Shown piece after piece: positions 1 to 64,000 of a stretch of 64,000 nt of DNA. Positions within the stretch are counted from its first letter, which is position 1, and each line of letters opens with the position of its first letter. The stretch covers positions 1 to 64,000 of the forward strand of contig CALVXU010000017.1 in the NCBI GenBank assembly GCA_944371605.1, given 5' to 3'. Made by a program: the position numbers and the translations under genes. Below the pieces are notes generated by a model, which did not search any database, was not told the origin of the DNA, and saw only the letters and a list, made by a program, of their open reading frames with translations. Origin of the DNA: an uncultured Bacilli bacterium (GTDB lineage: Bacteria > Bacillota_I > Bacilli_A > RFN20 > CAG-288).

Positions 1-117
1 TGTGGCTCTGATAGGGATATCATGGATCCTTACTATACTAGGAACTTCGATATCGCCTTCAATGATATTGAGAAAGGATGCAAAGCTCTGTTGAAGGTTT
101 TGCTAAAGAACCAGTAA
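1..117 (+). CDS. Low-molecular-weight protein tyrosine phosphatase, C-terminal end (partial)
   Basis: Frame 1 is open from the window edge and gives 38 residues ending at TAA (115-117). The tail contains DPYYT followed by FDIAFNDIEKGCKALL, the conserved C-terminal signature of low-molecular-weight (arsenate-reductase-like) tyrosine phosphatases, where the Asp before Pro is the general acid of catalysis. The N-terminal P-loop with the nucleophilic Cys lies outside the window. These enzymes are small cytosolic phosphatases acting on phosphotyrosine or related substrates; the target here is unknown. Identification rests on a short but characteristic stretch. Confidence 0.75.
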   Translation, partial: CGSDRDIMDPYYTRNFDIAFNDIEKGCKALLKVLLKNQ

Positions 118-157
118 CAGCCTGATACTAGACTGCCTATATCACTTATACACGATC

Positions 158-459
158 ATTGAGACAGGGATGAATTTGGATAATATTCTTATTTATTCTT
201 CATGCACTATTGAGCAAGGAGCCTTTAAGGGCTCAAAAATAGGTGAATTAGAAATTTATGCTAATACAATTGAACCAGAGACTTTTATGAACCGCTCTAT
301 TGACAATATAGTCATTAATGAAAAACACACTTCATTGCTTCTAGAGCTTTTTATAATATCAATGCGAATAAATTGACATTTGCTTCACTAGAGCGCAATA
401 AGAACACAGTATCTAAAGAAGCTTTTGTTTTTAGCTCAAATAGTAAACCGCGCGTCTAA
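158..459 (+). pseudogene. Degraded BspA-type leucine-rich-repeat gene fragment
   Basis: Two frames must be joined to read this stretch. The first, about 158-345, gives IEQGAFKGSKIGELEIYA, then IEPETFMNRSIDNIVI. After a frame change near 345 the text continues as RAFYNINANKLTFASLER and VSKEAFVFSS before a TAA at 457-459. The alternating 'I..xAF....I..L.I' pattern is that of BspA/LRR_5 surface repeats, used by gut and oral bacteria for binding host or microbial surfaces. No signal peptide, start codon with ribosome site or intact C-terminus is visible, so this is a remnant. Nothing convincing was recognised in 460-667. Confidence 0.6.
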
Positions 460-667
460 TTAGATAGGAGAAAACAACTTTTCGAATCAATAAAGACTTG
501 GTGATTTGAAAACGGCTGGATAAATAAAGAAATCAAAATACATTATAAAACATAATACCCGGCAGTACTATTACTTACTAAGTAGATTCTTAGCATCACA
601 GCAAAATATTAGGTTAATCTTTTTAAAAGTTATAGTTCTTATCTTGTTATAAATGCTATCCTTCACT

Positions 668-1282
668 TTAAGTATCATTCTTTTTATTATCGAAGAATAT
701 AGTATAATGCAACGAATATAGTCCTATAATGACAGCTATCAGACCAGCGAGGACTCCAAACAAACCATCCGCAAAATTATCTGGATGACTTGTTGCCATT
801 AAGATAGCATTTTGAGCATTTACAATCGCGAACAAAGCCACAGAAAAACTCAATGTGCGAAATGACAAAACTAACGGCTCTTTATTCATCGACTTTTTAA
901 AAAGATTCTTGATAGCGATACCGAGTTCGACAAAAGAAAACGAAGCAATGCTTATAGCCAATATCGTCGAATATTCTTTGACTATATTTTCGAGAAAAAA
1001 CAACCTGATAGCATATAAAGCATAAATCAGTCCAATTAAAACTATAAATGAAGAAACGATGATCGAAGCTTTTCTAGACTTCTTTTCTAGATTCTTCAAA
1101 TAGATATGCTTGCTTATCCCGATAAATAGGGTATCTATGCCGCTTAAACAATATAAAAAACCTAAAACAAAGATTCCTAAAATGATTTTAGTAATGCCAC
1201 AAACATAACTATAGATTAATCCTATAGCAACTATCAATTTATGTCTTTTATTTTGATCTTGAAGAATTTCTTTTATTCGCAT
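668..1282 (-). CDS. Multi-pass membrane protein of unknown function
   Basis: 204 residues with about six hydrophobic helices (near residues 18-36, 36-52, 75-95, 100-122, 140-160 and 170-195) separated by short basic loops. I do not recognise a family with certainty. Its ATG overlaps the last codons of the upstream small membrane-protein gene by ten bases, and no independent ribosome site is visible, so it is probably translationally coupled. The pair is divergent from a TetR regulator at 1754, and the arrangement suggests a membrane module that the regulator controls. Substrate or role cannot be inferred from sequence. Confidence 0.7.
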   Translation of the reverse strand: MRIKEILQDQNKRHKLIVAIGLIYSYVCGITKIILGIFVLGFLYCLSGIDTLFIGISKHIYLKNLEKKSRKASIIVSSFIVLIGLIYALYAIRLFFLENIVKEYSTILAISIASFSFVELGIAIKNLFKKSMNKEPLVLSFRTLSFSVALFAIVNAQNAILMATSHPDNFADGLFGVLAGLIAVIIGLYSLHYTIFFDNKKNDT

Positions 1283-1617
1283 TTATCTTGATTCAGAGCA
1301 AGAATAATTTGGGAAGCATACTTTTCTTTTCTGACCATAAGAATATGCTTATAAATAGGATAATTAGCCGAAATCATTGCTATGCCGAGAATGCCGAGAA
1401 TAACCCCCAAAACAATCATTCCTACTCCACTAGCTATCACCTGCATCGATAAGCACATTCCTATCCCTAAAATAAGTGCGCCAACAACACCGAATGTATA
1501 GGTGAACATATAAGCTGGAAATTTAGCCTTTTTATCCAATTTTTTAGCTTCATCTAAACCGGTGTGTTTTTTGGGAGTATACTCTTCTCTCAAGTTTTCT
1601 TCATCAAAGTTTTTCAT
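1273..1617 (-). CDS. Small two-helix membrane protein, first gene of a TetR-linked pair
   Basis: Start chosen at the ATG at 1617 (MKNFDEENLREEYTPKK) because AGAAAGG lies about nine bases upstream; longer in-frame starts sit on or before that site. The protein is about 115 residues: a charged N-terminus with LDEAKKLDKKAKFPA, two hydrophobic helices rich in Gly (residues about 38-60 and 65-85), then YPIYK and a basic tail. This pattern recurs in a family of small Firmicutes membrane proteins found next to TetR genes, sometimes mislabelled as a dihydropteridine reductase. Function unknown. It overlaps the next gene (668-1282) by ten bases and is probably co-transcribed with it. Confidence 0.75.
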   Translation of the reverse strand: MKNFDEENLREEYTPKKHTGLDEAKKLDKKAKFPAYMFTYTFGVVGALILGIGMCLSMQVIASGVGMIVLGVILGILGIAMISANYPIYKHILMVRKEKYASQIILALNQDKCE

Positions 1618-1641
1618 ATTAAACATCCTTTCTATTTTTGA

Positions 1642-1747
1642 AATCCTACACATGTAGTGTTATTATTTTGATAGTGGATTTCACAAGTATATTGAACCAA
1701 TATTGACTTTTGATTTACACGACAATATTTACAAAAATTGTAGGATT
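1642..1747. promoter_or_regulatory. Divergent intergenic region with inverted AATCCTACA / TGTAGGATT copies
   Basis: The region between the membrane pair and the TetR gene carries AATCCTACA at 1642-1650 and its exact reverse complement TGTAGGATT at 1739-1747. The right copy contains the AGGA ribosome site of the TetR gene. The symmetrical placement beside both starts is what a repressor-regulated divergent promoter could look like, but nine bases are few and the link to the regulator is inference. Confidence 0.35.
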
Positions 1748-1753
1748 CATCAA

Positions 1754-2284
1754 ATGACCGCAAAAGAAAAACTGATAAAAACTTTTTTTGATATTTTGAC
1801 TATCAAAAACTTTCAAGATATCAACATATCAGAGCTTTGTCGTATATCAAACGTTCATAGGACAACTTTTTATGCCTATTATGATAATTTGATGGAATTA
1901 TTAGAAGATGCTAAGAAATATGCCATCAATAAATTTTTCAGCGCTCATATACAGAAAAGAGATGAGATTGATTTTCTTTCGAAGGATATTTTAGTTCCAT
2001 ATCTAAACTTCATCAAAAGTTATGCGAATCTCTATAAAGCTTATTTGACCAATTCAAAAATATTCGAGGCAGAAGAAGATTTTGAAAAGCTCTATCATGA
2101 GATTTTCTTAAAAGATGCCTTAAATAAACATAAACATGTCGATGAATGGATGGTCAGAAAAATAACAAATTTTTTCATCGATGGAATAAATGGACTTATA
2201 AAATCATGGCTAGAAGATGGCTGTAAAGAAAACGCAGAAAAAATCGCTCAAGTTATTGTGACTATCAGAAATTTCAGCAACTAA
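1754..2284 (+). CDS. TetR/AcrR-family transcriptional regulator
   Basis: Start taken at the ATG at 1754 (MTAKEKLIKTFFDILT), preceded by GTAGGA with proper spacing; an in-frame upstream start adds 17 residues without a ribosome site. Residues 1-50 form the TetR helix-turn-helix: FQDINISELCRISNVHRTTF then YAYYDN, the usual recognition helix followed by 'TFYxYF'. The remaining 125 residues are helical and ligand-binding in the family. It is divergent from the membrane pair at 668-1617 and probably represses it. The effector is unknown. Confidence 0.85.
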   Translation: MTAKEKLIKTFFDILTIKNFQDINISELCRISNVHRTTFYAYYDNLMELLEDAKKYAINKFFSAHIQKRDEIDFLSKDILVPYLNFIKSYANLYKAYLTNSKIFEAEEDFEKLYHEIFLKDALNKHKHVDEWMVRKITNFFIDGINGLIKSWLEDGCKENAEKIAQVIVTIRNFSN

Positions 2285-2368
2285 TTTTTCACTATTATTA
2301 ACAGTTGTATCTCTTCAAACAACACATGAGGAGTTCAGAAATTTGTATGAAAATCAAGGTTGAAACAA

Positions 2369-2956
2369 TCAGCAATCTTGATGTTCTTTCCACAAGCAGC
2401 CTTCTAGTCTAAATTCCGAGAAACGTGCTTTAAAAGAAGAATTTGATGGTGAACAAGCATAAACACCAAACTTAATCATCGCATCTCCTCGATATAAATG
2501 AGTTATTCTCATCTGTTCAAAGTTAATGCCATCAAATGATGATTCAATCTTATAATCCGCTTTTCTTCTGCTTAGACGATAGTAAATCGTATCGATATCA
2601 GCTGGGATATCTCTTGTAGCCCAATCAGAAAACCCGTGATTAGTAACAACACTTCCCAATTGTTGTTTAGAGTCATCATATTCACTTGAAGCTTTCAACC
2701 AATTTTCACTATCTAAATAAAGAATAATGCCGCACTGGTCAAAAAGTTTTCTCTCACCGATAGAAGTAGCTTTAACAGCGAAACTGAAATACTGCTCTTT
2801 TGATTTCATCTGAAAGCATGGACCATTATCATGTTGAAAATGATAATAAGTTCTCTGCCATAAATCAGTATTTGGCTCAGTGATTATTTCTAAACTGTCT
2901 TTTGTCATCGACCAGTGTTTAGGTTCACGCACCCATTCAAAGCATTTTAAATCCAT
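2369..2956 (-). CDS. DUF1349 family protein (concanavalin-like fold)
   Basis: 195 residues without signal peptide or membrane helix. Features of DUF1349 are visible: an early segment of tryptophan and aromatic residues (FEWVREPKHW, DLWQRTYYHF), the central CGIILYLDSENWLKASSEY, and the later IYYRLSRRKADYKIESSFDG with a short tail containing VYACSP. DUF1349 proteins adopt a concanavalin/laminin-G-like sandwich and are often linked to carbohydrate metabolism; no catalytic role is established. Ribosome site GGTGAGAT precedes the ATG. It lies just before a TetR gene on the same strand (3039-3584) and may be controlled with it. Confidence 0.8.
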   Translation of the reverse strand: MDLKCFEWVREPKHWSMTKDSLEIITEPNTDLWQRTYYHFQHDNGPCFQMKSKEQYFSFAVKATSIGERKLFDQCGIILYLDSENWLKASSEYDDSKQQLGSVVTNHGFSDWATRDIPADIDTIYYRLSRRKADYKIESSFDGINFEQMRITHLYRGDAMIKFGVYACSPSNSSFKARFSEFRLEGCLWKEHQDC

Positions 2957-3038
2957 CTTATCTCACCATTTGAAATGATTATAGCAAAACTATAGTATCA
3001 CTATAGTCTATTCTTCACAAAATTTAATTATACCGATA

Positions 3039-3584
3039 TCAATTTTTAGCGATTCTTAAAATGAGATTACGAACATCTTCAGTAGCGCCAAAAATGGCTA
3101 AGCAATACTTGATGCACTTATCTGCTGAAGGGAAATGTTTATTGATGACATAAGACTTGAGCTGCTCTAAAAAACCAGCAGCATAGAAAGAAGTCAAAGC
3201 TTCTTTCTGCTCGATATATAAGCCAACATAATCATCGATGTTTTCAAAGAATACATTATTCAAAACATCCTTAATATAATTAAAAAGGTTAGACCATAAA
3301 AGATTGCTTGCGACATCATCTTTCATGCACTCGTTGATAAAATCAGCATTTTTGTTAGCGAAATTAAAGAGATCACTGATGAGATAATCAGTTCTGATCT
3401 GTAACTTGAAAGTTTCATTCAAATAATAAACCAAACAATCATCGATAGTGTCAAAATAATAATAAAAGCTTTGTCTCGAGCAATGCAAACTTTTGCATAA
3501 ATTAGAGATAGACATTTTACTATAGTGTATCGATTGCAATTCCTTTACTAACTCTTTGGCAAATTCGTACTTTTTCTTATTCAT
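3039..3584 (-). CDS. TetR-like transcriptional regulator
   Basis: 181 residues with a strong AGGAGG ribosome site. The N-terminal 50 residues form a helix-turn-helix of TetR type: KMSISNLCKSLHCSRQSF then YYYFDTIDDCLVYYL. The rest is helical without recognised ligand motifs. The gene is upstream of the DUF1349 gene on the same strand (82-base gap). A LacI/CcpA-like AAAGCGCTTT palindrome at 3632-3641 stands just upstream of its start. Target genes are unknown. Confidence 0.75.
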   Translation of the reverse strand: MNKKKYEFAKELVKELQSIHYSKMSISNLCKSLHCSRQSFYYYFDTIDDCLVYYLNETFKLQIRTDYLISDLFNFANKNADFINECMKDDVASNLLWSNLFNYIKDVLNNVFFENIDDYVGLYIEQKEALTSFYAAGFLEQLKSYVINKHFPSADKCIKYCLAIFGATEDVRNLILRIAKN

Positions 3585-4048
3585 GACCTTCCTCCTAAGT
3601 AAAAGTGATATGATTGTATGGATAAAGCTTCAAAGCGCTTTAACTGTCATTAGATTAATACTTTATTTTTCTCAATGCAAATATTGCTTTTCAATGTCAA
3701 ACTATTGTCATTAACTATTTTACATTACTTATACAATGTGAATAAAAAAAGAGATGATAAATCGAACTATTTTTTTAATTATTCACTTTTTAATTGATAA
3801 GTTAATATCGTAAAAATTAATGATTTTTAGAAAAAATAAATATTCAAAATAAAAATAAACTTTTCAAGAATAAATCATGATAAAAACGAAATTCAAAAAA
3901 GAAGGTAGAATAGGACTTGATTACAAAAAGAGTGGTATTTATTCCTTGAAAAATAGCAAGATAAAACCCCTTCCATTTATTCTCTTTATTTTTATTGAAA
4001 TATGATAAAATATTATCTAGGGTTAAAACCGCATAAAGGGGAGGACAA
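3585..4048. other. Intergenic region between TetR and ppdK
   Basis: No gene is supported here. It holds the AAAGCGCTTT palindrome (3632-3641), very AT-rich DNA, an imperfect inverted repeat (TTTTCAAGAATAAAT near 3858-3874 against ATTTATTCCTTGAAAA near 3936-3953), and a probable ppdK promoter whose -10 lies in TATGATAAAAT at about 4003-4013, 35-45 bases ahead of the ATG. An open frame on the minus strand crossing 4049 is only the shadow of ppdK. Confidence 0.5.
3632..3641. promoter_or_regulatory. LacI/CcpA-like operator AAAGCGCTTT
   Basis: Perfect ten-base palindrome 48 bases upstream of the TetR start at 3584. The same AGCGCT core appears in three other intergenic regions (13044, 15787, 26492). 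It resembles operators of LacI-family regulators and the centre of cre sites. No LacI-family gene is present in the window. Confidence 0.45.
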
Positions 4049-6814
4049 ATGTCAACACAAAAAACTAAAAAGAAAGTTTCTACCAAAAAAGAAACTGTCA
4101 CCAAAAAGAATGCTGTTAGCTCTAAATCAAAAAAGAGCAAGTATGTTGCTGGTCAATACGTTTACGCTTTCGGTGATGCCTATGGATTAGGCAAGCCATT
4201 ATTAGGTGGCAAAGGTGCTGGTTTAGCTGAAATGGCTCATATAGGCATCCGCATTCCTGACGGCTTCACTATCACCACTGAAGCTTGCACACTTTATTAT
4301 GATTCAGGTAGAGAGATTCCTAAAAAACTCGAATCTCAAATTAAACAAGGTATTAAAGAATTAGAGAAAAGAAGTAACAAAACTTTCGGTAAAGGCCCTA
4401 ATCCTTTATTAGTCTCTGTTCGTTCCGGTGCTAGAGTCTCAATGCCCGGTATGATGGACACCATCCTTAACTTAGGTCTTAACGATGAGACAGTCGAAGC
4501 TTTAGCTAAGAAATCCAACAATGAAAGATTCGCTTACGATTGCTATAGACGTTTCATCCTCATGTTCACCAATATCGCTAGAGGTATTGAAAGAACTGAG
4601 ATGGATGCGATGTTAAATGAGATCAAAACTCGTTTAAAGATCACTAATGATGCTGAAATCCCAGTCGCTGAACTCAAAGAATTAGTCAAGAAATATAAGG
4701 CTTATTATAAAGATAAGTTCCACGAAGATTTCCCGACTGATCCGATAGAGCAGCTTATGATCGCTGTCAAAGCTATCTTCCATTCTTGGGATAATGATAG
4801 AGCTAATACCTATAGACAATTGAATAACATCCCATATTCTTGGGGAACTGCTGTCAACGTTCAAATGATGGCTTTCGGTAACATGGGTGATAATTCTGGC
4901 ACTGGTGTCGGCTTCACTCGTCAACCAACCGATGGTAAGAATGAAATTTTTGCTGAATATTTGATCAATGCTCAAGGAGAAGATGTCGTCGCTGGTATCA
5001 GAACACCTCTTCATATCGATGCTTTAAAGAAACAGCAACCACATATCTATGAACAATTAGTCAAATCAGCTAAAAAGCTTGAAAAGCATTATAAAGATAT
5101 GCAAGACTTCGAATTCACCGTTGAAGATGGCGTTTTATACTTCTTACAAACCAGAAATGGTAAGAGAACAGGCGCTGCTGGTTTGAAAGTCGCTGTTGAG
5201 ATGGTCAAAGAAGGTCTTATCAATGAAGAAGAAGCTCTCTTAAGAGTCGATCCTCGCTCATTAGATCAAGTCTTACATCCGACATTTGTTGAAAAAGCTT
5301 TGAAAAAAGCTGTTGTCATCGGAAAAGGTAATCCAGCTTCACCAGGTGCTGCTGTCGGTGGTCTTGTCTTCACTGCTGCTGAAGCAAAAGCTAAATTAGC
5401 TGCTGACAAGAAATGCAAGATGATTTTAGTCAGAGCTGAGACTTCACCTGAAGACTTAGATGGTATGCTTTCTGCTCAAGGCATCTTAACCATGAGAGGT
5501 GGTATGACTTCTCACGCTGCTGTCGTCGCCCGTCAAATCGGTAAATGCTGTGTCACTGGTTGTGGTGATGCTATCATCGATGAAGCTAAAAAGACCATGA
5601 CATTAGGTGGACATACTTATAAAGAAGGTGATGTCATCTCTATCAATGGTTCTACCGGTGAAATCTATGATGGTGCTATTGAAACTCAAGAAGCACAGGT
5701 CAGCGGTGATTTTGCTAAAGTTCTTAAATGGGCTGATAAATATGGAAAGATGACAGTCTATGCCAATGCTGATACGCCTGAAGAAGCTGAAAATGCTATT
5801 CAATTCGGTGCTAAAGGCATCGGTTTATGCCGTACTGAGCATATGTTCCGCGGTGGTGATCGTTTGATTTCTATGCAAAAAATGATTTTAGCTGATACCA
5901 CTGAAGAAAGAGTTAAATGGCTTAACGAATTAGAACCATATCAAGAAGAAGATTTCTACAAGATGTATATCGCCTTAGGTGGTGTCAATATGAATGTTCG
6001 TCTTCTCGATCCGCCGCTTGATGAATACTTACCTAGAAAAGAAGAAGAGATCGTCGCTTTAGCTAAAGCTACTGGCAAGAGCGTCGACAAAGTTAAGGCT
6101 CGCATCAATGAATTACATATGACTAACCCGATGATGGGTTTACGCGGTTGCCGTCTTGATGTCGTCTATCCTGAAATCGGTAGAATGCAAGCTGAAGCAG
6201 TCATCAAAGCCGCTTTAAGAGCTGAGGAATATCTCTCCAAAAAGAAGGGTAAAAAAGTTCATATCACCGCTTCCATCATGGTTCCTCAAGTCATCGAAGC
6301 TAAAGAATTAAAATTCGTCAAAGATCTCATCACTGAAACTGCTGATAAGATCATCAAAGAATCCAAGTTCGATAATAAACTCAAATACATTGTCGGCACA
6401 ATGATCGAGACTCCTAGAGCTTCTTTAACTGGCGGAGATATCGCTAAACATGCCGCTTACTTCTCATACGGAACTAATGATCTCACTCAATTCACCTATG
6501 GTTTCTCCAGAAATGATTATTCTTCTTACATCAATCAATATATCGAGCATAACATCTTAGACTTTGATCCATTCAAGACCATCGATCCAGCTGGTGTTTG
6601 CCGTCTCATCGAATTATCTATCGCTGAAGGTAAGAAATCTAATCCTGATTTACATTGCGGTATCTGTGGTGAAGCTGGTGGCGATCCTGAATCCATCGCT
6701 CACTTCTATGCTGCTGGCGCCGATTATGTCTCCTGCTCACCATTCCGTGTTCCTGGAGCTAGATTAGCTGTCGCTCAAGCTGCGATTAAAGCTGAAGGTA
6801 AATACACTTACTAA
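4049..6814 (+). CDS. ppdK: Pyruvate, phosphate dikinase
   Basis: Interconverts pyruvate + ATP + Pi and PEP + AMP + PPi; in fermenters it commonly runs toward pyruvate and ATP. Length is 921 residues against about 875 in the family. The excess is a Lys/Ser/Thr-rich N-terminal extension of about 31 residues before YVYAFGDAYGLGKPLLGGKG. Order seen: ATP-grasp nucleotide domain (roughly 32-400), central phosphohistidine domain with GGMTSHAAVVARQIG (His near residue 489), then the PEP/pyruvate barrel with MTNPMMGLRG, the metal-binding IETPRA region and LHCGICGEAGGDP holding the catalytic Cys. Ribosome site GGGGAGGA is strong. Codon use is more GC- and C-ending than neighbours, typical of a highly expressed gene. 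A terminator follows at once. Confidence 0.97.
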   Translation: MSTQKTKKKVSTKKETVTKKNAVSSKSKKSKYVAGQYVYAFGDAYGLGKPLLGGKGAGLAEMAHIGIRIPDGFTITTEACTLYYDSGREIPKKLESQIKQGIKELEKRSNKTFGKGPNPLLVSVRSGARVSMPGMMDTILNLGLNDETVEALAKKSNNERFAYDCYRRFILMFTNIARGIERTEMDAMLNEIKTRLKITNDAEIPVAELKELVKKYKAYYKDKFHEDFPTDPIEQLMIAVKAIFHSWDNDRANTYRQLNNIPYSWGTAVNVQMMAFGNMGDNSGTGVGFTRQPTDGKNEIFAEYLINAQGEDVVAGIRTPLHIDALKKQQPHIYEQLVKSAKKLEKHYKDMQDFEFTVEDGVLYFLQTRNGKRTGAAGLKVAVEMVKEGLINEEEALLRVDPRSLDQVLHPTFVEKALKKAVVIGKGNPASPGAAVGGLVFTAAEAKAKLAADKKCKMILVRAETSPEDLDGMLSAQGILTMRGGMTSHAAVVARQIGKCCVTGCGDAIIDEAKKTMTLGGHTYKEGDVISINGSTGEIYDGAIETQEAQVSGDFAKVLKWADKYGKMTVYANADTPEEAENAIQFGAKGIGLCRTEHMFRGGDRLISMQKMILADTTEERVKWLNELEPYQEEDFYKMYIALGGVNMNVRLLDPPLDEYLPRKEEEIVALAKATGKSVDKVKARINELHMTNPMMGLRGCRLDVVYPEIGRMQAEAVIKAALRAEEYLSKKKGKKVHITASIMVPQVIEAKELKFVKDLITETADKIIKESKFDNKLKYIVGTMIETPRASLTGGDIAKHAAYFSYGTNDLTQFTYGFSRNDYSSYINQYIEHNILDFDPFKTIDPAGVCRLIELSIAEGKKSNPDLHCGICGEAGGDPESIAHFYAAGADYVSCSPFRVPGARLAVAQAAIKAEGKYTY

Positions 6815-6844
6815 TCGTTCTTTCCATTAAGATTTAACCATTAT

Positions 6845-6880
6845 AAAAACCGTCTAACCCACACGAGCTAGACGGTTTTT
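6845..6880 (+). terminator. Rho-independent terminator of ppdK
   Basis: Arms AAAAACCGTCTA (6845-6856) and TAGACGGTTTTT (6869-6880) are exact inverse complements around a 12-base loop, ending in a T run. It starts 30 bases after the ppdK stop. As the arms carry A and T runs it may also serve the convergent gene at 6905. Confidence 0.9.
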
Positions 6881-6904
6881 TATAAATACTAATTTTGATG
6901 GTAG

Positions 6905-7528
6905 CTACTTTTGAATATTATTACTGACTTTATCCGCTACTAAATTCGACGTATCTTTCTTTATATCATCAATCATTTTTTTGATCGACTTATACACATC
7001 GTATGGATTATCGATATACTTGAAATTAAATGCCATCGACACGCCAGAAGGATTAGCGATAGGTGCTGCGAAAGAACCAAAAGAAATCGTACCCGTATTA
7101 GGTTTTAAAAATTTATCATACAGATTAACATTGATATTGACTGAACCGACAAATGAGATATCTAGATTGCGAAAATCCACACCGATGATACCAGTTCTGA
7201 CTAAAATCCTCTTATCTGAAAGAGCATAAAAGGTTTTCTTATACATCACATTCACACATATGATTTCAATCAAAACTATTAAGATAAAGAAAGCACCGAA
7301 GAGAATGAAAGAGATTTGAGAAGGTAATAAATCAGCTTCTTCGATACCTAATTGAGAGGCTAAAATACCTAAAATCACAAAGACTAATCCGAATAATAAT
7401 CCTAAGATGCGACCGAACAAATTATTAAGCCAAACAAATCTTGTTTTATTAGGTCTCAAAACGAAAAGTATTTTTTCATCCTCGCCGAGTATATCATCAA
7501 AAATATTCGTTTCTTCAATCTTTTCCAT
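6905..7528 (-). CDS. Membrane protein with bacterial PH-like domain
   Basis: Start chosen at the ATG at 7528 (MEKIEETNIFDDILGEDEKI), preceded by GGAG; an in-frame extension upstream has no ribosome site. About 207 residues. An opening 'GEDEKILFVLRPNK' leads into two transmembrane helices (roughly 38-60 and 68-95), then a beta-rich part with KKTFYALSDKRILVRTGIIG, which is the typical strand pattern of bacterial PH (YdbT/YdbS-like) domains, and a basic helical tail. Cytoplasmic domain on a membrane hairpin is expected. Function unknown; convergent with ppdK. Confidence 0.7.
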   Translation of the reverse strand: MEKIEETNIFDDILGEDEKILFVLRPNKTRFVWLNNLFGRILGLLFGLVFVILGILASQLGIEEADLLPSQISFILFGAFFILIVLIEIICVNVMYKKTFYALSDKRILVRTGIIGVDFRNLDISFVGSVNINVNLYDKFLKPNTGTISFGSFAAPIANPSGVSMAFNFKYIDNPYDVYKSIKKMIDDIKKDTSNLVADKVSNNIQK

Positions 7529-7669
7529 AAACCAAAATTCTCCATTAATACCTAATAATATTATATCAAACTCAGGAAGTATTATTTTAAAGAGAAGGTA
7601 AATGTCGATTGAAATTACCACTCGAATAAACAAGATACTTTAAAATATGATTGTGATAAAATCTTAGTT

Positions 7670-8539
7670 ATGGAAAACAAAATAGAAACAGTTTATTTAA
7701 AAGAAAAAGAACTAAATCAAGACTACAGCTTAAAAAAGAAAGCTTTCAATGAAGAGACTAAGCTTTATAAAGCTAAACTAAAAGAGATCAGAAAAGCTGA
7801 AAAAGAAGAAAAACGAAGAATGCGAGAACTCCCTAAAAAAGAGAAACGGGAGCTTCAAGCGATGCAGAGAAAAGCATTAGGCTTACCCTCTTATACTCAT
7901 GGCGAAGAATTGATGAATGCTATCTCTCATATCGTCGGAGGAGCTTTTGGCATCGTCGCATTGATCACCGGTGTTTATTACGCGGTCATCAATCAGATGA
8001 ATGCGGGAGCGATCACTGCGATGGCTTTTTTCGGATTCAGCATCATCTTTTTATATACGATGTCAGCTATCTATCATTTCCTCAATGTTAACAAGGCTAA
8101 AAAAGTCTTTCAATATATAGATCACAGCACTATATTCGTTTTGATTTCAGGAACCTACGTGCCAGTTTGCACGATCATGCTGAGTTCCATTTATCCATAC
8201 AACTTTTTAGTTTTAGGAATAGTTGTTTGTTTATCTATCGTTGGAATTTCTCTTGTTTCTACCATGATGGATAAAATGCCAGTGAAAATAGTATCACACA
8301 CATTATATCTAGTCATCGGTTGGCTTATCATATTTTTTTATAGCCCTTTAGTGAACCAAAATGGTTTGGCAGCTGTGATCATGTTTATCGCTGGTGGTGT
8401 CTCGTATTCTTTAGGGGCCATCATCTATGCTATCGGCAAATACAAAAAATATTTTCATTTCATCTTCCATATCTTTTGCTTAGCTGGAACTATTTTGCAA
8501 TTTTTAGGTGTCCTTCTATATGGTGTGATTGGAATATAG
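7670..8539 (+). CDS. Haemolysin III / PAQR-family membrane protein
   Basis: 289 residues. An unusual cytoplasmic extension of about 75 residues, highly charged (KEIRKAEKEEKRRMRELPKK) and probably coiled-coil, precedes the seven-helix core starting at YTHGEELMNAISHIVGG. Core marks of the family are visible: SAIYHF, YIDHSTIFVLISGTYVP, and HFIFHIFCLAGT, whose His residues form the metal site. Members are called haemolysin III although most roles are unproven (membrane homeostasis, possible hydrolase). No Shine-Dalgarno is seen: TAAAAT (7657-7662) ends seven bases before the ATG, suggesting a leaderless transcript. A small membrane gene follows five bases later. Confidence 0.88.
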   Translation: MENKIETVYLKEKELNQDYSLKKKAFNEETKLYKAKLKEIRKAEKEEKRRMRELPKKEKRELQAMQRKALGLPSYTHGEELMNAISHIVGGAFGIVALITGVYYAVINQMNAGAITAMAFFGFSIIFLYTMSAIYHFLNVNKAKKVFQYIDHSTIFVLISGTYVPVCTIMLSSIYPYNFLVLGIVVCLSIVGISLVSTMMDKMPVKIVSHTLYLVIGWLIIFFYSPLVNQNGLAAVIMFIAGGVSYSLGAIIYAIGKYKKYFHFIFHIFCLAGTILQFLGVLLYGVIGI

Positions 8540-8544
8540 CTGAA

Positions 8545-8850
8545 ATGAAAGACAAAAGAAATCGCTTTAATTCACCTTTTTTAGGATATTTACTAGGATT
8601 TGTAGCTCTAGTGATCGGATGTGCAATTCTACCTATCGCCTTTGCGTTAAAAGACAATCCAGTCGGGTGCGCATTCGTCTTGACTATTTTACATGCTGGC
8701 GAGTTCGTCTGTTTATTTTGCTCTTTTTATTTTCCTTATTTGTTTAACAAAAATAACAAGTTTAAATGGATTGATTATTCTTTTTCAATCGTTCTCTCAT
8801 TGATGTTGATCGTTGCTATCGCCTTAGAAGCTTCTCTGCTAGCAAGTTAG
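8545..8850 (+). CDS. Small three-helix membrane protein
   Basis: Start taken at 8545 (MKDKRNRFNSPFLGYLLGF), five bases after the haemolysin III stop; longer in-frame starts lie inside that gene. About 101 residues with three hydrophobic helices (residues about 9-30, 38-60, 75-97) and a NKNNKFKW cytoplasmic loop. No family recognised. Co-transcription with 7670-8539 is likely. Its TAG overlaps the TAA of the convergent ECF gene by two bases. Confidence 0.6.
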   Translation: MKDKRNRFNSPFLGYLLGFVALVIGCAILPIAFALKDNPVGCAFVLTILHAGEFVCLFCSFYFPYLFNKNNKFKWIDYSFSIVLSLMLIVAIALEASLLAS

Positions 8851-9671
8851 TAGAGAACTTTACCTTTATAAACTTTTGTATAGACTTTCTTTTTTAATGG
8901 GTATGTCAGCTGTAATTCGTCCTTATAAATGCTAGAAATAGGGATGATCAACAGATAAGTGATGGTGACGTCTATCGGTATAGAGACTAAACTAGTTAAA
9001 AGTTGAGATATAAAACTTACCTCATATGGTATTCCGTATAAACTTTGCAACCATAATGGTGCCAAAAAAGATTTGATGACAAAATCTCTGATGATGAACA
9101 CCAAGAAAATATCTGTTAGCAAAAATGATTTATCAGCTTTTTTAGATAAAAAATAAGTGATGACTAATAGGACTAAAGCGATGAGTAAAAAGCAGATAGC
9201 GATTACGATTTTAGTCGTGGTGGAAATAGAAAAATTCTCTCCTCCACTAAGCTTGAATTTTTCGACAAAAGGTAGAGTTAGATATAAACCGATAGCTGAT
9301 AAGGCGATTCCAAAAAAGGAAGTCATCGAAGCTAGCTTTCGTTTACCTTTGACAAGTTTCAAAACTAATGCAGGTATGAGACCGAATAGAGCCGCATCGA
9401 TAGTGAAACCGGGAAAGAAAGTCATCGACCCGTTAGGGAACATCAATGCACCGATCAAATCAGCACCAGCCGAACAGACTAATCCGTATGCTGGCCCGTT
9501 TAATAAGGCACAGATCATACTAGGTATCGATGCAAAACCAATCTCGACTAAATTGACACCACCTATGATGATATAAGTGGATAAAAAAGGCACTCTCGAC
9601 AAAATGACTGTCAGAGCTAAAAATAAAGCGGTAGTAGTCAATCTGATCAAATCAGCATTTCGTCTTTTCAT
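8847..9671 (-). CDS. folT: ECF transporter S component, folate family
   Basis: 274 residues, about six to eight helices. The first helix RLTTTALFLALTVILSRVP carries the ALxxAxxxxxSR-like EcfT-docking segment, and IIIGGVNLVEIGFASIPSM, ALLNGPAYGLVCSAGADLIGAL then MTFFPGFTIDAALFGLIPAL are arranged as in folate-type S components. It would capture a vitamin (probably folate) and work with shared EcfA/EcfA'/EcfT subunits, which are not in this window. There is an extra hydrophobic insertion around residues 150-180. ATGA overlap with smpB shows operon membership. Confidence 0.8.
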   Translation of the reverse strand: MKRRNADLIRLTTTALFLALTVILSRVPFLSTYIIIGGVNLVEIGFASIPSMICALLNGPAYGLVCSAGADLIGALMFPNGSMTFFPGFTIDAALFGLIPALVLKLVKGKRKLASMTSFFGIALSAIGLYLTLPFVEKFKLSGGENFSISTTTKIVIAICFLLIALVLLVITYFLSKKADKSFLLTDIFLVFIIRDFVIKSFLAPLWLQSLYGIPYEVSFISQLLTSLVSIPIDVTITYLLIIPISSIYKDELQLTYPLKKKVYTKVYKGKVLY

Positions 9672-10135
9672 CAGTATCTCTCTTTGATAGCTTTAGCTAT
9701 TCTTCTCTCATCATCACGTTTTTTGATGGCTTCTCTCTTGTCGTAATTCTTTTTTCCCTTGCCTAAAGCTAATTGAACTTTGCAGAGTCCTTTACGAATA
9801 TAAACTCTAGTCGGTATCAAAGTATATCCATCTCTAGATACCGCATTTTCAAGATCATAAATCTCTTTTTTATGCATGAGAAGCTTTCTAGTTCTAGTAG
9901 GTTCATGTGAAAAGATTCCATTAGCTTGATAAATGGGTATGTTCATATTCAGCAGATATAATTCACCTTTATTGATGATGATATAACTGTCATCTAGAGA
10001 ACAATGTCCTGCACGCAAAGCTTTTATCTCAGAACCGACCAGTTCGATACCGGCTTCCTGAAAGTCTGATAAAAAATAATTGAACTTAGCTTTGCGATTT
10101 GTCGCTATCAAAATCTCATCCTTAAATTCTTTCAT
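9671..10135 (-). CDS. smpB: SsrA-binding protein SmpB
   Basis: Binds tmRNA and delivers it to stalled ribosomes for trans-translation. About 154 residues, the family norm. Family marks: NRKAKFNYFLSDFQEAGIEL, VGSEIKALRAGHCSLDDSY, EPTRTRKLLMHKKEI, GYTLIPTRVYIRKGLCKVQL, and the basic tail GKGKKNYDKREAIKKRD. ATG at 10135 is preferred over a GTG at 10138 that overlaps the rnr stop. It follows rnr directly, the usual smpB-rnr pairing. No tmRNA gene was recognised in the window. Confidence 0.95.
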   Translation of the reverse strand: MKEFKDEILIATNRKAKFNYFLSDFQEAGIELVGSEIKALRAGHCSLDDSYIIINKGELYLLNMNIPIYQANGIFSHEPTRTRKLLMHKKEIYDLENAVSRDGYTLIPTRVYIRKGLCKVQLALGKGKKNYDKREAIKKRDDERRIAKAIKERY

Positions 10136-10137
10136 CA

Positions 10138-12480
10138 CTATTTATGTCTTTTACTACTGTGCTGAGTTCTCTTGCTTCTATTCTCGTAGGCTTTTTTACC
10201 GCGGCGCTTATCTGATTTATAGTCTCTTTTACTGCGGCCACTAGAATATCTTCTATCTTTAAATTTATCACCATTTCTTTTACGAGAAGTAAAAGTTGGT
10301 TTGCCTGTCATTCTAGTTTCTCTTTCGTCTTTATTGATTACTTTAATTCCAGAATTTGCCAATTGTGTTTTCTCTGTATCAGTGAGATTGAGAGCATATT
10401 TTTGATAGAACTGAGGAGAAGCAAAATCGATTTCATACTTCTTTAAATCGCAAGAGAGAACAGTGACATCAACAGGGGTTCCAAATGTGAAACTCCTATC
10501 GGTCTTTCTACCTTTGACAACAAAATTTCTCTCGTCACAATAATAGTTATCATCACCGATGAGGTCGAATGGTAAAAATCCTTCGATACCTAATTCAGTT
10601 TCGACAAACATACCTTTAGAAATCATGCCGCTAACAATTCCGTGATAAGTTTCACCGATATGCCTAGACATATATTTGCAAGCCTCTAAATCATCGACTT
10701 CTCTTTCAATCGCATCAGCCTTGCTTTCGCAAGCTGAAGTTAAAATGCCGAGATTTTCTAAATGAGAGAAAATATCCTCATATGAAAAGTCTTTTTCATC
10801 TAAGAGATAATCCTTGACTAAACGATGAATTATATCATCAGGATATCTTCTGATCGGAGATGTGAAATGACAATAGTCAAGCTCAGCCAACCCGAAATGA
10901 CCGGCTTCAATCGGAGAGTATTTAGCCTTAGCTAAAGACCTGAGAAGCATATATGAAATAGCTTTTCGATCATCAACGTTTTTGATACTCTTTAAAAAGT
11001 CATTTAGCCTCGCTCCAGTGATATCTTCATATCGAGGGAAACTCTTAGAAAGATTTAACTTCTTTAAAAATGATTTAAAGGTCATCATCTTATCCTTAGG
11101 TGGAAACTCATGAATACGATATAAAACCGGGATGTGATGCTGTTTTAATGCTTTAGCGACTTCACAGTTAGTGATGATCATCAAATCTTCAATCATCCTC
11201 TCTGCTTCACCCTGTTCAACCTTAGTGACTTCTAGAGGTTGACCAGTTTCATCCAAAGAAAATTTAAGCTCTGTTGATTCTAATTTTAAAGCACCTTGTC
11301 TAGTTCTTCTCTTGCGTATGGTATTAGCGCATTCATGCAAAATAGTAAGAGTTTCTTCAATCTCTTTGCTATATTCAGACTCACCAGTATCAAAGAATCG
11401 ATTGACTCCTTTATAAGTCAATCTACCATGTGATTTGATCACACCTCTTTCAATCTTAGTGGAAAACACATTTCCGAAAGAATCGATATCCATTGTGACA
11501 GAGAGGGTCAATCTCTCCTCATTCGGATTCAATGAACAAATCCCATTAGATAATTCAAACGGCAGCATCGGAATGACTCTATCAGCCACATAAATAGATG
11601 TTCCTCTTTCACGGGCTTCTTCGTCTAATGGATGATTGATTTTGACATAATGAGTGACATCAGCGATATGGACAGTCACTCTATACCCCTTTAATAAACG
11701 TTTACCCTCAACAGCATCATCGAAATCATGTGCATCATCGCCATCGATTGTGACCACACAATGAGATGTATAATCAGTTCTTCCAGCCTTATCTTCAGCA
11801 GTCACTAAATCAGAAATATGTTTAGCCTCATTTAGAACTGCCTCTGGAAATTCTAATTTACCATCATTTAAAGCGATGATAGCTGAGATATCACTATTGA
11901 CTGAATCTGCTCTGACTAACAATTCAGTCACAATCACTCGAAAAGTATTTTTCTTATATGAAACGATATCAGCTTTAACTAAATCACCTTGCTTGATAGC
12001 CAGACCTTCCTTGATGCCTTCAATAGAGATTTTTTTACCGCAATTATTCAAATAAGAAACTAGTAAAATCTCTTTTCCGTCAGTATCTAATGAATAATAA
12101 CCTTTAAAAGAAGTCACTGGTTTAAGATAGCTCAAGCAATGATATGTATCTTGTTGAAATCTTTTAGCATAGACAAGGTCACCGATCAATAATCCATCTG
12201 ATTCTTGGCCAGAAACACGCACTTCTTCGCCAGAAATAATATTTTTAAGAATGACAAAATTATGTGTTTTAGCAACGACTTTCGCTAAAAATATTTTTTG
12301 ATCTGCAAGCAAAAAATAAGTCTTATCTTCTTTGCCAACAATCCCAGAATAAATCAAGCGATCGAGCAAAGATTCTAAATCTGTTTTTTTCGCTTTAGTC
12401 ATAGCACCAACACGATTAGCGATCGAAGCAAAATCTAATAGATGTCCTTTTAATAAACCAATAATTTCTTTTTCAGTCAT
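10138..12480 (-). CDS. rnr: Ribonuclease R
   Basis: 3'-5' exoribonuclease able to digest structured RNA, partner of SmpB/tmRNA quality control. 780 residues. Order: winged-helix-like N-terminus, cold-shock domains (about 60-210), catalytic RNB domain beginning DYTSHCVVTIDGDDAHDFDD with the metal-binding Asp cluster, HIADVTHYV, then GICSLNPNEERL and LAELDYCHFTSPIRRYPD, an S1 domain (about 625-700), and a Lys/Arg-rich tail from about 715 (RKRNGDKFKDRRYSSGRSKR) typical of RNase R. Ribosome site AGGTGG. A terminator separates it from secG, so rnr-smpB-folT may have its own promoter or depend on read-through. Confidence 0.97.
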   Translation of the reverse strand: MTEKEIIGLLKGHLLDFASIANRVGAMTKAKKTDLESLLDRLIYSGIVGKEDKTYFLLADQKIFLAKVVAKTHNFVILKNIISGEEVRVSGQESDGLLIGDLVYAKRFQQDTYHCLSYLKPVTSFKGYYSLDTDGKEILLVSYLNNCGKKISIEGIKEGLAIKQGDLVKADIVSYKKNTFRVIVTELLVRADSVNSDISAIIALNDGKLEFPEAVLNEAKHISDLVTAEDKAGRTDYTSHCVVTIDGDDAHDFDDAVEGKRLLKGYRVTVHIADVTHYVKINHPLDEEARERGTSIYVADRVIPMLPFELSNGICSLNPNEERLTLSVTMDIDSFGNVFSTKIERGVIKSHGRLTYKGVNRFFDTGESEYSKEIEETLTILHECANTIRKRRTRQGALKLESTELKFSLDETGQPLEVTKVEQGEAERMIEDLMIITNCEVAKALKQHHIPVLYRIHEFPPKDKMMTFKSFLKKLNLSKSFPRYEDITGARLNDFLKSIKNVDDRKAISYMLLRSLAKAKYSPIEAGHFGLAELDYCHFTSPIRRYPDDIIHRLVKDYLLDEKDFSYEDIFSHLENLGILTSACESKADAIEREVDDLEACKYMSRHIGETYHGIVSGMISKGMFVETELGIEGFLPFDLIGDDNYYCDERNFVVKGRKTDRSFTFGTPVDVTVLSCDLKKYEIDFASPQFYQKYALNLTDTEKTQLANSGIKVINKDERETRMTGKPTFTSRKRNGDKFKDRRYSSGRSKRDYKSDKRRGKKAYENRSKRTQHSSKRHK

Positions 12481-12504
12481 TCTTAAACCACCTGTTTTAA
12501 TAGA

Positions 12505-12530
12505 AAATAAAAGGGGCTTTATCGGCCCCT
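12505..12530 (-). terminator. Rho-independent terminator between secG and rnr
   Basis: On the minus strand AGGGGC (12530-12525), loop, GCCCCT (12517-12512), then TTTTATT. It lies after the secG stop and before the rnr ribosome site, so it would attenuate transcription from secG into rnr. Confidence 0.75.
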
Positions 12531-12537
12531 CATCTTT

Positions 12538-12768
12538 TTATAGATAATTACAGAGAATTGCGACTAAGAAGAACGCTGTAGCAAAGACGGTTGTCACAAT
12601 CGTCATAATTTTATCAGCGCCTCTCTCTTTCGTTCTCGTAAATATATTCATCTTATTACCACCCATAATAGCAGCGGAAGCGCCTTCGCTCTTTCCTGAT
12701 TGTAGAAGCGTGATAATAATCATGATGAAGGACAAAACAATAAGTACAATTTCAGCAGGGCTTGTCAT
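12538..12768 (-). CDS. secG: Preprotein translocase subunit SecG
   Basis: 76 residues with two membrane helices (MTSPAEIVLIVLSFIMIIIT and IMTIVTTVFATAFFLVAIL) separated by the SecG loop LLQSGKSEGASAAIMGG. It is an accessory subunit of the SecYEG channel. Start at 12768 has GAGGTGATT right upstream; a GTG two codons earlier overlaps that site. The secG-rnr-smpB order is a familiar Firmicutes arrangement. Confidence 0.95.
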   Translation of the reverse strand: MTSPAEIVLIVLSFIMIIITLLQSGKSEGASAAIMGGNKMNIFTRTKERGADKIMTIVTTVFATAFFLVAILCNYL

Positions 12769-13223
12769 AATCACCTCATATAATATTAATTTATAACTAA
12801 AATAGTATAATTATTTGCAATCAAGATAGCAAGAACTAAAAAACAAGTTATTATCATATCCGCTTTCTCATTGTTAAAAAATAATCTTAGCAACAGACGG
12901 AGACTCTCATCACTAATTTGAATATTATATCTAAATCTTTTCGAATAATATTTAGATTGTTTGTTAGTAATTATATAGTCATTGAATAAGTTATAAATAT
13001 TATAATAACAATATTATTTATTATAATTTACAGTTCTATTTTTAAGCGCTTGATATGACTTCTCTTTCTTCACTATAAAAGTACTGTGATTAAAAACCAT
13101 AATCATTCAATCAAAACAAGAAGCTATTACATTTTTAAATAAAAGATCCTGTTCAAAAAGAAAGGATATTAAAGATTTAAAATCAAGATAGAACTGATAT
13201 CATATAGATAAGCGAGGTGAAAT
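12769..13223. other. Intergenic region secG / aldo-keto reductase
   Basis: No gene seen. AT-rich, with an eight-base inverted repeat ATCTAAAT (12929-12936) / ATTTAGAT (12950-12957) forming a possible hairpin, and AAGCGCTT at 13044-13051, one of the recurring LacI/CcpA-like cores. The reductase promoter must lie between that site and the GCGAGGTG ribosome site at about 13210. Confidence 0.4.
13044..13051. promoter_or_regulatory. LacI/CcpA-like operator core AAGCGCTT
   Basis: Eight-base palindrome 170 bases upstream of the aldo/keto reductase start; same core as at 3632, 15787 and 26492. Function inferred only from symmetry and repeated intergenic occurrence. Confidence 0.4.
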
Positions 13224-14039
13224 ATGAAAACAATCAAGCTTTATAACGATGTTGAAATTCCTATTGTCGGATTAGGGACTTATCAGTTGATGATGGGGCT
13301 TCAATCCTATAAAACTGTGCTATCTTCTTTGAAAATAGGATATCGGCATATAGATACTGCCAGAATTTATCTCAACGAAAGATCAGTAGGACAAGCTATC
13401 AAAAGATCTAAACTGCCTAGGGAGCAGATATTTGTCACAACTAAAATGTGGAACAACTCTATTTTGAATAAAAAAGGAGAACAAGCATTTAAAAACTCAT
13501 TGAAAAGATTAGGTCTTAAATATATCGATCTTTATCTTTTACATTGGCCGATAGAAGGATATTTAGAAGCATATAAAGTGTTAGAAAAACTTTATGCTGA
13601 AAAACAGATTCGTTCCTTCGGCGTCAGCAATTTTTTGATCAGACATTTAGAAAATTTAAAAGCACACGGATTAAAAAAGCCGATGGTCAACCAAATAGAA
13701 GTCAATCCTTATTACCAAAATGATGAACTCATTGATTATTGTCAAAAAAATGATATCGTCGTCGAAGCTTATTCACCATTAGGTGGGAGTAAATATAGTT
13801 GTTTACATGATGAAACTTTGAGTAGAATCGCTAAAAAATATCAAGTTTCAACATCACAAGTCATTTTAAAGTGGTTGACGCAGAGAAATATCATCGTCTT
13901 ACCGCGTTCAAAAAACATCGATCACTTAAAGAACAATTTAGAACTTGATAGTTTTGTCTTATCTGATAAAGATATCAGCGATATAAAAACACTTAACAAA
14001 AACTTCAAAACAGGTGATGATCCAGAAGTGTACGAATGA
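13224..14039 (+). CDS. Aldo/keto reductase
   Basis: 271 residues, the length of the 2,5-diketo-gluconate-reductase type. NAD(P)H-dependent carbonyl reduction in a TIM barrel. Catalytic tetrad positions visible: GYRHIDTARIYLNERSVG (Asp and Tyr), FVTTKMWN (Lys), YLLHWPIEGY (His). SFGVSNF, MVNQIEVNPYYQ and IIVLPRSKNIDHLKNN form the cofactor side. Substrate unknown. Strong ribosome site GCGAGGTGA. Convergent with the lipoprotein gene at 14045, five bases apart. Confidence 0.93.
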   Translation: MKTIKLYNDVEIPIVGLGTYQLMMGLQSYKTVLSSLKIGYRHIDTARIYLNERSVGQAIKRSKLPREQIFVTTKMWNNSILNKKGEQAFKNSLKRLGLKYIDLYLLHWPIEGYLEAYKVLEKLYAEKQIRSFGVSNFLIRHLENLKAHGLKKPMVNQIEVNPYYQNDELIDYCQKNDIVVEAYSPLGGSKYSCLHDETLSRIAKKYQVSTSQVILKWLTQRNIIVLPRSKNIDHLKNNLELDSFVLSDKDISDIKTLNKNFKTGDDPEVYE

Positions 14040-14044
14040 GTTTT

Positions 14045-15688
14045 TTAAAGAGCCATGACGAGGATAGTAAAGACTGGGAAGTCGAAAGCATCACCTAAAC
14101 CTAAATTAATAGGATCAGCTGCACCGATTTCAACAATTAAAGTATTTGCAGTGGTCTCTTTGCTATATACAAGAGAACCTTCAAAATTGTGCTCAGCATC
14201 AGCTACTTCTGTATAACCAGCAGATAATAATTGTTCACCATAAGCACTAACTGAGTCATTATTAGCCTCAGGAGTAGAAGAAAGATAAGCAAGTATCGAT
14301 GAACCTTCTTCGCCAAAATCTATCCATGCTTCAGGCATATCAAAACCTTCTGGCACAGGGAAAGATGACATCTCTTCACCTAAAACAGATGATAAGTTAG
14401 CATAGTTAGCTTCATCCAACAATTCTTCCCACGTAGACGAACTAGATTCTTTAATGTCATCCAATGTATATCCGACATCAGCTGAACCGATCGAAGTATA
14501 TTCGATGACTGTTTTATTGGCTCCACTGATATTTGTAACAGAAATCTTAGTATTAGTGATATCAATTGTTAATTCATCTATTTCATCGGTGAGTGAACTG
14601 AAATGTGAGAATTTACTTATGCTATCACTTATATCATCTTTGACAACATACTGATTAGACACTTTATCAAAACAAGCTGGATTAACACTGAAACTTGGGA
14701 ATAAAGCAGCATATTCTTCAGATGTTATTTCTCTAGTCAATAAAAACGTACCATCCTCTTGTTTATCCGCTTCAAAATACTTATCACCATTTTTATAAGC
14801 AGCTATTTTATAATCGACGCCATCAAAAGTATTTTCACGATACGTCAAATCTCCAGCAGCGATAAAAGTAGATGTCGAAACTAATTCATCATTTTGATAA
14901 TCGCTTTGTGTCAATACATAATTCTGTTTCTTCAAATTATCAAAAGCAGTTTCAAATACAGAGTCTTCTACTGATTCATATGGCTCAGCTCTTTCTTCAA
15001 CCTCTACTTCGTCACCATAAGCGAGAATTTTACCTGCAAAATGATAATTGTAAGTCCTCGTAGTGGTTTGATAAGGTTCAGTGACAGCCTCATAAGACAA
15101 GCCATCTGAAACCATGATTTTAAAACTAGCTAATTCAAAGCCGGGATTGCCATATAGTTGAGTCACTAAATATGGTGATACTTCTTCAATCGCAGTATCT
15201 TTTAAAATATATTCACCATTTTCTAAATCAAAATCCGATAGTTTCAAAAAAGAGAAGAAATTCGTATAGTTATCAGAAAACTGTGCATATTCTTGTAAAA
15301 CTGGATTATATACAAGCGTATAGGAGGCGGTATTATTTAAATTTCTTCTTTCTGCGACTAATCTTCCTTCTTCATCAGCACTATAAGTCTCAAATAATTG
15401 TAATACAGTTTTATCAGGATCTGTTTGTTTGCTCTTATAAACTTTTACTGTAAACTTATCATCCTTATAAAAGGAATCCGAATAGAATTGACTGCTTTTG
15501 CCGTTGACTTCTTCAGTGACTAAGTTTTCTAAACTATATGCTTTCCCTAACTCAGTTAAAAGCGTGTCCGTCAATTCAATCGGTTTCTCTGTCCCAGCAG
15601 TGGTGCTGCTATTCATGCTACCAGCTTGTTCACAGCCAGAAAGTAAAAGTAAAGATAATAAAGGCAATAAAGCTAATTTCTTTTTCAT
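14045..15688 (-). CDS. Lipoprotein of unknown function
   Basis: 547 residues. Signal peptide MKKKLALLPLLSLLLLSGC gives a clear lipobox with the lipidated Cys near residue 19, followed by a Ser/Thr-rich linker, so the protein should be anchored outside the membrane. The rest is acidic, rich in Tyr, Asp, Glu and beta-type segments (YTLVYNPVLQEYAQFSDNY, DKYFEADKQEDGTFLLTRE). I recognise no catalytic domain. Ribosome site AAAGGAG. A promoter-like TTGATA - 16 bases - GATAAT is visible upstream on this strand, and an AGCGCT palindrome at 15787-15792 lies further up. Confidence 0.75.
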   Translation of the reverse strand: MKKKLALLPLLSLLLLSGCEQAGSMNSSTTAGTEKPIELTDTLLTELGKAYSLENLVTEEVNGKSSQFYSDSFYKDDKFTVKVYKSKQTDPDKTVLQLFETYSADEEGRLVAERRNLNNTASYTLVYNPVLQEYAQFSDNYTNFFSFLKLSDFDLENGEYILKDTAIEEVSPYLVTQLYGNPGFELASFKIMVSDGLSYEAVTEPYQTTTRTYNYHFAGKILAYGDEVEVEERAEPYESVEDSVFETAFDNLKKQNYVLTQSDYQNDELVSTSTFIAAGDLTYRENTFDGVDYKIAAYKNGDKYFEADKQEDGTFLLTREITSEEYAALFPSFSVNPACFDKVSNQYVVKDDISDSISKFSHFSSLTDEIDELTIDITNTKISVTNISGANKTVIEYTSIGSADVGYTLDDIKESSSSTWEELLDEANYANLSSVLGEEMSSFPVPEGFDMPEAWIDFGEEGSSILAYLSSTPEANNDSVSAYGEQLLSAGYTEVADAEHNFEGSLVYSKETTANTLIVEIGAADPINLGLGDAFDFPVFTILVMAL

Positions 15689-15936
15689 ACTATTCGCTCC
15701 TTTAAATAACGGATGAACTTTATTATCATGATAAAATACAAACTATCAATAAAATATATGATAAATCTTAATATTTCTGATATGTTAGCGCTTAAATAGC
15801 TGAAATAAAATCTATTTATATCTTAATATTTAAATAATAACTGCTTTATCTTAGATAAGTGATATTAGTTCATCTAATTACTTATATAAAATAATAGATT
15901 ATATGAAGTATATATGATTTTGCTAACTATCAAATA
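15689..15936. promoter_or_regulatory. Promoter region of the lipoprotein gene with AGCGCT site
   Basis: AT-rich region. It holds the probable -35/-10 of the minus-strand lipoprotein (within about 15720-15755) and TTAGCGCTTA at 15785-15794, whose AGCGCT centre is a palindrome shared with sites at 3632, 13044 and 26492. No gene seen. Confidence 0.4.
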
Positions 15937-16011
15937 TCATTTCAAAATCTGATTTTTCTTGTTGTTAAATTCTTCTTCAGTGATTATCTTTTCTACCATC
16001 AGCTTATGATA
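15937..16011 (-). pseudogene. Out-of-frame SHOCT tail of the upstream membrane gene
   Basis: Just past the stop of the membrane protein, the neighbouring frame reads YHKLMVEKIITEEEFNNKK then NQILK and TGA (15937-15939). This is a textbook SHOCT motif (short C-terminal domain, 'I..EEFE.KK..LL'). Removing one A from the A6 run (T6 on the plus strand, 16012-16017) fuses it to ITEEEKIALLEK. It is therefore the natural C-terminus of the gene, lost by a one-base slip. Confidence 0.7.
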
Positions 16012-16639
16012 TTTTTTCTAATAACGCTATTTTCTCTTCTTCTGTAATTAAAGCAGTATTAGTTTGAGCTAATGGCTCATTAGTCGCCTCCGTTTTCTTT
16101 TCCACTGCTATGTTCTTTTTCTGCAAACGATTCACTATCATTGATATTTTTTTATCGTAAAATATGCCGATTAAACTCCCAACACAGCATAGAATAGATA
16201 AAATGTTCATCACTGAAATGGCAATTGGTCCAACACCTAATTTTAAGTCATGAACTAAATTTGTAATTCCATTATTATCAACTTTTATCAAGACTAAAGA
16301 ACAAAAAGATAAAATAGTAGCTAGCAAAGAGAAAAGAGATAATACCATCGGTTCAACAGTATGATTATTAAAGCAAGAAACTGCTGCATAATGCGGATAT
16401 TTTATAAAATTAAATATCAAACGTAAAAAGAAATATAAACTGATAATTACACATATAATTTCTACAAGAAAGATGCTGTATACACCCATGCTTTGAGGAA
16501 TGATGTCTTGTTCATTTATTTTTACTCCAAAAGCAAAATCAAACATAGTGAGCTCAAAACCGCTTATAGCCTCGCCAAACATAGAAAATATTGCAAATAA
16601 TGCTAGCAAATTTCCTAAAATCATTAATAAAGAAGACAT
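16004..16639 (-). CDS. Four-helix membrane protein, SHOCT tail frameshifted
   Basis: Start taken at ATG 16639 (MSSLLMILGNLLALFAIFSMF) with GGAG ten bases upstream. A longer reading from GTG at 16684 would begin inside a promoter-like element and a G8 run. About 211 residues: four membrane helices (near 1-22, 52-75, 95-118, 130-155) and a cytoplasmic tail ending ITEEEKIALLEKIS. The tail stops early because of an extra A in an A6 run; the SHOCT continuation is in the next frame. The gene follows the GHKL kinase of cluster A on the same strand, with its own promoter-like sequence between. Function unknown. Confidence 0.6.
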   Translation of the reverse strand: MSSLLMILGNLLALFAIFSMFGEAISGFELTMFDFAFGVKINEQDIIPQSMGVYSIFLVEIICVIISLYFFLRLIFNFIKYPHYAAVSCFNNHTVEPMVLSLFSLLATILSFCSLVLIKVDNNGITNLVHDLKLGVGPIAISVMNILSILCCVGSLIGIFYDKKISMIVNRLQKKNIAVEKKTEATNEPLAQTNTALITEEEKIALLEKIS

Positions 16640-16661
16640 AATCAGTGCACTCCGTGTTTTG

Positions 16662-16690
16662 ATTATACCCCCCCCACTTTCCACATGAAA
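16662..16690 (-). promoter_or_regulatory. Promoter-like element with G8 spacer tract
   Basis: On the minus strand: TTTCAT (16690-16685), a 17-base spacer that ends in eight consecutive G (16675-16668), and TATAAT (16667-16662). The -10 is consensus and the spacer optimal only at the present tract length. The ATG of the membrane gene follows 22 bases after the -10, with GGAG between. Assignment as promoter is inference. Confidence 0.45.
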
Positions 16691-16728
16691 TCAAGTCAAT
16701 ATCTATTGCTTGTTATATTAAAATAGAT

Positions 16729-18078
16729 TTATGTTTTTGCAGGAAATAAAATTGATAATGTAAAAATGTGATCACTATAAGAGATATCAATATCACCATG
16801 ATATTTATCAACAATATATCTTATTGACTTAAGACCATACCCATGAAAGTCCTTATTACCTTTAGTAGTTTCAATCAATCCATCTTTGCCACGTTTAATT
16901 TCACCTTCATAGTAATTGCTGACTACAATTGAGACAAAATGATTGACATTTTTAATAATAAGATTGATGTTTCTTTTTTCAGTGTCTTGAATTTTGCTCA
17001 CTGCATCAATAGCATTATCGATAATATTAGTGAACATCGAATATAAATCAGTTGTAGAAATATAATTCAAATTAGTACAGTCAGCCATGCAATTAAGCTT
17101 GATTTTACGTTTCTCACAAAATAATGATTTTTCAGTCAAAATCAAATCTAAAGCCTCATTATTTGTTTTTACATTCGAATCATAAATTTTAACAATGCCT
17201 TTTAATTCATCAGCGAGGTTCTGATTAATCTTACCTTCTGCAGCATATTCATTAAGCATGTGCTTTAAATCATGGCATTTGATATTGATCAAATCAACGT
17301 TTTCTTTATTAGATCGATACTGTTCTTCTGCTTTTTCTAATAATTTTGTAGTTGTTTCTAGTTCTACTTTAAGTCTTTTATTCGTCGCTAAAGAAATCAA
17401 AATGAATAAGATCATTCCACAACAAAGCAAGTTATAAATGCAACTGACTATTGCATATGTCTTGTTATACCCTTCTTGAATATAAATGACGACTGCATTA
17501 AGTATGATATCTACTAATAAAATGACACCTGAAAGAATCAAAATTGGTGTGTTATTAATCATCAATTCTGTCTTATTGATTCTTCTACCTATAAGAAAAT
17601 AGACAGTCACATATGAAACAAAAAAGGTTTCTAAATAAACCAAAACAATAAAAAGATGTGTGATATCTAATTTTGTTAAATCAACTACTACACTGCCATA
17701 TAGTCCTAAAGTTGAATCAGTTACTAATCCAAATAATGTGCTCTCCAATGAAAATAGCTCATGTGAGATATGTTGAGTTGTATAAGAAGTGACAGCTATA
17801 AAAAAGATACTTTTAATAGGTAAATCATAAACAAAATAAGTCGAGATAGTGCACAGCAAAAAAATGAAGAAAAAAATCAAAGAAGTAGCGATAGAGTTAT
17901 AAAAAAATGATGGTAGTGGTATAGCTATGGACACGCCGATACAAATAAAAGAAGACACTAAGAGCCTCACTAAATAATGATCTCGGTGTTTTTGATGAAA
18001 CGCAAAAAGATGTAAAGCCACTAAAATACCTATACAAAAAAGAAATTTATATATAAATAATTCAGTTAATTGATACAT
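16729..18078 (-). CDS. AgrC-like sensor histidine kinase (GHKL), cluster A
   Basis: 449 residues. About six membrane helices in the first 215 residues, then a coiled linker (LEKAEEQYRSNKENVDLINI), the phosphoacceptor segment IKCHDLKHMLNEY, and a GHKL ATPase with N-box NIIDNAIDAV and G-box FHGYGLKSIRYIV. Such kinases (AgrC/ComD/VirS type) usually sense peptides. Ribosome site AGAGGTAATTGA; the ATG comes one base after the stop of the LytTR regulator gene, so the pair is one operon. No AgrB or AgrD-like gene is adjacent. A close paralogue is at 59016-60407. Confidence 0.93.
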   Translation of the reverse strand: MYQLTELFIYKFLFCIGILVALHLFAFHQKHRDHYLVRLLVSSFICIGVSIAIPLPSFFYNSIATSLIFFFIFLLCTISTYFVYDLPIKSIFFIAVTSYTTQHISHELFSLESTLFGLVTDSTLGLYGSVVVDLTKLDITHLFIVLVYLETFFVSYVTVYFLIGRRINKTELMINNTPILILSGVILLVDIILNAVVIYIQEGYNKTYAIVSCIYNLLCCGMILFILISLATNKRLKVELETTTKLLEKAEEQYRSNKENVDLINIKCHDLKHMLNEYAAEGKINQNLADELKGIVKIYDSNVKTNNEALDLILTEKSLFCEKRKIKLNCMADCTNLNYISTTDLYSMFTNIIDNAIDAVSKIQDTEKRNINLIIKNVNHFVSIVVSNYYEGEIKRGKDGLIETTKGNKDFHGYGLKSIRYIVDKYHGDIDISYSDHIFTLSILFPAKT

Positions 18079-18079
18079 G

Positions 18080-18793
18080 TCAATTACCTCTATTATTAGT
18101 TAAATAATGATTGAGTGCATGAATGAATTCCTTATTTTTCGGATGTGAAATCTGTAAATAGGTGCCATCAACATTTACCATATAGCCTTTGATTTCTAAA
18201 ACAAACTTTAAATTGACTAAATAACACTGATTACAAAGCGAAAACGGTAACCCTTTCAATTGATCTTGTACCTTTTTCAAAGATCCTGAAGAAGTAAAAT
18301 CACCATCAACAGTATGATAGATTAAAGAATGATTTCTAACTTCGATATATTTGATATCAGAAGCTTTAAGACGCCTAATAGAAAACTTATTTTTAATTAC
18401 TATCTCATTGCTGAAGCTTTTGTTTAGACAATCTAAAACTCTTTCTAATTTTAGTGCAAGATTATAATAAGATACTGGCTTAACTACAAAATCAAAGGCA
18501 TTGACCTCATATCCTTTAATAGCGTACTGTGCAAGTGAAGTGACAAAAATGACTAGAACATTTTTATCTTGTTTTCTCAACTGAAATACAGCATCCATAC
18601 CATTTTGACCAGGTAGATTGATATCCATAAAAATTAGGTCATATTGTTTATTAAAATTTAATAAAAAAGTTTCAGCTGAATTGTAACGAGAAACATTGAT
18701 TTCTAAATCATGCGAATCAAAAAACTTGTTGAGATTTTCCTCAAGTTTACAAAGCGCTTGTTCTTCATCTTCAACTATCGCTATTCTGATCAT
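18080..18793 (-). CDS. LytTR-family response regulator, cluster A
   Basis: 237 residues. Receiver domain (1-120) with acidic pair EDEE near residue 9, phospho-Asp in LIFMDINLPGQNG, Thr in IFVTS and Lys in VVKPVSY. LytTR DNA-binding domain (about 130-235) with IKYIEVRNHSLIYHT and the typical FSLCNQCYLVNL. LytTR proteins bind direct repeats of about nine bases spaced one helical period pair apart. Paired with the kinase at 16729. Its start lacks a clear Shine-Dalgarno and sits ten bases beyond a strong palindrome (18804-18833). Paralogue at 60410-61117. Confidence 0.95.
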   Translation of the reverse strand: MIRIAIVEDEEQALCKLEENLNKFFDSHDLEINVSRYNSAETFLLNFNKQYDLIFMDINLPGQNGMDAVFQLRKQDKNVLVIFVTSLAQYAIKGYEVNAFDFVVKPVSYYNLALKLERVLDCLNKSFSNEIVIKNKFSIRRLKASDIKYIEVRNHSLIYHTVDGDFTSSGSLKKVQDQLKGLPFSLCNQCYLVNLKFVLEIKGYMVNVDGTYLQISHPKNKEFIHALNHYLTNNRGN

Positions 18794-18803
18794 ATTTTAA
18801 TGA

Positions 18804-18833
18804 ATGAGAGTAGAGAAAATTCTCTACTCTCAT
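18804..18833. promoter_or_regulatory. 30-bp near-perfect palindrome before the LytTR gene
   Basis: Arms ATGAGAGTAGAGAA (18804-18817) and TTCTCTACTCTCAT (18820-18833) are exact inverse complements around AA. It lies between the 963-residue lipoprotein gene and the regulator start. As RNA it would form a 14-bp hairpin without a following T run, so it is more likely an operator, attenuator or processing site than a normal terminator. A related half (TTCTCTACTCT) occurs at 26727-26737. Confidence 0.65.
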
Positions 18834-18882
18834 AATGTTTTATCAAAAAACTTGTATTTATAGATAAGAAATACGATGAATT

Positions 18883-21774
18883 TTAATCTATTGTTAACAA
18901 CTCCACCGGCGAGACTAATTCTAAATAATCAAATTTACCACAATTAGTTCCTATAACAATTTCAATCGTATTTTCTCCGGCAATCAAGTCTAAATTACCG
19001 ATAAAGTTTCTTTCGAAGGCATCCCAATCGCTATTAACATTGATAGTTTTAACTAACTCAGTAGCTTCGACACCATTCACTTTCAAAGAAGTGACAGGAC
19101 TATTTCCATCTGAATATGCTGTATTGATGTAAGCACTGACTTTTTTAGCTTCAGCAGACATCACTTTGATAGTCATCGAAAAACCATTATAATTTACAAA
19201 TCCGATGGCATCACCATTTCTAGCACCTGCATATTCTCCTAAGTCTTTCGTGCCAGCTGCTGGTTCATAATAGTATGAAGTCCCTTCGATTTCAGTGATT
19301 TCTTCTTCCTCTTCTTTGACAAATTCTACTTCAGCTGCGCCCTTTATTAAAAGATAATCAAAATTGGTCATAGCGCCATCAGCAAATTTGATGATTATCT
19401 TATTGTTTCCTTCATTCAGACGAACATCTCTGATCTCAAAATCACAATAATTGCCCCAACCATAATCAGTAGAACCGATGAATTCTTTATCACCATCAAC
19501 TTTTAAGACCACATCATTAACTGTGATTTCTTTGATGTTAGAAGCAAAAGATAGTCTATCAGCGCCAACTATTGCACTCTTAAGATTCAGCGTTACAAAT
19601 TGCGAAGCTGCAGAAGTCACATCAAATTCAATCATTGAACCAGTAGAGATTCCTCCAACATGTTTACCATCGCTTGCGCCATCTTCTTCAGTAGCAATAA
19701 AACAAGAAGTTAAAATTGCCTCATCGCCTTCAAGTTTAGACTCAACTGATTCATCATAATTCCACCCAACATAATTTTCAGCATTGATTTCAATATAATC
19801 AAAACACGTGGACCCATTAAGAGATATTTTTAAGGTGTTGATTCCTTTCTGCAGAGACACGTCTTCAATAGTGACAGGCGCGAAACATGTCCATGTTGGT
19901 GAACCAGTGTATTCAATTGTTGCTTCACTATCTAAAGTTAAAGGTGTGTCATTGATAGTGACTTGCTTATAATAATCACCAACCTTGATTCTATCTGTAG
20001 ATACAACTGCAGTGATAAGAGCTAAATCCACCACTTGCTCAGTTAAAGAATTGAGTTGATAGGTAATGACTGAAGAGTCGCTGATCCCACCAACACAATA
20101 GCCACCACTAGCTAAAGCTTGCGATTCTGAATTGCAGCCTTCTAACGTTGCTAACTCACCTTCAAAACGATACTTCTCTCCAGTTTCTGGTGGGATAACT
20201 TCTTTCTCTCCCCAATCTACGGAATCTGTAGATTTGATGAGCATATAGTCAAAATTAGTGCGACCGGTAGTTGTTGTTTGCAAAACGATAGTATTATTTC
20301 CAGCGTTAAGTTTTACATCTGTAAAATAGAAGAAACCATAATTAGATGTTCCTAGTCCTGATGAGGCTTCAATATAAACATTCTCTAAAGCTAAATCAAC
20401 ATCGTTAACTTTAATATACTCAAAAGTATTTGTTAATTTAGTTCTAGTAGCATCAAAGATTGCTGTTCTAAAAATCAAAGATACAGTCTGCTCAGATTTC
20501 GATTCAATCAGATATGAAATCTTAGCGTGATTATCCCAAATTCCACCGACAACCTGACCATCAGCATTAGGATCATCAATACCATATCCAGCGCTCAAAT
20601 CAGCATCTATGCCTTTAAAAGTATATTCATCACCACTAGCTTCTACGACGTTGATTTCTGCACTGGCCTCAGCTTCACCGCTGACCAGCTTGATCGTGGT
20701 TTTACCAGCTTTCAAGGGTGTAAATAAAACTTGATTAGTATCAGCATCAAAAGTCGCTGTATCAATGACTGATTTATCACTTGAAGTGACTGTGATTTCC
20801 TCTTCTAAGCCAATAGAAGTGATATTGAGTGCTGATTTGACACCGACTAAATATTTTTCTAAAGCAGTGGAGATAGTGATGCTAGCTTCCACCTCAGGTA
20901 ATGTCAATTTACTCTGACCAGTAAATTTTACATAATCGACATTTCCTAGTCCTTTATCGATGACAAGACTTACAGTATTTTCACCAGCTTTCAGCTCCAC
21001 TGTCGCTAAATAAAACTCCATAAAATGATTCCAATTGGCTTGTGGATCATCAAACTGTTTAGGAACTTCAACATCTTCACCATTGACTACAACTTTACTC
21101 AAAGGGTCATCAGTATGAGTAGAACCAAACCCGATGCATGCGTACAAATTGTAAGAAGCTGCTTTTTCACTGACGACTGTAAAAGTGATGGTAGCACCTG
21201 TGTTATTAAAACAATTACCTAAAGTTTTACCACCTGAAGCACCTTCGGTGTTGTTGATCAAAATCTCGCCTGATGCTCCAGCAGTAAGAGTAGCATTTTC
21301 CGCTTCAAAAATGCTAGCCGTTATCACTTCAAAGTCGAGTGTAGCAGTCTTCTTACCATCATTAGTAGTGACTGTGATTGTCGCTTTCCCTAAACTTTTA
21401 GCTGTCACTAAACCAGCTTGAGAAACCGTGATGACACTATCATCACTAGATTTATAAGTGACTGATTTATCAGTGGCATTGCTAGGTAAAACAGTCGTTG
21501 TTAGCATAGTGCTATCACCGACTTCTAGTTCTGTGCTATCAGCTGCTAATTCAACTGAACTAACAGCTACAACACTAGGTGTAGTCGACACATTGGATCC
21601 GATTATATCAGAAGAATTATTAGGATTTGAAGTCGACACATTGGATCCGATTATATCAGAAGAATTATTAGGATTTGAACTGGTAGAGGAATTATCAGTA
21701 CAACTCGTAAGAGATAAAGTTGATAACATGGAAATAGATAGAATAGCGGTTAAAACAAAACTACGTTTCTTCAT
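18883..21774 (-). CDS. Multidomain lipoprotein with Big_2-like and five CBM6/35-like domains
   Basis: 963 residues. Signal peptide ending LSLTSC (lipid Cys near residue 25), then a linker with two copies of SNPNNSSDIIGSNVST, a bacterial Ig-like domain (about 68-150: VELAADSTELEVGDS), and five carbohydrate-binding-like beta-sandwiches, each opening with a 'FEGE.A.L' strand and closing 'G.N.I.L......FDY..I': about 153-283, 385-515, 535-665, 675-810 and 825-955. A second Ig-like segment (about 290-375) lies between modules one and two. Probably a surface glycan-binding scaffold serving the GH3 enzyme encoded upstream. No catalytic motif found. Ribosome site AAAGGAA. Confidence 0.8.
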   Translation of the reverse strand: MKKRSFVLTAILSISMLSTLSLTSCTDNSSTSSNPNNSSDIIGSNVSTSNPNNSSDIIGSNVSTTPSVVAVSSVELAADSTELEVGDSTMLTTTVLPSNATDKSVTYKSSDDSVITVSQAGLVTAKSLGKATITVTTNDGKKTATLDFEVITASIFEAENATLTAGASGEILINNTEGASGGKTLGNCFNNTGATITFTVVSEKAASYNLYACIGFGSTHTDDPLSKVVVNGEDVEVPKQFDDPQANWNHFMEFYLATVELKAGENTVSLVIDKGLGNVDYVKFTGQSKLTLPEVEASITISTALEKYLVGVKSALNITSIGLEEEITVTSSDKSVIDTATFDADTNQVLFTPLKAGKTTIKLVSGEAEASAEINVVEASGDEYTFKGIDADLSAGYGIDDPNADGQVVGGIWDNHAKISYLIESKSEQTVSLIFRTAIFDATRTKLTNTFEYIKVNDVDLALENVYIEASSGLGTSNYGFFYFTDVKLNAGNNTIVLQTTTTGRTNFDYMLIKSTDSVDWGEKEVIPPETGEKYRFEGELATLEGCNSESQALASGGYCVGGISDSSVITYQLNSLTEQVVDLALITAVVSTDRIKVGDYYKQVTINDTPLTLDSEATIEYTGSPTWTCFAPVTIEDVSLQKGINTLKISLNGSTCFDYIEINAENYVGWNYDESVESKLEGDEAILTSCFIATEEDGASDGKHVGGISTGSMIEFDVTSAASQFVTLNLKSAIVGADRLSFASNIKEITVNDVVLKVDGDKEFIGSTDYGWGNYCDFEIRDVRLNEGNNKIIIKFADGAMTNFDYLLIKGAAEVEFVKEEEEEITEIEGTSYYYEPAAGTKDLGEYAGARNGDAIGFVNYNGFSMTIKVMSAEAKKVSAYINTAYSDGNSPVTSLKVNGVEATELVKTINVNSDWDAFERNFIGNLDLIAGENTIEIVIGTNCGKFDYLELVSPVELLTID
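21584..21679. repeat. Exact 48-bp tandem duplication in lipoprotein linker
   Basis: Two identical 48-base units start at 21584 and 21632 (each begins GTCGACACATTGGATCC). They encode two 16-residue copies in the spacer just after the lipidated Cys. As 48 is a multiple of three, gain or loss of a unit keeps the frame and only changes tether length. Confidence 0.9.
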
Positions 21775-21792
21775 ACAATTATTCCTTTCTCT

Positions 21793-23094
21793 TTATTTTT
21801 CAGCTTGTGCTGGTGAAAGCTCTCCTTTTTGATTGTAAATATCTAATGAACGAATGTTATAACCGGTAGTAGAATTATGAACCATCTTAAACGTATTCTT
21901 ACCGGGCTTAGCTTTTACATAGGCGATAGTAGAATGCCCGTATAAGCTATAATTCCACTTATTAGCATCATCATTGCACTTAGCTAATGCACCAGTGGTG
22001 AATTGTTCATCATTGAAGAAAAGATTCCAAGTATCAATGTAAGGTGAACCATGTCCTAAACCACCCGAATGTTCTAAAGAAAGTCGCACATATGTCTCTT
22101 CAGTAGCATTGAAAGACCAGATGATAGTCTGGTTGGAATTGTAACTATCAAGATATCCGATACACTCTTCGCCAGGTGTTGCATTGTAAATATTCTCATT
22201 ATTATCATCGAATTTTAGAACATAATCTTCTTTCGCATCCAAAGTTAGTTTCTCATGTGTCCAATCAGTTTCATCTTTGTTGAGACAGACTAATTCATTG
22301 CAATCATAATCAGTGCAAAGTCCATCCGCATTATGATTTTCACAAACATGCTCAACATAGCCAGAAGCATTACCTAGCTCTAATGGCACTGAAGATAAAA
22401 ATTCAATCGATTTGAAATTGAACTGATAAGCACCTCTATTAGGATTGACAATTCTGATAGTATTTTCACCTTCTTTCAAATTGACGCAACCGATGAAATA
22501 TTCAGTGAAGTTATACCACTCATTAGGAGAAGGAATAGTAGTTGTTCCAGGAATATAAGGCCAGTTGAGATTAGCCTTCACCTGAGAATTAGAAAGAAGT
22601 TTTTCACCATTGACATAAGTTTCGCAAGTAGTAGTCAAACTCATAGCTAGAGGCATCATGGAAATAGTAGCTCCCATGCAAGCGGTAGTTGCCTCACTAG
22701 CAATTATTGTATATTCGATTTCAGCTCCTTCATTATTATTGAAGTTATCGATATAACCGCCATTAGCAACTTGATTTAAAGGACCTTTATTGCCAGCAGT
22801 GACTTTGACTCTTTTATCAGAACCCAAGAACTCATACTTGGTTCTTCCATTCATGTCATAACATTTCTCAGTATCGATGGTGCAGTCAGGATCCAAGCAT
22901 TTACCACAAACTGGACATTTCTGCTTGCAAACTATCTCAATCTGCGGATCGTCTTCAATATCTTCACTGCCTTCCCAATTGCCTTGCCATTCTTCATCAC
23001 CTATGAAGCCCGAATTAGAAGAATTAGGGCTACACGAGATAAGACTACTTACTGTAAAAAAGGCGAAAAGTAAATTGATAATCTTTCTTCTCAT
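21793..23094 (-). CDS. Lipoprotein with Cys-rich segments and two CBM-like domains
   Basis: 433 residues. Signal peptide with lipobox SSLISC (Cys near 21), acidic linker, then a cysteine cluster CKQKCPVCGKCLDPDC, and a beta-sandwich (about 85-235; G..I.NF.NN.GA.IEYTI) resembling CBM6/35. A second Cys cluster (CENHNADGLCTDYDCNELVC) joins it to another sandwich (about 280-425). The CPxCGxCLDxDC motif recurs in surface hydrolases of gut Firmicutes and may be a metal- or disulphide-stabilised linker. Non-catalytic glycan binding is inferred. Ribosome site AAAGGAGG; one base after the GH3 stop, so same operon. Confidence 0.75.
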   Translation of the reverse strand: MRRKIINLLFAFFTVSSLISCSPNSSNSGFIGDEEWQGNWEGSEDIEDDPQIEIVCKQKCPVCGKCLDPDCTIDTEKCYDMNGRTKYEFLGSDKRVKVTAGNKGPLNQVANGGYIDNFNNNEGAEIEYTIIASEATTACMGATISMMPLAMSLTTTCETYVNGEKLLSNSQVKANLNWPYIPGTTTIPSPNEWYNFTEYFIGCVNLKEGENTIRIVNPNRGAYQFNFKSIEFLSSVPLELGNASGYVEHVCENHNADGLCTDYDCNELVCLNKDETDWTHEKLTLDAKEDYVLKFDDNNENIYNATPGEECIGYLDSYNSNQTIIWSFNATEETYVRLSLEHSGGLGHGSPYIDTWNLFFNDEQFTTGALAKCNDDANKWNYSLYGHSTIAYVKAKPGKNTFKMVHNSTTGYNIRSLDIYNQKGELSPAQAEK

Positions 23095-23095
23095 T

Positions 23096-26000
23096 TTATT
23101 TTTCCTCCTTTCTCTTCAGTACCGGGAAGAGGAAAGAGAGAGTGACTAAGATGAACGAAGCTCCAGTTAAAACTCCAGCTCCTATTTGCAAACCTAAAAT
23201 CGTGCTTTGCCACCATGGTGTGATCTCTACAATCTTGATTCCGGATTTCATTCCGTTCATGACATTAGAATGCAAAACAGCATATAAAGCTCTCTTAGTA
23301 GAAGTTCTTAATGCCTGCGCGACTATCGGCAGGTTCTTATAATTCCAAGATTTACCTTTGACCGGTGAACCCAACCACAAATCTTGTCCAGCAACCACGG
23401 CGTTAGCGACAGCTTCTTCAGTTGCCATATGTTCACCAGCAGAGCAATCAGTTTCAATTGCACCGATGAATCCCCATTCATCTCTTAAAACATTAGTAAG
23501 TAAGCCTTTATGAGCACCTGTCCAAGTGCACCCCAAGCGATTATAAGAAGACATCAAACCTAAAGTTGTTCCCTTCTCTGTCGATAATTGGAACGCTTTT
23601 AGATAGATTTCACGAATAGATTGCTCATTAGCCCAAGTGGCCACGCCATAGCGATTTCTTTCTTGATCATTCAAAGCAAAGTGCTTAGTGAAAGGAATTA
23701 CACCTTTAGAACAAAGTCCATCTAGTTCGGCATCTAAAATGACAGCACTCAAGACTGGATCTTCTGAGAAATATTCAAAATTACGACCAGAATAAGCGGA
23801 ACGATGAATATTAGCACCTGGTCCATATACACCTCCGAAACCTAATTGCATACATTCCATACCGAAAGCTGTCCCTAATTTTTTAACTAATGGAACATTG
23901 AAAGTCGCAGCCATCAAAACTTCACATGAATATCCCATACTATTTTCAGCTTTTCTGATACCAGCAGGTCCGTCTTGCACTTTAGCACTGGGAGCATTGA
24001 TAGATGTAGCACCTTGAATCATTTCAAAGGCATCCGTGACAATAGCGACTTGCTCTTCTTGCGTCATCTGATTCAATAAAAGATCCCATTTTTCAGAATC
24101 GAAGTCTTCATACATCAAATCAATTAAAGAGAGTCCGTTGTCCTGTTCATAAACTGGCATTTCAGTGATATCAGAATTGACGATTTCATCACTTAAAGAT
24201 GTTATCTGCATATCTTTGACCATCTCTGGATCGACACATTTCATAGATACTGGAGAAGTAGAATATGTGCCTGACCAATCATTTCTAGTCAAATAGGTGA
24301 TTTTTTGATCTTGTGTGTGCTCATACAAATTGATATCAGTATCATCGAATTGATTAGTGATAGGATTTCCAGTCACTAAACTCTTAGAATAAGTTTCAAA
24401 ATCATCTTCCTTCTGAGTGATTTTATATGCATATGAAGCATTTCCAGGAGCATCCATTCTAGAAGTATCAGCACCTTTACTAGCTAATATATTATTTAAG
24501 GCATCATGGGAATTATCACCATAAGCTAAATAATAATCACCTTTTTCTAATATGTAAGTTTTTGCTTTATAGGAATCATAAGAGATGAAATCACTGACTT
24601 TGACATTGACTTCAAAAGTATATTCTTCACCAGGCGCTAATTTCGGAGACTTAGCAAAGCCGATGAGTTCCACAGCTGATTTTTCAATCTTATTTTGTTT
24701 ATCATAATCCGTATAAGGTTTCTGTAAATAAACTTGGAACACATCTTTACCAGAATAAGTGTCTGAGACATTTTTAGTGGTTAAGTAACAATTATAACTA
24801 TTGGTTAAAACATCAAATTCAACACGGTAATTTGATCTTTCAAATTCAGCATATGAAGAACCATATCCGAATGGGAAAATGACTTCTTCATCATAACGCC
24901 AATTACCAGCAGATTCTTTAACACCAGCTGAAGAATCAGCTGATCCTTGATTCAACACATAGTCTTCATAACGAGTTTCATAATAACGATAACCGACATA
25001 GATACCTTCTTGATAAACGATATATTTGGTGTTGTGAGTATAAGTGGTAGTAGCTGGTAAATCATCTGAATATTCGCTGAAAGTGAAGTCACCTTGATTA
25101 ACAGTAGCAGGCGCTGAATAATTGTCATATACATAAATATTAGGTAATCTACCATTAGGATCAGCTCTACCAGTTAAAACATCAGCTAAAGATCTGAAAG
25201 ATGAGGTTCCACCGAATCCGACCCATAAACAAGCATCGATATCATAATTAACTAAATTTTTAAACTGCATCGGATTAGAAGTGTTCAAAACTAAAACAAT
25301 CTTATCTAATAAGCCTTGTTCTTTATAACTTTCTAATTGGTTGAGATAAGTGACTTCTTCATTAGTCAAATCTAAATAGTTACCATCTAAACACTCAGAA
25401 GCATTGTAGAAAAGATCGCCGTTTTCAGAACCATTTCTTGAGATGATATAGATAGCGGTATCTCCATAAGAAGCTATAGTTGAATCAGAAGTAGCTTGAA
25501 TCATACTAAAAGGCAATTCATTAACATCAAAATACACAACATTGATATCACTGCCTGGTAAATTGTGCATAGTCGACTTATAACCAGCTGCTGCTTTCAG
25601 TTCAATCTCATCAGTTAAAGAGGGATTAACATTCACTCCATTACTTTCTAAACACAGTCTTAAAGTGTCTTGGGTATTAGCAGCATGAGCACCAGAACCT
25701 TCACCACTGACGATATAATTAGAAGCGACAACGCTAGTACCATATAAAGAGATATTGCTATCTTGTTTTAATGGTAATGTTTCATCATTGTTCCATAAGA
25801 TGACTGAGCCTTCATTATTGACTTGTTTAATAGCGGCTTTAGCATAGTCATGTAAGCCATCAACATTCCATTCTAATTGGAACTCATATTTTCCGTCTTC
25901 ATTCTTGTGCCAACGATAACGATTATAATCGCTCTTATAATACATGACATCAGGAGTGGTGTTATCAGAATCATCCACTTGTATGAAAGGATTGATATCC

Positions 26001-26125
26001 AAAAATGAATTGATCTGTGTCTCATAGGAATTAGCTATAGATCCACCAGCGATAGTGATAGCTAAGAAAAGTCCCCAGAAAACAGACGATAATCCCCAGA
26101 GAGTTTTATTGAACAATTTCGGCAT
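23096..26125 (-). CDS. Domain-permuted GH3 glycosidase tethered at both ends, cluster A
   Basis: About 1009 residues from ATG 26125 (MPKLFNKTLWGL; AAGGAG nine bases upstream). Order: membrane helix (about 10-33), GH3 C-terminal-type domain (about 95-395, EGIYVGYRYYETRYED), PFGYGSSYAEF and fibronectin-III-like domain (about 420-560), linker, then the GH3 barrel (about 675-960) with GRNFEYFSEDP, FTKHFALNDQERNRYG and nucleophile Asp in AIETDCS (near 893), and a second membrane helix (about 980-1003). This is the reverse of the usual GH3 order, as known for Ruminococcus albus and Butyrivibrio beta-glucosidases. The body should be extracellular, cleaving beta-linked glucose or xylose residues; exact substrate unknown. 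Confidence 0.93.
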   Translation of the reverse strand: MPKLFNKTLWGLSSVFWGLFLAITIAGGSIANSYETQINSFLDINPFIQVDDSDNTTPDVMYYKSDYNRYRWHKNEDGKYEFQLEWNVDGLHDYAKAAIKQVNNEGSVILWNNDETLPLKQDSNISLYGTSVVASNYIVSGEGSGAHAANTQDTLRLCLESNGVNVNPSLTDEIELKAAAGYKSTMHNLPGSDINVVYFDVNELPFSMIQATSDSTIASYGDTAIYIISRNGSENGDLFYNASECLDGNYLDLTNEEVTYLNQLESYKEQGLLDKIVLVLNTSNPMQFKNLVNYDIDACLWVGFGGTSSFRSLADVLTGRADPNGRLPNIYVYDNYSAPATVNQGDFTFSEYSDDLPATTTYTHNTKYIVYQEGIYVGYRYYETRYEDYVLNQGSADSSAGVKESAGNWRYDEEVIFPFGYGSSYAEFERSNYRVEFDVLTNSYNCYLTTKNVSDTYSGKDVFQVYLQKPYTDYDKQNKIEKSAVELIGFAKSPKLAPGEEYTFEVNVKVSDFISYDSYKAKTYILEKGDYYLAYGDNSHDALNNILASKGADTSRMDAPGNASYAYKITQKEDDFETYSKSLVTGNPITNQFDDTDINLYEHTQDQKITYLTRNDWSGTYSTSPVSMKCVDPEMVKDMQITSLSDEIVNSDITEMPVYEQDNGLSLIDLMYEDFDSEKWDLLLNQMTQEEQVAIVTDAFEMIQGATSINAPSAKVQDGPAGIRKAENSMGYSCEVLMAATFNVPLVKKLGTAFGMECMQLGFGGVYGPGANIHRSAYSGRNFEYFSEDPVLSAVILDAELDGLCSKGVIPFTKHFALNDQERNRYGVATWANEQSIREIYLKAFQLSTEKGTTLGLMSSYNRLGCTWTGAHKGLLTNVLRDEWGFIGAIETDCSAGEHMATEEAVANAVVAGQDLWLGSPVKGKSWNYKNLPIVAQALRTSTKRALYAVLHSNVMNGMKSGIKIVEITPWWQSTILGLQIGAGVLTGASFILVTLSFLFPVLKRKEEK

Positions 26126-26369
26126 GTTTTTCATCTCCTTTCTTCTTTCTTAAAATTAAGAAAACTAAACAAGTGGCAAAACCGAGGAAAGCAAAAATAT
26201 CTAAAACGAATAAAAGCGTCTGATACCAATTATCAAACAAAGAAACTGATTGTCCAGTCGCCTGCGCCACTAAATTTAAAATGATGTACAAAGCGACTAC
26301 ACCGATAGTCAAATAAAAGAAGAAGATAGCAAAAAGACCTGTGAGAAAGCCAAAAGGAACTTTCTTCAT
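26106..26369 (-). CDS. Small two-helix membrane protein, first gene of cluster A
   Basis: 87 residues: MKKVPFGFLTGLFAIFFFYL helix, second helix VLDIFAFLGFATCLVFLIL and a basic tail RKKKGDEKHAEIVQ. Strong AAAGGAG ribosome site. The 3' end overlaps the start of the GH3 gene by 20 bases, so the two are translationally linked. It may partner the double-anchored glycosidase in the membrane. A different, larger membrane protein (61310-61834) accompanies the cluster B GH3. No family recognised. Confidence 0.7.
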   Translation of the reverse strand: MKKVPFGFLTGLFAIFFFYLTIGVVALYIILNLVAQATGQSVSLFDNWYQTLLFVLDIFAFLGFATCLVFLILRKKKGDEKHAEIVQ

Positions 26370-26450
26370 ATATATTCTCCTTTCTCTTCAAAGACATTCC
26401 TGAGAAGCTTGTTAATATCTTGAATGAAAAGAAAAAAATTAAAAATAGAT

Positions 26451-26488
26451 AATTCGTATTTTTATAAGTCAAATTCGTATTTTTATAA
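26451..26488. promoter_or_regulatory. LytTR-type direct repeat upstream of the GH3 operon
   Basis: AATTCGTATTTTTATAA occurs twice, at 26451-26467 and 26472-26488, with a 21-base period. Known LytTR regulators (AgrA, VirR, ComE) bind imperfect nine-base direct repeats spaced about 21-22 bases start to start. A -35-like TTGACT on the minus strand lies between the copies. The repeat ends 82 bases above the first gene of cluster A. Binding by the cluster's own regulator is inference. Confidence 0.6.
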
Positions 26489-26491
26489 AAG

Positions 26492-26501
26492 TAAGCGCTT
26501 A
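26492..26501. promoter_or_regulatory. LacI/CcpA-like operator TAAGCGCTTA
   Basis: Perfect ten-base palindrome, four bases upstream (relative to the GH3 operon) of the direct repeat. This is the best copy of the AGCGCT sites in the window. It suggests sugar- or catabolite-responsive input next to the LytTR site. Confidence 0.5.
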
Positions 26502-26964
26502 AATCATGTAAAACAGCAATATTAATAAAATAATCGCATCGTTTTTAATTAAACTTTTTAGCTCGATATGAGACATATGTTTATCCTATGACATATTGAC
26601 TTTGTATCAGAAAATAATGAAGCGAATATATGTATGTGTTTTAATAAAATATGAAATCACTTCACAACATTACTAACACTTAACTGGAATGACATAATAG
26701 ATTAATATCAATTTTACTAGAGAAGTTCTCTACTCTTTCCCTGATCATAAATGATATAGTTATGCTTAAAAATATTACTAAGATTGAAAAAATATGTTAT
26801 CTCAAATTATAAGATAAATCGATAATTAGACATGAATTTTTTGAGACTTTTCTTAAATTAAAAAGAATAATCTTGTAGTGTTACTAATTTATTAGATTGA
26901 ATTTTAAAAATATATGCCACATCAATAATGAATCTTTAACATTTTACAAAATCGTATTATAAAT
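26502..26964. other. AT-rich intergenic region upstream of cluster A
   Basis: No gene found. Contains AGAGAAG followed by TTCTCTACTCT at 26719-26737, sharing an 11-base half with the palindrome at 18820-18830 but with different symmetry. The rest looks like decayed non-coding DNA leading into the IS66 remnant. Confidence 0.4.
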
Positions 26965-27262
26965 CCGTGACTTTGCAAAAGATCTAATACAAAAGTGTTG
27001 AAATCTTTAACTTTTGAAAAACATAATTTGCAAACATTCAGTTTTTTCTTCCTATAATGATATCTTTAATCCATCTTTCACTGGCATTATTATCTAATTC
27101 TAATCATCCGTCTTTGAAGACTTCTTTAAAGCCTGTTATATGTTTTTTAAGTATTGAACTGCTTTATATATCTCTGATTTATTAGTTAAGGTGTCTTTAA
27201 AACTATCGATATATGATTCTAGTTTCTCTAATATCGGTAGTTCTTTGACTTTTACATTACAT
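26965..27262 (-). pseudogene. IS66-family transposase remnant
   Basis: Minus-strand reading gives LPILEKLESYIDSFKDTL, then KSEIYKAVQYLKN, a frame change, TGFKEVFKDG-stop-LELDNNASERWIKDIIIGRKN-stop-MFANYVF (stops are TGA) and ISTLLY. This matches the C-terminus of IS66 (DDE_Tnp_IS66) transposases: 'Y....L..FL.DG...IDNN.AER.I.PF.IGRKNWLF'. One frameshift, two TGA and no intact ends show decay. It marks past transposition at the edge of the accessory island. Confidence 0.7.
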
Positions 27263-27318
27263 TGTTATAAATCCCACCTAATGATAATAATTTTTAATTT
27301 TAGTTGTATAATACAAAT

Positions 27319-30300
27319 ATGTCACTTTTTGTTTTTAAAAGTAGGAATTCAGAACCAAACTTCAAAGCTATTGAAGATTTTTATAAAAATATATCTAGGC
27401 TTTTAAGCTTAGACAAATATATTTCCAGGAAAGAATTTAGTCCTTATGTTGAAAAAGCACAAAAATCCTACTCGGATCTCAATGTTTTAGAATCCAATAA
27501 AATGCTCTTTACTTGGTGTAAAAAAAATAAATGTGATTATAAATCTATTTCAACTTATTTAAGAGCATATTCTAATGTGGAAAGCTTAATAGAAAAACAC
27601 AATAAAGCCTTTGTTGAAAAGCATTTAAAAACAGATAAAAATTATTTAGATAACCTTTTAAAAGATTTAGATTCAAAGATAATTTTAGATGATGATCAAA
27701 AAAGAATAGTTTTAAATGATGAAGACTATACATTAGTAATTGCTGGTGCTGGTGCAGGAAAAACTACAACATTGGCAGCAAAAGCAAAATATTTGGTTGA
27801 GAAACAAAATATTAATCCATCAAAAATATTAATTGTATCCTTCACAAAACAAGCCACAAATGAATTAAAAGAAAGGTTCCAAAAATTAAATATACCCGCA
27901 AATATATCCACCTTTCATTCTATAGGAAATACAATTATCAAACAAACCACAGGTAAGCACAGTATTAAAAGTACTGGCTTTATGTTTGAAGTATTACGTG
28001 AGTACTTAATGACTAAAATTGAAGATGAAACCTTTATCAAAAAAATTACTATCTTTTTTGCATCATACATAAATATTCCATTTGACGCACAGCGATCATT
28101 AGATTTATATAAAAGAATTTTAGAGAAGAATGATTTTGCAACACTCAAAAGTGATTTGAATAATTATACTAATCAACTAAAGAAAAGCAAAATTACTATT
28201 AATGATGAAAAAGTTAGATCTAGACAAGAATGTGAAATAGCCAATTTTTTATATATTAATGGGATTGATTATGAATATGAACCTATATATCCATATTGTT
28301 TAGCTGGTTCATCAAAACCATATACACCAGATTTTAAGATTTGGCAAAATGATAAAGTGTCTTATATAGAACATTTTGGGATAAGTGAGTCTGGAACTAA
28401 TTGGCGTTTCACTAAAGAAGAGCTGAGAACCTATAAAAAACATATTAATGATAAAGTAAAGCTTCATCGCATACATAACACTGATTTGATTTATACTTTT
28501 TCTAAATATAATGATAAAGAATCTTTAATAAGCCATCTAAAAAAAGAATTACTTAAACACAACTATAAGCTCGAGCAAAGAAATACTACAGAAATATATA
28601 AAGAAATTGCGCAGCGTGCTGAAGAAAGATACTTTACAAAACTGATTCAACTTTTATGTGATTTTATTAATCGATTTAAAACCAATGGCTATAAAGAAGA
28701 AAAGTTCTTAGATTTCATGACCTCTGCTCGTGAAAGAAAAGATGAAAGAACTTTACTATTTTTAGATATTGCAAGACAATGCTATAGATATTACGAAAAT
28801 AAATTAAATGAAGAGCATGCTATAGATTTTGAAGATATGATCAACAATGCCTCCGATATATTAGACGAAAAAATTAAAAATGGAGAAAAATTACCATACG
28901 ACTATATTTTTGTTGATGAATATCAAGATATATCATTACAAAGATTTAATTTGGCAGAAAAGCTGTCACAATGCTCGGATGCAAAAATAATTGCAGTTGG
29001 AGATGACTGGCAATCTATTTTTCGCTTTTCAGGAGCAGATATAACATTATTCACTGATTTTGAGCAAAAAATGGGATATGGTCAAATTTTAAGACTAAAC
29101 CAAACTCATAGGAATTCACAAGAATTAATCGACATTGCTGGTTCCTTTATCATGAAAAATGATTTGCAAAAGAAAAAGAACTTGGTATCACAGAAACATT
29201 TATCTGATCCAGTAATCATTATGAGTTATGATGACACTTATGACAAACAACACGATAAAAATGGTCCGTATTATAGACTCGGCGAAGCTATTGAAGAAGC
29301 TTTAGACGATATTGAATCTAAATTTGGACCTGAATCAGATGTTTTATTATTAGGTAGATATAATTTTGATGGTAAAAACCTAAATCGTCTAAATACAATG
29401 TTTTTATGCACTTCCGATAACAGAATCAAAAGTCTAGCTCACCCTAAATTAAAGATTAAATTTATGACCGCACATTCTTCTAAAGGAACTGGCGCTAATA
29501 ATGTTATTGTTATTAATGGAAAAGATGATGTTTTGGGTTTCCCATCTAAAATTGAAGATGATCCAATAATGAAATTAGTTTTAAATGAAGCAAAAGAAAT
29601 CGAATTTGCTGAAGAGAGAAGATTGTTCTATGTCGCATTAACGAGAACTAAAAATAGTGTTTACTTAATAACTCCTAAAACAAAACCATCACAATTTATC
29701 TCTGAACTTATGGAAAATCATAAAAATATAGTGTTGAATGGACCATCTTTAGAACATTTGGATTATCAAAACTTTCGTTATAAATGTCCTATTTGTGGAT
29801 ATCCGCTCCAAATTCGTCGAAAAAAATTAAAAACTCCTAAAGATTCATTAGATTTATATATTTGCTCGAATGATCCAGAAGTTTGCGGATTTGTCACTAA
29901 TGATGTTTCTGGTGGTAAAATGTCGATTCAAAAATGTCCTCAATGTGAATCTGGTTATCTCATCGTAAAAAGAATCAAAGATAAAGATGGTCATGTAACA
30001 GCTGGTAGGATGCTAGGCTGTACAAATTATAAAAATGATAAAACAGGATGTAATTATTATATTCCTTCTCAAGATTTTTCTGTGTCACAAGAAATTATGT
30101 CCCGAAACCAAAGGCTATATGAACAAAAAGGCAAGAAAATTCCTCTAGAGCAATGCGTATTAGCTGGATATCCAATTAAAGACTTATTAAAACTAATTGC
30201 TAACTTGACATCATTTGATAATTTTAAATTTACTAAACCACAATTAGTTGAATATTTAACTGGAAAAGAAAGTAAAGCTTTTTCCTTTTTTGAATTAGAT

Positions 30301-30492
30301 AAGAAAAAAGAATTTGGTTGCATAAAAGAAAAACATCAAAAATTGCTCTTTTCCATAATAAATGTTTTATTAGATTTTGGTTTTTTATTACCATTGAATG
30401 ACGAATATAGACATATATTTTTTTCAGGTATACAGATTAATGATAATTTTACTAGACAAATTTTTGAACAATTTGTTTATAAAAATACTTAA
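27319..30492 (+). CDS. UvrD/Rep-type helicase with nuclease-like insertion and zinc ribbons
   Basis: About 1057 residues from ATG 27319 (MSLFVFKSRNSEP). Helicase IV/UvrD-like superfamily 1 core: Walker A IAGAGAGKTTTLAAKA (near 143), FTKQATNELKER, FVDEYQDIS (Walker B), VGDDWQSIFRFSGAD, LRLNQTHRNSQELI, MTAHSSKGTGANNVIV, RRLFYVALTRTKN. Between motifs Ia and II (about 300-360) sits RSRQECEIANFLY, YEPIYP, YTPDFKIW and YIEHFG, the layout of a PD-(D/E)XK-type nuclease. The tail has two topoisomerase-like Zn ribbons (KCPICGYPL ... CSNDPEVCGF; KCPQCESGYL ... CTNYKNDKTGC). Likely DNA repair or phage defence. TATAAT ends six bases before ATG: probably leaderless. Confidence 0.9.
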   Translation: MSLFVFKSRNSEPNFKAIEDFYKNISRLLSLDKYISRKEFSPYVEKAQKSYSDLNVLESNKMLFTWCKKNKCDYKSISTYLRAYSNVESLIEKHNKAFVEKHLKTDKNYLDNLLKDLDSKIILDDDQKRIVLNDEDYTLVIAGAGAGKTTTLAAKAKYLVEKQNINPSKILIVSFTKQATNELKERFQKLNIPANISTFHSIGNTIIKQTTGKHSIKSTGFMFEVLREYLMTKIEDETFIKKITIFFASYINIPFDAQRSLDLYKRILEKNDFATLKSDLNNYTNQLKKSKITINDEKVRSRQECEIANFLYINGIDYEYEPIYPYCLAGSSKPYTPDFKIWQNDKVSYIEHFGISESGTNWRFTKEELRTYKKHINDKVKLHRIHNTDLIYTFSKYNDKESLISHLKKELLKHNYKLEQRNTTEIYKEIAQRAEERYFTKLIQLLCDFINRFKTNGYKEEKFLDFMTSARERKDERTLLFLDIARQCYRYYENKLNEEHAIDFEDMINNASDILDEKIKNGEKLPYDYIFVDEYQDISLQRFNLAEKLSQCSDAKIIAVGDDWQSIFRFSGADITLFTDFEQKMGYGQILRLNQTHRNSQELIDIAGSFIMKNDLQKKKNLVSQKHLSDPVIIMSYDDTYDKQHDKNGPYYRLGEAIEEALDDIESKFGPESDVLLLGRYNFDGKNLNRLNTMFLCTSDNRIKSLAHPKLKIKFMTAHSSKGTGANNVIVINGKDDVLGFPSKIEDDPIMKLVLNEAKEIEFAEERRLFYVALTRTKNSVYLITPKTKPSQFISELMENHKNIVLNGPSLEHLDYQNFRYKCPICGYPLQIRRKKLKTPKDSLDLYICSNDPEVCGFVTNDVSGGKMSIQKCPQCESGYLIVKRIKDKDGHVTAGRMLGCTNYKNDKTGCNYYIPSQDFSVSQEIMSRNQRLYEQKGKKIPLEQCVLAGYPIKDLLKLIANLTSFDNFKFTKPQLVEYLTGKESKAFSFFELDKKKEFGCIKEKHQKLLFSIINVLLDFGFLLPLNDEYRHIFFSGIQINDNFTRQIFEQFVYKNT

Positions 30493-30536
30493 ACACTTAA
30501 CTTAAATTTATGTTAATACTGCCTATATCTTTCCGT

Positions 30537-32393
30537 TCAGTCTTTTAATAACTCAAATAGTTTTTTAAAATTATCCAATGTTTCTTGACTAAAATCCTCT
30601 TTTTTGCAATGATCTTTCATTAATGAAGACAGATAAGATTTTTTATAAGTTTCTTCATTATTTTTATCTAAAACGGGGTATTTTTTTCTATCTTCATCGC
30701 TAAACAAATCTTCTATTTCTACTATTTTTCTGCCTGAAGATGATTGAATATCTGATATTAATTTAATTTTATCAAAAGCAGTATTTACACAGTTCTTTTT
30801 CATTGCTAGTCCAGCTTTATCACCATCAACAAGTATATTTCTCTTATGAAATTTAATTTTATTTAATTTATCTATAATGCTATTTTGCATTTTATCATCT
30901 ATTCCAACACCTTGAAAAGGCAAAAATGAAATGTTTTTATAATCTAAAATTTTCTTAAACAAAGTTAAATAATTGTAATCAGTTATTCCTTCAACCCAAA
31001 TTATTTCAGTATCCAAATCATATAAAACATTTTGTTTTATAGTTAATGCTTCTTTTATTGGTAATAAAGAATCTGGATCATCTACATTAACTGCAGTGAA
31101 TGAATTGTCTATTTTTGTTCTATTATTATTCATAGATACAATACGTAATTCATCATAATGATCCGGATCAATTAAAAATGGAGAATGTGTAGCGATAACA
31201 AAGGTTAAATCGTTTTTTATAGCAAATTCTTTTATAAATCTTCTTAATTCTTTTTGCCCTTCGGGATGCAAATGAGTTGCCGGCTCATCCATCACAATAA
31301 TATCACCAGCATGTAAAGAATCTGAAGCAATAAAATTGAAATAAAAATCAAAAAACCATTTGAACCCTGTAGATTGATATTCAATCATTATCGGCTCTTC
31401 ATCATCACCTCTTGCCATACTAAATGCAAGATTTGTTTCTGTTAATTCTATTCCAAATTTATATTTGTCGTTGTCAGCAAAATAAAGTTTATTAAATTCT
31501 TTATTAATGTTTACTAGTTTTTTATTTATGTTATTTTTAATCTTATTTAAAATAGCAATATTATTGAATTCTCGATATTGCTCATAAGCATTAAGAATCT
31601 CATCCGGTTCTATTCCAATAACTCTAAAAATTGATGAAAAAAACAAGCTATTTTTCAACTGACTTACATCTATCGATAAATTTTGCTTAGTTACTGGAGT
31701 TGCATTATATTTTATAATTTTCGGCAATAAAGGAAGTCCAAACTTACTAGACATAAATTTTTCTGCATTACTTTTTTCTTTATTAGAATTTCTTGAATAA
31801 TATTCATTAATAATTTTGTAATTTTTAATTTTTAGTTCTGATATAAATTTATAAAACGTACCAGACGACCTATAATAGCCTATGTTTCCGCTAGAAAGTA
31901 AATTTGAGAATTCAATAATCAACTTTTCAGAAGTAATAGTATCTTTTCTACTTATTAAATCTTTGATACCATTGACAATAGTAGACAAATTATACTCTAT
32001 AGCTATATCAGAAATTTGATTTAATTCTTCAATTAGTTCTTCTAATGAATATGTTATTATATCCTCATTTTTATTGTTGTATACAAAACTACTAGATTTT
32101 AAATTCTTTTCATATGCTAAGTGCACACCCTTTTCCTTCATTTCTAAAGTTACGGTTGGATTTAAATCTTCCGGTTTAAAACTAAGAGTAGTTTTATCTC
32201 TGTCAAAAATCTTATTATTTTCATTTAATGAGAAAAGAGCATCCAAAACATTACTTTTACCAGAATTATTAGCACCAATTAAAATAATTAAATTTCCTAT
32301 TTTACCTTTCTCCAAGGAATTATTAATGATAAATTCTTGGGGACTATCTAGCCCGATGTTTCTATACTTGCTTAATACAATAGATCTTTTCAT
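30537..32393 (-). CDS. OLD-family ATP-dependent endonuclease (AAA + TOPRIM)
   Basis: 618 residues. ABC/SMC-like ATPase: Walker A IGANNSGKSNVLDAL (near 40), Walker B-type IIVMDEPATHLHPEGQKELRRF, and FVIATHSPFLID. C-terminal TOPRIM nuclease with IIWVEGITDYNYL (Glu) and ILVDGDKAG (Asp-x-Asp). Architecture matches OLD nucleases, including the GajA subunit of Gabija anti-phage systems. The helicase gene is convergent rather than downstream in operon, so this is not a standard Gabija. ATGA overlap with the HTH gene upstream shows a two-gene operon. Ribosome site CGGAGG. Confidence 0.92.
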   Translation of the reverse strand: MKRSIVLSKYRNIGLDSPQEFIINNSLEKGKIGNLIILIGANNSGKSNVLDALFSLNENNKIFDRDKTTLSFKPEDLNPTVTLEMKEKGVHLAYEKNLKSSSFVYNNKNEDIITYSLEELIEELNQISDIAIEYNLSTIVNGIKDLISRKDTITSEKLIIEFSNLLSSGNIGYYRSSGTFYKFISELKIKNYKIINEYYSRNSNKEKSNAEKFMSSKFGLPLLPKIIKYNATPVTKQNLSIDVSQLKNSLFFSSIFRVIGIEPDEILNAYEQYREFNNIAILNKIKNNINKKLVNINKEFNKLYFADNDKYKFGIELTETNLAFSMARGDDEEPIMIEYQSTGFKWFFDFYFNFIASDSLHAGDIIVMDEPATHLHPEGQKELRRFIKEFAIKNDLTFVIATHSPFLIDPDHYDELRIVSMNNNRTKIDNSFTAVNVDDPDSLLPIKEALTIKQNVLYDLDTEIIWVEGITDYNYLTLFKKILDYKNISFLPFQGVGIDDKMQNSIIDKLNKIKFHKRNILVDGDKAGLAMKKNCVNTAFDKIKLISDIQSSSGRKIVEIEDLFSDEDRKKYPVLDKNNEETYKKSYLSSLMKDHCKKEDFSQETLDNFKKLFELLKD

Positions 32394-32863
32394 TTTAATT
32401 TACCTCCGATTATACTGTACATTTTTTCTATTTCTTTATATGGCTTTAATAATTTAAGATCTTTCTTTGATATCTTTTCCTTATCTATTATTTCACTTAT
32501 TTGAGTAGCATAATGAATAATTAAGTCATATGAATTTGATGAAACAATTTTGATGATAAATTGTCCTTTTTCACTATTAATATTTTGTCTTAAAAAATCA
32601 TTAATTAATTCAATATTTTGGTCTTCACAATTATCGTTTTTATTAGTAAAGCTTTTGAAAATAAAACTAATAACATTATGCTTATCAATTAAAGGATAAT
32701 TATTTATATAATCAAATAAATCTCTTATTTTTTGTGGAATGCCTTCCGTTTTGCCCTCATCAAAAGTACTTATATATTTATAAATAGTTGGCCTAGTTAC
32801 ATTAAAATATTCAGCTAACTCTGAAATTTTGATATCAAGTTCCTTTAATCTATCTTTAATCAT
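32390..32863 (-). CDS. HTH protein co-encoded with OLD nuclease
   Basis: 157 residues. N-terminal helix-turn-helix: LDIKISELAEYFNVTRPT then IYKYISTFD, followed by about 100 helical residues without a recognised family (FIFKSFTNKNDN, KGQFIIKIVSSNSYDLIIHY). Ribosome site CGGAG. It precedes the nuclease and overlaps it by four bases. Two TTTACA-N5-TGTAAA sites overlap its promoter, so it is probably an autoregulator controlling the nuclease; a sensor role for its C-terminal part is speculation. Confidence 0.75.
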   Translation of the reverse strand: MIKDRLKELDIKISELAEYFNVTRPTIYKYISTFDEGKTEGIPQKIRDLFDYINNYPLIDKHNVISFIFKSFTNKNDNCEDQNIELINDFLRQNINSEKGQFIIKIVSSNSYDLIIHYATQISEIIDKEKISKKDLKLLKPYKEIEKMYSIIGGKLK

Positions 32864-32892
32864 TTTATACTCCGCAAATAATAATAAACTAA

Positions 32893-32932
32893 TTTACAAA
32901 AAATGTAAAGTAAAATTTACAAAAAGTGTAAA
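32893..32932 (-). promoter_or_regulatory. Twin operator over the HTH/OLD promoter
   Basis: TTTACAAAAAATGTAAA (32893-32909) and TTTACAAAAAGTGTAAA (32916-32932), both TTTACA-N5-TGTAAA, centres 23 bases apart. On the minus strand the gene-proximal copy supplies -35 TTTACA, followed by 17 bases and TATTAT. The operator therefore covers the -35 element, as expected of repression. The HTH protein at 32390 is the obvious candidate ligand. Confidence 0.75.
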
Positions 32933-33106
32933 CTATATTTTACTTTTAATTCTATCAAACGCCGAAATAATGAATAGTTTTCTCTTTTTTGTAAATGTTC
33001 TTTACTCATATCACTTTCATCTAAAATTAATACATTTGAATATAAATCCAGCACATACATACAAAAAAATTAGCCTTGTCGAATTACCATTCAAATAATC
33101 TGCCGT

Positions 33107-34153
33107 TTATGCTTTTAAATACCTAGTACTTCTTCCTGAGCCGATCTTTTTAATACTGCCTTCTTTTATCATCATCCCCAAAACCATTTCCACTGTTGTA
33201 GGGCTGACATCAGGAAGGATTTTACAAATCTCTGCTTTCGATATAGGTGTTAAACTATTTAATACAGTAGCTTCTATACGAACTTTTTTAGACACTTTCT
33301 TTCCATTAACAACTGCAAAACGTTTATCGAGCTCCTTATAACACATATAAAGCATAGAAATGAAATTTTCTATGAATGGAAAATAACTATTTTTATTTTC
33401 TTCCCAACCTACTGAAGATTGTCGTAAAGCTTCATAATAATTGTTTTTATAATTGTTAATCTGTTCTTCAAAGGAAACATATTTTCCGACATCATAACCA
33501 TTTTTATAAAGCAGAAGTAATGAAAGGAGTCTTGACATTCGTCCATTACCATCCTGGAACGGATGAATACAAAGAAAATCTAGTATCACGCAAGGTATCA
33601 AAAGAAGCTGGTTGATATTAGCATCACTTCTCGCATCTAAATATGCTAGTTCAAGCTGCTTCATCGCTTGTGGTGTTTCAAATGCTGAGGTAGGCTTAAA
33701 ACGAATTCTTCTTTGACCATTCTTATCTACTTCTAAAATTACATTATCATCTTTCTTATATTTTCCACCGTACTCATATCCAACAATAGATAGCATCATC
33801 TTATGAAGTTTTAAAATATCACTTTCTCGAAAATCTAAATATTCATAATCATTATGAATCAGATTCAAAGCATCCCTATATCCAGCAATCTCAGATTCAT
33901 TATGATTTAAAGGCGCGCTGTTTTGATTTACAATCGCACGAATGCGGTCATCACTAGTCACAATACCTTCAATAGCATTGGAACTTTTAACTGATTGAAC
34001 CTTAGCTATCGACTCTAGTTCAGTAAAAATCTGTGCATAATCAGTCTTCCTAACTCCAGCCATCGTTTTTAAAGAAGCAATCCCAGAAGTTAGATTAATC
34101 AACCGCACTGGTAATAATCCATAATTCAAAAACGAATAATCAAATATTTTCAT
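33107..34153 (-). CDS. Fic-domain protein
   Basis: 348 residues. Canonical Fic motif HPFQDGNGR at residues 197-205 for AMP transfer to target hydroxyls; N-terminal inhibitory helix with SNAIEG (58-63), the [S/T]xxxE[G/N] motif, whose Glu blocks ATP binding, so this is a class II self-inhibited Fic. DUF4172-like N-terminus and a C-terminal winged-helix (ISKAEICKILPDVSPTTVEM) follow the usual chromosomal 'Fic family' layout. Target unknown. Ribosome site CGGAG. Upstream lies an inverted repeat around TATCTGCATATAA, probably an operator, perhaps for its own winged helix. Confidence 0.93.
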   Translation of the reverse strand: MKIFDYSFLNYGLLPVRLINLTSGIASLKTMAGVRKTDYAQIFTELESIAKVQSVKSSNAIEGIVTSDDRIRAIVNQNSAPLNHNESEIAGYRDALNLIHNDYEYLDFRESDILKLHKMMLSIVGYEYGGKYKKDDNVILEVDKNGQRRIRFKPTSAFETPQAMKQLELAYLDARSDANINQLLLIPCVILDFLCIHPFQDGNGRMSRLLSLLLLYKNGYDVGKYVSFEEQINNYKNNYYEALRQSSVGWEENKNSYFPFIENFISMLYMCYKELDKRFAVVNGKKVSKKVRIEATVLNSLTPISKAEICKILPDVSPTTVEMVLGMMIKEGSIKKIGSGRSTRYLKA

Positions 34154-34314
34154 TACACATACTCCGTTCTTATCTGCATATAATGATATAATTTTATATG
34201 CAGATAATCAATCATTTAATTATATTTTATGCATATATTTTTTAATTAATATATGCAGATCATCTAAGAAAAGTACAGCTTATTCTAAATAATAAAGTCA
34301 TTACCGATAAACAA
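34154..34314. promoter_or_regulatory. Fic promoter region with ATATGCAGAT repeats
   Basis: Inverted repeat TATCTGCATATAA (34171-34183) / TTATATGCAGATA (34194-34206), exact over 13 bases with a ten-base centre, plus a third direct copy ATATGCAGAT at 34251-34260. The pair overlaps the likely promoter of fic 20-50 bases above its ATG. Confidence 0.6.
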
Positions 34315-34479
34315 TCATTCAGGAAAATGTAATAAAAAATCACGAATATTTTTATGAATGATGCCATTTATACTCATATCAAATTCATCCATTGATAATA
34401 CATATTTTGGATAATGATCTTTAACACTATCATAAACGTTGAATTCTCTCTCATATGTTTTATATTCAAACTCATAATT
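34315..34479 (-). pseudogene. C-terminal fragment of a DUF4143 (AAA_14) ATPase
   Basis: Frame closed by TGA at 34315-34317 reads EFEYKTYEREFNVYDSVK, DHYPKYVLSMDEFDMSINGI and IHKNIRDFLLHF. This is the conserved end of DUF4143 ATPases ('I.DNYPKYVLSMD......GI.H.NIIDFLL'). There is no start; the fragment begins right at the stop codon of the 511-residue gene. Its N-terminal counterpart is at 36211-36468 on the same strand. Confidence 0.8.
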
Positions 34480-34480
34480 A

Positions 34481-36016
34481 CTAAATAACTATTCCAGGAA
34501 TATCCAATATCTTTATTTTTTCATCATATATTGTTTTTATTCTTCCAAGGCTATTTCTAATAAGATTTATTATTGGCTTATAATAATTAGTTTTTTCAAT
34601 GGTTTTATGTGTCTTAAATATAGTCATTATGGATTTCAATATAAATATCAAACACACATCCATACTAACAATCACATTCTTTTCATCACTCCACGCTCCG
34701 CGATTAGCATACCACATATAACCATTAGCGTGAGAAAGCATTTGACTTTCCACATAATCTAACAACATACTTCTATCAAATGATAAAGGTTTATTTGGAC
34801 CAGCAAACTTTGCAATGAAGTCTTTTACTATGCTAGTAAGACTTCTAGTTTTACCTTTTGCATCAACAGTATAACCACAGGTTGTCAAAAAACTTTTTTC
34901 AAATGTCTTTTGCTGAACCCCATCAGGATAGAGAGTTTTATAAAGTCCATATGCTTTATCGATTGAAAATTCTTCTCCTAAATTTCGTTTTACTTGTACC
35001 AGTTCGTGTTCCTCAAGTAACTTTAAATATTCCTCAGGCGGAAAGCATGTTATATAGAATTTATAAAACGATGAGAACATATCCAATGCAATTTTCCATT
35101 TGGATTTCACTTGCTCACATAGACCAAGTAGTCTATCGGTACACATCTCACACATCAATAGATTTATACTACTCAATGTATCTGATACATAGTTTTTATT
35201 AAAGAATCTATTAAACAAGCCACTTATATCTTTCAAAATTTTACACTCTTGGTAAACTAACTCTTCATATTTTTTCGAAATATCCGATTTATATATTAAA
35301 ACAATATAACTATTAAACGTAAGTTGCGATATCGGTAATGACTTATATTCTTCTAGTATGAGAGACAATATATTAGGTATAGTTTGCCATATATCTTCAT
35401 TCATATAAAAATCATTAACAGATGGATGAATTGCCTGACTATATAGACCATAAATCTTCGCGTATTCTTCTCCCAAATTCTCTTTAACTAATTTTCTAAA
35501 ATTTGTATACGGATCACATAAAAACGGCTTATTTGTTTTAAGAATGGCATTAATTTCTTTTTCATTGTATTTACCAGAAAGCTTTTCTCTAAAAACTTTC
35601 ACTGAATCTTCTTTGTCTTTTTCTAATTTCTTAGGAAGTAAAATTTTATCAGCAATATCGTCAAACTCTTTATAATAATTGTATTCGATAATATGTACTT
35701 GATGTCGCAATAATTCAATTTGCATATCATTTATTTTGCCACTTGCATACATGCGTTTTAATGCTAAGCCTTCGAGAAAACATCTTGCAGTAAGAAGCAT
35801 TCCAGTACTACCGAAATGTTGTACAAGAAAATCCTTTATAAAGCATTGTGCTTGCGATGTTATATAAAAATCTATAACATCAGTAAAAGATTCTGAACCA
35901 AATTGGCTTTTATCTTCTGAACGTTTCATAAGGGCGAAATTGTATGTAAATAATCGCCCCCAAAATAAATCAAGTTGTTCGAAAAACTCTTTAGCATTGA
36001 AGTCCATAAAATACAC
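34481..36016 (-). CDS. Unknown 511-residue helical protein inserted in a broken ATPase gene
   Basis: GTG start at 36016 follows AAGGAG by five bases; an ATG three codons on is an alternative. No signal peptide or membrane helix. The protein is mainly alpha-helical; GMLLTARCFLEGLALKRM and IYGLYSQAIHPSVNDFYMNE vaguely recall DUF5677-type proteins, but I do not assign a family. A central segment has several Cys (MCEMCTDRLLGLCEQ). The gene lies exactly between the two remnants of a DUF4143 ATPase, so it entered by insertion or replacement. The island setting suggests accessory or defence cargo, which is inference. Confidence 0.7.
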   Translation of the reverse strand: MYFMDFNAKEFFEQLDLFWGRLFTYNFALMKRSEDKSQFGSESFTDVIDFYITSQAQCFIKDFLVQHFGSTGMLLTARCFLEGLALKRMYASGKINDMQIELLRHQVHIIEYNYYKEFDDIADKILLPKKLEKDKEDSVKVFREKLSGKYNEKEINAILKTNKPFLCDPYTNFRKLVKENLGEEYAKIYGLYSQAIHPSVNDFYMNEDIWQTIPNILSLILEEYKSLPISQLTFNSYIVLIYKSDISKKYEELVYQECKILKDISGLFNRFFNKNYVSDTLSSINLLMCEMCTDRLLGLCEQVKSKWKIALDMFSSFYKFYITCFPPEEYLKLLEEHELVQVKRNLGEEFSIDKAYGLYKTLYPDGVQQKTFEKSFLTTCGYTVDAKGKTRSLTSIVKDFIAKFAGPNKPLSFDRSMLLDYVESQMLSHANGYMWYANRGAWSDEKNVIVSMDVCLIFILKSIMTIFKTHKTIEKTNYYKPIINLIRNSLGRIKTIYDEKIKILDIPGIVI

Positions 36017-36093
36017 AGCTACTCCTTTTTTACCTTTTGATATGTTCTTTTTAAATATGACAATACTATACTACTATGTTTATTTATATTACG

Positions 36094-36117
36094 GAATACG
36101 TATTCAGTGAATACGTA
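36094..36117. promoter_or_regulatory. 21-bp palindrome upstream of the 511-residue gene
   Basis: TACGTATTCA (36097-36106), one base, TGAATACGTA (36108-36117): perfect dyad, overlapping a second palindrome GAATACGTATTC (36094-36105). It stands about 80 bases upstream of the GTG start and may be an operator, or a junction left by the insertion. Confidence 0.5.
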
Positions 36118-36210
36118 GTATATTTTAAATTAGTAATGGTTTCAATCAGTGACTTTTAGAAAGATCATCTAGTTATATGTGTCTTTTGAGAATTATTTTT
36201 TAAGTGGATA

Positions 36211-36468
36211 TCAATAGTTCCTTTTACAACTACTTTTATATTTATAATCATTTAACGCTTTAGCCGTAACAAGATTAGAATAAGTCATATCTTCAAAATT
36301 AATTGAAATCATATTGTCTTTTGATATGCCCATTTCAGTAAGTTTTTGTTTTATGAGTTCTAACATTACTGATTTACCACTTCTCCGGATACCAACAATA
36401 ACTTTGACCAATTCAGTTTGATTAATAAATGGACGAAGTTGTGATAAATAATTCTCTCTTTTTATCAT
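36211..36468 (-). pseudogene. N-terminal fragment of a DUF4143 (AAA_14) ATPase
   Basis: 85 residues: MIKRENYLSQLRPFINQTEL, VKVIVGIRRSGKSVMLELIK (P-loop) and ISINFEDMTYSNL are the start of DUF4143 ATPases, which normally have about 400 residues. The frame then fails (KYKSSCKRNY). In a neighbouring frame IDIHLKNNSQK recalls the family's 'DIYITGSNSK', so an internal deletion is probable. The matching C-terminus is at 34315-34479, beyond the 511-residue gene. Confidence 0.8.
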
Positions 36469-36645
36469 TTAGAATCACTAAGCCTTCAACCATACCAATT
36501 ATTTTTAAGCTACAGTCGAAAGTCAAAGCTGTTTCTGATAGTTTATCGATTATAATCGAAACTATATTTGTCACAACTAAAAATTTGTCTATATAATTTA
36601 TACCAAAATATATTAATTGTTCAAAAACTTAAACCAATTAAAAAC

Positions 36646-37569
36646 TCATTTCAAATTCAGCGCTTTATACACTTGATAAGGAATTTGAATCTCGTATGAA
36701 AAATCCTCTAATGTTTCATAATCGACTCTTTTAGATAACGTCAACTTTAATCCAGTTTGATATTTATCAAAATAGACGATGACTTTATCTCCTTTGAAGC
36801 AAGCGCTGCAATAGCCTTGATAAAGATCATTTAAGAAATTTATTCCATTGATAAGCGTTGGCGTGACAATTAACTGAGCTTGATAAATATCATTAGTCTT
36901 TATGACATAATTATCATTAAATGCGACTGACTCAGTTGTAATAGTTTCTTTTAATTTAATTTTCTTAAAATATCCAAGGCTATGTTTATTTTGAATGATG
37001 ATATCGGTTTTATAATCTTTATTGAGTTTAAATTCTAAATAACGACCAGCTACATCTATCGAAGGGGCATGTGAAAACATGTTATTTACCTTTTGAGTTC
37101 GCATATATAAGAAAGAATAAAAACTGATATCACCTATTTTACCCTCATAAAAAGAGTATTTATCTTCGTCAGGAGTCTTAGACAAAGGAAGAGCCATATG
37201 AGAAAATAAATAACTGCTTCTTTTCTTATCAACAAAATTAAATTCTTGATATTTATTTTTGCTGCTAGGTAAAGAGAAAAGACGATAGAAGGTTTCTCTA
37301 AATTTAGACGGCATCTTGATGCTAGCAAGGATGAAAAATGTACATAGAATTAAGAAAGAAAATGATCCTACTCCTAAAAATACAAATCTCAAATAATTAT
37401 CAAAAGCTATCATTCCTGTAACGATCATTGCAAAGCCACCAGCGCCAAAGATTGAAGCTAGAACAATAAATAAAATGCATAAAAACAAATGCATCTTTCG
37501 ATACTTATTTATATATTTAATAGCATCTTCAACATCAATAAACTGATATTCTTTTTTCTCTTTCTTCAC
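36646..37569 (-). CDS. DUF3137 membrane protein
   Basis: 307 residues from a GTG at 37569 (no clear ribosome site). Two membrane helices (about 25-50 and 58-85) are followed by a soluble domain with FSLPSSKNKYQEFNFV, EGKIGDISFYSFLY, ITTESVAFNDNYVIKTND and the 'ILTP.....I..L' region of DUF3137. Members are widespread in Firmicutes and Mollicutes; function unknown. It marks the return from the island to ordinary genes and is divergent from the lipoprotein at 37744. Confidence 0.75.
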   Translation of the reverse strand: MKKEKKEYQFIDVEDAIKYINKYRKMHLFLCILFIVLASIFGAGGFAMIVTGMIAFDNYLRFVFLGVGSFSFLILCTFFILASIKMPSKFRETFYRLFSLPSSKNKYQEFNFVDKKRSSYLFSHMALPLSKTPDEDKYSFYEGKIGDISFYSFLYMRTQKVNNMFSHAPSIDVAGRYLEFKLNKDYKTDIIIQNKHSLGYFKKIKLKETITTESVAFNDNYVIKTNDIYQAQLIVTPTLINGINFLNDLYQGYCSACFKGDKVIVYFDKYQTGLKLTLSKRVDYETLEDFSYEIQIPYQVYKALNLK

Positions 37570-37743
37570 ATAATTATCTTAAGATAAAAGTTTTAATATT
37601 GCACTATCATCTTTAAATAAATAGTTATTTTGATATAGCTAAGTTCCATATAATTGATAAAATCTTTGAAAAGGACATCAACTACCATATGATTTTGTAA
37701 AGCATTCGTCTTTTTAGTATAATTAAATTAAAGGACTACAAAT

Positions 37744-38814
37744 ATGAAAAAATTTACGATTGCTTTTACAGCTACAATTTTAGCTAGCTTTATGATGGGT
37801 ATAACATCATGTGATAACTTTAACTATTCTAGTAGTAATACTACACTAGAAAACAGTGATGAAAAACCAAGCACTGACTCTTCTAATAGCACAAATAAAC
37901 CTAATGATGATAAAGACAAATTTACTGAACAGATCAGAGCTGCTGAAAAAACATATAACAACATCTATAATGCCAGTGAAAAAAGAGGCGGCATGTTTTC
38001 TGACACAGAAGATATCTCTTCGATCACAAAAAATAGTTCCAAAAAATCTGCTGACTCTATTTCAAATGTAGAAAAAGTTAGAACCATAATCAGAAAGTAC
38101 CAAAACTCTTATCCTAGCTTTGCTAATTGGGCAGCTAGTTTTATCGGAGATATCTTCTCATATAGTCAAATTCAACTTTCTATCATCAATCAATATTCTG
38201 AAGAGGCTTTGATAAATAACTTTAAAATGGACTATTCAAAAGTAGATTGGAACGTCTTTGACTATAAAACATTTGGACAAGCTACTTGGTTTATCAGAAT
38301 TCATTCGGACACCGCTAGTTTCCCAGGCGTAGATACTGAAACCGGTAGAGTATATTGTCAAGAGACGCATATCACATCTAGAAAACTTAATGCTGAAACT
38401 ACCATCGAATATTTTTATAATTCTGATGATGATTTAGGTGTCACTACTCTCAACTATCAAACAGCGCCTGAAAGCGGAGAAAAGACTTTTGAATACTATT
38501 ATTTCGATATCACTGGAAATATGGTGCTAGTCGGCTATTATGATATCGCTGACGATGGCTCAATGTCTTTTGATCATTTTTCAGCTTGCTATCCAGGCAA
38601 CCAAGTCGATTCTTTTATGGTAACAGCTGACGAAAATAACTTTATCAATGAATTCATCTTATCTGAAATCTCTAGAATCTCCACCAAATCAGAAGAATTG
38701 AAAGCAAATAACGCGAAAATCGCTGAAAATACCAATTTAGAAGTCTCAAAAGATTTATTACCAGTGACAGTTGAATACTCTGCTGATACGTTAAAAAGAA
38801 TGTTGGGTAAATAA
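37744..38814 (+). CDS. Lipoprotein of unknown function
   Basis: 356 residues. Signal peptide with lipobox MGITSC (Cys near 23) and a Ser/Asn/Asp-rich linker to about residue 58. The rest is a soluble domain, helical at first (RAAEKTYNNIYNAS, VEKVRTIIRKYQNSY) then beta-rich (GRVYCQETHITSRKL, EKTFEYYYFDITGNMVLVGY). No family recognised. TATAAT plus AAAGGA just upstream support a local promoter and start. Confidence 0.7.
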   Translation: MKKFTIAFTATILASFMMGITSCDNFNYSSSNTTLENSDEKPSTDSSNSTNKPNDDKDKFTEQIRAAEKTYNNIYNASEKRGGMFSDTEDISSITKNSSKKSADSISNVEKVRTIIRKYQNSYPSFANWAASFIGDIFSYSQIQLSIINQYSEEALINNFKMDYSKVDWNVFDYKTFGQATWFIRIHSDTASFPGVDTETGRVYCQETHITSRKLNAETTIEYFYNSDDDLGVTTLNYQTAPESGEKTFEYYYFDITGNMVLVGYYDIADDGSMSFDHFSACYPGNQVDSFMVTADENNFINEFILSEISRISTKSEELKANNAKIAENTNLEVSKDLLPVTVEYSADTLKRMLGK

Positions 38815-38912
38815 GTAATTAAGCAAAAAATATTCAAACCATTTTGCTATATTTATACTAAATCGTTTAACGCACTCATAACAAAGCCATATCTGATTTG
38901 AACATTTCTTAT

Positions 38913-39521
38913 TTACTTCAATAATAACTTTAAAGATTTAGAGATGATATCTTTTAAAGAAAGGTTTATTTCTGTTCCAGTTTTTTTCATAGCCTCTTTT
39001 TGAACATCGATCGGATAAGATATCGGATAATAGCCATACATCATAGTGATAAACGAAGCCACAACGATATTTTCATCATTTTCAGAAGAACATTTCTTCA
39101 CAAGCACTTTAAACAAGATTTGGAATCTTTTTATTTCTGTTTTTAAAATGATCAGATTATCCAAAGAAGTAGATCTCTCAATGTCTTCTAAATTAGAGGA
39201 CATAATTTTTAATATGATCACATTTTTTTCGAATAACTCCGCTATCGCAGCTATGATTTCTTCTTTAGTCAACTGCTTACCTACAATTGTTTCAAGCCCA
39301 TCATCCAATTGAATGAAATGATTGTATAAAGAATCCAAAAGAATCTCCTCTTTACTCTTATAATAGAAATAAATCGCTGTACGAGAAATACGAGTCATTT
39401 CAGATATATCTTTTAAATAGATATCATTCAGTTTTTTAGATAAGTATAGAAAATCCATAGCCTTTAATATCTCTTTCTTTCTCTCATCGAATTGCTCTTT
39501 TGTTCTCGCTCGCAAATACAT
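38913..39521 (-). CDS. TetR-family regulator of the redox operon
   Basis: Start at ATG 39521 (MYLRARTKEQFDERKKEI), GAGG upstream; a TTG two codons earlier is less likely. About 202 residues. HTH: IYLKDISEMTRISRTAI then YFYYKSKEEILLDSLY. The helical C-terminal region is of the type seen in redox-linked TetR genes. Divergent from the reductase operon at 39638, whose promoter carries a TTGAC-N5-GTCAA dyad. Ligand unknown; quinones or electrophiles would be typical. Confidence 0.88.
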   Translation of the reverse strand: MYLRARTKEQFDERKKEILKAMDFLYLSKKLNDIYLKDISEMTRISRTAIYFYYKSKEEILLDSLYNHFIQLDDGLETIVGKQLTKEEIIAAIAELFEKNVIILKIMSSNLEDIERSTSLDNLIILKTEIKRFQILFKVLVKKCSSENDENIVVASFITMMYGYYPISYPIDVQKEAMKKTGTEINLSLKDIISKSLKLLLK

Positions 39522-39568
39522 ATCCAATCAACCTCTTTAAGACTTTACAAAAAAATTATAAATGATTG

Positions 39569-39597
39569 TTGACATCGCGTCAATTGAACAATACAAT
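39569..39597 (+). promoter_or_regulatory. Promoter of the redox operon with overlapping operator
   Basis: -35 TTGACA (39569-39574), 17-base spacer, -10 TACAAT (39592-39597). The dyad TTGAC-ATCGC-GTCAA (39569-39583) covers the -35, so repressor binding would block polymerase. A further ATTGACAT half lies downstream at about 39600. The divergent TetR gene is the probable regulator. Confidence 0.75.
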
Positions 39598-39637
39598 TTA
39601 ATTGACATGGAGTGAATTATTTCATTAGGAGATTATT

Positions 39638-40615
39638 ATGGAATATACAAGATTAGGAAACAGTGATCTAATAGTTTCAAGAATATGCTTAGGTTGCATG
39701 TCTTTTGGAAATGCGACAGGAATGCAGAATTGGGCATTAAATTATGAAGAAAGCGAAAAGATTATCAAGTATGCCTTAGATAACGGAATCAACTTTTTTG
39801 ATACTGCTAACTGCTATTCGAACGGTTCAAGCGAAGAGTATCTAGGTCGAGCATTAAGAAAATATACTAAAAGATAAAACGTCATAATAGCTACCAAAGT
39901 ATATTTTAATGAAGGAAAGCTTTCTAAAGAAGCGATTCATAGAGAGATTAATAAGTCGTTAGAAAGATTGAACACCGATTACATAGATTTATTGATCATC
40001 CATCGCTTCGATTATAGCACTCCGATAGAAGAGACTATGGAAGCTTTACATGAAGTGATAGAAGAGGGAAAGGTAAGGTTTATTGGTGCCAGTGCAATGT
40101 ATGCTTACCAATTTGCTAAAATGCAAGACTGTGCAAGAAATCATAACTGGCACACCTTCGTATCGATGCAAAATCATTACAATCTCATTTATCGTGAAGA
40201 AGAACGAGAAATGATGAAACTATTGCTTGAAGAGCAAGTATCTTCCACCCCATATTCACCACTAGCAGGTGGAAGGTTAGCTAGACTATGGGATGCTGAA
40301 AGTAAAAGAAGTCAAATCGACATGGCTGGAAAGAAAAAATACGAAAGCAATAAAGACATCGATTTGCCGATAGTTGAAAGAGTTCATAAATTGAGTATTC
40401 AAAAAAATCTTCCACAAAGCGCTATCTCTCTGTCTTGGTTATTACATAAAAAAACCGTCGCTTCTATTTTGTTAGGAGCTACAAAAATGAAACATATTGA
40501 CGATGCTCTCAAAGCTTTTGATGTCGATTTAAGCAACGAAGAAATATCCTATTTAGAAGAATTATATAAACCACATAAAGTAGTGGGTGCACTAGATAAA
40601 GGAGAGAATATTTAA
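39638..40615 (+). pseudogene. Aldo/keto reductase interrupted by an in-frame TAA
   Basis: Reads as one 325-codon gene except for TAA at 39875-39877, between ALRKYTKR and NVIIATKVYFNEGKLS; both sides are in the same frame. Relatives have an acidic residue at this place (GAA to TAA is one change). Otherwise typical: LGCMSFGNATG, NFFDTANCYSNGSSEE (catalytic Asp/Tyr), Lys in IATKV, LLIIHRFDYSTPIEE, FIGASAMYAYQF, ATKMKHIDDAL. It is the first gene of the TetR-controlled operon. A downstream TTG could in principle start a fragment without the nucleotide-binding start. Sequencing error cannot be excluded. Confidence 0.85.
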
Positions 40616-40616
40616 C

Positions 40617-41153
40617 ATGAAAATCTTAGTTTTAAAAGGTAGTCCACATATCAAAGGAACCTCCAACACTCTTGTCAGCGAATTTATAAGAGGTGCTAAA
40701 GAAAAAGGACATAAAATAGAAGAGATTGATGTCGCTCACGCATTGTTACATCCTTGCTTAGGTTGTGATAGATGTGCGATTAATGGCACGTGCATCCAAA
40801 AAGATGATGGGAATGAGATTCTGAATAAAATTTTATCTAGCGATTGCTTAGTTTTTGTAACTCCCGTCTATTATTTTGGGATGTCTGCTCAGTTAAAAAC
40901 TCTTATCGATCGTTTCTATGCTAAGAACAGCGCGATAACAAATAAACATTTCAAAGTCATCTATATCGCCTGTGCATGGAATGACGATGATATGGTGATG
41001 AAAGCATTAGATGCTCACCTTGATATTTTAACTTCTTATTTAGAAATGAATGAAATAGGTCGAATACTAGCTAAAGGAGCAGGGTATCCTAGTGCTATCA
41101 AACCATCTTATTTAAAAGCCGCCTATGAACTAGGGGAAAATTTGGAAGTGTAA
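40617..41153 (+). CDS. NADPH-dependent FMN reductase-like flavoprotein
   Basis: 178 residues, flavodoxin fold. MKILVLKGSPHIKGTSNTLV is the FMN phosphate-binding loop; PCLGCDRCAINGTCIQKDD is the four-Cys pattern of the iron-sulphur flavoprotein/NAD(P)H reductase group; VTPVYYFGMSAQLKTLIDRF is the second FMN loop. Probably reduces quinones or aromatic electrophiles in the cytosol. Starts one base after the reductase stop; ribosome site GGAGAG lies inside that gene. Confidence 0.88.
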   Translation: MKILVLKGSPHIKGTSNTLVSEFIRGAKEKGHKIEEIDVAHALLHPCLGCDRCAINGTCIQKDDGNEILNKILSSDCLVFVTPVYYFGMSAQLKTLIDRFYAKNSAITNKHFKVIYIACAWNDDDMVMKALDAHLDILTSYLEMNEIGRILAKGAGYPSAIKPSYLKAAYELGENLEV

Positions 41154-41154
41154 C

Positions 41155-41757
41155 ATGATGTTTAAAAATTTTTCATTCTTATCAATGATCGGTTGTCTAG
41201 CGTTACTAGTCGGATGTGAGAGTTCTAACATCTCATCAAGTTCTACTGATATCACTGCTAGTAATGACGGATTAAATTTTAATGGCAATGTTATGGTCGT
41301 TTATTTTTCAGCTACTGGACATACTAAAGATGTTGCAGAAATCATCTCAGATTATCTCGAAGCTCCGATTTATGAGCTCGAACCTGTACTACCTTATTCA
41401 AGCGAAGATTTAAATTATAATGATAGTAATAGTCGAGTGAATCAAGAGAGAAATGATCCAGATCATATCACCGAATTAGTAGATGTCACTTTCGATGAAT
41501 TCGATGAGTCAGACTATATTTTTTTAGGTGCTCCAGTTTGGTTTGGAGAGCTGAGTTGGGTCATCGATGATTTTGTTCTATCCAATGATTTCACAGATAA
41601 AACCATCATTCCATTCGCCACAGCCTCTTCTTCTGATTTCGATGTCGAAGATTTAAAAGATCTTTCGGAAGAAGCCACTTGGATGGAAGGTAGAAGATTT
41701 CTCCAAAGCGAGATAAGCGAAGAGAATGTCATCGAATGGATTGATAGTCTAAATTAA
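41155..41757 (+). CDS. Flavodoxin-like lipoprotein
   Basis: 200 residues. MMFKNFSFLSMIGCLALLVGC supplies a lipobox (Cys about 21), followed by a Ser/Thr linker and a flavodoxin domain: VVYFSATGHTKDVAEII is the phosphate loop, YIFLGAPVWFGELSW the aromatic FMN contact, TIIPFATASSSDF the last loop. An extracellular, membrane-anchored FMN carrier is unusual but seen in gut Firmicutes redox loci. One base after the preceding stop; part of the operon. Confidence 0.88.
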   Translation: MMFKNFSFLSMIGCLALLVGCESSNISSSSTDITASNDGLNFNGNVMVVYFSATGHTKDVAEIISDYLEAPIYELEPVLPYSSEDLNYNDSNSRVNQERNDPDHITELVDVTFDEFDESDYIFLGAPVWFGELSWVIDDFVLSNDFTDKTIIPFATASSSDFDVEDLKDLSEEATWMEGRRFLQSEISEENVIEWIDSLN

Positions 41758-41779
41758 TATTTAAAGGGGGAAAATAACA

Positions 41780-42508
41780 ATGAAACAAACTGCTGGAAGA
41801 AAAGGGTTAGGAGATTTAGCTCCTAAGTTTGCAGAACTTAATGATGATGTTCTTTTCGGTGAAGTTTGGAGCCGTGTTGATAAACTATCTTTAAGAGACA
41901 GATGCATCATCACCGTCGTCGCTTTAGTGAGTAAAGGTATCACCGATAACTCTTTAAAGTATCATTTAATCAATGCTAAGAATCATGGTGTGACCAAAAT
42001 AGAGATGGTAGAAATCATCACTCATATCGCCTTTTATATCGGTTGGCCTAACGCTTGGGCTGTTTTTCCGATGGTCAGAGAAGTCTATCAAGATGAAAAG
42101 ATATCTAAAGAGCCGATGTTTGGCTTAGGCAGCCCTAACGAAGCATTTGCCAGATATTTCGTCGGTCAATCATATCTAAACCCCGTTAATAAAGATGGTG
42201 TTTTTATCGCTAATGTAACATTTGAACCAGGGTGCAGAAATAATTGGCATATTCATCATGCTGATAAAGGCGGTGGACAAATACTTTTATGCACAGATGG
42301 TGAAGGCTTCTATCAAGAGGCAGGAAAAAAGGCGAGAAAACTCATGCCTGGAGATGTCGTCTATATCGCTCCCGGAATCAAACATTGGCATGGTGCAAGC
42401 AAAGATAGTTGGTTCTCACATCTTGCTATCGAAGTCCCAGGAGAAAACACTTCTAACGAATGGTTAGAAAAAGTGAGTGATGAAGAATACGAACAAATAA
42501 ATCAATAG
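41780..42508 (+). CDS. Carboxymuconolactone decarboxylase-like / cupin fusion
   Basis: 242 residues. AhpD-like CMD domain (about 10-115): ELNDDVLFGEVWSRVDKLSL, RDRCIITVVALVSKG, GVTKIEMVEIITHIAFYIGW; it lacks the CxxC pair of AhpD. Cupin domain (about 140-235): NWHIHHADKGGGQILLCTDG, GDVVYIAPGIKHWHGAS, with His residues for a metal. Such fusions accompany flavodoxin and aldo/keto reductase genes in stress-type operons. Ribosome site AAAGGGGG. Last gene of the operon. Confidence 0.88.
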   Translation: MKQTAGRKGLGDLAPKFAELNDDVLFGEVWSRVDKLSLRDRCIITVVALVSKGITDNSLKYHLINAKNHGVTKIEMVEIITHIAFYIGWPNAWAVFPMVREVYQDEKISKEPMFGLGSPNEAFARYFVGQSYLNPVNKDGVFIANVTFEPGCRNNWHIHHADKGGGQILLCTDGEGFYQEAGKKARKLMPGDVVYIAPGIKHWHGASKDSWFSHLAIEVPGENTSNEWLEKVSDEEYEQINQ

Positions 42509-42639
42509 ATATACGCTTTTTAAAGAGAAGTCATTTATAAGTACAAGAATACAAGCTAAAAGATAAGCGAGTCATTAAATAAAAGAGTTTTTTATAACTG
42601 TGTTTTATATGCGATTAAAACTCGATATTCTAGTCGCTA

Positions 42640-43965
42640 TTATTTTCCAGATACTTGAAGCTTTTTAACAGCGATAGATGGGGTGATGATACTAGAATCA
42701 TCATAGACATCAGAACCGATATAAGACACATCATTGAAGAGATCTAAAAGATTACCAGCCATGATGATCATCGATACGGCCTTATCTTTCTTCCCATCTT
42801 TGATCACATAACCTTGGCAGGGTAGAGAAAAGTTCAAACTGGTGGAATCGATTCCAGAATTCAAGCCGCTCACATCGTTTATATATAAGCCATTTTTGAT
42901 TTTAGCAAACAAGTCTTCTTTGCTATATTTTCCTGGTTTAATTGTCAAAATAAATGGACTTGAATTACCATTTCCAGAAGCACAGCCATTAGATTCAGTC
43001 TTAAAATATCTCGCGGTTTCAAGCGAATAAAAATAAGTTTTTAGAACACCTTTATCGATGACAACAAAGTCTTGAGTCGGGACTCCTTCCGTGTCATATG
43101 GACTAGCGCTTATAGAAGTTATATGAGGGGTATGTTTGATAGTCAAGGCACGACTAGCGATTTTTTCACCGAGTTTATTTTCAAAGATAGAGAGATGTTG
43201 CTGAACCAATTTAGCTTGCAAATGAGAAATGAAAAAAGCTAATAAAGCAGAAACAACTCCTGGAGCTAAAACCGCTTTATATGTCTTGCCCTTTACAGGA
43301 CCTGATTTAAAGAAATCAACCGCATTAGCAATAGCTGTTGGTATCTCTTTCATCGCTTTAGCTTTTAAATCTTCAAGATTTTTGAACGAACAAAACATAC
43401 AAGAGCCTGAGCGATGTTCACCATCAGTATCACTAGCGATAACATAAATACTGCCTAGAAAAACTTTAGTTTGCTTTTTGCACTTCAAGCCCAATGAATT
43501 AGCCAAATGGTTTTCACCACAATCCATCGATAGATTTATCTCTGCATGTGTTATTCGCTTATCTAAACCACGGATGTATTTGCTGAGCTCTAATCCCAAA
43601 GATCTCAACTCATACAAATCAGCCGGCTTAAATTCTTTTAAACAAGTTTTAGCTTTTTTATATTTTGCTTTACCATCAAAAAAGTTTTCTTTGACTTCTT
43701 CTTTACCATATAGAGCAGATTCTGCGATATTATCAGCTAATAATTGAGGTGTGTTTTTATCAATAGCATCAGTGGAAAAACGACCGACTTTACCATTTAA
43801 GAGAGCAAGTCCGAGAATAGCACTGCTATCTCCGATCGTTTGAGTTTCCACATCATCATTGATGACAGTAACGCTTAGTTCTTTACTATTACTATTTGAA
43901 ATTTGATAAACTTCAAAACCTTTTTCGTATCCTTTTTGAAAATATTTATTCAAAGAGTTCTTCAT
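42640..43965 (-). CDS. pmbA: TldE/PmbA-like metalloprotease partner
   Basis: Start ATG 43965 (MKNSLNKYFQKGYEKGF), AGGAGG eight bases upstream. About 441 residues. TldE (PmbA) pairs with TldD in a heterodimeric zinc protease that degrades small or modified peptides and helps mature some microcins and process CcdA. TldE lacks the HExxxH motif, as here; ALLAFFISHLQAKLVQQHLS and YSLETARYFKTESNGCASG are family segments. One base after tldD; last gene of the lysS operon. Confidence 0.9.
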   Translation of the reverse strand: MKNSLNKYFQKGYEKGFEVYQISNSNSKELSVTVINDDVETQTIGDSSAILGLALLNGKVGRFSTDAIDKNTPQLLADNIAESALYGKEEVKENFFDGKAKYKKAKTCLKEFKPADLYELRSLGLELSKYIRGLDKRITHAEINLSMDCGENHLANSLGLKCKKQTKVFLGSIYVIASDTDGEHRSGSCMFCSFKNLEDLKAKAMKEIPTAIANAVDFFKSGPVKGKTYKAVLAPGVVSALLAFFISHLQAKLVQQHLSIFENKLGEKIASRALTIKHTPHITSISASPYDTEGVPTQDFVVIDKGVLKTYFYSLETARYFKTESNGCASGNGNSSPFILTIKPGKYSKEDLFAKIKNGLYINDVSGLNSGIDSTSLNFSLPCQGYVIKDGKKDKAVSMIIMAGNLLDLFNDVSYIGSDVYDDSSIITPSIAVKKLQVSGK

Positions 43966-43966
43966 T

Positions 43967-45361
43967 TTATTTGCCTCCTGCACCACCGACTAAAATGCTT
44001 GAAATAAGAAGTGTCGGTTGACCGACCTCCACAAAACACGAGCCAGAACTAGCACCGCAGACGCCAGGGGCTCTTGCTATATCGTTTCCAACCATCGTGA
44101 TATTAGGTAAGATTTCGTATCCATAGCCGACTAAAGAAATAGGTTTGATCATATGGGTTATCTTTCCATCTTTAATCCGATATGCAGTAGTGGAAGTAAA
44201 TATGAATTGATCAGTGGATTGATCGACTTGACCACCTGCGAAATCTTTACAATAGATACCATCTTTGACAGAAGCGATGATATCTTTAGGATCACTATCA
44301 CCAGCAGCGATAAAAGTATTAGTCATTCTAGTAGTCGGCGCAAAGCGATAGCTCTCACGGCGACATGATCCGGTAGGTTTAGAATTTTCAATGCTTCTAG
44401 ATGTGAATTCATCAACCATATAATTAGTCAAAACACCATCTTTGATAAGCTCATTTTTCGTAGGTTCATTACCTTCATCGTCGATGTTTTCAGTCCCCCA
44501 ACCATTAGGGATTGTCCCATCATCATACGCGGAAACAACACTAGAAGCGACAGTTTTAGTCAGCTTTCCATAGAATGGTGATGAAGCGCGATAAATAGCG
44601 CTACCTTCTAACGGATGGCCGCATGCTTCATGGAATAAAACACCTCCGAAAGAGTTTCCTAAGACAACCGGCATATTCCCCGATGGAGAATCCTCAGCAG
44701 TGAGAAGTTCAACAGCAGTTTCACAAGTCTCTAAAACCAATTTAACGATATCGATATTTTCCAATAATTCTAATCCTTGAGAAAGGCCAGGTGCTTGATA
44801 CGCATCTTGAAATTGGGTGCCATCAGTAGCAGTGACAGAAACAGCCAATCTAGTTCTAACTCGATCATCTCTGACAAAAAGCCCACTCGAGTTATATATT
44901 TCAACATGTTCATCTTGTTCAAATAAAGAACCCGCATAATTTTGAATCTTTGAAGAATAGTTATAGGCGGCATCTTCACCTTTCTTCAAGTAAGAAAGTT
45001 TTTGTTCAGTCGTCCAAGCGGAATGAGGAATCTTGATAGGATTGAGATTACCATGCTTTTTCTCTTTTAAGTCTTTGACTTCCTTGATTCTTTCACCTTC
45101 AAAACCTAAAGCTAAAGAAGAAGCTAAAGAGATCAATGCTTTTGAAGAAAGATCTGAAGTATAACCATAGACATAGTTCTTTCCTTTCAAAATACGAATT
45201 CCGACCCCTCGCTGTTTAGATGAAGAGACAACATCGACTTTCTTGTATTTTAGACCATATCTATGAACGATATTGTCTTGATAATAAATTTCGGCTAAAT
45301 CGCCGCCAGTAGCTAAGGCAGCGTTTAAAACTTGTAATGCGACACTTTTTTTAATGATCAT
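43967..45361 (-). CDS. tldD: TldD metalloprotease
   Basis: 464 residues. HEACGHPLEGSAIY carries the HExxxH zinc ligands; GVGIRILKGKNYVYGYTSD, FGGVLFHEACG, YMVDEFTSR and APGVCGASSGSCFVEVGQP complete the family. With TldE it forms a peptidase whose catalytic groove accepts unfolded peptides. Ribosome site GGAG. Directly downstream of an ABC-2 exporter, which may hint at a peptide substrate shared by export and processing; no precursor peptide gene was found. Confidence 0.95.
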   Translation of the reverse strand: MIIKKSVALQVLNAALATGGDLAEIYYQDNIVHRYGLKYKKVDVVSSSKQRGVGIRILKGKNYVYGYTSDLSSKALISLASSLALGFEGERIKEVKDLKEKKHGNLNPIKIPHSAWTTEQKLSYLKKGEDAAYNYSSKIQNYAGSLFEQDEHVEIYNSSGLFVRDDRVRTRLAVSVTATDGTQFQDAYQAPGLSQGLELLENIDIVKLVLETCETAVELLTAEDSPSGNMPVVLGNSFGGVLFHEACGHPLEGSAIYRASSPFYGKLTKTVASSVVSAYDDGTIPNGWGTENIDDEGNEPTKNELIKDGVLTNYMVDEFTSRSIENSKPTGSCRRESYRFAPTTRMTNTFIAAGDSDPKDIIASVKDGIYCKDFAGGQVDQSTDQFIFTSTTAYRIKDGKITHMIKPISLVGYGYEILPNITMVGNDIARAPGVCGASSGSCFVEVGQPTLLISSILVGGAGGK

Positions 45362-45383
45362 TTAGAAATTGACTCCTTTCAAA

Positions 45384-46397
45384 TCAATGAGATTGTTTTA
45401 ACTTTCTTTGCTTCTTAGGAAATCTGAACAGGTTGCGGCTTGTAAAGATGAGATTTAAAACTAAAAAGATTCCTGAAAAAGCTAAGATGACTAAGGCCAT
45501 CACGCCAGGTGTAACTGTGTGTCCGAAGAAATCGATATTCAAGTCAAAATCATTCTGAATATTATCGATAAAGTCTTGCAAAACTTTTTGATGTTCAAGC
45601 ACATAAGGCTGCTCCACTAATTTTTCTAACGGCGTTGACATAAAGTAATTTCTTAAGAGACTAGCAGAATAAGTACCTGGGAAAAAGGTTGTTAGACTAT
45701 TGACTTCATCAGGCAACATATTAGGCGGTAAATAAGCTCCTATCAAAAAGCCGATTGCAGCTGAGCCTATAGCAACGATAGATGAGAGAACAGACTCTTT
45801 CTTGATGAATGAGCAGATAAAAAACGTCAAAAGAGAAGCGTTAAGAGTAGATAAAAGCAAAATACCTATGATCGCGAAGAAATCGCTGACAGAAATCATC
45901 AAGGCGCCATAAGCCACTAAATAAATCAAGCAGATGAAATAGACGATCAAATTTATTGAAAAAGTCACCAAAGTATTAAAAAAGAAATAAGAAGCCATGA
46001 TCGTTTTTTGAGGGATAGGTGAAGATAAAAAGTCTTTATTAATACCACTTTCTTTATCTCTTACTAAAATGTAGCATGTATTCAAAGAGACAGTGATGCA
46101 TGAAACAGCTAACACCCCAGAAATCATCCAAGAATCAACGATAGCATAAACTTGATGGAGGAAATCTTTATCAGGAGCACCCAATCCCTCAATAGAATTC
46201 AAAGCATTATCAATCTGTGATAACTCCATATTTCTCAAAAAGAGAATGTAGACTGCTAAGATGATTAGAGGAACCATCAAAGTGAAGATCACAGTGATCC
46301 AGTTCTTGAAGAAAACCATCAGGTGCCTTCTAGTCAAAGCCTCTAATATCAATAATTGCTGAACAGTTTTTTGCCAAAAAGCTTTTACCTTTCCCAT
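45384..46397 (-). CDS. ABC-2 type transporter permease
   Basis: Start ATG 46397 (MGKVKAFWQKTVQQL), GGAG upstream. About 337 residues, six helices: NWITVIFTLMVPLIILAVYI (about 30-50), then helices near 105-130, 140-165, 172-200, 205-225 and a last one before the end (VMALVILAFSGIFLVLNLI). The extracellular loop and RDKESGINKDFLSSPI motif before helix 3 are ABC-2 (ABC2_membrane) features. Forms an exporter with 46399-47382. Substrate unknown; drug, lipid or peptide export is typical. Confidence 0.9.
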   Translation of the reverse strand: MGKVKAFWQKTVQQLLILEALTRRHLMVFFKNWITVIFTLMVPLIILAVYILFLRNMELSQIDNALNSIEGLGAPDKDFLHQVYAIVDSWMISGVLAVSCITVSLNTCYILVRDKESGINKDFLSSPIPQKTIMASYFFFNTLVTFSINLIVYFICLIYLVAYGALMISVSDFFAIIGILLLSTLNASLLTFFICSFIKKESVLSSIVAIGSAAIGFLIGAYLPPNMLPDEVNSLTTFFPGTYSASLLRNYFMSTPLEKLVEQPYVLEHQKVLQDFIDNIQNDFDLNIDFFGHTVTPGVMALVILAFSGIFLVLNLIFTSRNLFRFPKKQRKLKQSH

Positions 46398-46398
46398 A

Positions 46399-47382
46399 TC
46401 ATTTACTCCATGTCTCATCTTTCACTTTAGCACCTGTGATATTTAAGAAAACATCATCCATATTTCCTTTTTGCACTTCGAAATCTTGGAGATAATCTTT
46501 GTGTGCATCGATAAATGAAATAGCATCTTTAGCATCTTTAACGACGATTCTATAATACTTTCCATCCTTGCTATAATTGTATTTACGATTTTCATCTCTT
46601 AATAATTCATCGATTGTGTCATCCTGTTTTTTATACATGATGACATAATCACCAGAGTATGAATTCTTTAATTCTGTCGGTGTTCCCCTAGCGATGATAT
46701 TTCCTTTATCCATGACCACCACATAAGTAGATTTTTCTGCTTCTTCCATATAGTGAGTGGTTAAGAAGACTGTCATTCCTGTCTTTTCTCTCAAGTTATT
46801 GATAAGATTCCATACAGAAATACGAGTCTGCGGATCAAGACCAGTTGTCGGTTCATCCAAAATCAAAAGCTTAGGATTATGAATCATCGCCCTCGCTATA
46901 TCTACTCTTCTTTTTTGGCCGCCTGATAATTTGCCGACAGGTCGATCAAAAAACGATTCTAAATCTAACATTTGTGCGAGTGTCTTCAGCCTCTCTTTTA
47001 ATAGTTCACCTCTGATACCATAAAAGGCAGCACGTATTGTCAAATTTTCTTTAGGTGATAAAGAAGTATCTAAGACTGAATTTTGAAAAACGATTCCAAC
47101 TTGACTTTTAACAGCTTGAACATTTCTATCAGAATCATAACCAGAAACAAAAATTTTGCCTGAATCTTTAGTCAAAATGTTACAGATGATATTGATCGTA
47201 GTCGACTTGCCAGCACCATTCTGACCCAAGAAAGCAAATAATGATCCCGATTTAACACTGAAAGAGATGTTGTTGACTGCGACTAAAGAACCATAAGTTT
47301 TGCAAAGACTATCGACTATTAAAATATTATCAGTATCGATATCTGGTTTATTGCGCTGAAATAGTTTAAATGGCATTTTCAT
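46399..47382 (-). CDS. ABC transporter ATP-binding protein
   Basis: About 327 residues; ATG 47382 is preferred to the ATG at 47388 because AGGAG lies only three bases before the latter. Walker A FLGQNGAGKSTTINII, Q-loop VGIVFQNSVLD, signature LSGGQKRRVDIARAM, Walker B LLILDEPTTGLD, H-loop LTTHYME. The C-terminal 90 residues (GDYVIMYKKQDDTIDELL, VQKGNMDDVFLNITG) are typical of DrrA/NodI-type exporters. Overlaps the preceding stop and abuts the permease gene. Confidence 0.95.
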   Translation of the reverse strand: MKMPFKLFQRNKPDIDTDNILIVDSLCKTYGSLVAVNNISFSVKSGSLFAFLGQNGAGKSTTINIICNILTKDSGKIFVSGYDSDRNVQAVKSQVGIVFQNSVLDTSLSPKENLTIRAAFYGIRGELLKERLKTLAQMLDLESFFDRPVGKLSGGQKRRVDIARAMIHNPKLLILDEPTTGLDPQTRISVWNLINNLREKTGMTVFLTTHYMEEAEKSTYVVVMDKGNIIARGTPTELKNSYSGDYVIMYKKQDDTIDELLRDENRKYNYSKDGKYYRIVVKDAKDAISFIDAHKDYLQDFEVQKGNMDDVFLNITGAKVKDETWSK

Positions 47383-47384
47383 AA

Positions 47385-48587
47385 TCATGCGCTCCTTTTA
47401 GCTAGCTTTAAAGACTGCTTTTGCTGTTTTTGATAATTATTATAAACGGGAATGCTATCTTTAAAAGCTAACATCAGCGATTTTAATGCTTTTTTCAAAA
47501 CAACTCTATCGCTTTTCTCCTCTTTATTAAGCCTTCTTAAGAATTTTAAAATAAAATTATAAGAATCATAAAAAACCTCATCAGAAGTCTTAACTCCAGT
47601 TTTAATGATGACATCAAACATCGAATTGACAAGGCCTTCTCTTTCATCTTGGTTCAACCGTTTATTCAACCATTCATTAAAAGTGTTTTCTAACATATGT
47701 GAAAACGGAGTTCTATCATTCAATTTAACAAAACTATCATCATTGATTTTCCATGTATAACAATCGTGCTGTGACACGAGATTTCCTTTATCAGCAGCTT
47801 CGACCACATAAGATATCTTTTCATGATTCAATAAAGCACCTATCACACAATCTTGTGGAACTATATGAACGATGTTTTTAACTATTTTTTTATGTCCTGC
47901 AAAATCAAATACTTCATCGACTTGTCCAGGTCCATCAAAAGAATAGATTTTAGTGATAGATTTCTGTTTTTCTTCGTCGAGATAAGAGGCTGCATAACAT
48001 GCTAAATTCCCACCCTTTGAATGGCCACAAACAAAAAAATTATATTTTCGATAATCGCGTCTACAAAACGCTTCATTTAAAAATGTTAATGCTTCGCTCT
48101 GACTCGGTATCAAAGATTGATAACAGAGATTAAAGTCTTCTTTCCAGCCAGTGATAGATGTGTCTGTGCCTCGATAAGCGACGACGACATCTCTTTCAGT
48201 TATTTGAATATCCAAGGCAGCAAATTGAGATTCTTTTTTATTGGAAAATATATCTGTAAAGTCCTTGATCAAACACTCCGAATATCGTTTAGACTTCACT
48301 AAGGCTAAAGCTAAAAACAATGATTTTTGCATCCAATCAGGAAAATTATCGCGAAAATAATCAAGTGTCAACCAGTGAAAATACTCGAGGCAAGCATCTT
48401 GAATCTTCAAGGGTTTAAACGGCTTTTCAAGCGATACAAAATTCTCAAATGGGATATAAGTAAAAGCAGAAAAAACTAGTGCATCGACATCAGTAAAGCC
48501 TTTTTCTGCAAATGAAAAACTGCCATACTGATAAATGTAATCGAGAATATTTTTATAATTTTTATTTAGAAAATTAGGTGAGCTCAT
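47385..48587 (-). CDS. DUF2974 (Mbeg1-like) alpha/beta hydrolase
   Basis: About 400 residues. N-terminal DUF2974 start: NILDYIYQYGSFSFAEKGFT, DVDALVFSAFTYIPFE. The lipase-like core has VVAYRGTDTSITGWKEDF and the nucleophile elbow FVCGHSKGGNLACYAA (GHSKG, Ser). No signal peptide; a cytosolic or membrane-associated lipase/esterase is inferred. ATG overlaps the lysS stop (TGATG), so translation is coupled. Confidence 0.88.
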   Translation of the reverse strand: MSSPNFLNKNYKNILDYIYQYGSFSFAEKGFTDVDALVFSAFTYIPFENFVSLEKPFKPLKIQDACLEYFHWLTLDYFRDNFPDWMQKSLFLALALVKSKRYSECLIKDFTDIFSNKKESQFAALDIQITERDVVVAYRGTDTSITGWKEDFNLCYQSLIPSQSEALTFLNEAFCRRDYRKYNFFVCGHSKGGNLACYAASYLDEEKQKSITKIYSFDGPGQVDEVFDFAGHKKIVKNIVHIVPQDCVIGALLNHEKISYVVEAADKGNLVSQHDCYTWKINDDSFVKLNDRTPFSHMLENTFNEWLNKRLNQDEREGLVNSMFDVIIKTGVKTSDEVFYDSYNFILKFLRRLNKEEKSDRVVLKKALKSLMLAFKDSIPVYNNYQKQQKQSLKLAKRSA

Positions 48588-50086
48588 CACTTTCTCTTCA
48601 ATGTCGGGAACAACAATACATCACGGATAGAATCAGCTTCTGTCAAAAGCATCACTAATCTATCGATTCCAAATCCAATTCCACCGGCCGGAGGCATACC
48701 ATATTCTAATGCTTCGCAGAAATCGTTATCGACTTCGCAAGCTTCATCATTGCCTTTTTTCTTCTCTTCAACTTGTTCTTCGAAACGTGCTCTTTGATCA
48801 AGAGGATCATTTAATTCAGTGAACGCATTACATATTTCTTTAGTAGCGATATAAAGTTCAAATCTCTGAGTGAATCGTCCGTCTTTATCGTCTTTCTTAG
48901 CGAGTGGAGAGACATCTAATGGATGCTGATATACAAAAGTTGGTTGAATCAGGCTATCTTCAACAAAGGTTTCGAAGAAAGCGTTGATGACATGTCCATA
49001 TCCAAAATGATTTTCAACTGGAACATTGTGCTCTTTGGCTAAAGCCAAGGCCTCTTCAGCACTCTTGACTTGATAGAAATCGATACCTGTTTTTTCTTTA
49101 ACTAATTCAGTCATAGTCGCATGTCTAAATGGTTTAGATAAATCGATATCATATCCTAACCAATGCAAAGTAGTTTTACCGATGATATCTTCAGCTAAAT
49201 AACGCAAAAGCTTTTCAGTCAAATCAGCCATATCGCTTAAATCGCCATATGCTTGATAAGCCTCCATAGTAGTAAATTCAGGATTATGAGTGGTATCAAT
49301 GCCTTCATTTCTAAACATTCTACCGATCTCATATACTCTTTCCATACCGCCGACTAACAATCTCTTCAAAGATAATTCAGTAGCGATGCGAAGATAAAAA
49401 TCTTGATCCAAAGCATTGTGATGAGTGATGAAAGGGCGAGCATTAGCACCACCTAAAATAGGTTGCAGGATAGAGGTTTCTACTTCTGTATAGCCCAAGT
49501 CATCCATAAACTTTTGAATACCTCTAACAATCTTTGGTCTTAAGAAAGCGATTCTTTGAGAATCATCATTCACGATTAAGTCGACATAACGACGACGATA
49601 TCTTTCCTCTTGATCAGTGAGACCATGGAACTTATCAGGTAAAGGTCTTAATGCTTTAACTAGATGTGTATATGAAGAAAGACGGATGGTGACTTCGCCA
49701 GTCTTAGTCTTCATCATATATCCTTTTACACCACAGATATCTCCTAAATCAGCTAACTTAAATAACTTATAATTTTCTTCTCCAACAACATCTTGGCGGA
49801 TATAGCATTGAATCTTACCGGTTTTATCTTTCAATGTAAAAAATGAAGCTTTTCCCATTTTTCTTAATAGGACGATGCGGCCAGCGATAGATACTTCTCT
49901 AGTTTCATCAATTTCTTCACTTTGCAAATGACTAAAATCATTTTTTAACTGACTAGCTGTTGAATCGACATCAAATTTATGACCGAAAGGATCGATTCCT
50001 AAAGCACGATATTCATTTAATTTTTCTCTTCTTCTCAACTCTTGATCATTCAAATCGTTAGCGACAGCATTATTTTTGTTTTCCAT
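48587..50086 (-). CDS. lysS: Lysyl-tRNA synthetase, class II
   Basis: 499 residues. Anticodon-binding OB fold (about 55-165, [20 protein letters not shown]), then catalytic core with motif 1 around [15 protein letters not shown], motif 2 [20 protein letters not shown] and motif 3 [14 protein letters not shown]. Charges tRNA-Lys. Ribosome site AAAGG. First gene of a six-gene operon (lysS, DUF2974, ABC pair, tldD, tldE) with one- to few-base junctions. No T-box leader recognised in the 157 bases upstream. Confidence 0.98.
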
Positions 50087-50243
50087 AAAGCTTCTACCTT
50101 TCTACAATAAAAATAAACGCTATTATTATATATATAATTAAATTTAATTTAAATATTTGTAAGCCATAGTTATTAACTAAAAAGCAATTATTCTAATATT
50201 CAAAACATTTTTAAAACTGATTTGCTCTATTTTTATTCAACTC

Positions 50244-51143
50244 CTAAATGATGTTCATATCTTTTTGAATCAAAGTATCAATGAGGCCATCTCCAAGGCC
50301 GATCATCGGCACTAAGATGATTTTAGAGTTCAAAATTTCAGTTGCTGTCATATATATTTTTCCAGCAGGTATGATGACATCAGCTCTGTCTGGTTTTAAT
50401 TTATATTTTTCCATTCTTTCAGAAATTGTCAGTTCTTTTAAATCTTTATATTCCTTTTTAAAATCAGATACCAAAAGCACATGATTTCCTTTTCTCTCAT
50501 GATGAGATGACATCTTCCAATATCGATTGATATTGCCGCCAGTGCCGACGATATCTAAGTCTCCGAATTCATCATGATATCCCTTTAAAAGCTTTTTAAA
50601 TCTCTTCCATGTCTCAGGTTTATCAGCTTCAGCTAAGATTCTTAAAGTTCCGATTGGAAAGGAATTAGATTCAACAACTTTCTTTTTATGATATAAAGTG
50701 ACTTCTGTAGATCCACCACCAACATCAACAAAAACATAAGTGTCATCTAAGTTCAATTCTTTTGCAATTTTAGAAATAGTAGAAGCTTCTTCTTGACCGG
50801 AAAGAATCTCTAATTCCACATCTGTTTGTTCCTTGATTTTAGCGATTATTTCAGCTCCGTTTGCAGCTTCTCTAAGCGCAGAAGTAGCCACCGCTTTAAA
50901 GGCTATAACATCATAAATATTCATCAGCATTTTAAAAGCTTGAATAGAATCTATCAGCTGTTTTTCTTTTTTATCTTTGATCTCACCATATTTAAAAACA
51001 TCGACGCCTAATCTTAATGGAACACGAACCTCTTGAACTATGAATGTCTCAATCGATCCATTTATAGTTTGAGAAACATTTTTTATTTTCATTCTAGCGG
51101 CATTCGTACCGACATCAATGCTGCCATAATAACCATTTTTCAT
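50244..51143 (-). CDS. ppx: Ppx/GppA exopolyphosphatase-family protein
   Basis: Start ATG 51143 (MKNGYYGSIDVGTNAARMKI), AAGGAG six bases upstream. About 299 residues: actin-like phosphatase fold with phosphate loop IDVGTNAARMKI, AVATSALREAANG, VDVGGGSTEVT and GTGGNINRYWKM. The family hydrolyses polyphosphate or pppGpp. It lacks the C-terminal helical domain of long PPX, giving the short form common in Firmicutes. ppk lies nearby, on the same strand at 51763, so polyphosphate turnover is the likely role. Confidence 0.9.
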   Translation of the reverse strand: MKNGYYGSIDVGTNAARMKIKNVSQTINGSIETFIVQEVRVPLRLGVDVFKYGEIKDKKEKQLIDSIQAFKMLMNIYDVIAFKAVATSALREAANGAEIIAKIKEQTDVELEILSGQEEASTISKIAKELNLDDTYVFVDVGGGSTEVTLYHKKKVVESNSFPIGTLRILAEADKPETWKRFKKLLKGYHDEFGDLDIVGTGGNINRYWKMSSHHERKGNHVLLVSDFKKEYKDLKELTISERMEKYKLKPDRADVIIPAGKIYMTATEILNSKIILVPMIGLGDGLIDTLIQKDMNII

Positions 51144-51267
51144 ATTGAGCTCCTTCAATAATAATCTATTTTAGATTAAATCAAATGAATATTTAATAAT
51201 TAAACTTTATTTTTTACAGATGATATCAGCTTGCCAGATTGTTAACCGTTGTTAATTCTTGTGTACT

Positions 51268-51606
51268 ATGCTTAACAGATATGATGAATTAACTATCGTT
51301 AACAAATTGATTATGAAACAAAATCTAGAACTAAAAGCCTGGGAGACTGAAAAGAAAATCATACCTGTAATGATTAAAAAATATTGTCACCACTATCATC
51401 ACACTAAAAAAGATGAACTATGCCCAGAATGTCAAAAATTAACCGAATATGCTCTCTATCGCTTGAGTGTATGCCCGTTTAAAAAACAGAAAAAATTCTG
51501 CTCATGCTGCAAAATCCATTGTTATCAGCCACCATATAAAAGTCAGATAAGAAAAGTTATGCGCTATAGCGGTCCTAGGATGATTTTTACACAAACTCAT
51601 CAATAA
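51268..51606 (+). CDS. Small Cys/His protein of nitrous oxide-stimulated promoter family, C-terminus truncated
   Basis: About 112 residues; start uncertain, with ATG 51268 or 51313 (MKQNLELKAWETEKK) and no ribosome site. Family marks: MIKKYCHHYHHTKKDELCPE, CQKLTEYALYRLSVCPF, KKFCSCCKIHCYQPPYKSQI and MRYSGPRMIF. Relatives (PF11756, YgbA-like) continue after PRMIF with a conserved short tail, but here the frame runs into DNA from an ABC ATPase gene and stops at TQTHQ. The Cys/His set suggests metal binding. Function uncertain. Confidence 0.75.
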   Translation: MLNRYDELTIVNKLIMKQNLELKAWETEKKIIPVMIKKYCHHYHHTKKDELCPECQKLTEYALYRLSVCPFKKQKKFCSCCKIHCYQPPYKSQIRKVMRYSGPRMIFTQTHQ

Positions 51607-51739
51607 TTTAAATGAGATTCATTTAGAAACTGGTAACACTATGATCACTATCACTCATGATGTCCGTTGTGCTGCAAGTCTTTGTGATGAAGCTATTTGG
51701 ATTGAAAATCATCATATCAAAAGAATAGGTGATAAATGA
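51592..51739 (+). pseudogene. C-terminal remnant of an ABC ATPase
   Basis: One frame gives NNLNEIHLETGNTMITIT then HDVRCAASLCDEAIWIENHH, ending IKRIGDK and TGA (51737-51739). 'IHxETGxTxIxITHD' with the H-loop His is the end of an ABC nucleotide-binding domain. Walker A, signature and Walker B are missing. The fragment starts inside the end of the 51268 gene, so a deletion joined the two. Confidence 0.75.
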
Positions 51740-51762
51740 TTAATCGAGGAATATTTTCAAAA

Positions 51763-53841
51763 CTAAGAATTTTTCTTTTGATAATACTTAAACAACTCTT
51801 CTTGACTTCTAAACGATTTACTGCCTGTTTTTTCTACTGGTATATAGTCACCATTAATATTGACATAACTGCTTTTAGTATTATCTTTAAATCCATAATC
51901 AAAGATTAAGTTCAACTCTTTTTTGACATTCGGATCATAAACAGGCGTGACCACTTCAATACGATTATATAGATTTCTAGGCATCCAATCAGCTGAGCCC
52001 ATAAAACACAATTCATCACCACCATTAGTGAAGATGAAAATGCGCGAATGCTCTAAATATCTATCGATGATAGAATGGATTTGCATATGCTCAGATAAAT
52101 TAGGAATGTCACCTACTAACGAACAATTGCCACGGACTAATAATTCAGTATCGACACCAGAAGATGAAGCTTCATATAAAAGTCTGACCATTTCTTCATC
52201 AGTTATATGATTGATTTTGATTTTGATTCCTGATGGCAATCCTAATAGATGGTTTTTTATCTCGTTTCTAATGAGTCTCTTAAAAGTCGTTTGCATGTGA
52301 TTGGGCGAGACTAAAAGTGTAGAGAAATTGACTCTTCTAAACGGCTGAGCGATATATTCAAACAGATTAGCAACATCTTTAACAATTCTTTTTTCTGCTG
52401 TAAATAGTAAACAGTCAGTATATAACTTGGCATTTCCTTCATGGAAATTACCGGTAGAAATAATTGCTATATCCTTATTGTTTTTTGTTTTAATATAAAC
52501 TATCTTACCATGTATTTTAAAACCTTCTTCACCAGTTAAAACATTGCATCCATCTTCTTTTAATTTTTGAGAGATTGAAATATTAGACGACTCATCAAAT
52601 CTAGCCATTAATTCAACTACAGCAGTGACTTTCTTACCATTTTGACTAGCTGATGATAAAGCTCTGACCACTTGAGAATTTTTGGCCGCACGATAAATGG
52701 TAGCTTTGATTTCTGAAACTTCAGGTGAGATAGCCGCCTCTTGCAAAACACGAATAAAGGCATCAAAAGATTCATATGGAACATGTATGAACAAGTCATG
52801 ATCTTGAATAGTTTTCAATAGCGGTTGTTGCTGCTTCATTTCAAGAATTTCCGCCTGTTGCCATTTGGGATAGGACATCTTAGATGAATCTTGCACTCGT
52901 GGAAAAGACATCAAATCGCGATTGTTATGATATCTACCACCTATAGATATCAGATCATCCGTATCAATTTCTAATCTCTTCATCAAAATCTTTCGTAAGT
53001 CTTTAGGCATACCTTCGCCGAAAATGACGCGAACAGGACTGCCGCGCTTTCTTTCCTTTACAGCTTCAGAAATACTCTTTAAGAGTCCTTCCTCTGGGTC
53101 AGATTCAACTTCCATTTCAGCGTCTTTAGTGAACTTAAAGGCATATGCTTCAAAATTATCATAGCCTAAACCATTAAATATCAATGGTAAATTAAAACGA
53201 ACGATATCATCGATATACATGATATAGTTCTTACCTTCTTCTTTTCCTAAATCAACGAATCGACCGGTAAATGCGACCGGCAATGGTACTAAGGCGTATT
53301 CTGCCTTTTTATTCTCAGCAGTCATCTTTACCGCCAAATAAATATGTGAATCATTGACCGAATCCACATTTGCTTTTTTGCTGAGAATTATCGGATTGAT
53401 ATATCCTAAAACCTTTCGTAAAAAGAAATCTTTAATCCATTCTTGTTGTTTAGAATTCAGTTTCTGTTCATCGATTAAAACGATTCCTTCTTTAGCTAAC
53501 AAAGAAAAAATATCCTTGCGGCAAGCATCAAATTCTTCACCATACTCTTTAGTCAATTTAATGATGATTTTTAAATTCTCTTTCGCTCTTTTTCTCTCGC
53601 TTGAAAAATCTTTTATATCATTTTCAGCAATGCGTTTGAAAGAAGCGACTCTAACTTTATAAAATTCATCTAAATTATTTGAATAAATACCTAAAAAATT
53701 AAGTCTTTCATAAAGAGGAATGCTTTGTTTCTCAGCTTCTTTTAAAATCCGATGATTGAAATACATCCAAGAAACATCTCGATTGATATAATTATTCCCA
53801 TTCAATTTAACTTTGGGAAACTTAAGTTTTATTGTATTCAT
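51763..53841 (-). CDS. ppk: Polyphosphate kinase
   Basis: 692 residues. Makes polyphosphate from ATP through a phosphohistidine. Opening NYINRDVSWMYFNHRILKEA (N domain), head domain, then the two PLD-like catalytic domains: FDESSNISISQKL, IHGKIVYIKTK (His), STGNFHEGNAKLYTD (His-type motif), and late HSRIFIFTNGGDE, MGSADWMPRNLYNRIE. Membrane-associated in many bacteria. No Shine-Dalgarno is visible; TAAAAT lies six bases before the ATG. Same strand as ppx but separated by the remnant genes on the other strand. Confidence 0.96.
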   Translation of the reverse strand: MNTIKLKFPKVKLNGNNYINRDVSWMYFNHRILKEAEKQSIPLYERLNFLGIYSNNLDEFYKVRVASFKRIAENDIKDFSSERKRAKENLKIIIKLTKEYGEEFDACRKDIFSLLAKEGIVLIDEQKLNSKQQEWIKDFFLRKVLGYINPIILSKKANVDSVNDSHIYLAVKMTAENKKAEYALVPLPVAFTGRFVDLGKEEGKNYIMYIDDIVRFNLPLIFNGLGYDNFEAYAFKFTKDAEMEVESDPEEGLLKSISEAVKERKRGSPVRVIFGEGMPKDLRKILMKRLEIDTDDLISIGGRYHNNRDLMSFPRVQDSSKMSYPKWQQAEILEMKQQQPLLKTIQDHDLFIHVPYESFDAFIRVLQEAAISPEVSEIKATIYRAAKNSQVVRALSSASQNGKKVTAVVELMARFDESSNISISQKLKEDGCNVLTGEEGFKIHGKIVYIKTKNNKDIAIISTGNFHEGNAKLYTDCLLFTAEKRIVKDVANLFEYIAQPFRRVNFSTLLVSPNHMQTTFKRLIRNEIKNHLLGLPSGIKIKINHITDEEMVRLLYEASSSGVDTELLVRGNCSLVGDIPNLSEHMQIHSIIDRYLEHSRIFIFTNGGDELCFMGSADWMPRNLYNRIEVVTPVYDPNVKKELNLIFDYGFKDNTKSSYVNINGDYIPVEKTGSKSFRSQEELFKYYQKKNS

Positions 53842-53909
53842 ATATTTATTTTAACTTAACCAGCCTTCTTTTGCCCTATATAAATAAAATTTAACAATTG
53901 ACAACTGAT

Positions 53910-55154
53910 TTATTGCTCTGCTTCTGTACCATATAAAAAATCAGTCGATGAATCATCAAAATTGATAACGAGATACACTTTCTTTCCAAATTTCATATCA
54001 CATTCATTTAATATTGTTTCATGAACTTCTTTTCTCCCCTTCTCATCATCATATTTAGATGGCATGACTACATCAAAAACAAGATTGACATGTTCCACGC
54101 CTGAGACAATTCTAAAATCATGAAATGTGATTTGAAATGGAAGTTTTTTTATGGCTTCACATACTTCAGCTTTATATCTATCGGTGTCGGGATCATTGAG
54201 AAGAATCGGATCCATATGTATCGTCAAATGAATATGTAATTTTTCATAAGCTTCTTTTTCAATGTCATCACATAAAGAATGAGATTCTAATACATTTTTA
54301 TTAGCATCGACTTCAACATGGATAACTGCAAAAATATTGTTTCCATAGTAATGCATTGTCAAATCGTGCATTCCTAAAGCACCTTTATATGACTTAATAA
54401 GATTGATTAATGAAAGAATTATTTCTTTATCAGCTTTTTTACCTATCAAGATATCAGCAGCTTGCCTTAATATCCCTATACCTGAATATATTACTAATGC
54501 GGCTACTACCAACGTGAAAAAGCAATCGACTGAGTATGTTGTAAATTTGGTGATGAGAACACCGACAATGACTAGTGTTGTTCCGATGACATCATTAAGA
54601 GAATCTCTTCCAACGGCTTTAAGTTGCAAAGAATCAATTCTTTTTGCTAATGAAAAATATAATGATGCTTGTGTCACTTTGGCTAAAACTGCCAAGGCTA
54701 AAATGATGATTGTCGCAATAAATTCTGTATTTGAAAGAATTTGGATGACTGGATGATGTTCTGTCATCATCGAATTAATAAAAGCGATAAGGTCAATGAT
54801 GCCTTGATAGAACATCACAAAACCTAATGCGATTATCACACAAGAGATGACTAATGAAATGATATACTCCATGCGCTGATGACCAAATGGATGATCGCTA
54901 TCAGCTTTTTTAGATGAAACTTTAAATCCTAGAATCGATAAGCCATTGTTTCCAAAATCAGAAAGATTATTGACTGAATCAGCAACAATAGAAAACAAAT
55001 TCATCATCACTCCGATGATGATTTTAGCTAAAAATAAAAGAAAATTAGTCACTAATCCAAAAAACGATCCTAATAACCCGTATTTTTCTCGGACTTTAGT
55101 ATCTTTTACATTTTGATAATCTTTAATAAATAATTTTAATAATAAGTTTGTCAT
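53910..55154 (-). CDS. Cation diffusion facilitator (CDF) transporter
   Basis: 414 residues. Six helices (first near 28-50), with VADSVNNLSDFGNNG in helix 2 (metal-binding Asp residues), DHPFGHQRMEYI in the loop, helix 5 DSLNDVIGTTLVI, and long cytoplasmic C-terminal domain (about 225-410) with MHDLTMHYYGNNIFAVIHVE and IHLTIHMDP, which repeats a second, less conserved half. CDF proteins export Zn, Mn, Fe or Co by proton exchange; the metal is not predictable with safety. TATAAT stands 17 bases before the ATG and no ribosome site is seen. Confidence 0.92.
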   Translation of the reverse strand: MTNLLLKLFIKDYQNVKDTKVREKYGLLGSFFGLVTNFLLFLAKIIIGVMMNLFSIVADSVNNLSDFGNNGLSILGFKVSSKKADSDHPFGHQRMEYIISLVISCVIIALGFVMFYQGIIDLIAFINSMMTEHHPVIQILSNTEFIATIIILALAVLAKVTQASLYFSLAKRIDSLQLKAVGRDSLNDVIGTTLVIVGVLITKFTTYSVDCFFTLVVAALVIYSGIGILRQAADILIGKKADKEIILSLINLIKSYKGALGMHDLTMHYYGNNIFAVIHVEVDANKNVLESHSLCDDIEKEAYEKLHIHLTIHMDPILLNDPDTDRYKAEVCEAIKKLPFQITFHDFRIVSGVEHVNLVFDVVMPSKYDDEKGRKEVHETILNECDMKFGKKVYLVINFDDSSTDFLYGTEAEQ

Positions 55155-55478
55155 AATTTTCTAGCCAAAATATTATAAGAAATTTATATATCAATTGCGA
55201 AATAACAATTTGGTTTATACATATTAATTATATCTATAACAAAGAATATCTAGATTATTTCTAATCCACCTAAGAATTAATATATGTTTTTCAGCTGATC
55301 TCAAATCAATGAGATTATTTGAATACTAATATTTTATTTTTTCTCAATTCAAATGTTTCAACCTGCGATTCGATTAAAAATCATCTATTGTTTCTTCAAT
55401 TGTGAAACTTGATAAAAGAATATGTAGAAACCATTAACATAAGAGACAATTATCTTAAAAATATGATATGATTAAGAC
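55155..55478. other. Divergent intergenic region CDF / 55479 gene
   Basis: AT-rich, no gene and no clear repeat. Minus-strand TATAAT at about 55172-55177 may serve the CDF gene; TATGAT at 55467-55472 lies six bases ahead of the plus-strand ATG. Confidence 0.4.
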
Positions 55479-56864
55479 ATGATTGAAAAATGGCTTAACA
55501 TTTTGGGCAAAAAGAAAAAAGAAGTTCTAAATTCCTTAAGAAATGACGGACAAGCCCCACAAAAAAACGGAGCATGTTATGTCCTTCCTGATATTTCTCT
55601 CTACAATGTCAACTTCAAGCCACATTTAATATTTTATAATAATCTAAATAGCATTACGCTTTGTGCACAAAATTCCAATTTTTCACGTGAAGCCCTTTTA
55701 AACTTACGTGATGAATTAATATCACAAAATTTCGAATTGATAGCAGATAGTCTCAATCATGAAACCGCAACTAATCTACTCAGCTATGAAAAATCAAAGC
55801 AAATGGTGAGCGCTTATCAAAACGAAGATAGTCTTGTCATCCGACTAGAAGTGAAGCTGACAAAAAAAGAAATATTAAGCCAAATGACCGGCGTGTCGTA
55901 TAAAGGTGCTCTTGTACGATGGATACTTTATCTAATCGGTGGTTTAATCTTTGGCTTAATCACTTTCGCTTGTACTATGTCTGAGACACAATATCCGCTT
56001 AATATTTATCTATCGATAGGTTCTGGGGCATCTTTCGGCATTCTTTATGGTCTTACCATGGAACTGACAGATTATTTTTCATTAAAAAACGCACGCAATA
56101 AAAAGAAACCAAAAGTATACAAAACTCTCACAAAAAAAGCTAAAGAACAAGGACTGGAAAATGGCATGCCTATAACATATACACAAATGAAACAGATAAG
56201 CCATTTCAAAATAAGCGGCGGATGGTATGGCCTCTTCTTTCTCAGTAAATCCATTGCGACAATCTTCTACCAAAAAGGTTTTGTATTCAAACGTCTTGAT
56301 ATCCCGATAGAAAGCTTAGATGAAATCGAATATAATCGTTTCGAATTCATAATAAAAGCAAAGGAAATGACACATAATTTCTTTTTCATAGACAAAATCA
56401 GTGACGAAGAAATGAATAAAATCGATGACACACTCGGTTATTCTGGTGAGAAATACGATGCGATCTTCACAAAGGTTCATGCTCTTTTTACTGACTACAA
56501 CCTCTTATCTATTTATGATGCCAAAGATTCCCCATACTTAGAAGAAGTAGAATTTTTCGAAAGAATGCTTGTCCAAAAGCTATTTCGAAGCGAAACGCTT
56601 TCGAGAAAACAACTCCAAGATCTTTTCAACTCCTATTTTTCTTATCGAGAAGATTATTATGATGAAGAAGAGCCAGATCTCATGAACACATCTTCTTATT
56701 ATGGTTCCTTCTCAAATTATCTCCTCGACCATTTAACTGAAGAGACACCAGAAATTTATACTGCTATTGTCGATTTGCAAAATGAAGGTTCAGAAAAGCC
56801 ATCAACAGAGCAAATCGAAAATGATTCATTATCTACAAATAATCTAACGGAAGAAGGAAAATAA
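55479..56864 (+). CDS. Membrane protein of unknown function
   Basis: 461 residues. Soluble N-terminal part (about 1-140, YVLPDISLYNVNFKPHLIFY), two helices (about 145-168 and 173-195) around a short loop, then a basic cytoplasmic segment (NARNKKKPKVYKTLTKKAKE), a PH-like beta region (GGWYGLFFLSKSIATIFYQK, VFKRLDIPIESLDEIEY) and an acidic tail (YYDEEEPDLMNTSSYY). No family recognised. No ribosome site: TATGAT ends six bases before ATG, so possibly leaderless. Confidence 0.7.
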   Translation: MIEKWLNILGKKKKEVLNSLRNDGQAPQKNGACYVLPDISLYNVNFKPHLIFYNNLNSITLCAQNSNFSREALLNLRDELISQNFELIADSLNHETATNLLSYEKSKQMVSAYQNEDSLVIRLEVKLTKKEILSQMTGVSYKGALVRWILYLIGGLIFGLITFACTMSETQYPLNIYLSIGSGASFGILYGLTMELTDYFSLKNARNKKKPKVYKTLTKKAKEQGLENGMPITYTQMKQISHFKISGGWYGLFFLSKSIATIFYQKGFVFKRLDIPIESLDEIEYNRFEFIIKAKEMTHNFFFIDKISDEEMNKIDDTLGYSGEKYDAIFTKVHALFTDYNLLSIYDAKDSPYLEEVEFFERMLVQKLFRSETLSRKQLQDLFNSYFSYREDYYDEEEPDLMNTSSYYGSFSNYLLDHLTEETPEIYTAIVDLQNEGSEKPSTEQIENDSLSTNNLTEEGK

Positions 56865-57091
56865 AATAGCTGCTTACTAACTAAATAACATCTATGTTAT
56901 AGTTTTCATAAACTATACTCACAAATCATCTATGCTATTGAGATTAAAAAGTAACTAGACTATTGCGGTAATAAGATGAAAAGACTAATATGTCAAATTT
57001 AAACTACTTCAAAGATTCATTAAGCAATAAAACAATATCTTATTAATGATTAAATTAAAGCTTTGATATGTTCAAAATGGATCATTCCTAT
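56865..57091. other. Region downstream of the HipA-type module
   Basis: No gene. Contains a weak AT hairpin, TATAGTTT (56898-56905) / AAACTATA (56910-56917), after the 55479 gene. It lacks a T run, so its role as a terminator is doubtful. Confidence 0.3.
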
Positions 57092-57889
57092 TTATATTTT
57101 TAGTTGCAATAGGGTATCATTTTGATTTTGCAATTCTTTCTTAAGCCTATAGTATTTATTTATACTAACGCCGAGTAATTCAGCAGCTTTTTTATTAGTT
57201 ATTTCTTTTCTTTTTACTCTTTCAAAAACATCAAAGAATCTAATCGCTTCAACTAACACAGGCTTTCTGCCAACATAATGCCCACTCTTTTTAGCTAGAG
57301 CAATTCCCTGCTTTTGCTTATCTTTTAAGACTTTATATTGCATCTTGTATAGATAGTGAATTGTTTTAAAAACACTTTTATTGTTTATTTTATTATTTTT
57401 ATCAAGATAGACTTCATTATTTGAAGCGATTTCTTGAAGAATCATTTTTGAAATGCCAAAAGCATTAGCTTTTCCTTTGATTTCATCAATAACAACTTTT
57501 TTAGGTTTTTCATAATTTATTAAATATAGGCAATCTCCTGAATACCTGTCTTTAGTTTTAATTAAATATTCAATAGGATCCATATATGTCATATCGACTT
57601 TTTCAAGCAGTTCATAATAATCTTCCCTATTTTTAGATGGCACTCTTTCTGAAATAAAAACAGGTAAAATATTTTTTCTAATATATACTTCTTTCTTTAT
57701 ATCTAGATTGAGTCCAGGAATACCTTGAAAGACTCTGCTATCTAACAAATCGATGATGTCATAATTGGGATAAAAACGATATTCAAAAGTTTCATCTTCA
57801 TTAAGAAGATATTCTATGACACATACACGATATTCAATATTGAGATTATCTTTTACGCAAATTATTCCTTTAGTTAATATGCTTTTCAT
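57092..57889 (-). CDS. HipA-N-like domain fused to recombinase-type HTH (probable antitoxin/cofactor)
   Basis: 265 residues. Residues about 1-160 match the small N-terminal subdomain of HipA kinases: FEYRFYPNYDIIDLL, FQGIPGLN, IRKNILPVFISERVPSKNRE, DPIEYLIKTKDRYSGDCLYL. Residues about 185-260 match the DNA-binding end of serine recombinases: KQKQGIALAKKSGHYVGRKP, FERVKRKEITNKKAAELLGV, SINKYYRLKKEL. The recombinase catalytic domain is absent. In HipBST systems the separate HipA-N protein (HipS) is the antitoxin; here it carries its own DNA binder, replacing HipB. Overlaps the kinase gene by four bases. Its last codons lie in a 28-base repeat that also sits in the promoter. Confidence 0.8.
   Translation of the reverse strand: MKSILTKGIICVKDNLNIEYRVCVIEYLLNEDETFEYRFYPNYDIIDLLDSRVFQGIPGLNLDIKKEVYIRKNILPVFISERVPSKNREDYYELLEKVDMTYMDPIEYLIKTKDRYSGDCLYLINYEKPKKVVIDEIKGKANAFGISKMILQEIASNNEVYLDKNNKINNKSVFKTIHYLYKMQYKVLKDKQKQGIALAKKSGHYVGRKPVLVEAIRFFDVFERVKRKEITNKKAAELLGVSINKYYRLKKELQNQNDTLLQLKI
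57107..57134. repeat. 28-bp direct repeat, copy 1 (in last codons of 57092-57889)
   Basis: Begins CAATAGGGTATCATTTT and ends ATTTTGCAAT. Matches 58785-58812 at 27 of 28 positions (G for T at position 18). Read on the minus strand it encodes the end of the antitoxin-like protein (LQNQNDTLLQ). Confidence 0.9.
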
Positions 57890-58746
57890 TTTTGACTACC
57901 CATTAATTTCTCATAAGAGTATTTAATAATTTTCTTGAACCTTTCTTCAATCATCACTTTATAAAACTTTTTATGTATGTTTGAAATATAAAGCGAATCA
58001 ATCAAATTATTAATTTCTTTAATATTTATTCTTGGATAAATTTTAACTAATGCATCATTGCATTCTTTAAACTTTAATGATGAGATAACATCAAAATATG
58101 ATGACTTTCTATTATTGAGCTTGATTTGTGAAGTCGGAAATTCATAAATTCTTTTATTAATCTCTTTTTCATCATTTAAAATAAATTCCATTTCATCTTC
58201 ATTAATCATTTGTGGAAATAGGCAAGAGCCATTATCAAATATAGGCGCTAAAGTATACTTATTATCTCTTTTTAGAAAACCCCAATTCGCGCCATGGCGA
58301 TCGAAATTACCTATTAAAGCATCTACTATATACATCTCAAAAAATATGGAAATTGTCTCATCTATATCAGTGATTTTTCGATTTTTGTCTAAAAGTATAA
58401 TTATATCTTTATAACTATATTGATACTTTTCTTTATCTGTTTCAATTGTCGATTCTCCAACATCATTAAAAGGAACAAATTCAAATCCATCAATCACAAA
58501 ATCCTTACAAGCTACTACCCATTCATTTTTATATTTTCCTAAATAAGTTTTATGAACGTTGAATCCTAAATTATCAAAGATATGACTGCCTAAAAATTCA
58601 GAAAGATGATTATTTCTTTTTCCAAACTTTGTCATTGTTTGAAATTTAAGCATGTATGGCTGATCATCAATTAAAATCCCTAATTTTCTTTCTGAACCAC
58701 CATATCTGATGTTGCTTAATTTACAATTTGAAAAATCATAATACAT
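57886..58746 (-). CDS. HipA/CtkA-like Ser/Thr kinase
   Basis: 286 residues, no N-terminal subdomain, thus the short HipT/CtkA-like kinase form. Ser in the Gly-rich loop IRYGGSERKLGI (phosphorylatable Ser in relatives), Lys in YMLKFQT, NHLSEFLGSHIF, catalytic GNFDRHGANWGFL (Asp-Arg-His ... Asn) and metal-binding APIFDNGSCLF. Relatives phosphorylate aminoacyl-tRNA synthetases (HipA: GltX; HipT: TrpS) and arrest growth. Target here unknown. First gene of the module; a promoter with TTGAAA and TATAAT lies directly upstream, overlapping the second 28-base repeat. Confidence 0.88.
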   Translation of the reverse strand: MYYDFSNCKLSNIRYGGSERKLGILIDDQPYMLKFQTMTKFGKRNNHLSEFLGSHIFDNLGFNVHKTYLGKYKNEWVVACKDFVIDGFEFVPFNDVGESTIETDKEKYQYSYKDIIILLDKNRKITDIDETISIFFEMYIVDALIGNFDRHGANWGFLKRDNKYTLAPIFDNGSCLFPQMINEDEMEFILNDEKEINKRIYEFPTSQIKLNNRKSSYFDVISSLKFKECNDALVKIYPRINIKEINNLIDSLYISNIHKKFYKVMIEERFKKIIKYSYEKLMGSQK

Positions 58747-58757
58747 AATTCTATTTA

Positions 58758-58787
58758 ATTATAGAATATGCTTTATATGTATTTCAA
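58758..58787 (-). promoter_or_regulatory. Promoter of the HipA-type module
   Basis: On the minus strand TTGAAA (58787-58782), 18 bases, TATAAT (58763-58758), then the ATG at 58746. The first three bases of the -35 lie in the 28-base repeat (58785-58812), so a protein bound to that repeat would compete with RNA polymerase. Confidence 0.65.
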
Positions 58788-58812
58788 TAGGGTATCATTT
58801 TTATTTTGCAAT
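58785..58812. repeat. 28-bp direct repeat, copy 2 (upstream of the kinase promoter)
   Basis: Same orientation as 57107-57134 with one mismatch; start-to-start distance 1678 bases. The two copies bracket the module exactly. Confidence 0.9.
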
Positions 58813-59015
58813 ATCTGTTAATATTTCAATTCTCTTTGCAATTTTATAGTTGTATTTAGTCTTCGTTTTTTAATAAAAAACCTGATCACATATATTAAAT
58901 CTATGCTTTTAATATGAAGAATTAAAAAAATTAAAAGGATTAGAATAATCTTTATTTAGCACACAAAATATGTAAGAACAACACCAAATAGCAATCTAGT
59001 TTTACATCTAACACA

Positions 59016-60407
59016 TTATTTTTTTGGACTTTTAGTATCGATGCCATCGGATTGTTTGACATCTTTCGAATCATGGATAAACATCAAGTCGATTTCAAAC
59101 ATTTGATCTTGGCATGATATCTTCATTTCCCCATTATATTTTTCTGTGATCAATTTAATCGACTTTAATCCAAAACCATGATTACGATTGTCAGCCTTAG
59201 AAGTTAGCGGAAATCCGTTGACAAGTTTTAATTCGCCGCTATAAAAGTTTTTTGCAGATACAGAAATAATGTTGCCGATAGATTTTATTTTTAATCGAAT
59301 GTTTCTTTTTTCTATCGGTAATTTCTTAACCGCTTCTATCGCGTTATCTAATATGTTGCCGAACAAAGAATAAATATCTTCCTCAAGCATAAAAGATATC
59401 GCATCCCCATCAGCGATGCATGAGAAAATAATATTATATTTGTTACACAATAACGTTTTTTCACTCAAAATGACATTTAATGCAGCGTTTGAAGTTTTGA
59501 CTGTAGAATCATAGATATTGATCAATTTATTGATATTATTAATCGCCTCTTCATTAACATTTTGCTCTTTACCAAAGCGCCTGATCTGATGACGAAAATC
59601 ATGGCATTTGATATTGATCATGTCGATTGTTTCTTTAGATAAATGGTATTGGTTTTTTTCTTCGTTTCTGATCTCTGACAAAATCAGGTATTCTCTTTTA
59701 AGGTTACTAGAATAATACATCTCAAATAAAAATGATATACCGATAACACATGCAATCATATTAACCAAACTTGCTAATCCAATATAAGTTGGTTCATAAT
59801 GAATAGAGCTATAATATGATATCAAACTATTAAAAATGATATCTAATACAATAAATACAGCACCTATGATCAATATCTTGCCACTTCCTAGATTTTCAAA
59901 TATTTGACCTTTTTTAATCCTTCTAGCAAATAACAAAAACATTATCCAATACACGTTTATGTAAGACACTATCCAAAGAACGAAATCGATAGGATTGGCA
60001 AATAATGATAATTCATCATAATTATATAATCCACCAGAACGTACTTCCGTAGCCACTAAAAAACAATTCAAGGTGCTATATAGCTCATATGCTGTATGCT
60101 CAATCGTATATCCACACACCAAACAGAAGAATATCATTTTAGTATCTGCTTTGAAGAGAGTGAGACTTATGAAAAATGTGAATATAAAAAACAAGAAAAA
60201 CATCATCATCGAATAAAATGCATTACTAGTCGGAATCGGAAAGATGAGCGCGAATACAAAACATGCTAAAACTCCTAAGATCAATTTGAGTGTAAACTTT
60301 TCTTTTTTCTCTAATTTATAGCAGAATAGAGCTTCACCTAAAATGAGCAGAAGCATAAAAATCAAACGATAACAGAATAGTCCATTAATCGGATATAATT
60401 TTTCCAT
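59016..60407 (-). CDS. AgrC-like sensor histidine kinase (GHKL), cluster B
   Basis: Start ATG 60407 (MEKLYPINGLFCYRLIF), AGGGATG upstream. About 463 residues: six membrane helices to about 240, phosphoacceptor INIKCHDFRHQIRRF, N-box NILDNAIEAV, G-box NHGFGLKSIKLIT. Paralogue of the kinase at 16729-18078 throughout. Starts two bases after the regulator stop. Likely senses an extracellular signal tied to GH3 activity; ligand unknown. Confidence 0.93.
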   Translation of the reverse strand: MEKLYPINGLFCYRLIFMLLLILGEALFCYKLEKKEKFTLKLILGVLACFVFALIFPIPTSNAFYSMMMFFLFFIFTFFISLTLFKADTKMIFFCLVCGYTIEHTAYELYSTLNCFLVATEVRSGGLYNYDELSLFANPIDFVLWIVSYINVYWIMFLLFARRIKKGQIFENLGSGKILIIGAVFIVLDIIFNSLISYYSSIHYEPTYIGLASLVNMIACVIGISFLFEMYYSSNLKREYLILSEIRNEEKNQYHLSKETIDMINIKCHDFRHQIRRFGKEQNVNEEAINNINKLINIYDSTVKTSNAALNVILSEKTLLCNKYNIIFSCIADGDAISFMLEEDIYSLFGNILDNAIEAVKKLPIEKRNIRLKIKSIGNIISVSAKNFYSGELKLVNGFPLTSKADNRNHGFGLKSIKLITEKYNGEMKISCQDQMFEIDLMFIHDSKDVKQSDGIDTKSPKK

Positions 60408-60409
60408 GT

Positions 60410-61117
60410 TCACATCCCTAAAAATTTATTTAACTCTTGTAAAAAAGCTCTCTTTTTCGGATGAGATATGAGTATCTTGTTTCCTTTGATATAAAGATCA
60501 AACCCCTCAATCTTTTCTACATATTCTAAATTTACTAAAAAACAGGAATTACATAGTGAAAAATGATATGGCTGCAGTTCTTTTACAATATCTTTTAAAG
60601 CGCCATAAGTTTTAAAGTTTCCAGAGGAAGTGTGATAGATAATTTGATGATTAGCAATCTCTACATAATAGATATCTTTAACCAGCAAAACGATTTTAGA
60701 GCCGTTGGTTTGAATCAATACTTTTTCAGTCATTTTTTTGGAAATGATATCTACTATGACATTCATTCTTGATGCAAAATCAATATAATTAATCGGCTTG
60801 ACCATATAGTCAAAAGCATTTACTTTATATCCATCTAAAGCGTATTGAACTAGATTAGTTATAAAAACAATGATCACATCTTTATCAATTTCACGTATTT
60901 TATTTGCGACTATTATTCCATTGTCATTAGATGTCAAATCGATATCCAAAAAAATCAAATCATATTTTCCATAACAAAAATCAAAGAGCAATTGGTCCCC
61001 ATTATTGAACTTATCAATAGAAAACTTATGATTATTCTCATTTGAAAAAGCATCTATCATTTTACGAACATTATCTTGTTCAGATAAATCATCATCAACA
61101 ATTGCTGCTCTTATCAT
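60410..61117 (-). CDS. LytTR-family response regulator, cluster B
   Basis: Start ATG 61117 (MIRAAIVDDDLSEQDNV), AAGGAG six bases upstream; an upstream in-frame extension is promoter DNA. About 235 residues. Phospho-Asp in LIFLDIDLTSND, IFITN, MVKPINY; LytTR domain with IYYVEIANHQIIYHT and FSLCNSCFLVNLEYVEKIEG. Paralogue of 18080-18793. A TATAAT (minus strand, 61148-61143) and TGTACTGA elements lie upstream. Confidence 0.95.
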   Translation of the reverse strand: MIRAAIVDDDLSEQDNVRKMIDAFSNENNHKFSIDKFNNGDQLLFDFCYGKYDLIFLDIDLTSNDNGIIVANKIREIDKDVIIVFITNLVQYALDGYKVNAFDYMVKPINYIDFASRMNVIVDIISKKMTEKVLIQTNGSKIVLLVKDIYYVEIANHQIIYHTSSGNFKTYGALKDIVKELQPYHFSLCNSCFLVNLEYVEKIEGFDLYIKGNKILISHPKKRAFLQELNKFLGM

Positions 61118-61176
61118 TAAAATCTCCTTGAATTTAGCATTAATTATATAGAACTTGAAGTAGTAATATAGCAAAA

Positions 61177-61250
61177 ATGTACTGAACCTTATTTTCAATC
61201 AGTACAATAAATATTTATTATACTTTCTTTATATTAAAGGTTCAGTACAT
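61177..61250. promoter_or_regulatory. Inverted and direct TGTACTGA elements upstream of the LytTR gene
   Basis: ATGTACTGAACCTT (61177-61190) and AAGGTTCAGTACAT (61237-61250) are exact inverse complements 46 bases apart. A third TCAGTACA is at 61199-61206. Two direct copies on the minus strand are 43 bases apart, about two LytTR repeat periods. Placed just above the regulator's promoter; autoregulation is inferred. Confidence 0.6.
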
Positions 61251-61309
61251 AGTTAGAAAGAAAGAGGTATTAATATCCGTTAATTTTTACGCACCCTTTT
61301 CTTAAAATC

Positions 61310-61834
61310 TCATTCATTTGCAGATTTAGAAGCTTCTTTATCTACAAGGTCTTGATGATGGAGAATGATCATAGCTGATGGATAAGAAGCGACAATAGTC
61401 AGAAGACCGAAGACAGGGACCAAGAAATAAGCAGCTTCGAATTTGATCACACCTTGATTTAACGATAGTGCAGTATAATCAGTGAAGCCTTTCGCATATA
61501 AGAATGAGCAAGCCAAGATGACCGCACCAATCAAGATTGTGACTATGCTTCCGATAGCTAAGCCGGTTGTCAATTTCTCATTAGACTTGTTTATAAATAA
61601 GAGAACGGTTAAAGCTAAAGAAGCTACGGTACCCAAGATAATACAGATGATTCCTAAATACATGATTCCACCTGAATCAGAAGTCAACTGCATCAAAGAA
61701 ATAGCCGGACTATCATCTCCCATCTTATCGTTCCAAATAGCAGGAATAAATAAGAAGATAAAGGCTAAGATACCGAATAGACTAGCGACAGCTTGCCAGA
61801 TGGCATATCTAATATTTTCAGCTAATGATTTCAT
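61310..61834 (-). CDS. Four-helix membrane protein of cluster B
   Basis: 174 residues with four helices (about 12-33, 50-75, 85-110, 130-160), short loops and a charged tail (HHQDLVDKEASKSANE). No family recognised. Two bases after the stop of the GH3 gene, so same operon. Position suggests a membrane partner of the tethered glycosidase, as does the 87-residue protein in cluster A, though the two are not visibly homologous. Confidence 0.65.
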   Translation of the reverse strand: MKSLAENIRYAIWQAVASLFGILAFIFLFIPAIWNDKMGDDSPAISLMQLTSDSGGIMYLGIICIILGTVASLALTVLLFINKSNEKLTTGLAIGSIVTILIGAVILACSFLYAKGFTDYTALSLNQGVIKFEAAYFLVPVFGLLTIVASYPSAMIILHHQDLVDKEASKSANE

Positions 61835-61836
61835 AA

Positions 61837-63999
61837 TTAGGCCTCTTTTCTCTTTTTCTTAAACCAAGTGAAATAAACCATCGTTCCAGCTCCACCTAGC
61901 ATACCGACACCAAGGACTGAATCAATAGCGATGAGTGTTGGTCTCCACCACTTACCAGAAGTATTGTTCTCTCTGTTTCCAAGAATGACGTTCATATCAA
62001 TACCAGTAGCATTTTCAGTTCTATAAATCGTATCAATATAAGTATAAAGAATATTTTTAGCTGATTTTTGCAAAGCGATGACAGCGGTTGCAGAAGGATT
62101 ATTCCAGTTTTCATCAAATGCTTGTGCGACATTATCACCAGGTTTTAAGGCGATATCATTACCAGCTCTGATTCCTTCGTCTAAATCATTGACATCACCA
62201 CTTTGATAATAGTCTGTGATACAACTTCCTCTAAAGCCCCATTCATCTCTTAACAATCCTGTTAATAAAGCATGACTTCCAGTAGCTCTAGTAGCACCGA
62301 TTCTATCAACAGAGACCATCATAGCATTGGCTCCACCAACCTTAGTAGCAATCTCACCTGGTTTAGCCCAAATCTCTCTCAATGATTGTTCAGTCATCCA
62401 AATAAACTGACCATTTCTACCTTCATCAGTATCATTAGCAGCAAAGTGCTTCATATAAGCATAAACACCATTTTCAGTGCAACCTTTGACAGTATAAGCG
62501 ACGAACATACCACACATATAACCATCTTCAGCAAAGTATTCAAAATTACGTCCGCCTAATGGAGATCTGTGAACATTGCATCCAGGAGCATACCATCCTT
62601 GCTTATTGATAGCTTGTCCTTCTTTACCGATAGCGGTTCCCCATTCATAGGCACAACGATAGTCCCATGTGGAGCCTAAAACGTTGGCAGCAGGATACTT
62701 TGTAGCATGCATTTTGCCATCTCCAGAAACACCATTAGTAAATCCAGTACCGCCATCACTATCATTACAATAACCTTTTTTAATACGAGTGATAGCTTGA
62801 GTGCTGAATCCACCGTTAGCACATAATCTAGTCATCTCATCGATGGTCAAACTGCTGATCAATTCGTCCCATTTCGGATCATCATATGGCAAACCTTTGA
62901 CATCGTCTAAAGTGACTGGAGTATAGCTGTCATCTTTAGCATATTCAGGCATCACATCATCAGGATTGACCATATTGGAATCAGTTGGGCTGCTGACTTT
63001 ATAAACATTTTGATAGAAACTCATCGAAGCGCTTCTAGTCGCAGTTCTTTCTGGATAAGTGCCTTTAAAATCAGCTCTTGAGAGATAAGTAACACCTTGA
63101 TTATAATCAGGGCTCGGGTCGTTACCATCTATAGAAAGCCCATATTTCACTAATGGTTCTTTGATAGTAGAAGAGGCACCACTAGTAGGATTTGTGTAGT
63201 TGGTGAATAAATTTTCAACCTTTGTTCCAGTTACTGGATCATTTTCGACTTTATATCCGGATTCAGGAACTCTAAAAGTGTATTCTAAATTTTTTCCATC
63301 TTCACCGACTTTAACATGGTGAGAATCGGTTCTGAATGAAAATGTATAATCGCCGCGGTCTAATTCATATCCCATGAAGCCGTTGTTATTCTTATCGTAA
63401 GTATCATAAGAAGCTAAATCAGTGACCTTGACATCGATTGACAATAATTGACCTTGTCCGGGATCTAATGAGACTGTTTTAGCAAATCCGACTAAAACTT
63501 GGGAAGCTTTTTCAATCTCGCCTTTGTAATATGGTGTGTGCACATATAATTGAACGACCTCTTTACCAGGATAAGAACCCGTGTTTTCAACCCAAATATT
63601 AAAAGTCAATGTATCGTTTATATTAATATCTGATAAGTCAGTGATCTCTTTGCCATCTTGATTGACGACAGCAGGAACGGAATGTGATGAGCCATCTTCA
63701 TCAGTGACCGTTAAATTAGTATTCACCCAATTAAATGTTGTATAGCTTAGTCCATATCCGAATGGATATTGAACAACAGCATCATAACCAGTTTTTGTCT
63801 GACCGTATTCATCCCTGGTTTCATCAGCGAAGAATCCTTCTTCATCAGCTGTTTCATACCATTTATATCCGACATAGATATCTTCAGCATAGTCTTTATA
63901 ACGACCTGTTGGTTGTCCAGTATAAGTGATTGTTGCATCCGGACCAGAATTGACATAGCTAGGGGCAGATTTGATGCTATAAGCCGCAGTATCAGTCAA
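61837..63999 (-). CDS. Domain-permuted GH3 glycosidase, cluster B (5' end beyond window)
   Basis: 720 residues visible, open at the window edge. Order: end of the GH3 C-terminal-type domain (DIYVGYKWYETADEEGFFAD), QYPFGYGLSYTTFNW and fibronectin-III-like domain (about 75-225), linker, then the GH3 barrel (about 370-650) with SDGGTGFTNGVSG, APGCNVHRSPLGGRNFEYF, YMKHFAANDTDEGRNG and nucleophile Asp in SCITDYYQSGD (near 596), and a C-terminal membrane helix with KKKRKEA. Same inverted domain order and C-terminal anchor as 23096-26125. Extracellular glucosidase or xylosidase is likely; substrate unknown. Confidence 0.93.
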   Translation of the reverse strand: MTDTAAYSIKSAPSYVNSGPDATITYTGQPTGRYKDYAEDIYVGYKWYETADEEGFFADETRDEYGQTKTGYDAVVQYPFGYGLSYTTFNWVNTNLTVTDEDGSSHSVPAVVNQDGKEITDLSDININDTLTFNIWVENTGSYPGKEVVQLYVHTPYYKGEIEKASQVLVGFAKTVSLDPGQGQLLSIDVKVTDLASYDTYDKNNNGFMGYELDRGDYTFSFRTDSHHVKVGEDGKNLEYTFRVPESGYKVENDPVTGTKVENLFTNYTNPTSGASSTIKEPLVKYGLSIDGNDPSPDYNQGVTYLSRADFKGTYPERTATRSASMSFYQNVYKVSSPTDSNMVNPDDVMPEYAKDDSYTPVTLDDVKGLPYDDPKWDELISSLTIDEMTRLCANGGFSTQAITRIKKGYCNDSDGGTGFTNGVSGDGKMHATKYPAANVLGSTWDYRCAYEWGTAIGKEGQAINKQGWYAPGCNVHRSPLGGRNFEYFAEDGYMCGMFVAYTVKGCTENGVYAYMKHFAANDTDEGRNGQFIWMTEQSLREIWAKPGEIATKVGGANAMMVSVDRIGATRATGSHALLTGLLRDEWGFRGSCITDYYQSGDVNDLDEGIRAGNDIALKPGDNVAQAFDENWNNPSATAVIALQKSAKNILYTYIDTIYRTENATGIDMNVILGNRENNTSGKWWRPTLIAIDSVLGVGMLGGAGTMVYFTWFKKKRKEA

Positions 64000-64000
64000 G

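Follow-up and report, generated by a model that had tools for sequence, protein, structure and literature searches.

The window analysed here is a 64,000-nucleotide stretch (positions 1 to 64,000, forward strand) of contig CALVXU010000017.1, from an uncultured Bacilli bacterium (GCA_944371605.1, here G000). It contains a hipMP operon on the minus strand, in which the gene for a HipA-type kinase, HipM, is followed by that for a putative antitoxin, HipP; the two genes overlap by 4 bases. The features discussed below are listed in Table 1. It is worth adding that a GHKL histidine kinase gene (59016-60413) adjoins a LytTR response regulator gene (60410-61198). The kinase has fourteen matches in the 1.43-Mb genome, which suggests a marked expansion of GHKL/LytTR-type two-component systems in this species.

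Table 1. Features of the hipMP locus, in window positions.
Feature	Positions	Strand	Description
hipM	57886..58746	-	286 aa, HipA_C / CtkA-type Ser/Thr kinase
hipP	57092..57889	-	265 aa, putative antitoxin/autorepressor, resolvase-like DNA-binding C-terminus
HipP residues 207-254	57128..57271	-	GRK arm and helix-turn-helix; Lys245 in recognition helix
hipM promoter	58758..58787	-	-35 TTGAAA, 18-base spacer, -10 TATAAT; 11/12 matches
R2, promoter-proximal operator copy (putative)	58782..58812	-	its TTGAAA right arm forms the hipM -35 box
R1, 3' operator copy (putative)	57104..57134	-	lies in the final hipP codons; not followed by a -10 box
Segment between R1 and left flank, about 221 bp	56883..57103		no counterpart in G012
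Right flank	58813..64000		98.9% identical to module-free G012 up to repeat edge

HipM matches Pfam HipA_C from residue 16 (1.8e-15) and CtkA over residues 3-281 (profile E 9e-71), and the kinase motifs GNFDRH and DNG are invariant among the aligned orthologues. It is a short HipA-core kinase that has no HipA N-subdomain-1. For HipP, searches of Pfam and NCBIfam with the single sequence gave sub-threshold helix-turn-helix matches only, and a family profile was therefore required. Over HipP residues 117-257, this profile matches Tn552 Bin3 and gamma-delta resolvase, with values for resolvases of 1e-6 to 8e-4, chiefly in the DNA-binding half; Tn552 Bin3, gamma-delta and Tn3 resolvases are matched from their residue 53-56 onward. 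The catalytic serine region of the resolvases was found in HipP neither by the family profile nor by fold search. The structure model of HipP has a pLDDT of 92, with low confidence at residues 258-265. Foldseek against the PDB returned nothing for the model below E=0.09 and no full-length fold match, the only sensible matches being the DNA-binding parts of resolvases and NtrC. The N-terminal half has no solved relative and no resolvase fold match in these searches. HipP would act as the antitoxin of the pair.

A scan of GTDB species genomes gave 106 stretches encoding HipP relatives, and the 80 that were kept come mostly from Bacillota, with some from Actinomycetota. In most of the loci fetched, a kinase gene lies directly upstream of hipP. 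Two loci (L115, L121) have hipMP on contigs from rumen assemblies that are labelled as a methanogenic archaeon, which could be transfer or misbinning.

The first-pass annotation reported near-identical 28-bp direct repeats bracketing the kinase module, one in its promoter and one in its last codons. Recomputation agrees: 27 of 28 bases are identical between 57107-57134 and 58785-58812, and the repeat extends to 31 bases with 29 identical. When the 2.2-kb region around the module was resampled 150 times under a first-order Markov model, the best match over 31 bases had 22.6 identities on average and 25/31 at most. The two copies, here called R1 and R2 (together R), have the same orientation. 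R2 ends in the -35 box of the region's best promoter-like site, and the upstream regions of relatives have the same promoter geometry, while R1 is translated as ...LQNQNDTLLQ... at the end of HipP. The annotation also proposed a search for further copies; with up to 3 mismatches the whole 1.43-Mb genome gave only the two places already known.

A motif of the same design occurs upstream of hipMP modules across Bacillota. It has the form arm-CAAAAATAAAA..ATACCCTATTG-arm', and is 31-37 bases long. Most of about 76 modules have such an upstream site, 48/76 by a regular expression. A site HMM places one where expected in the majority of loci, and its reversed-sequence control gave 1 match at a score of at least 8. 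The right arm of the motif, TTGnnn, forms the -35 box. It is followed 16-19 bases on by a -10 box (at least 5/6 matches) in 50% of the upstream sites, versus 9% in shuffled sequences, and in 0/11 of the 3'-end sites. The arm sequences vary between modules, usually with the dyad symmetry kept (TGTGT/ACACA, TGCGT/ACGCA, ATTTG/CAAAT). These observations suggest that the repeat is the operator of HipP.

Other clades carry second operators elsewhere, as tandem copies close to the ATG or as inverted ones upstream, so that two sites per module are not rare, their place differing. Inverted pairs about 40-60 bp apart lie upstream in L098 (4900-4969) and L106 (4836-4927), and also in L088, L092, L096 and L104. 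Tandem operators flank the promoter in L107, L114, L122 and L133-L141. Butyrivibrio is a single-operator clade. Two loci have other repeats, which differ in sequence from R: a 37-bp terminator-like direct repeat flanks the module of L094 (around 3117-3967), and an imperfect 60-bp direct repeat lies upstream and downstream of that of L109. Orphan hipP genes, intact or nearly so, are present in L054, L080, L084, L098, L103, L106 and L120; each is immediately preceded by an operator-like site, and no kinase gene was found within the fetched flank. L045 is a frameshifted version of an orphan hipP. A phage carrier of the module was considered and is unsupported, since IMG/VR yields neither a HipP relative nor an exact match to the operator.

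The arm sequences go together with the recognition helix of HipP. Residue 245 is Lys or Arg in 10/10 modules with G.C arms, and Thr in 45/45 modules with other arms. The Lys-type proteins form one clade in the tree, and the correlation therefore amounts to roughly one evolutionary switch, for which a nominal p value is not usable. The Thr-type helix also agrees with the arms where a site stands at each end of the module: in L047 both copies have TCTCAA...TTGAc/gA arms, and in G209, which lies outside the Lys clade and has a Thr protein, both copies are of the other arm type.

For the first-pass annotation, a lack of the repeats in close homologues of the module would have counted against its readings; the pair is in fact present in them. 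In ten modules of the order, hipP has a second site at its end (G000, G099, G004, G067, G075, G038, G083, G154, G103 and G209). Within a locus, R1 and R2 are more alike than permuted pairs (identity 0.884 versus 0.763, p=5e-5), and the mean identity of orthologous copies is 0.75. The mismatches between R1 and R2 cluster at positions 10-12, and changes in the arms and flanks are common to both copies. Such a pattern is more readily explained by a single protein recognising both copies than by recent duplication. The related modules L040, L041, L078 and L081 have no 3' copy, which is therefore not essential.

A genome of the same genus, G012, has one intact R at the syntenic place (C1:324302-324331), as the first-pass annotation had predicted for an empty site. 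There is no kinase match and no HipP match in this genome, which is to be read with the caution that most of the genomes, sampled at one per species, were assembled from metagenomes, and that gene absence is weak at 80-90% completeness. The solo site is inside a 338-kb contig and sits between two convergent genes, so that it is not the promoter of a neighbour. Three other genomes have solo copies with no recognisable module remnants, namely G052 (again between convergent genes), G044 and G022 (contig C101). Decayed modules beside a site were found in G010, G155, G160 and G165, and G178 is cut by a contig end. A reversed control of the strict site pattern gave 0 matches over 279 genomes.

The alignment of the window to G012 (58782-64000, 98.9%) begins at the first base of the repeat. 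This edge is no proof of recombination, because presence or absence of the module alone would give the same edge. On the left the flank is syntenic but only 64-82% identical, and the segment next to R1 is missing from G012 (Table 1). The history of the G012 locus is therefore more complex than one deletion, and the missing segment and the unequal divergence of the flanks show that it also underwent other exchange. The near-identical block runs for about 12 kb, from the window (58782-64000) on to about 70979 of the same contig (G000:C17), at 93-99% identity, compared with 65-82% in the remaining aligned parts of this contig; we take it as a recent horizontal exchange between the two species. 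Transfer by recombination at R was considered as a source of the 98-99% identity of the right flank and set aside, homologous exchange ending at the module edge explaining it equally well.

In a second comparison, the locus that holds the module in G067 has neither module nor R in its relative G068, and the insertion extends beyond the R copies by 192 bp at one end and 1.7 kb at the other. The G067 operon, within locus L203 (G067:C1 34000-52000), is in a 3.6-kb variable stretch. Next to this stretch, about 180 bp are conserved in most genomes of the genus and look like tRNA genes. The flanks of the G004 and G052 sites gave no clean pair of empty and occupied loci.

On the basis of these observations we propose, with a probability of roughly 0.7 for the account as a whole, that R1 and R2 are twin operators of HipP. 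A HipP dimer would bind the 30-34-bp site through its resolvase-type DNA-binding end, and, bound over the right arm with its -35 box, would repress its own operon. The operator in the last codons of hipP would co-evolve with the promoter one, being kept in step because the same HipP must recognise both. R1 would probably aid repression, either by titration or because joint binding at the two sites would loop the 1.7-kb operon. The first-pass annotation offered as one of its readings that the protein binds both sites and loops the module for autorepression; of this, binding with autorepression has good support at the promoter copy and indirect support at the 3' copy, and looping is plausible. 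As a by-product, the operon would be framed by direct repeats of about 30 bp, and recombination between R1 and R2 would delete hipMP precisely and leave one operator as a scar. G012 matches what such a deletion predicts, having one intact site, no hipMP, and the outer flank of R2 on one side. Across the family R comes with hipMP, single-copy modules included, whereas a host attB site would be present independently of the element, and the single R in a module-free genome is for this reason best read as a scar. The module-specific nature of the operator, together with the G067 insertion ends, which lie off the repeats, likewise makes a deletion scar fit better than attB.

The other first-pass reading, that the module is a small cassette integrated at an att-like 28-bp site, would have R-hipM-hipP-R as a mobile unit, in which HipP or a recombinase acting in trans recombines the R copies and a circle leaves or re-enters a solo R. 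The empty site that it called for exists, at the syntenic place in G012; the solo copies in G052, G044 and G022 also favour it, as do the resolvase-like DNA-binding part of HipP and module alignments across unrelated contexts, which end 0-35 bp from the R copies. But the catalytic part of a recombinase is not there: the repeats enclose no genes other than hipM and hipP, the HipP profile matches resolvases only from residue 55, without the serine region, and the N-terminal half lacks a resolvase fold match. Nor does R behave as an independent target, being the hipMP operator family-wide, single-copy modules included, and differing between copies at positions 10-12; and neither the absence of both module and R from G068 nor the insertion ends in G067 suits integration at R. 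We consider a mobile cassette unlikely. A combination, in which the operator doubles as a recombination site, is more doubtful still: once HipP had paired the operators, the module would be excised or re-inserted, either by host recombination or by a serine recombinase supplied in trans. If true, whether the toxin operon is physically lost or gained would be under the control of its own antitoxin.

Other explanations concern the 3' copy itself. It could be an accident, the decaying remains of a past duplication that is alike to R2 only by gene conversion and has no regulatory role. Its absence from several related modules and its want of a -10 box are what one would expect of such a remnant, as are the mismatches in the R1 arms (TTACAA in G099, AATGCA in G038 and G075). 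Yet the copy is held by ten modules, the distant L047 branch among them, and the sharing of arm and flank changes while positions 10-12 drift is unlike the outcome of gene conversion; an accident thus seems rather improbable. Alternatively, the sequence could be conserved for the encoded peptide LQNxNDTLLQ, its likeness to the promoter being a coincidence. Five modules (G000, G099, G004, G067 and G083) do read R1 through in the same frame. In L076, L077, L079 and L086, by contrast, the frame stops inside R1 and the remainder of the DNA site is kept, which contradicts selection on the peptide; moreover, the resampling excludes a chance match, and the model is of low confidence at residues 258-265. 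We give this explanation hardly any credence. The account of twin operators and a deletion scar is thus preferred.

The hipMP system was named by Gerdes et al. 2021 (PMC8262856) as a short HipA-type kinase with a downstream putative antitoxin resembling gamma-delta resolvase, and the operon described here has the same kinase without N-subdomain-1 and the same resolvase-like HipP downstream. Those authors postulated, without data, that HipP is a DNA-binding autoregulator and antitoxin; the main text names no operator, and theirs is the only paper using the word hipMP in the literature searched. Both proteins also match the candidate defence system PDC-M03 of PADLOC, HipM its A component, the kinase (5e-30), and HipP the HipP-like B component (1.4e-7); no paper using that name was found in the same literature. 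hipMP has thus been known since 2021 from sequence alone, with its autoregulation a guess. What is new is a predicted family-wide operator, its recognition-helix correlate, a second putative operator at the 3' end, and the solo copies. With an operator named and a recognition-helix position linked to it, specificity swaps can be predicted. Twin operators would offer a simple route to clean loss of a toxin-antitoxin operon, and solo operators mark where this may have happened.

Toxin-antitoxin pairs occur among pdif modules. The pdif or dif modules of Acinetobacter plasmids (e.g. PMC6449649) are small sets of genes bounded by short recombination sites, which are XerC/XerD sites; R, by contrast, varies with HipP and is part of a promoter, and this covariation speaks against reading the hipMP module as one of them. 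There is also a likeness to E. coli hipBA, in which the antitoxin's binding sites are palindromic operators of its own promoter (PMC8262856), an arrangement predicted here from sequence. The two systems differ in that HipB has a Cro-type helix-turn-helix and hipB precedes hipA, while HipP has a resolvase-type DNA-binding part and hipP follows the kinase gene, and in that the hipMP operon described here has one of its putative operators at the operon end.
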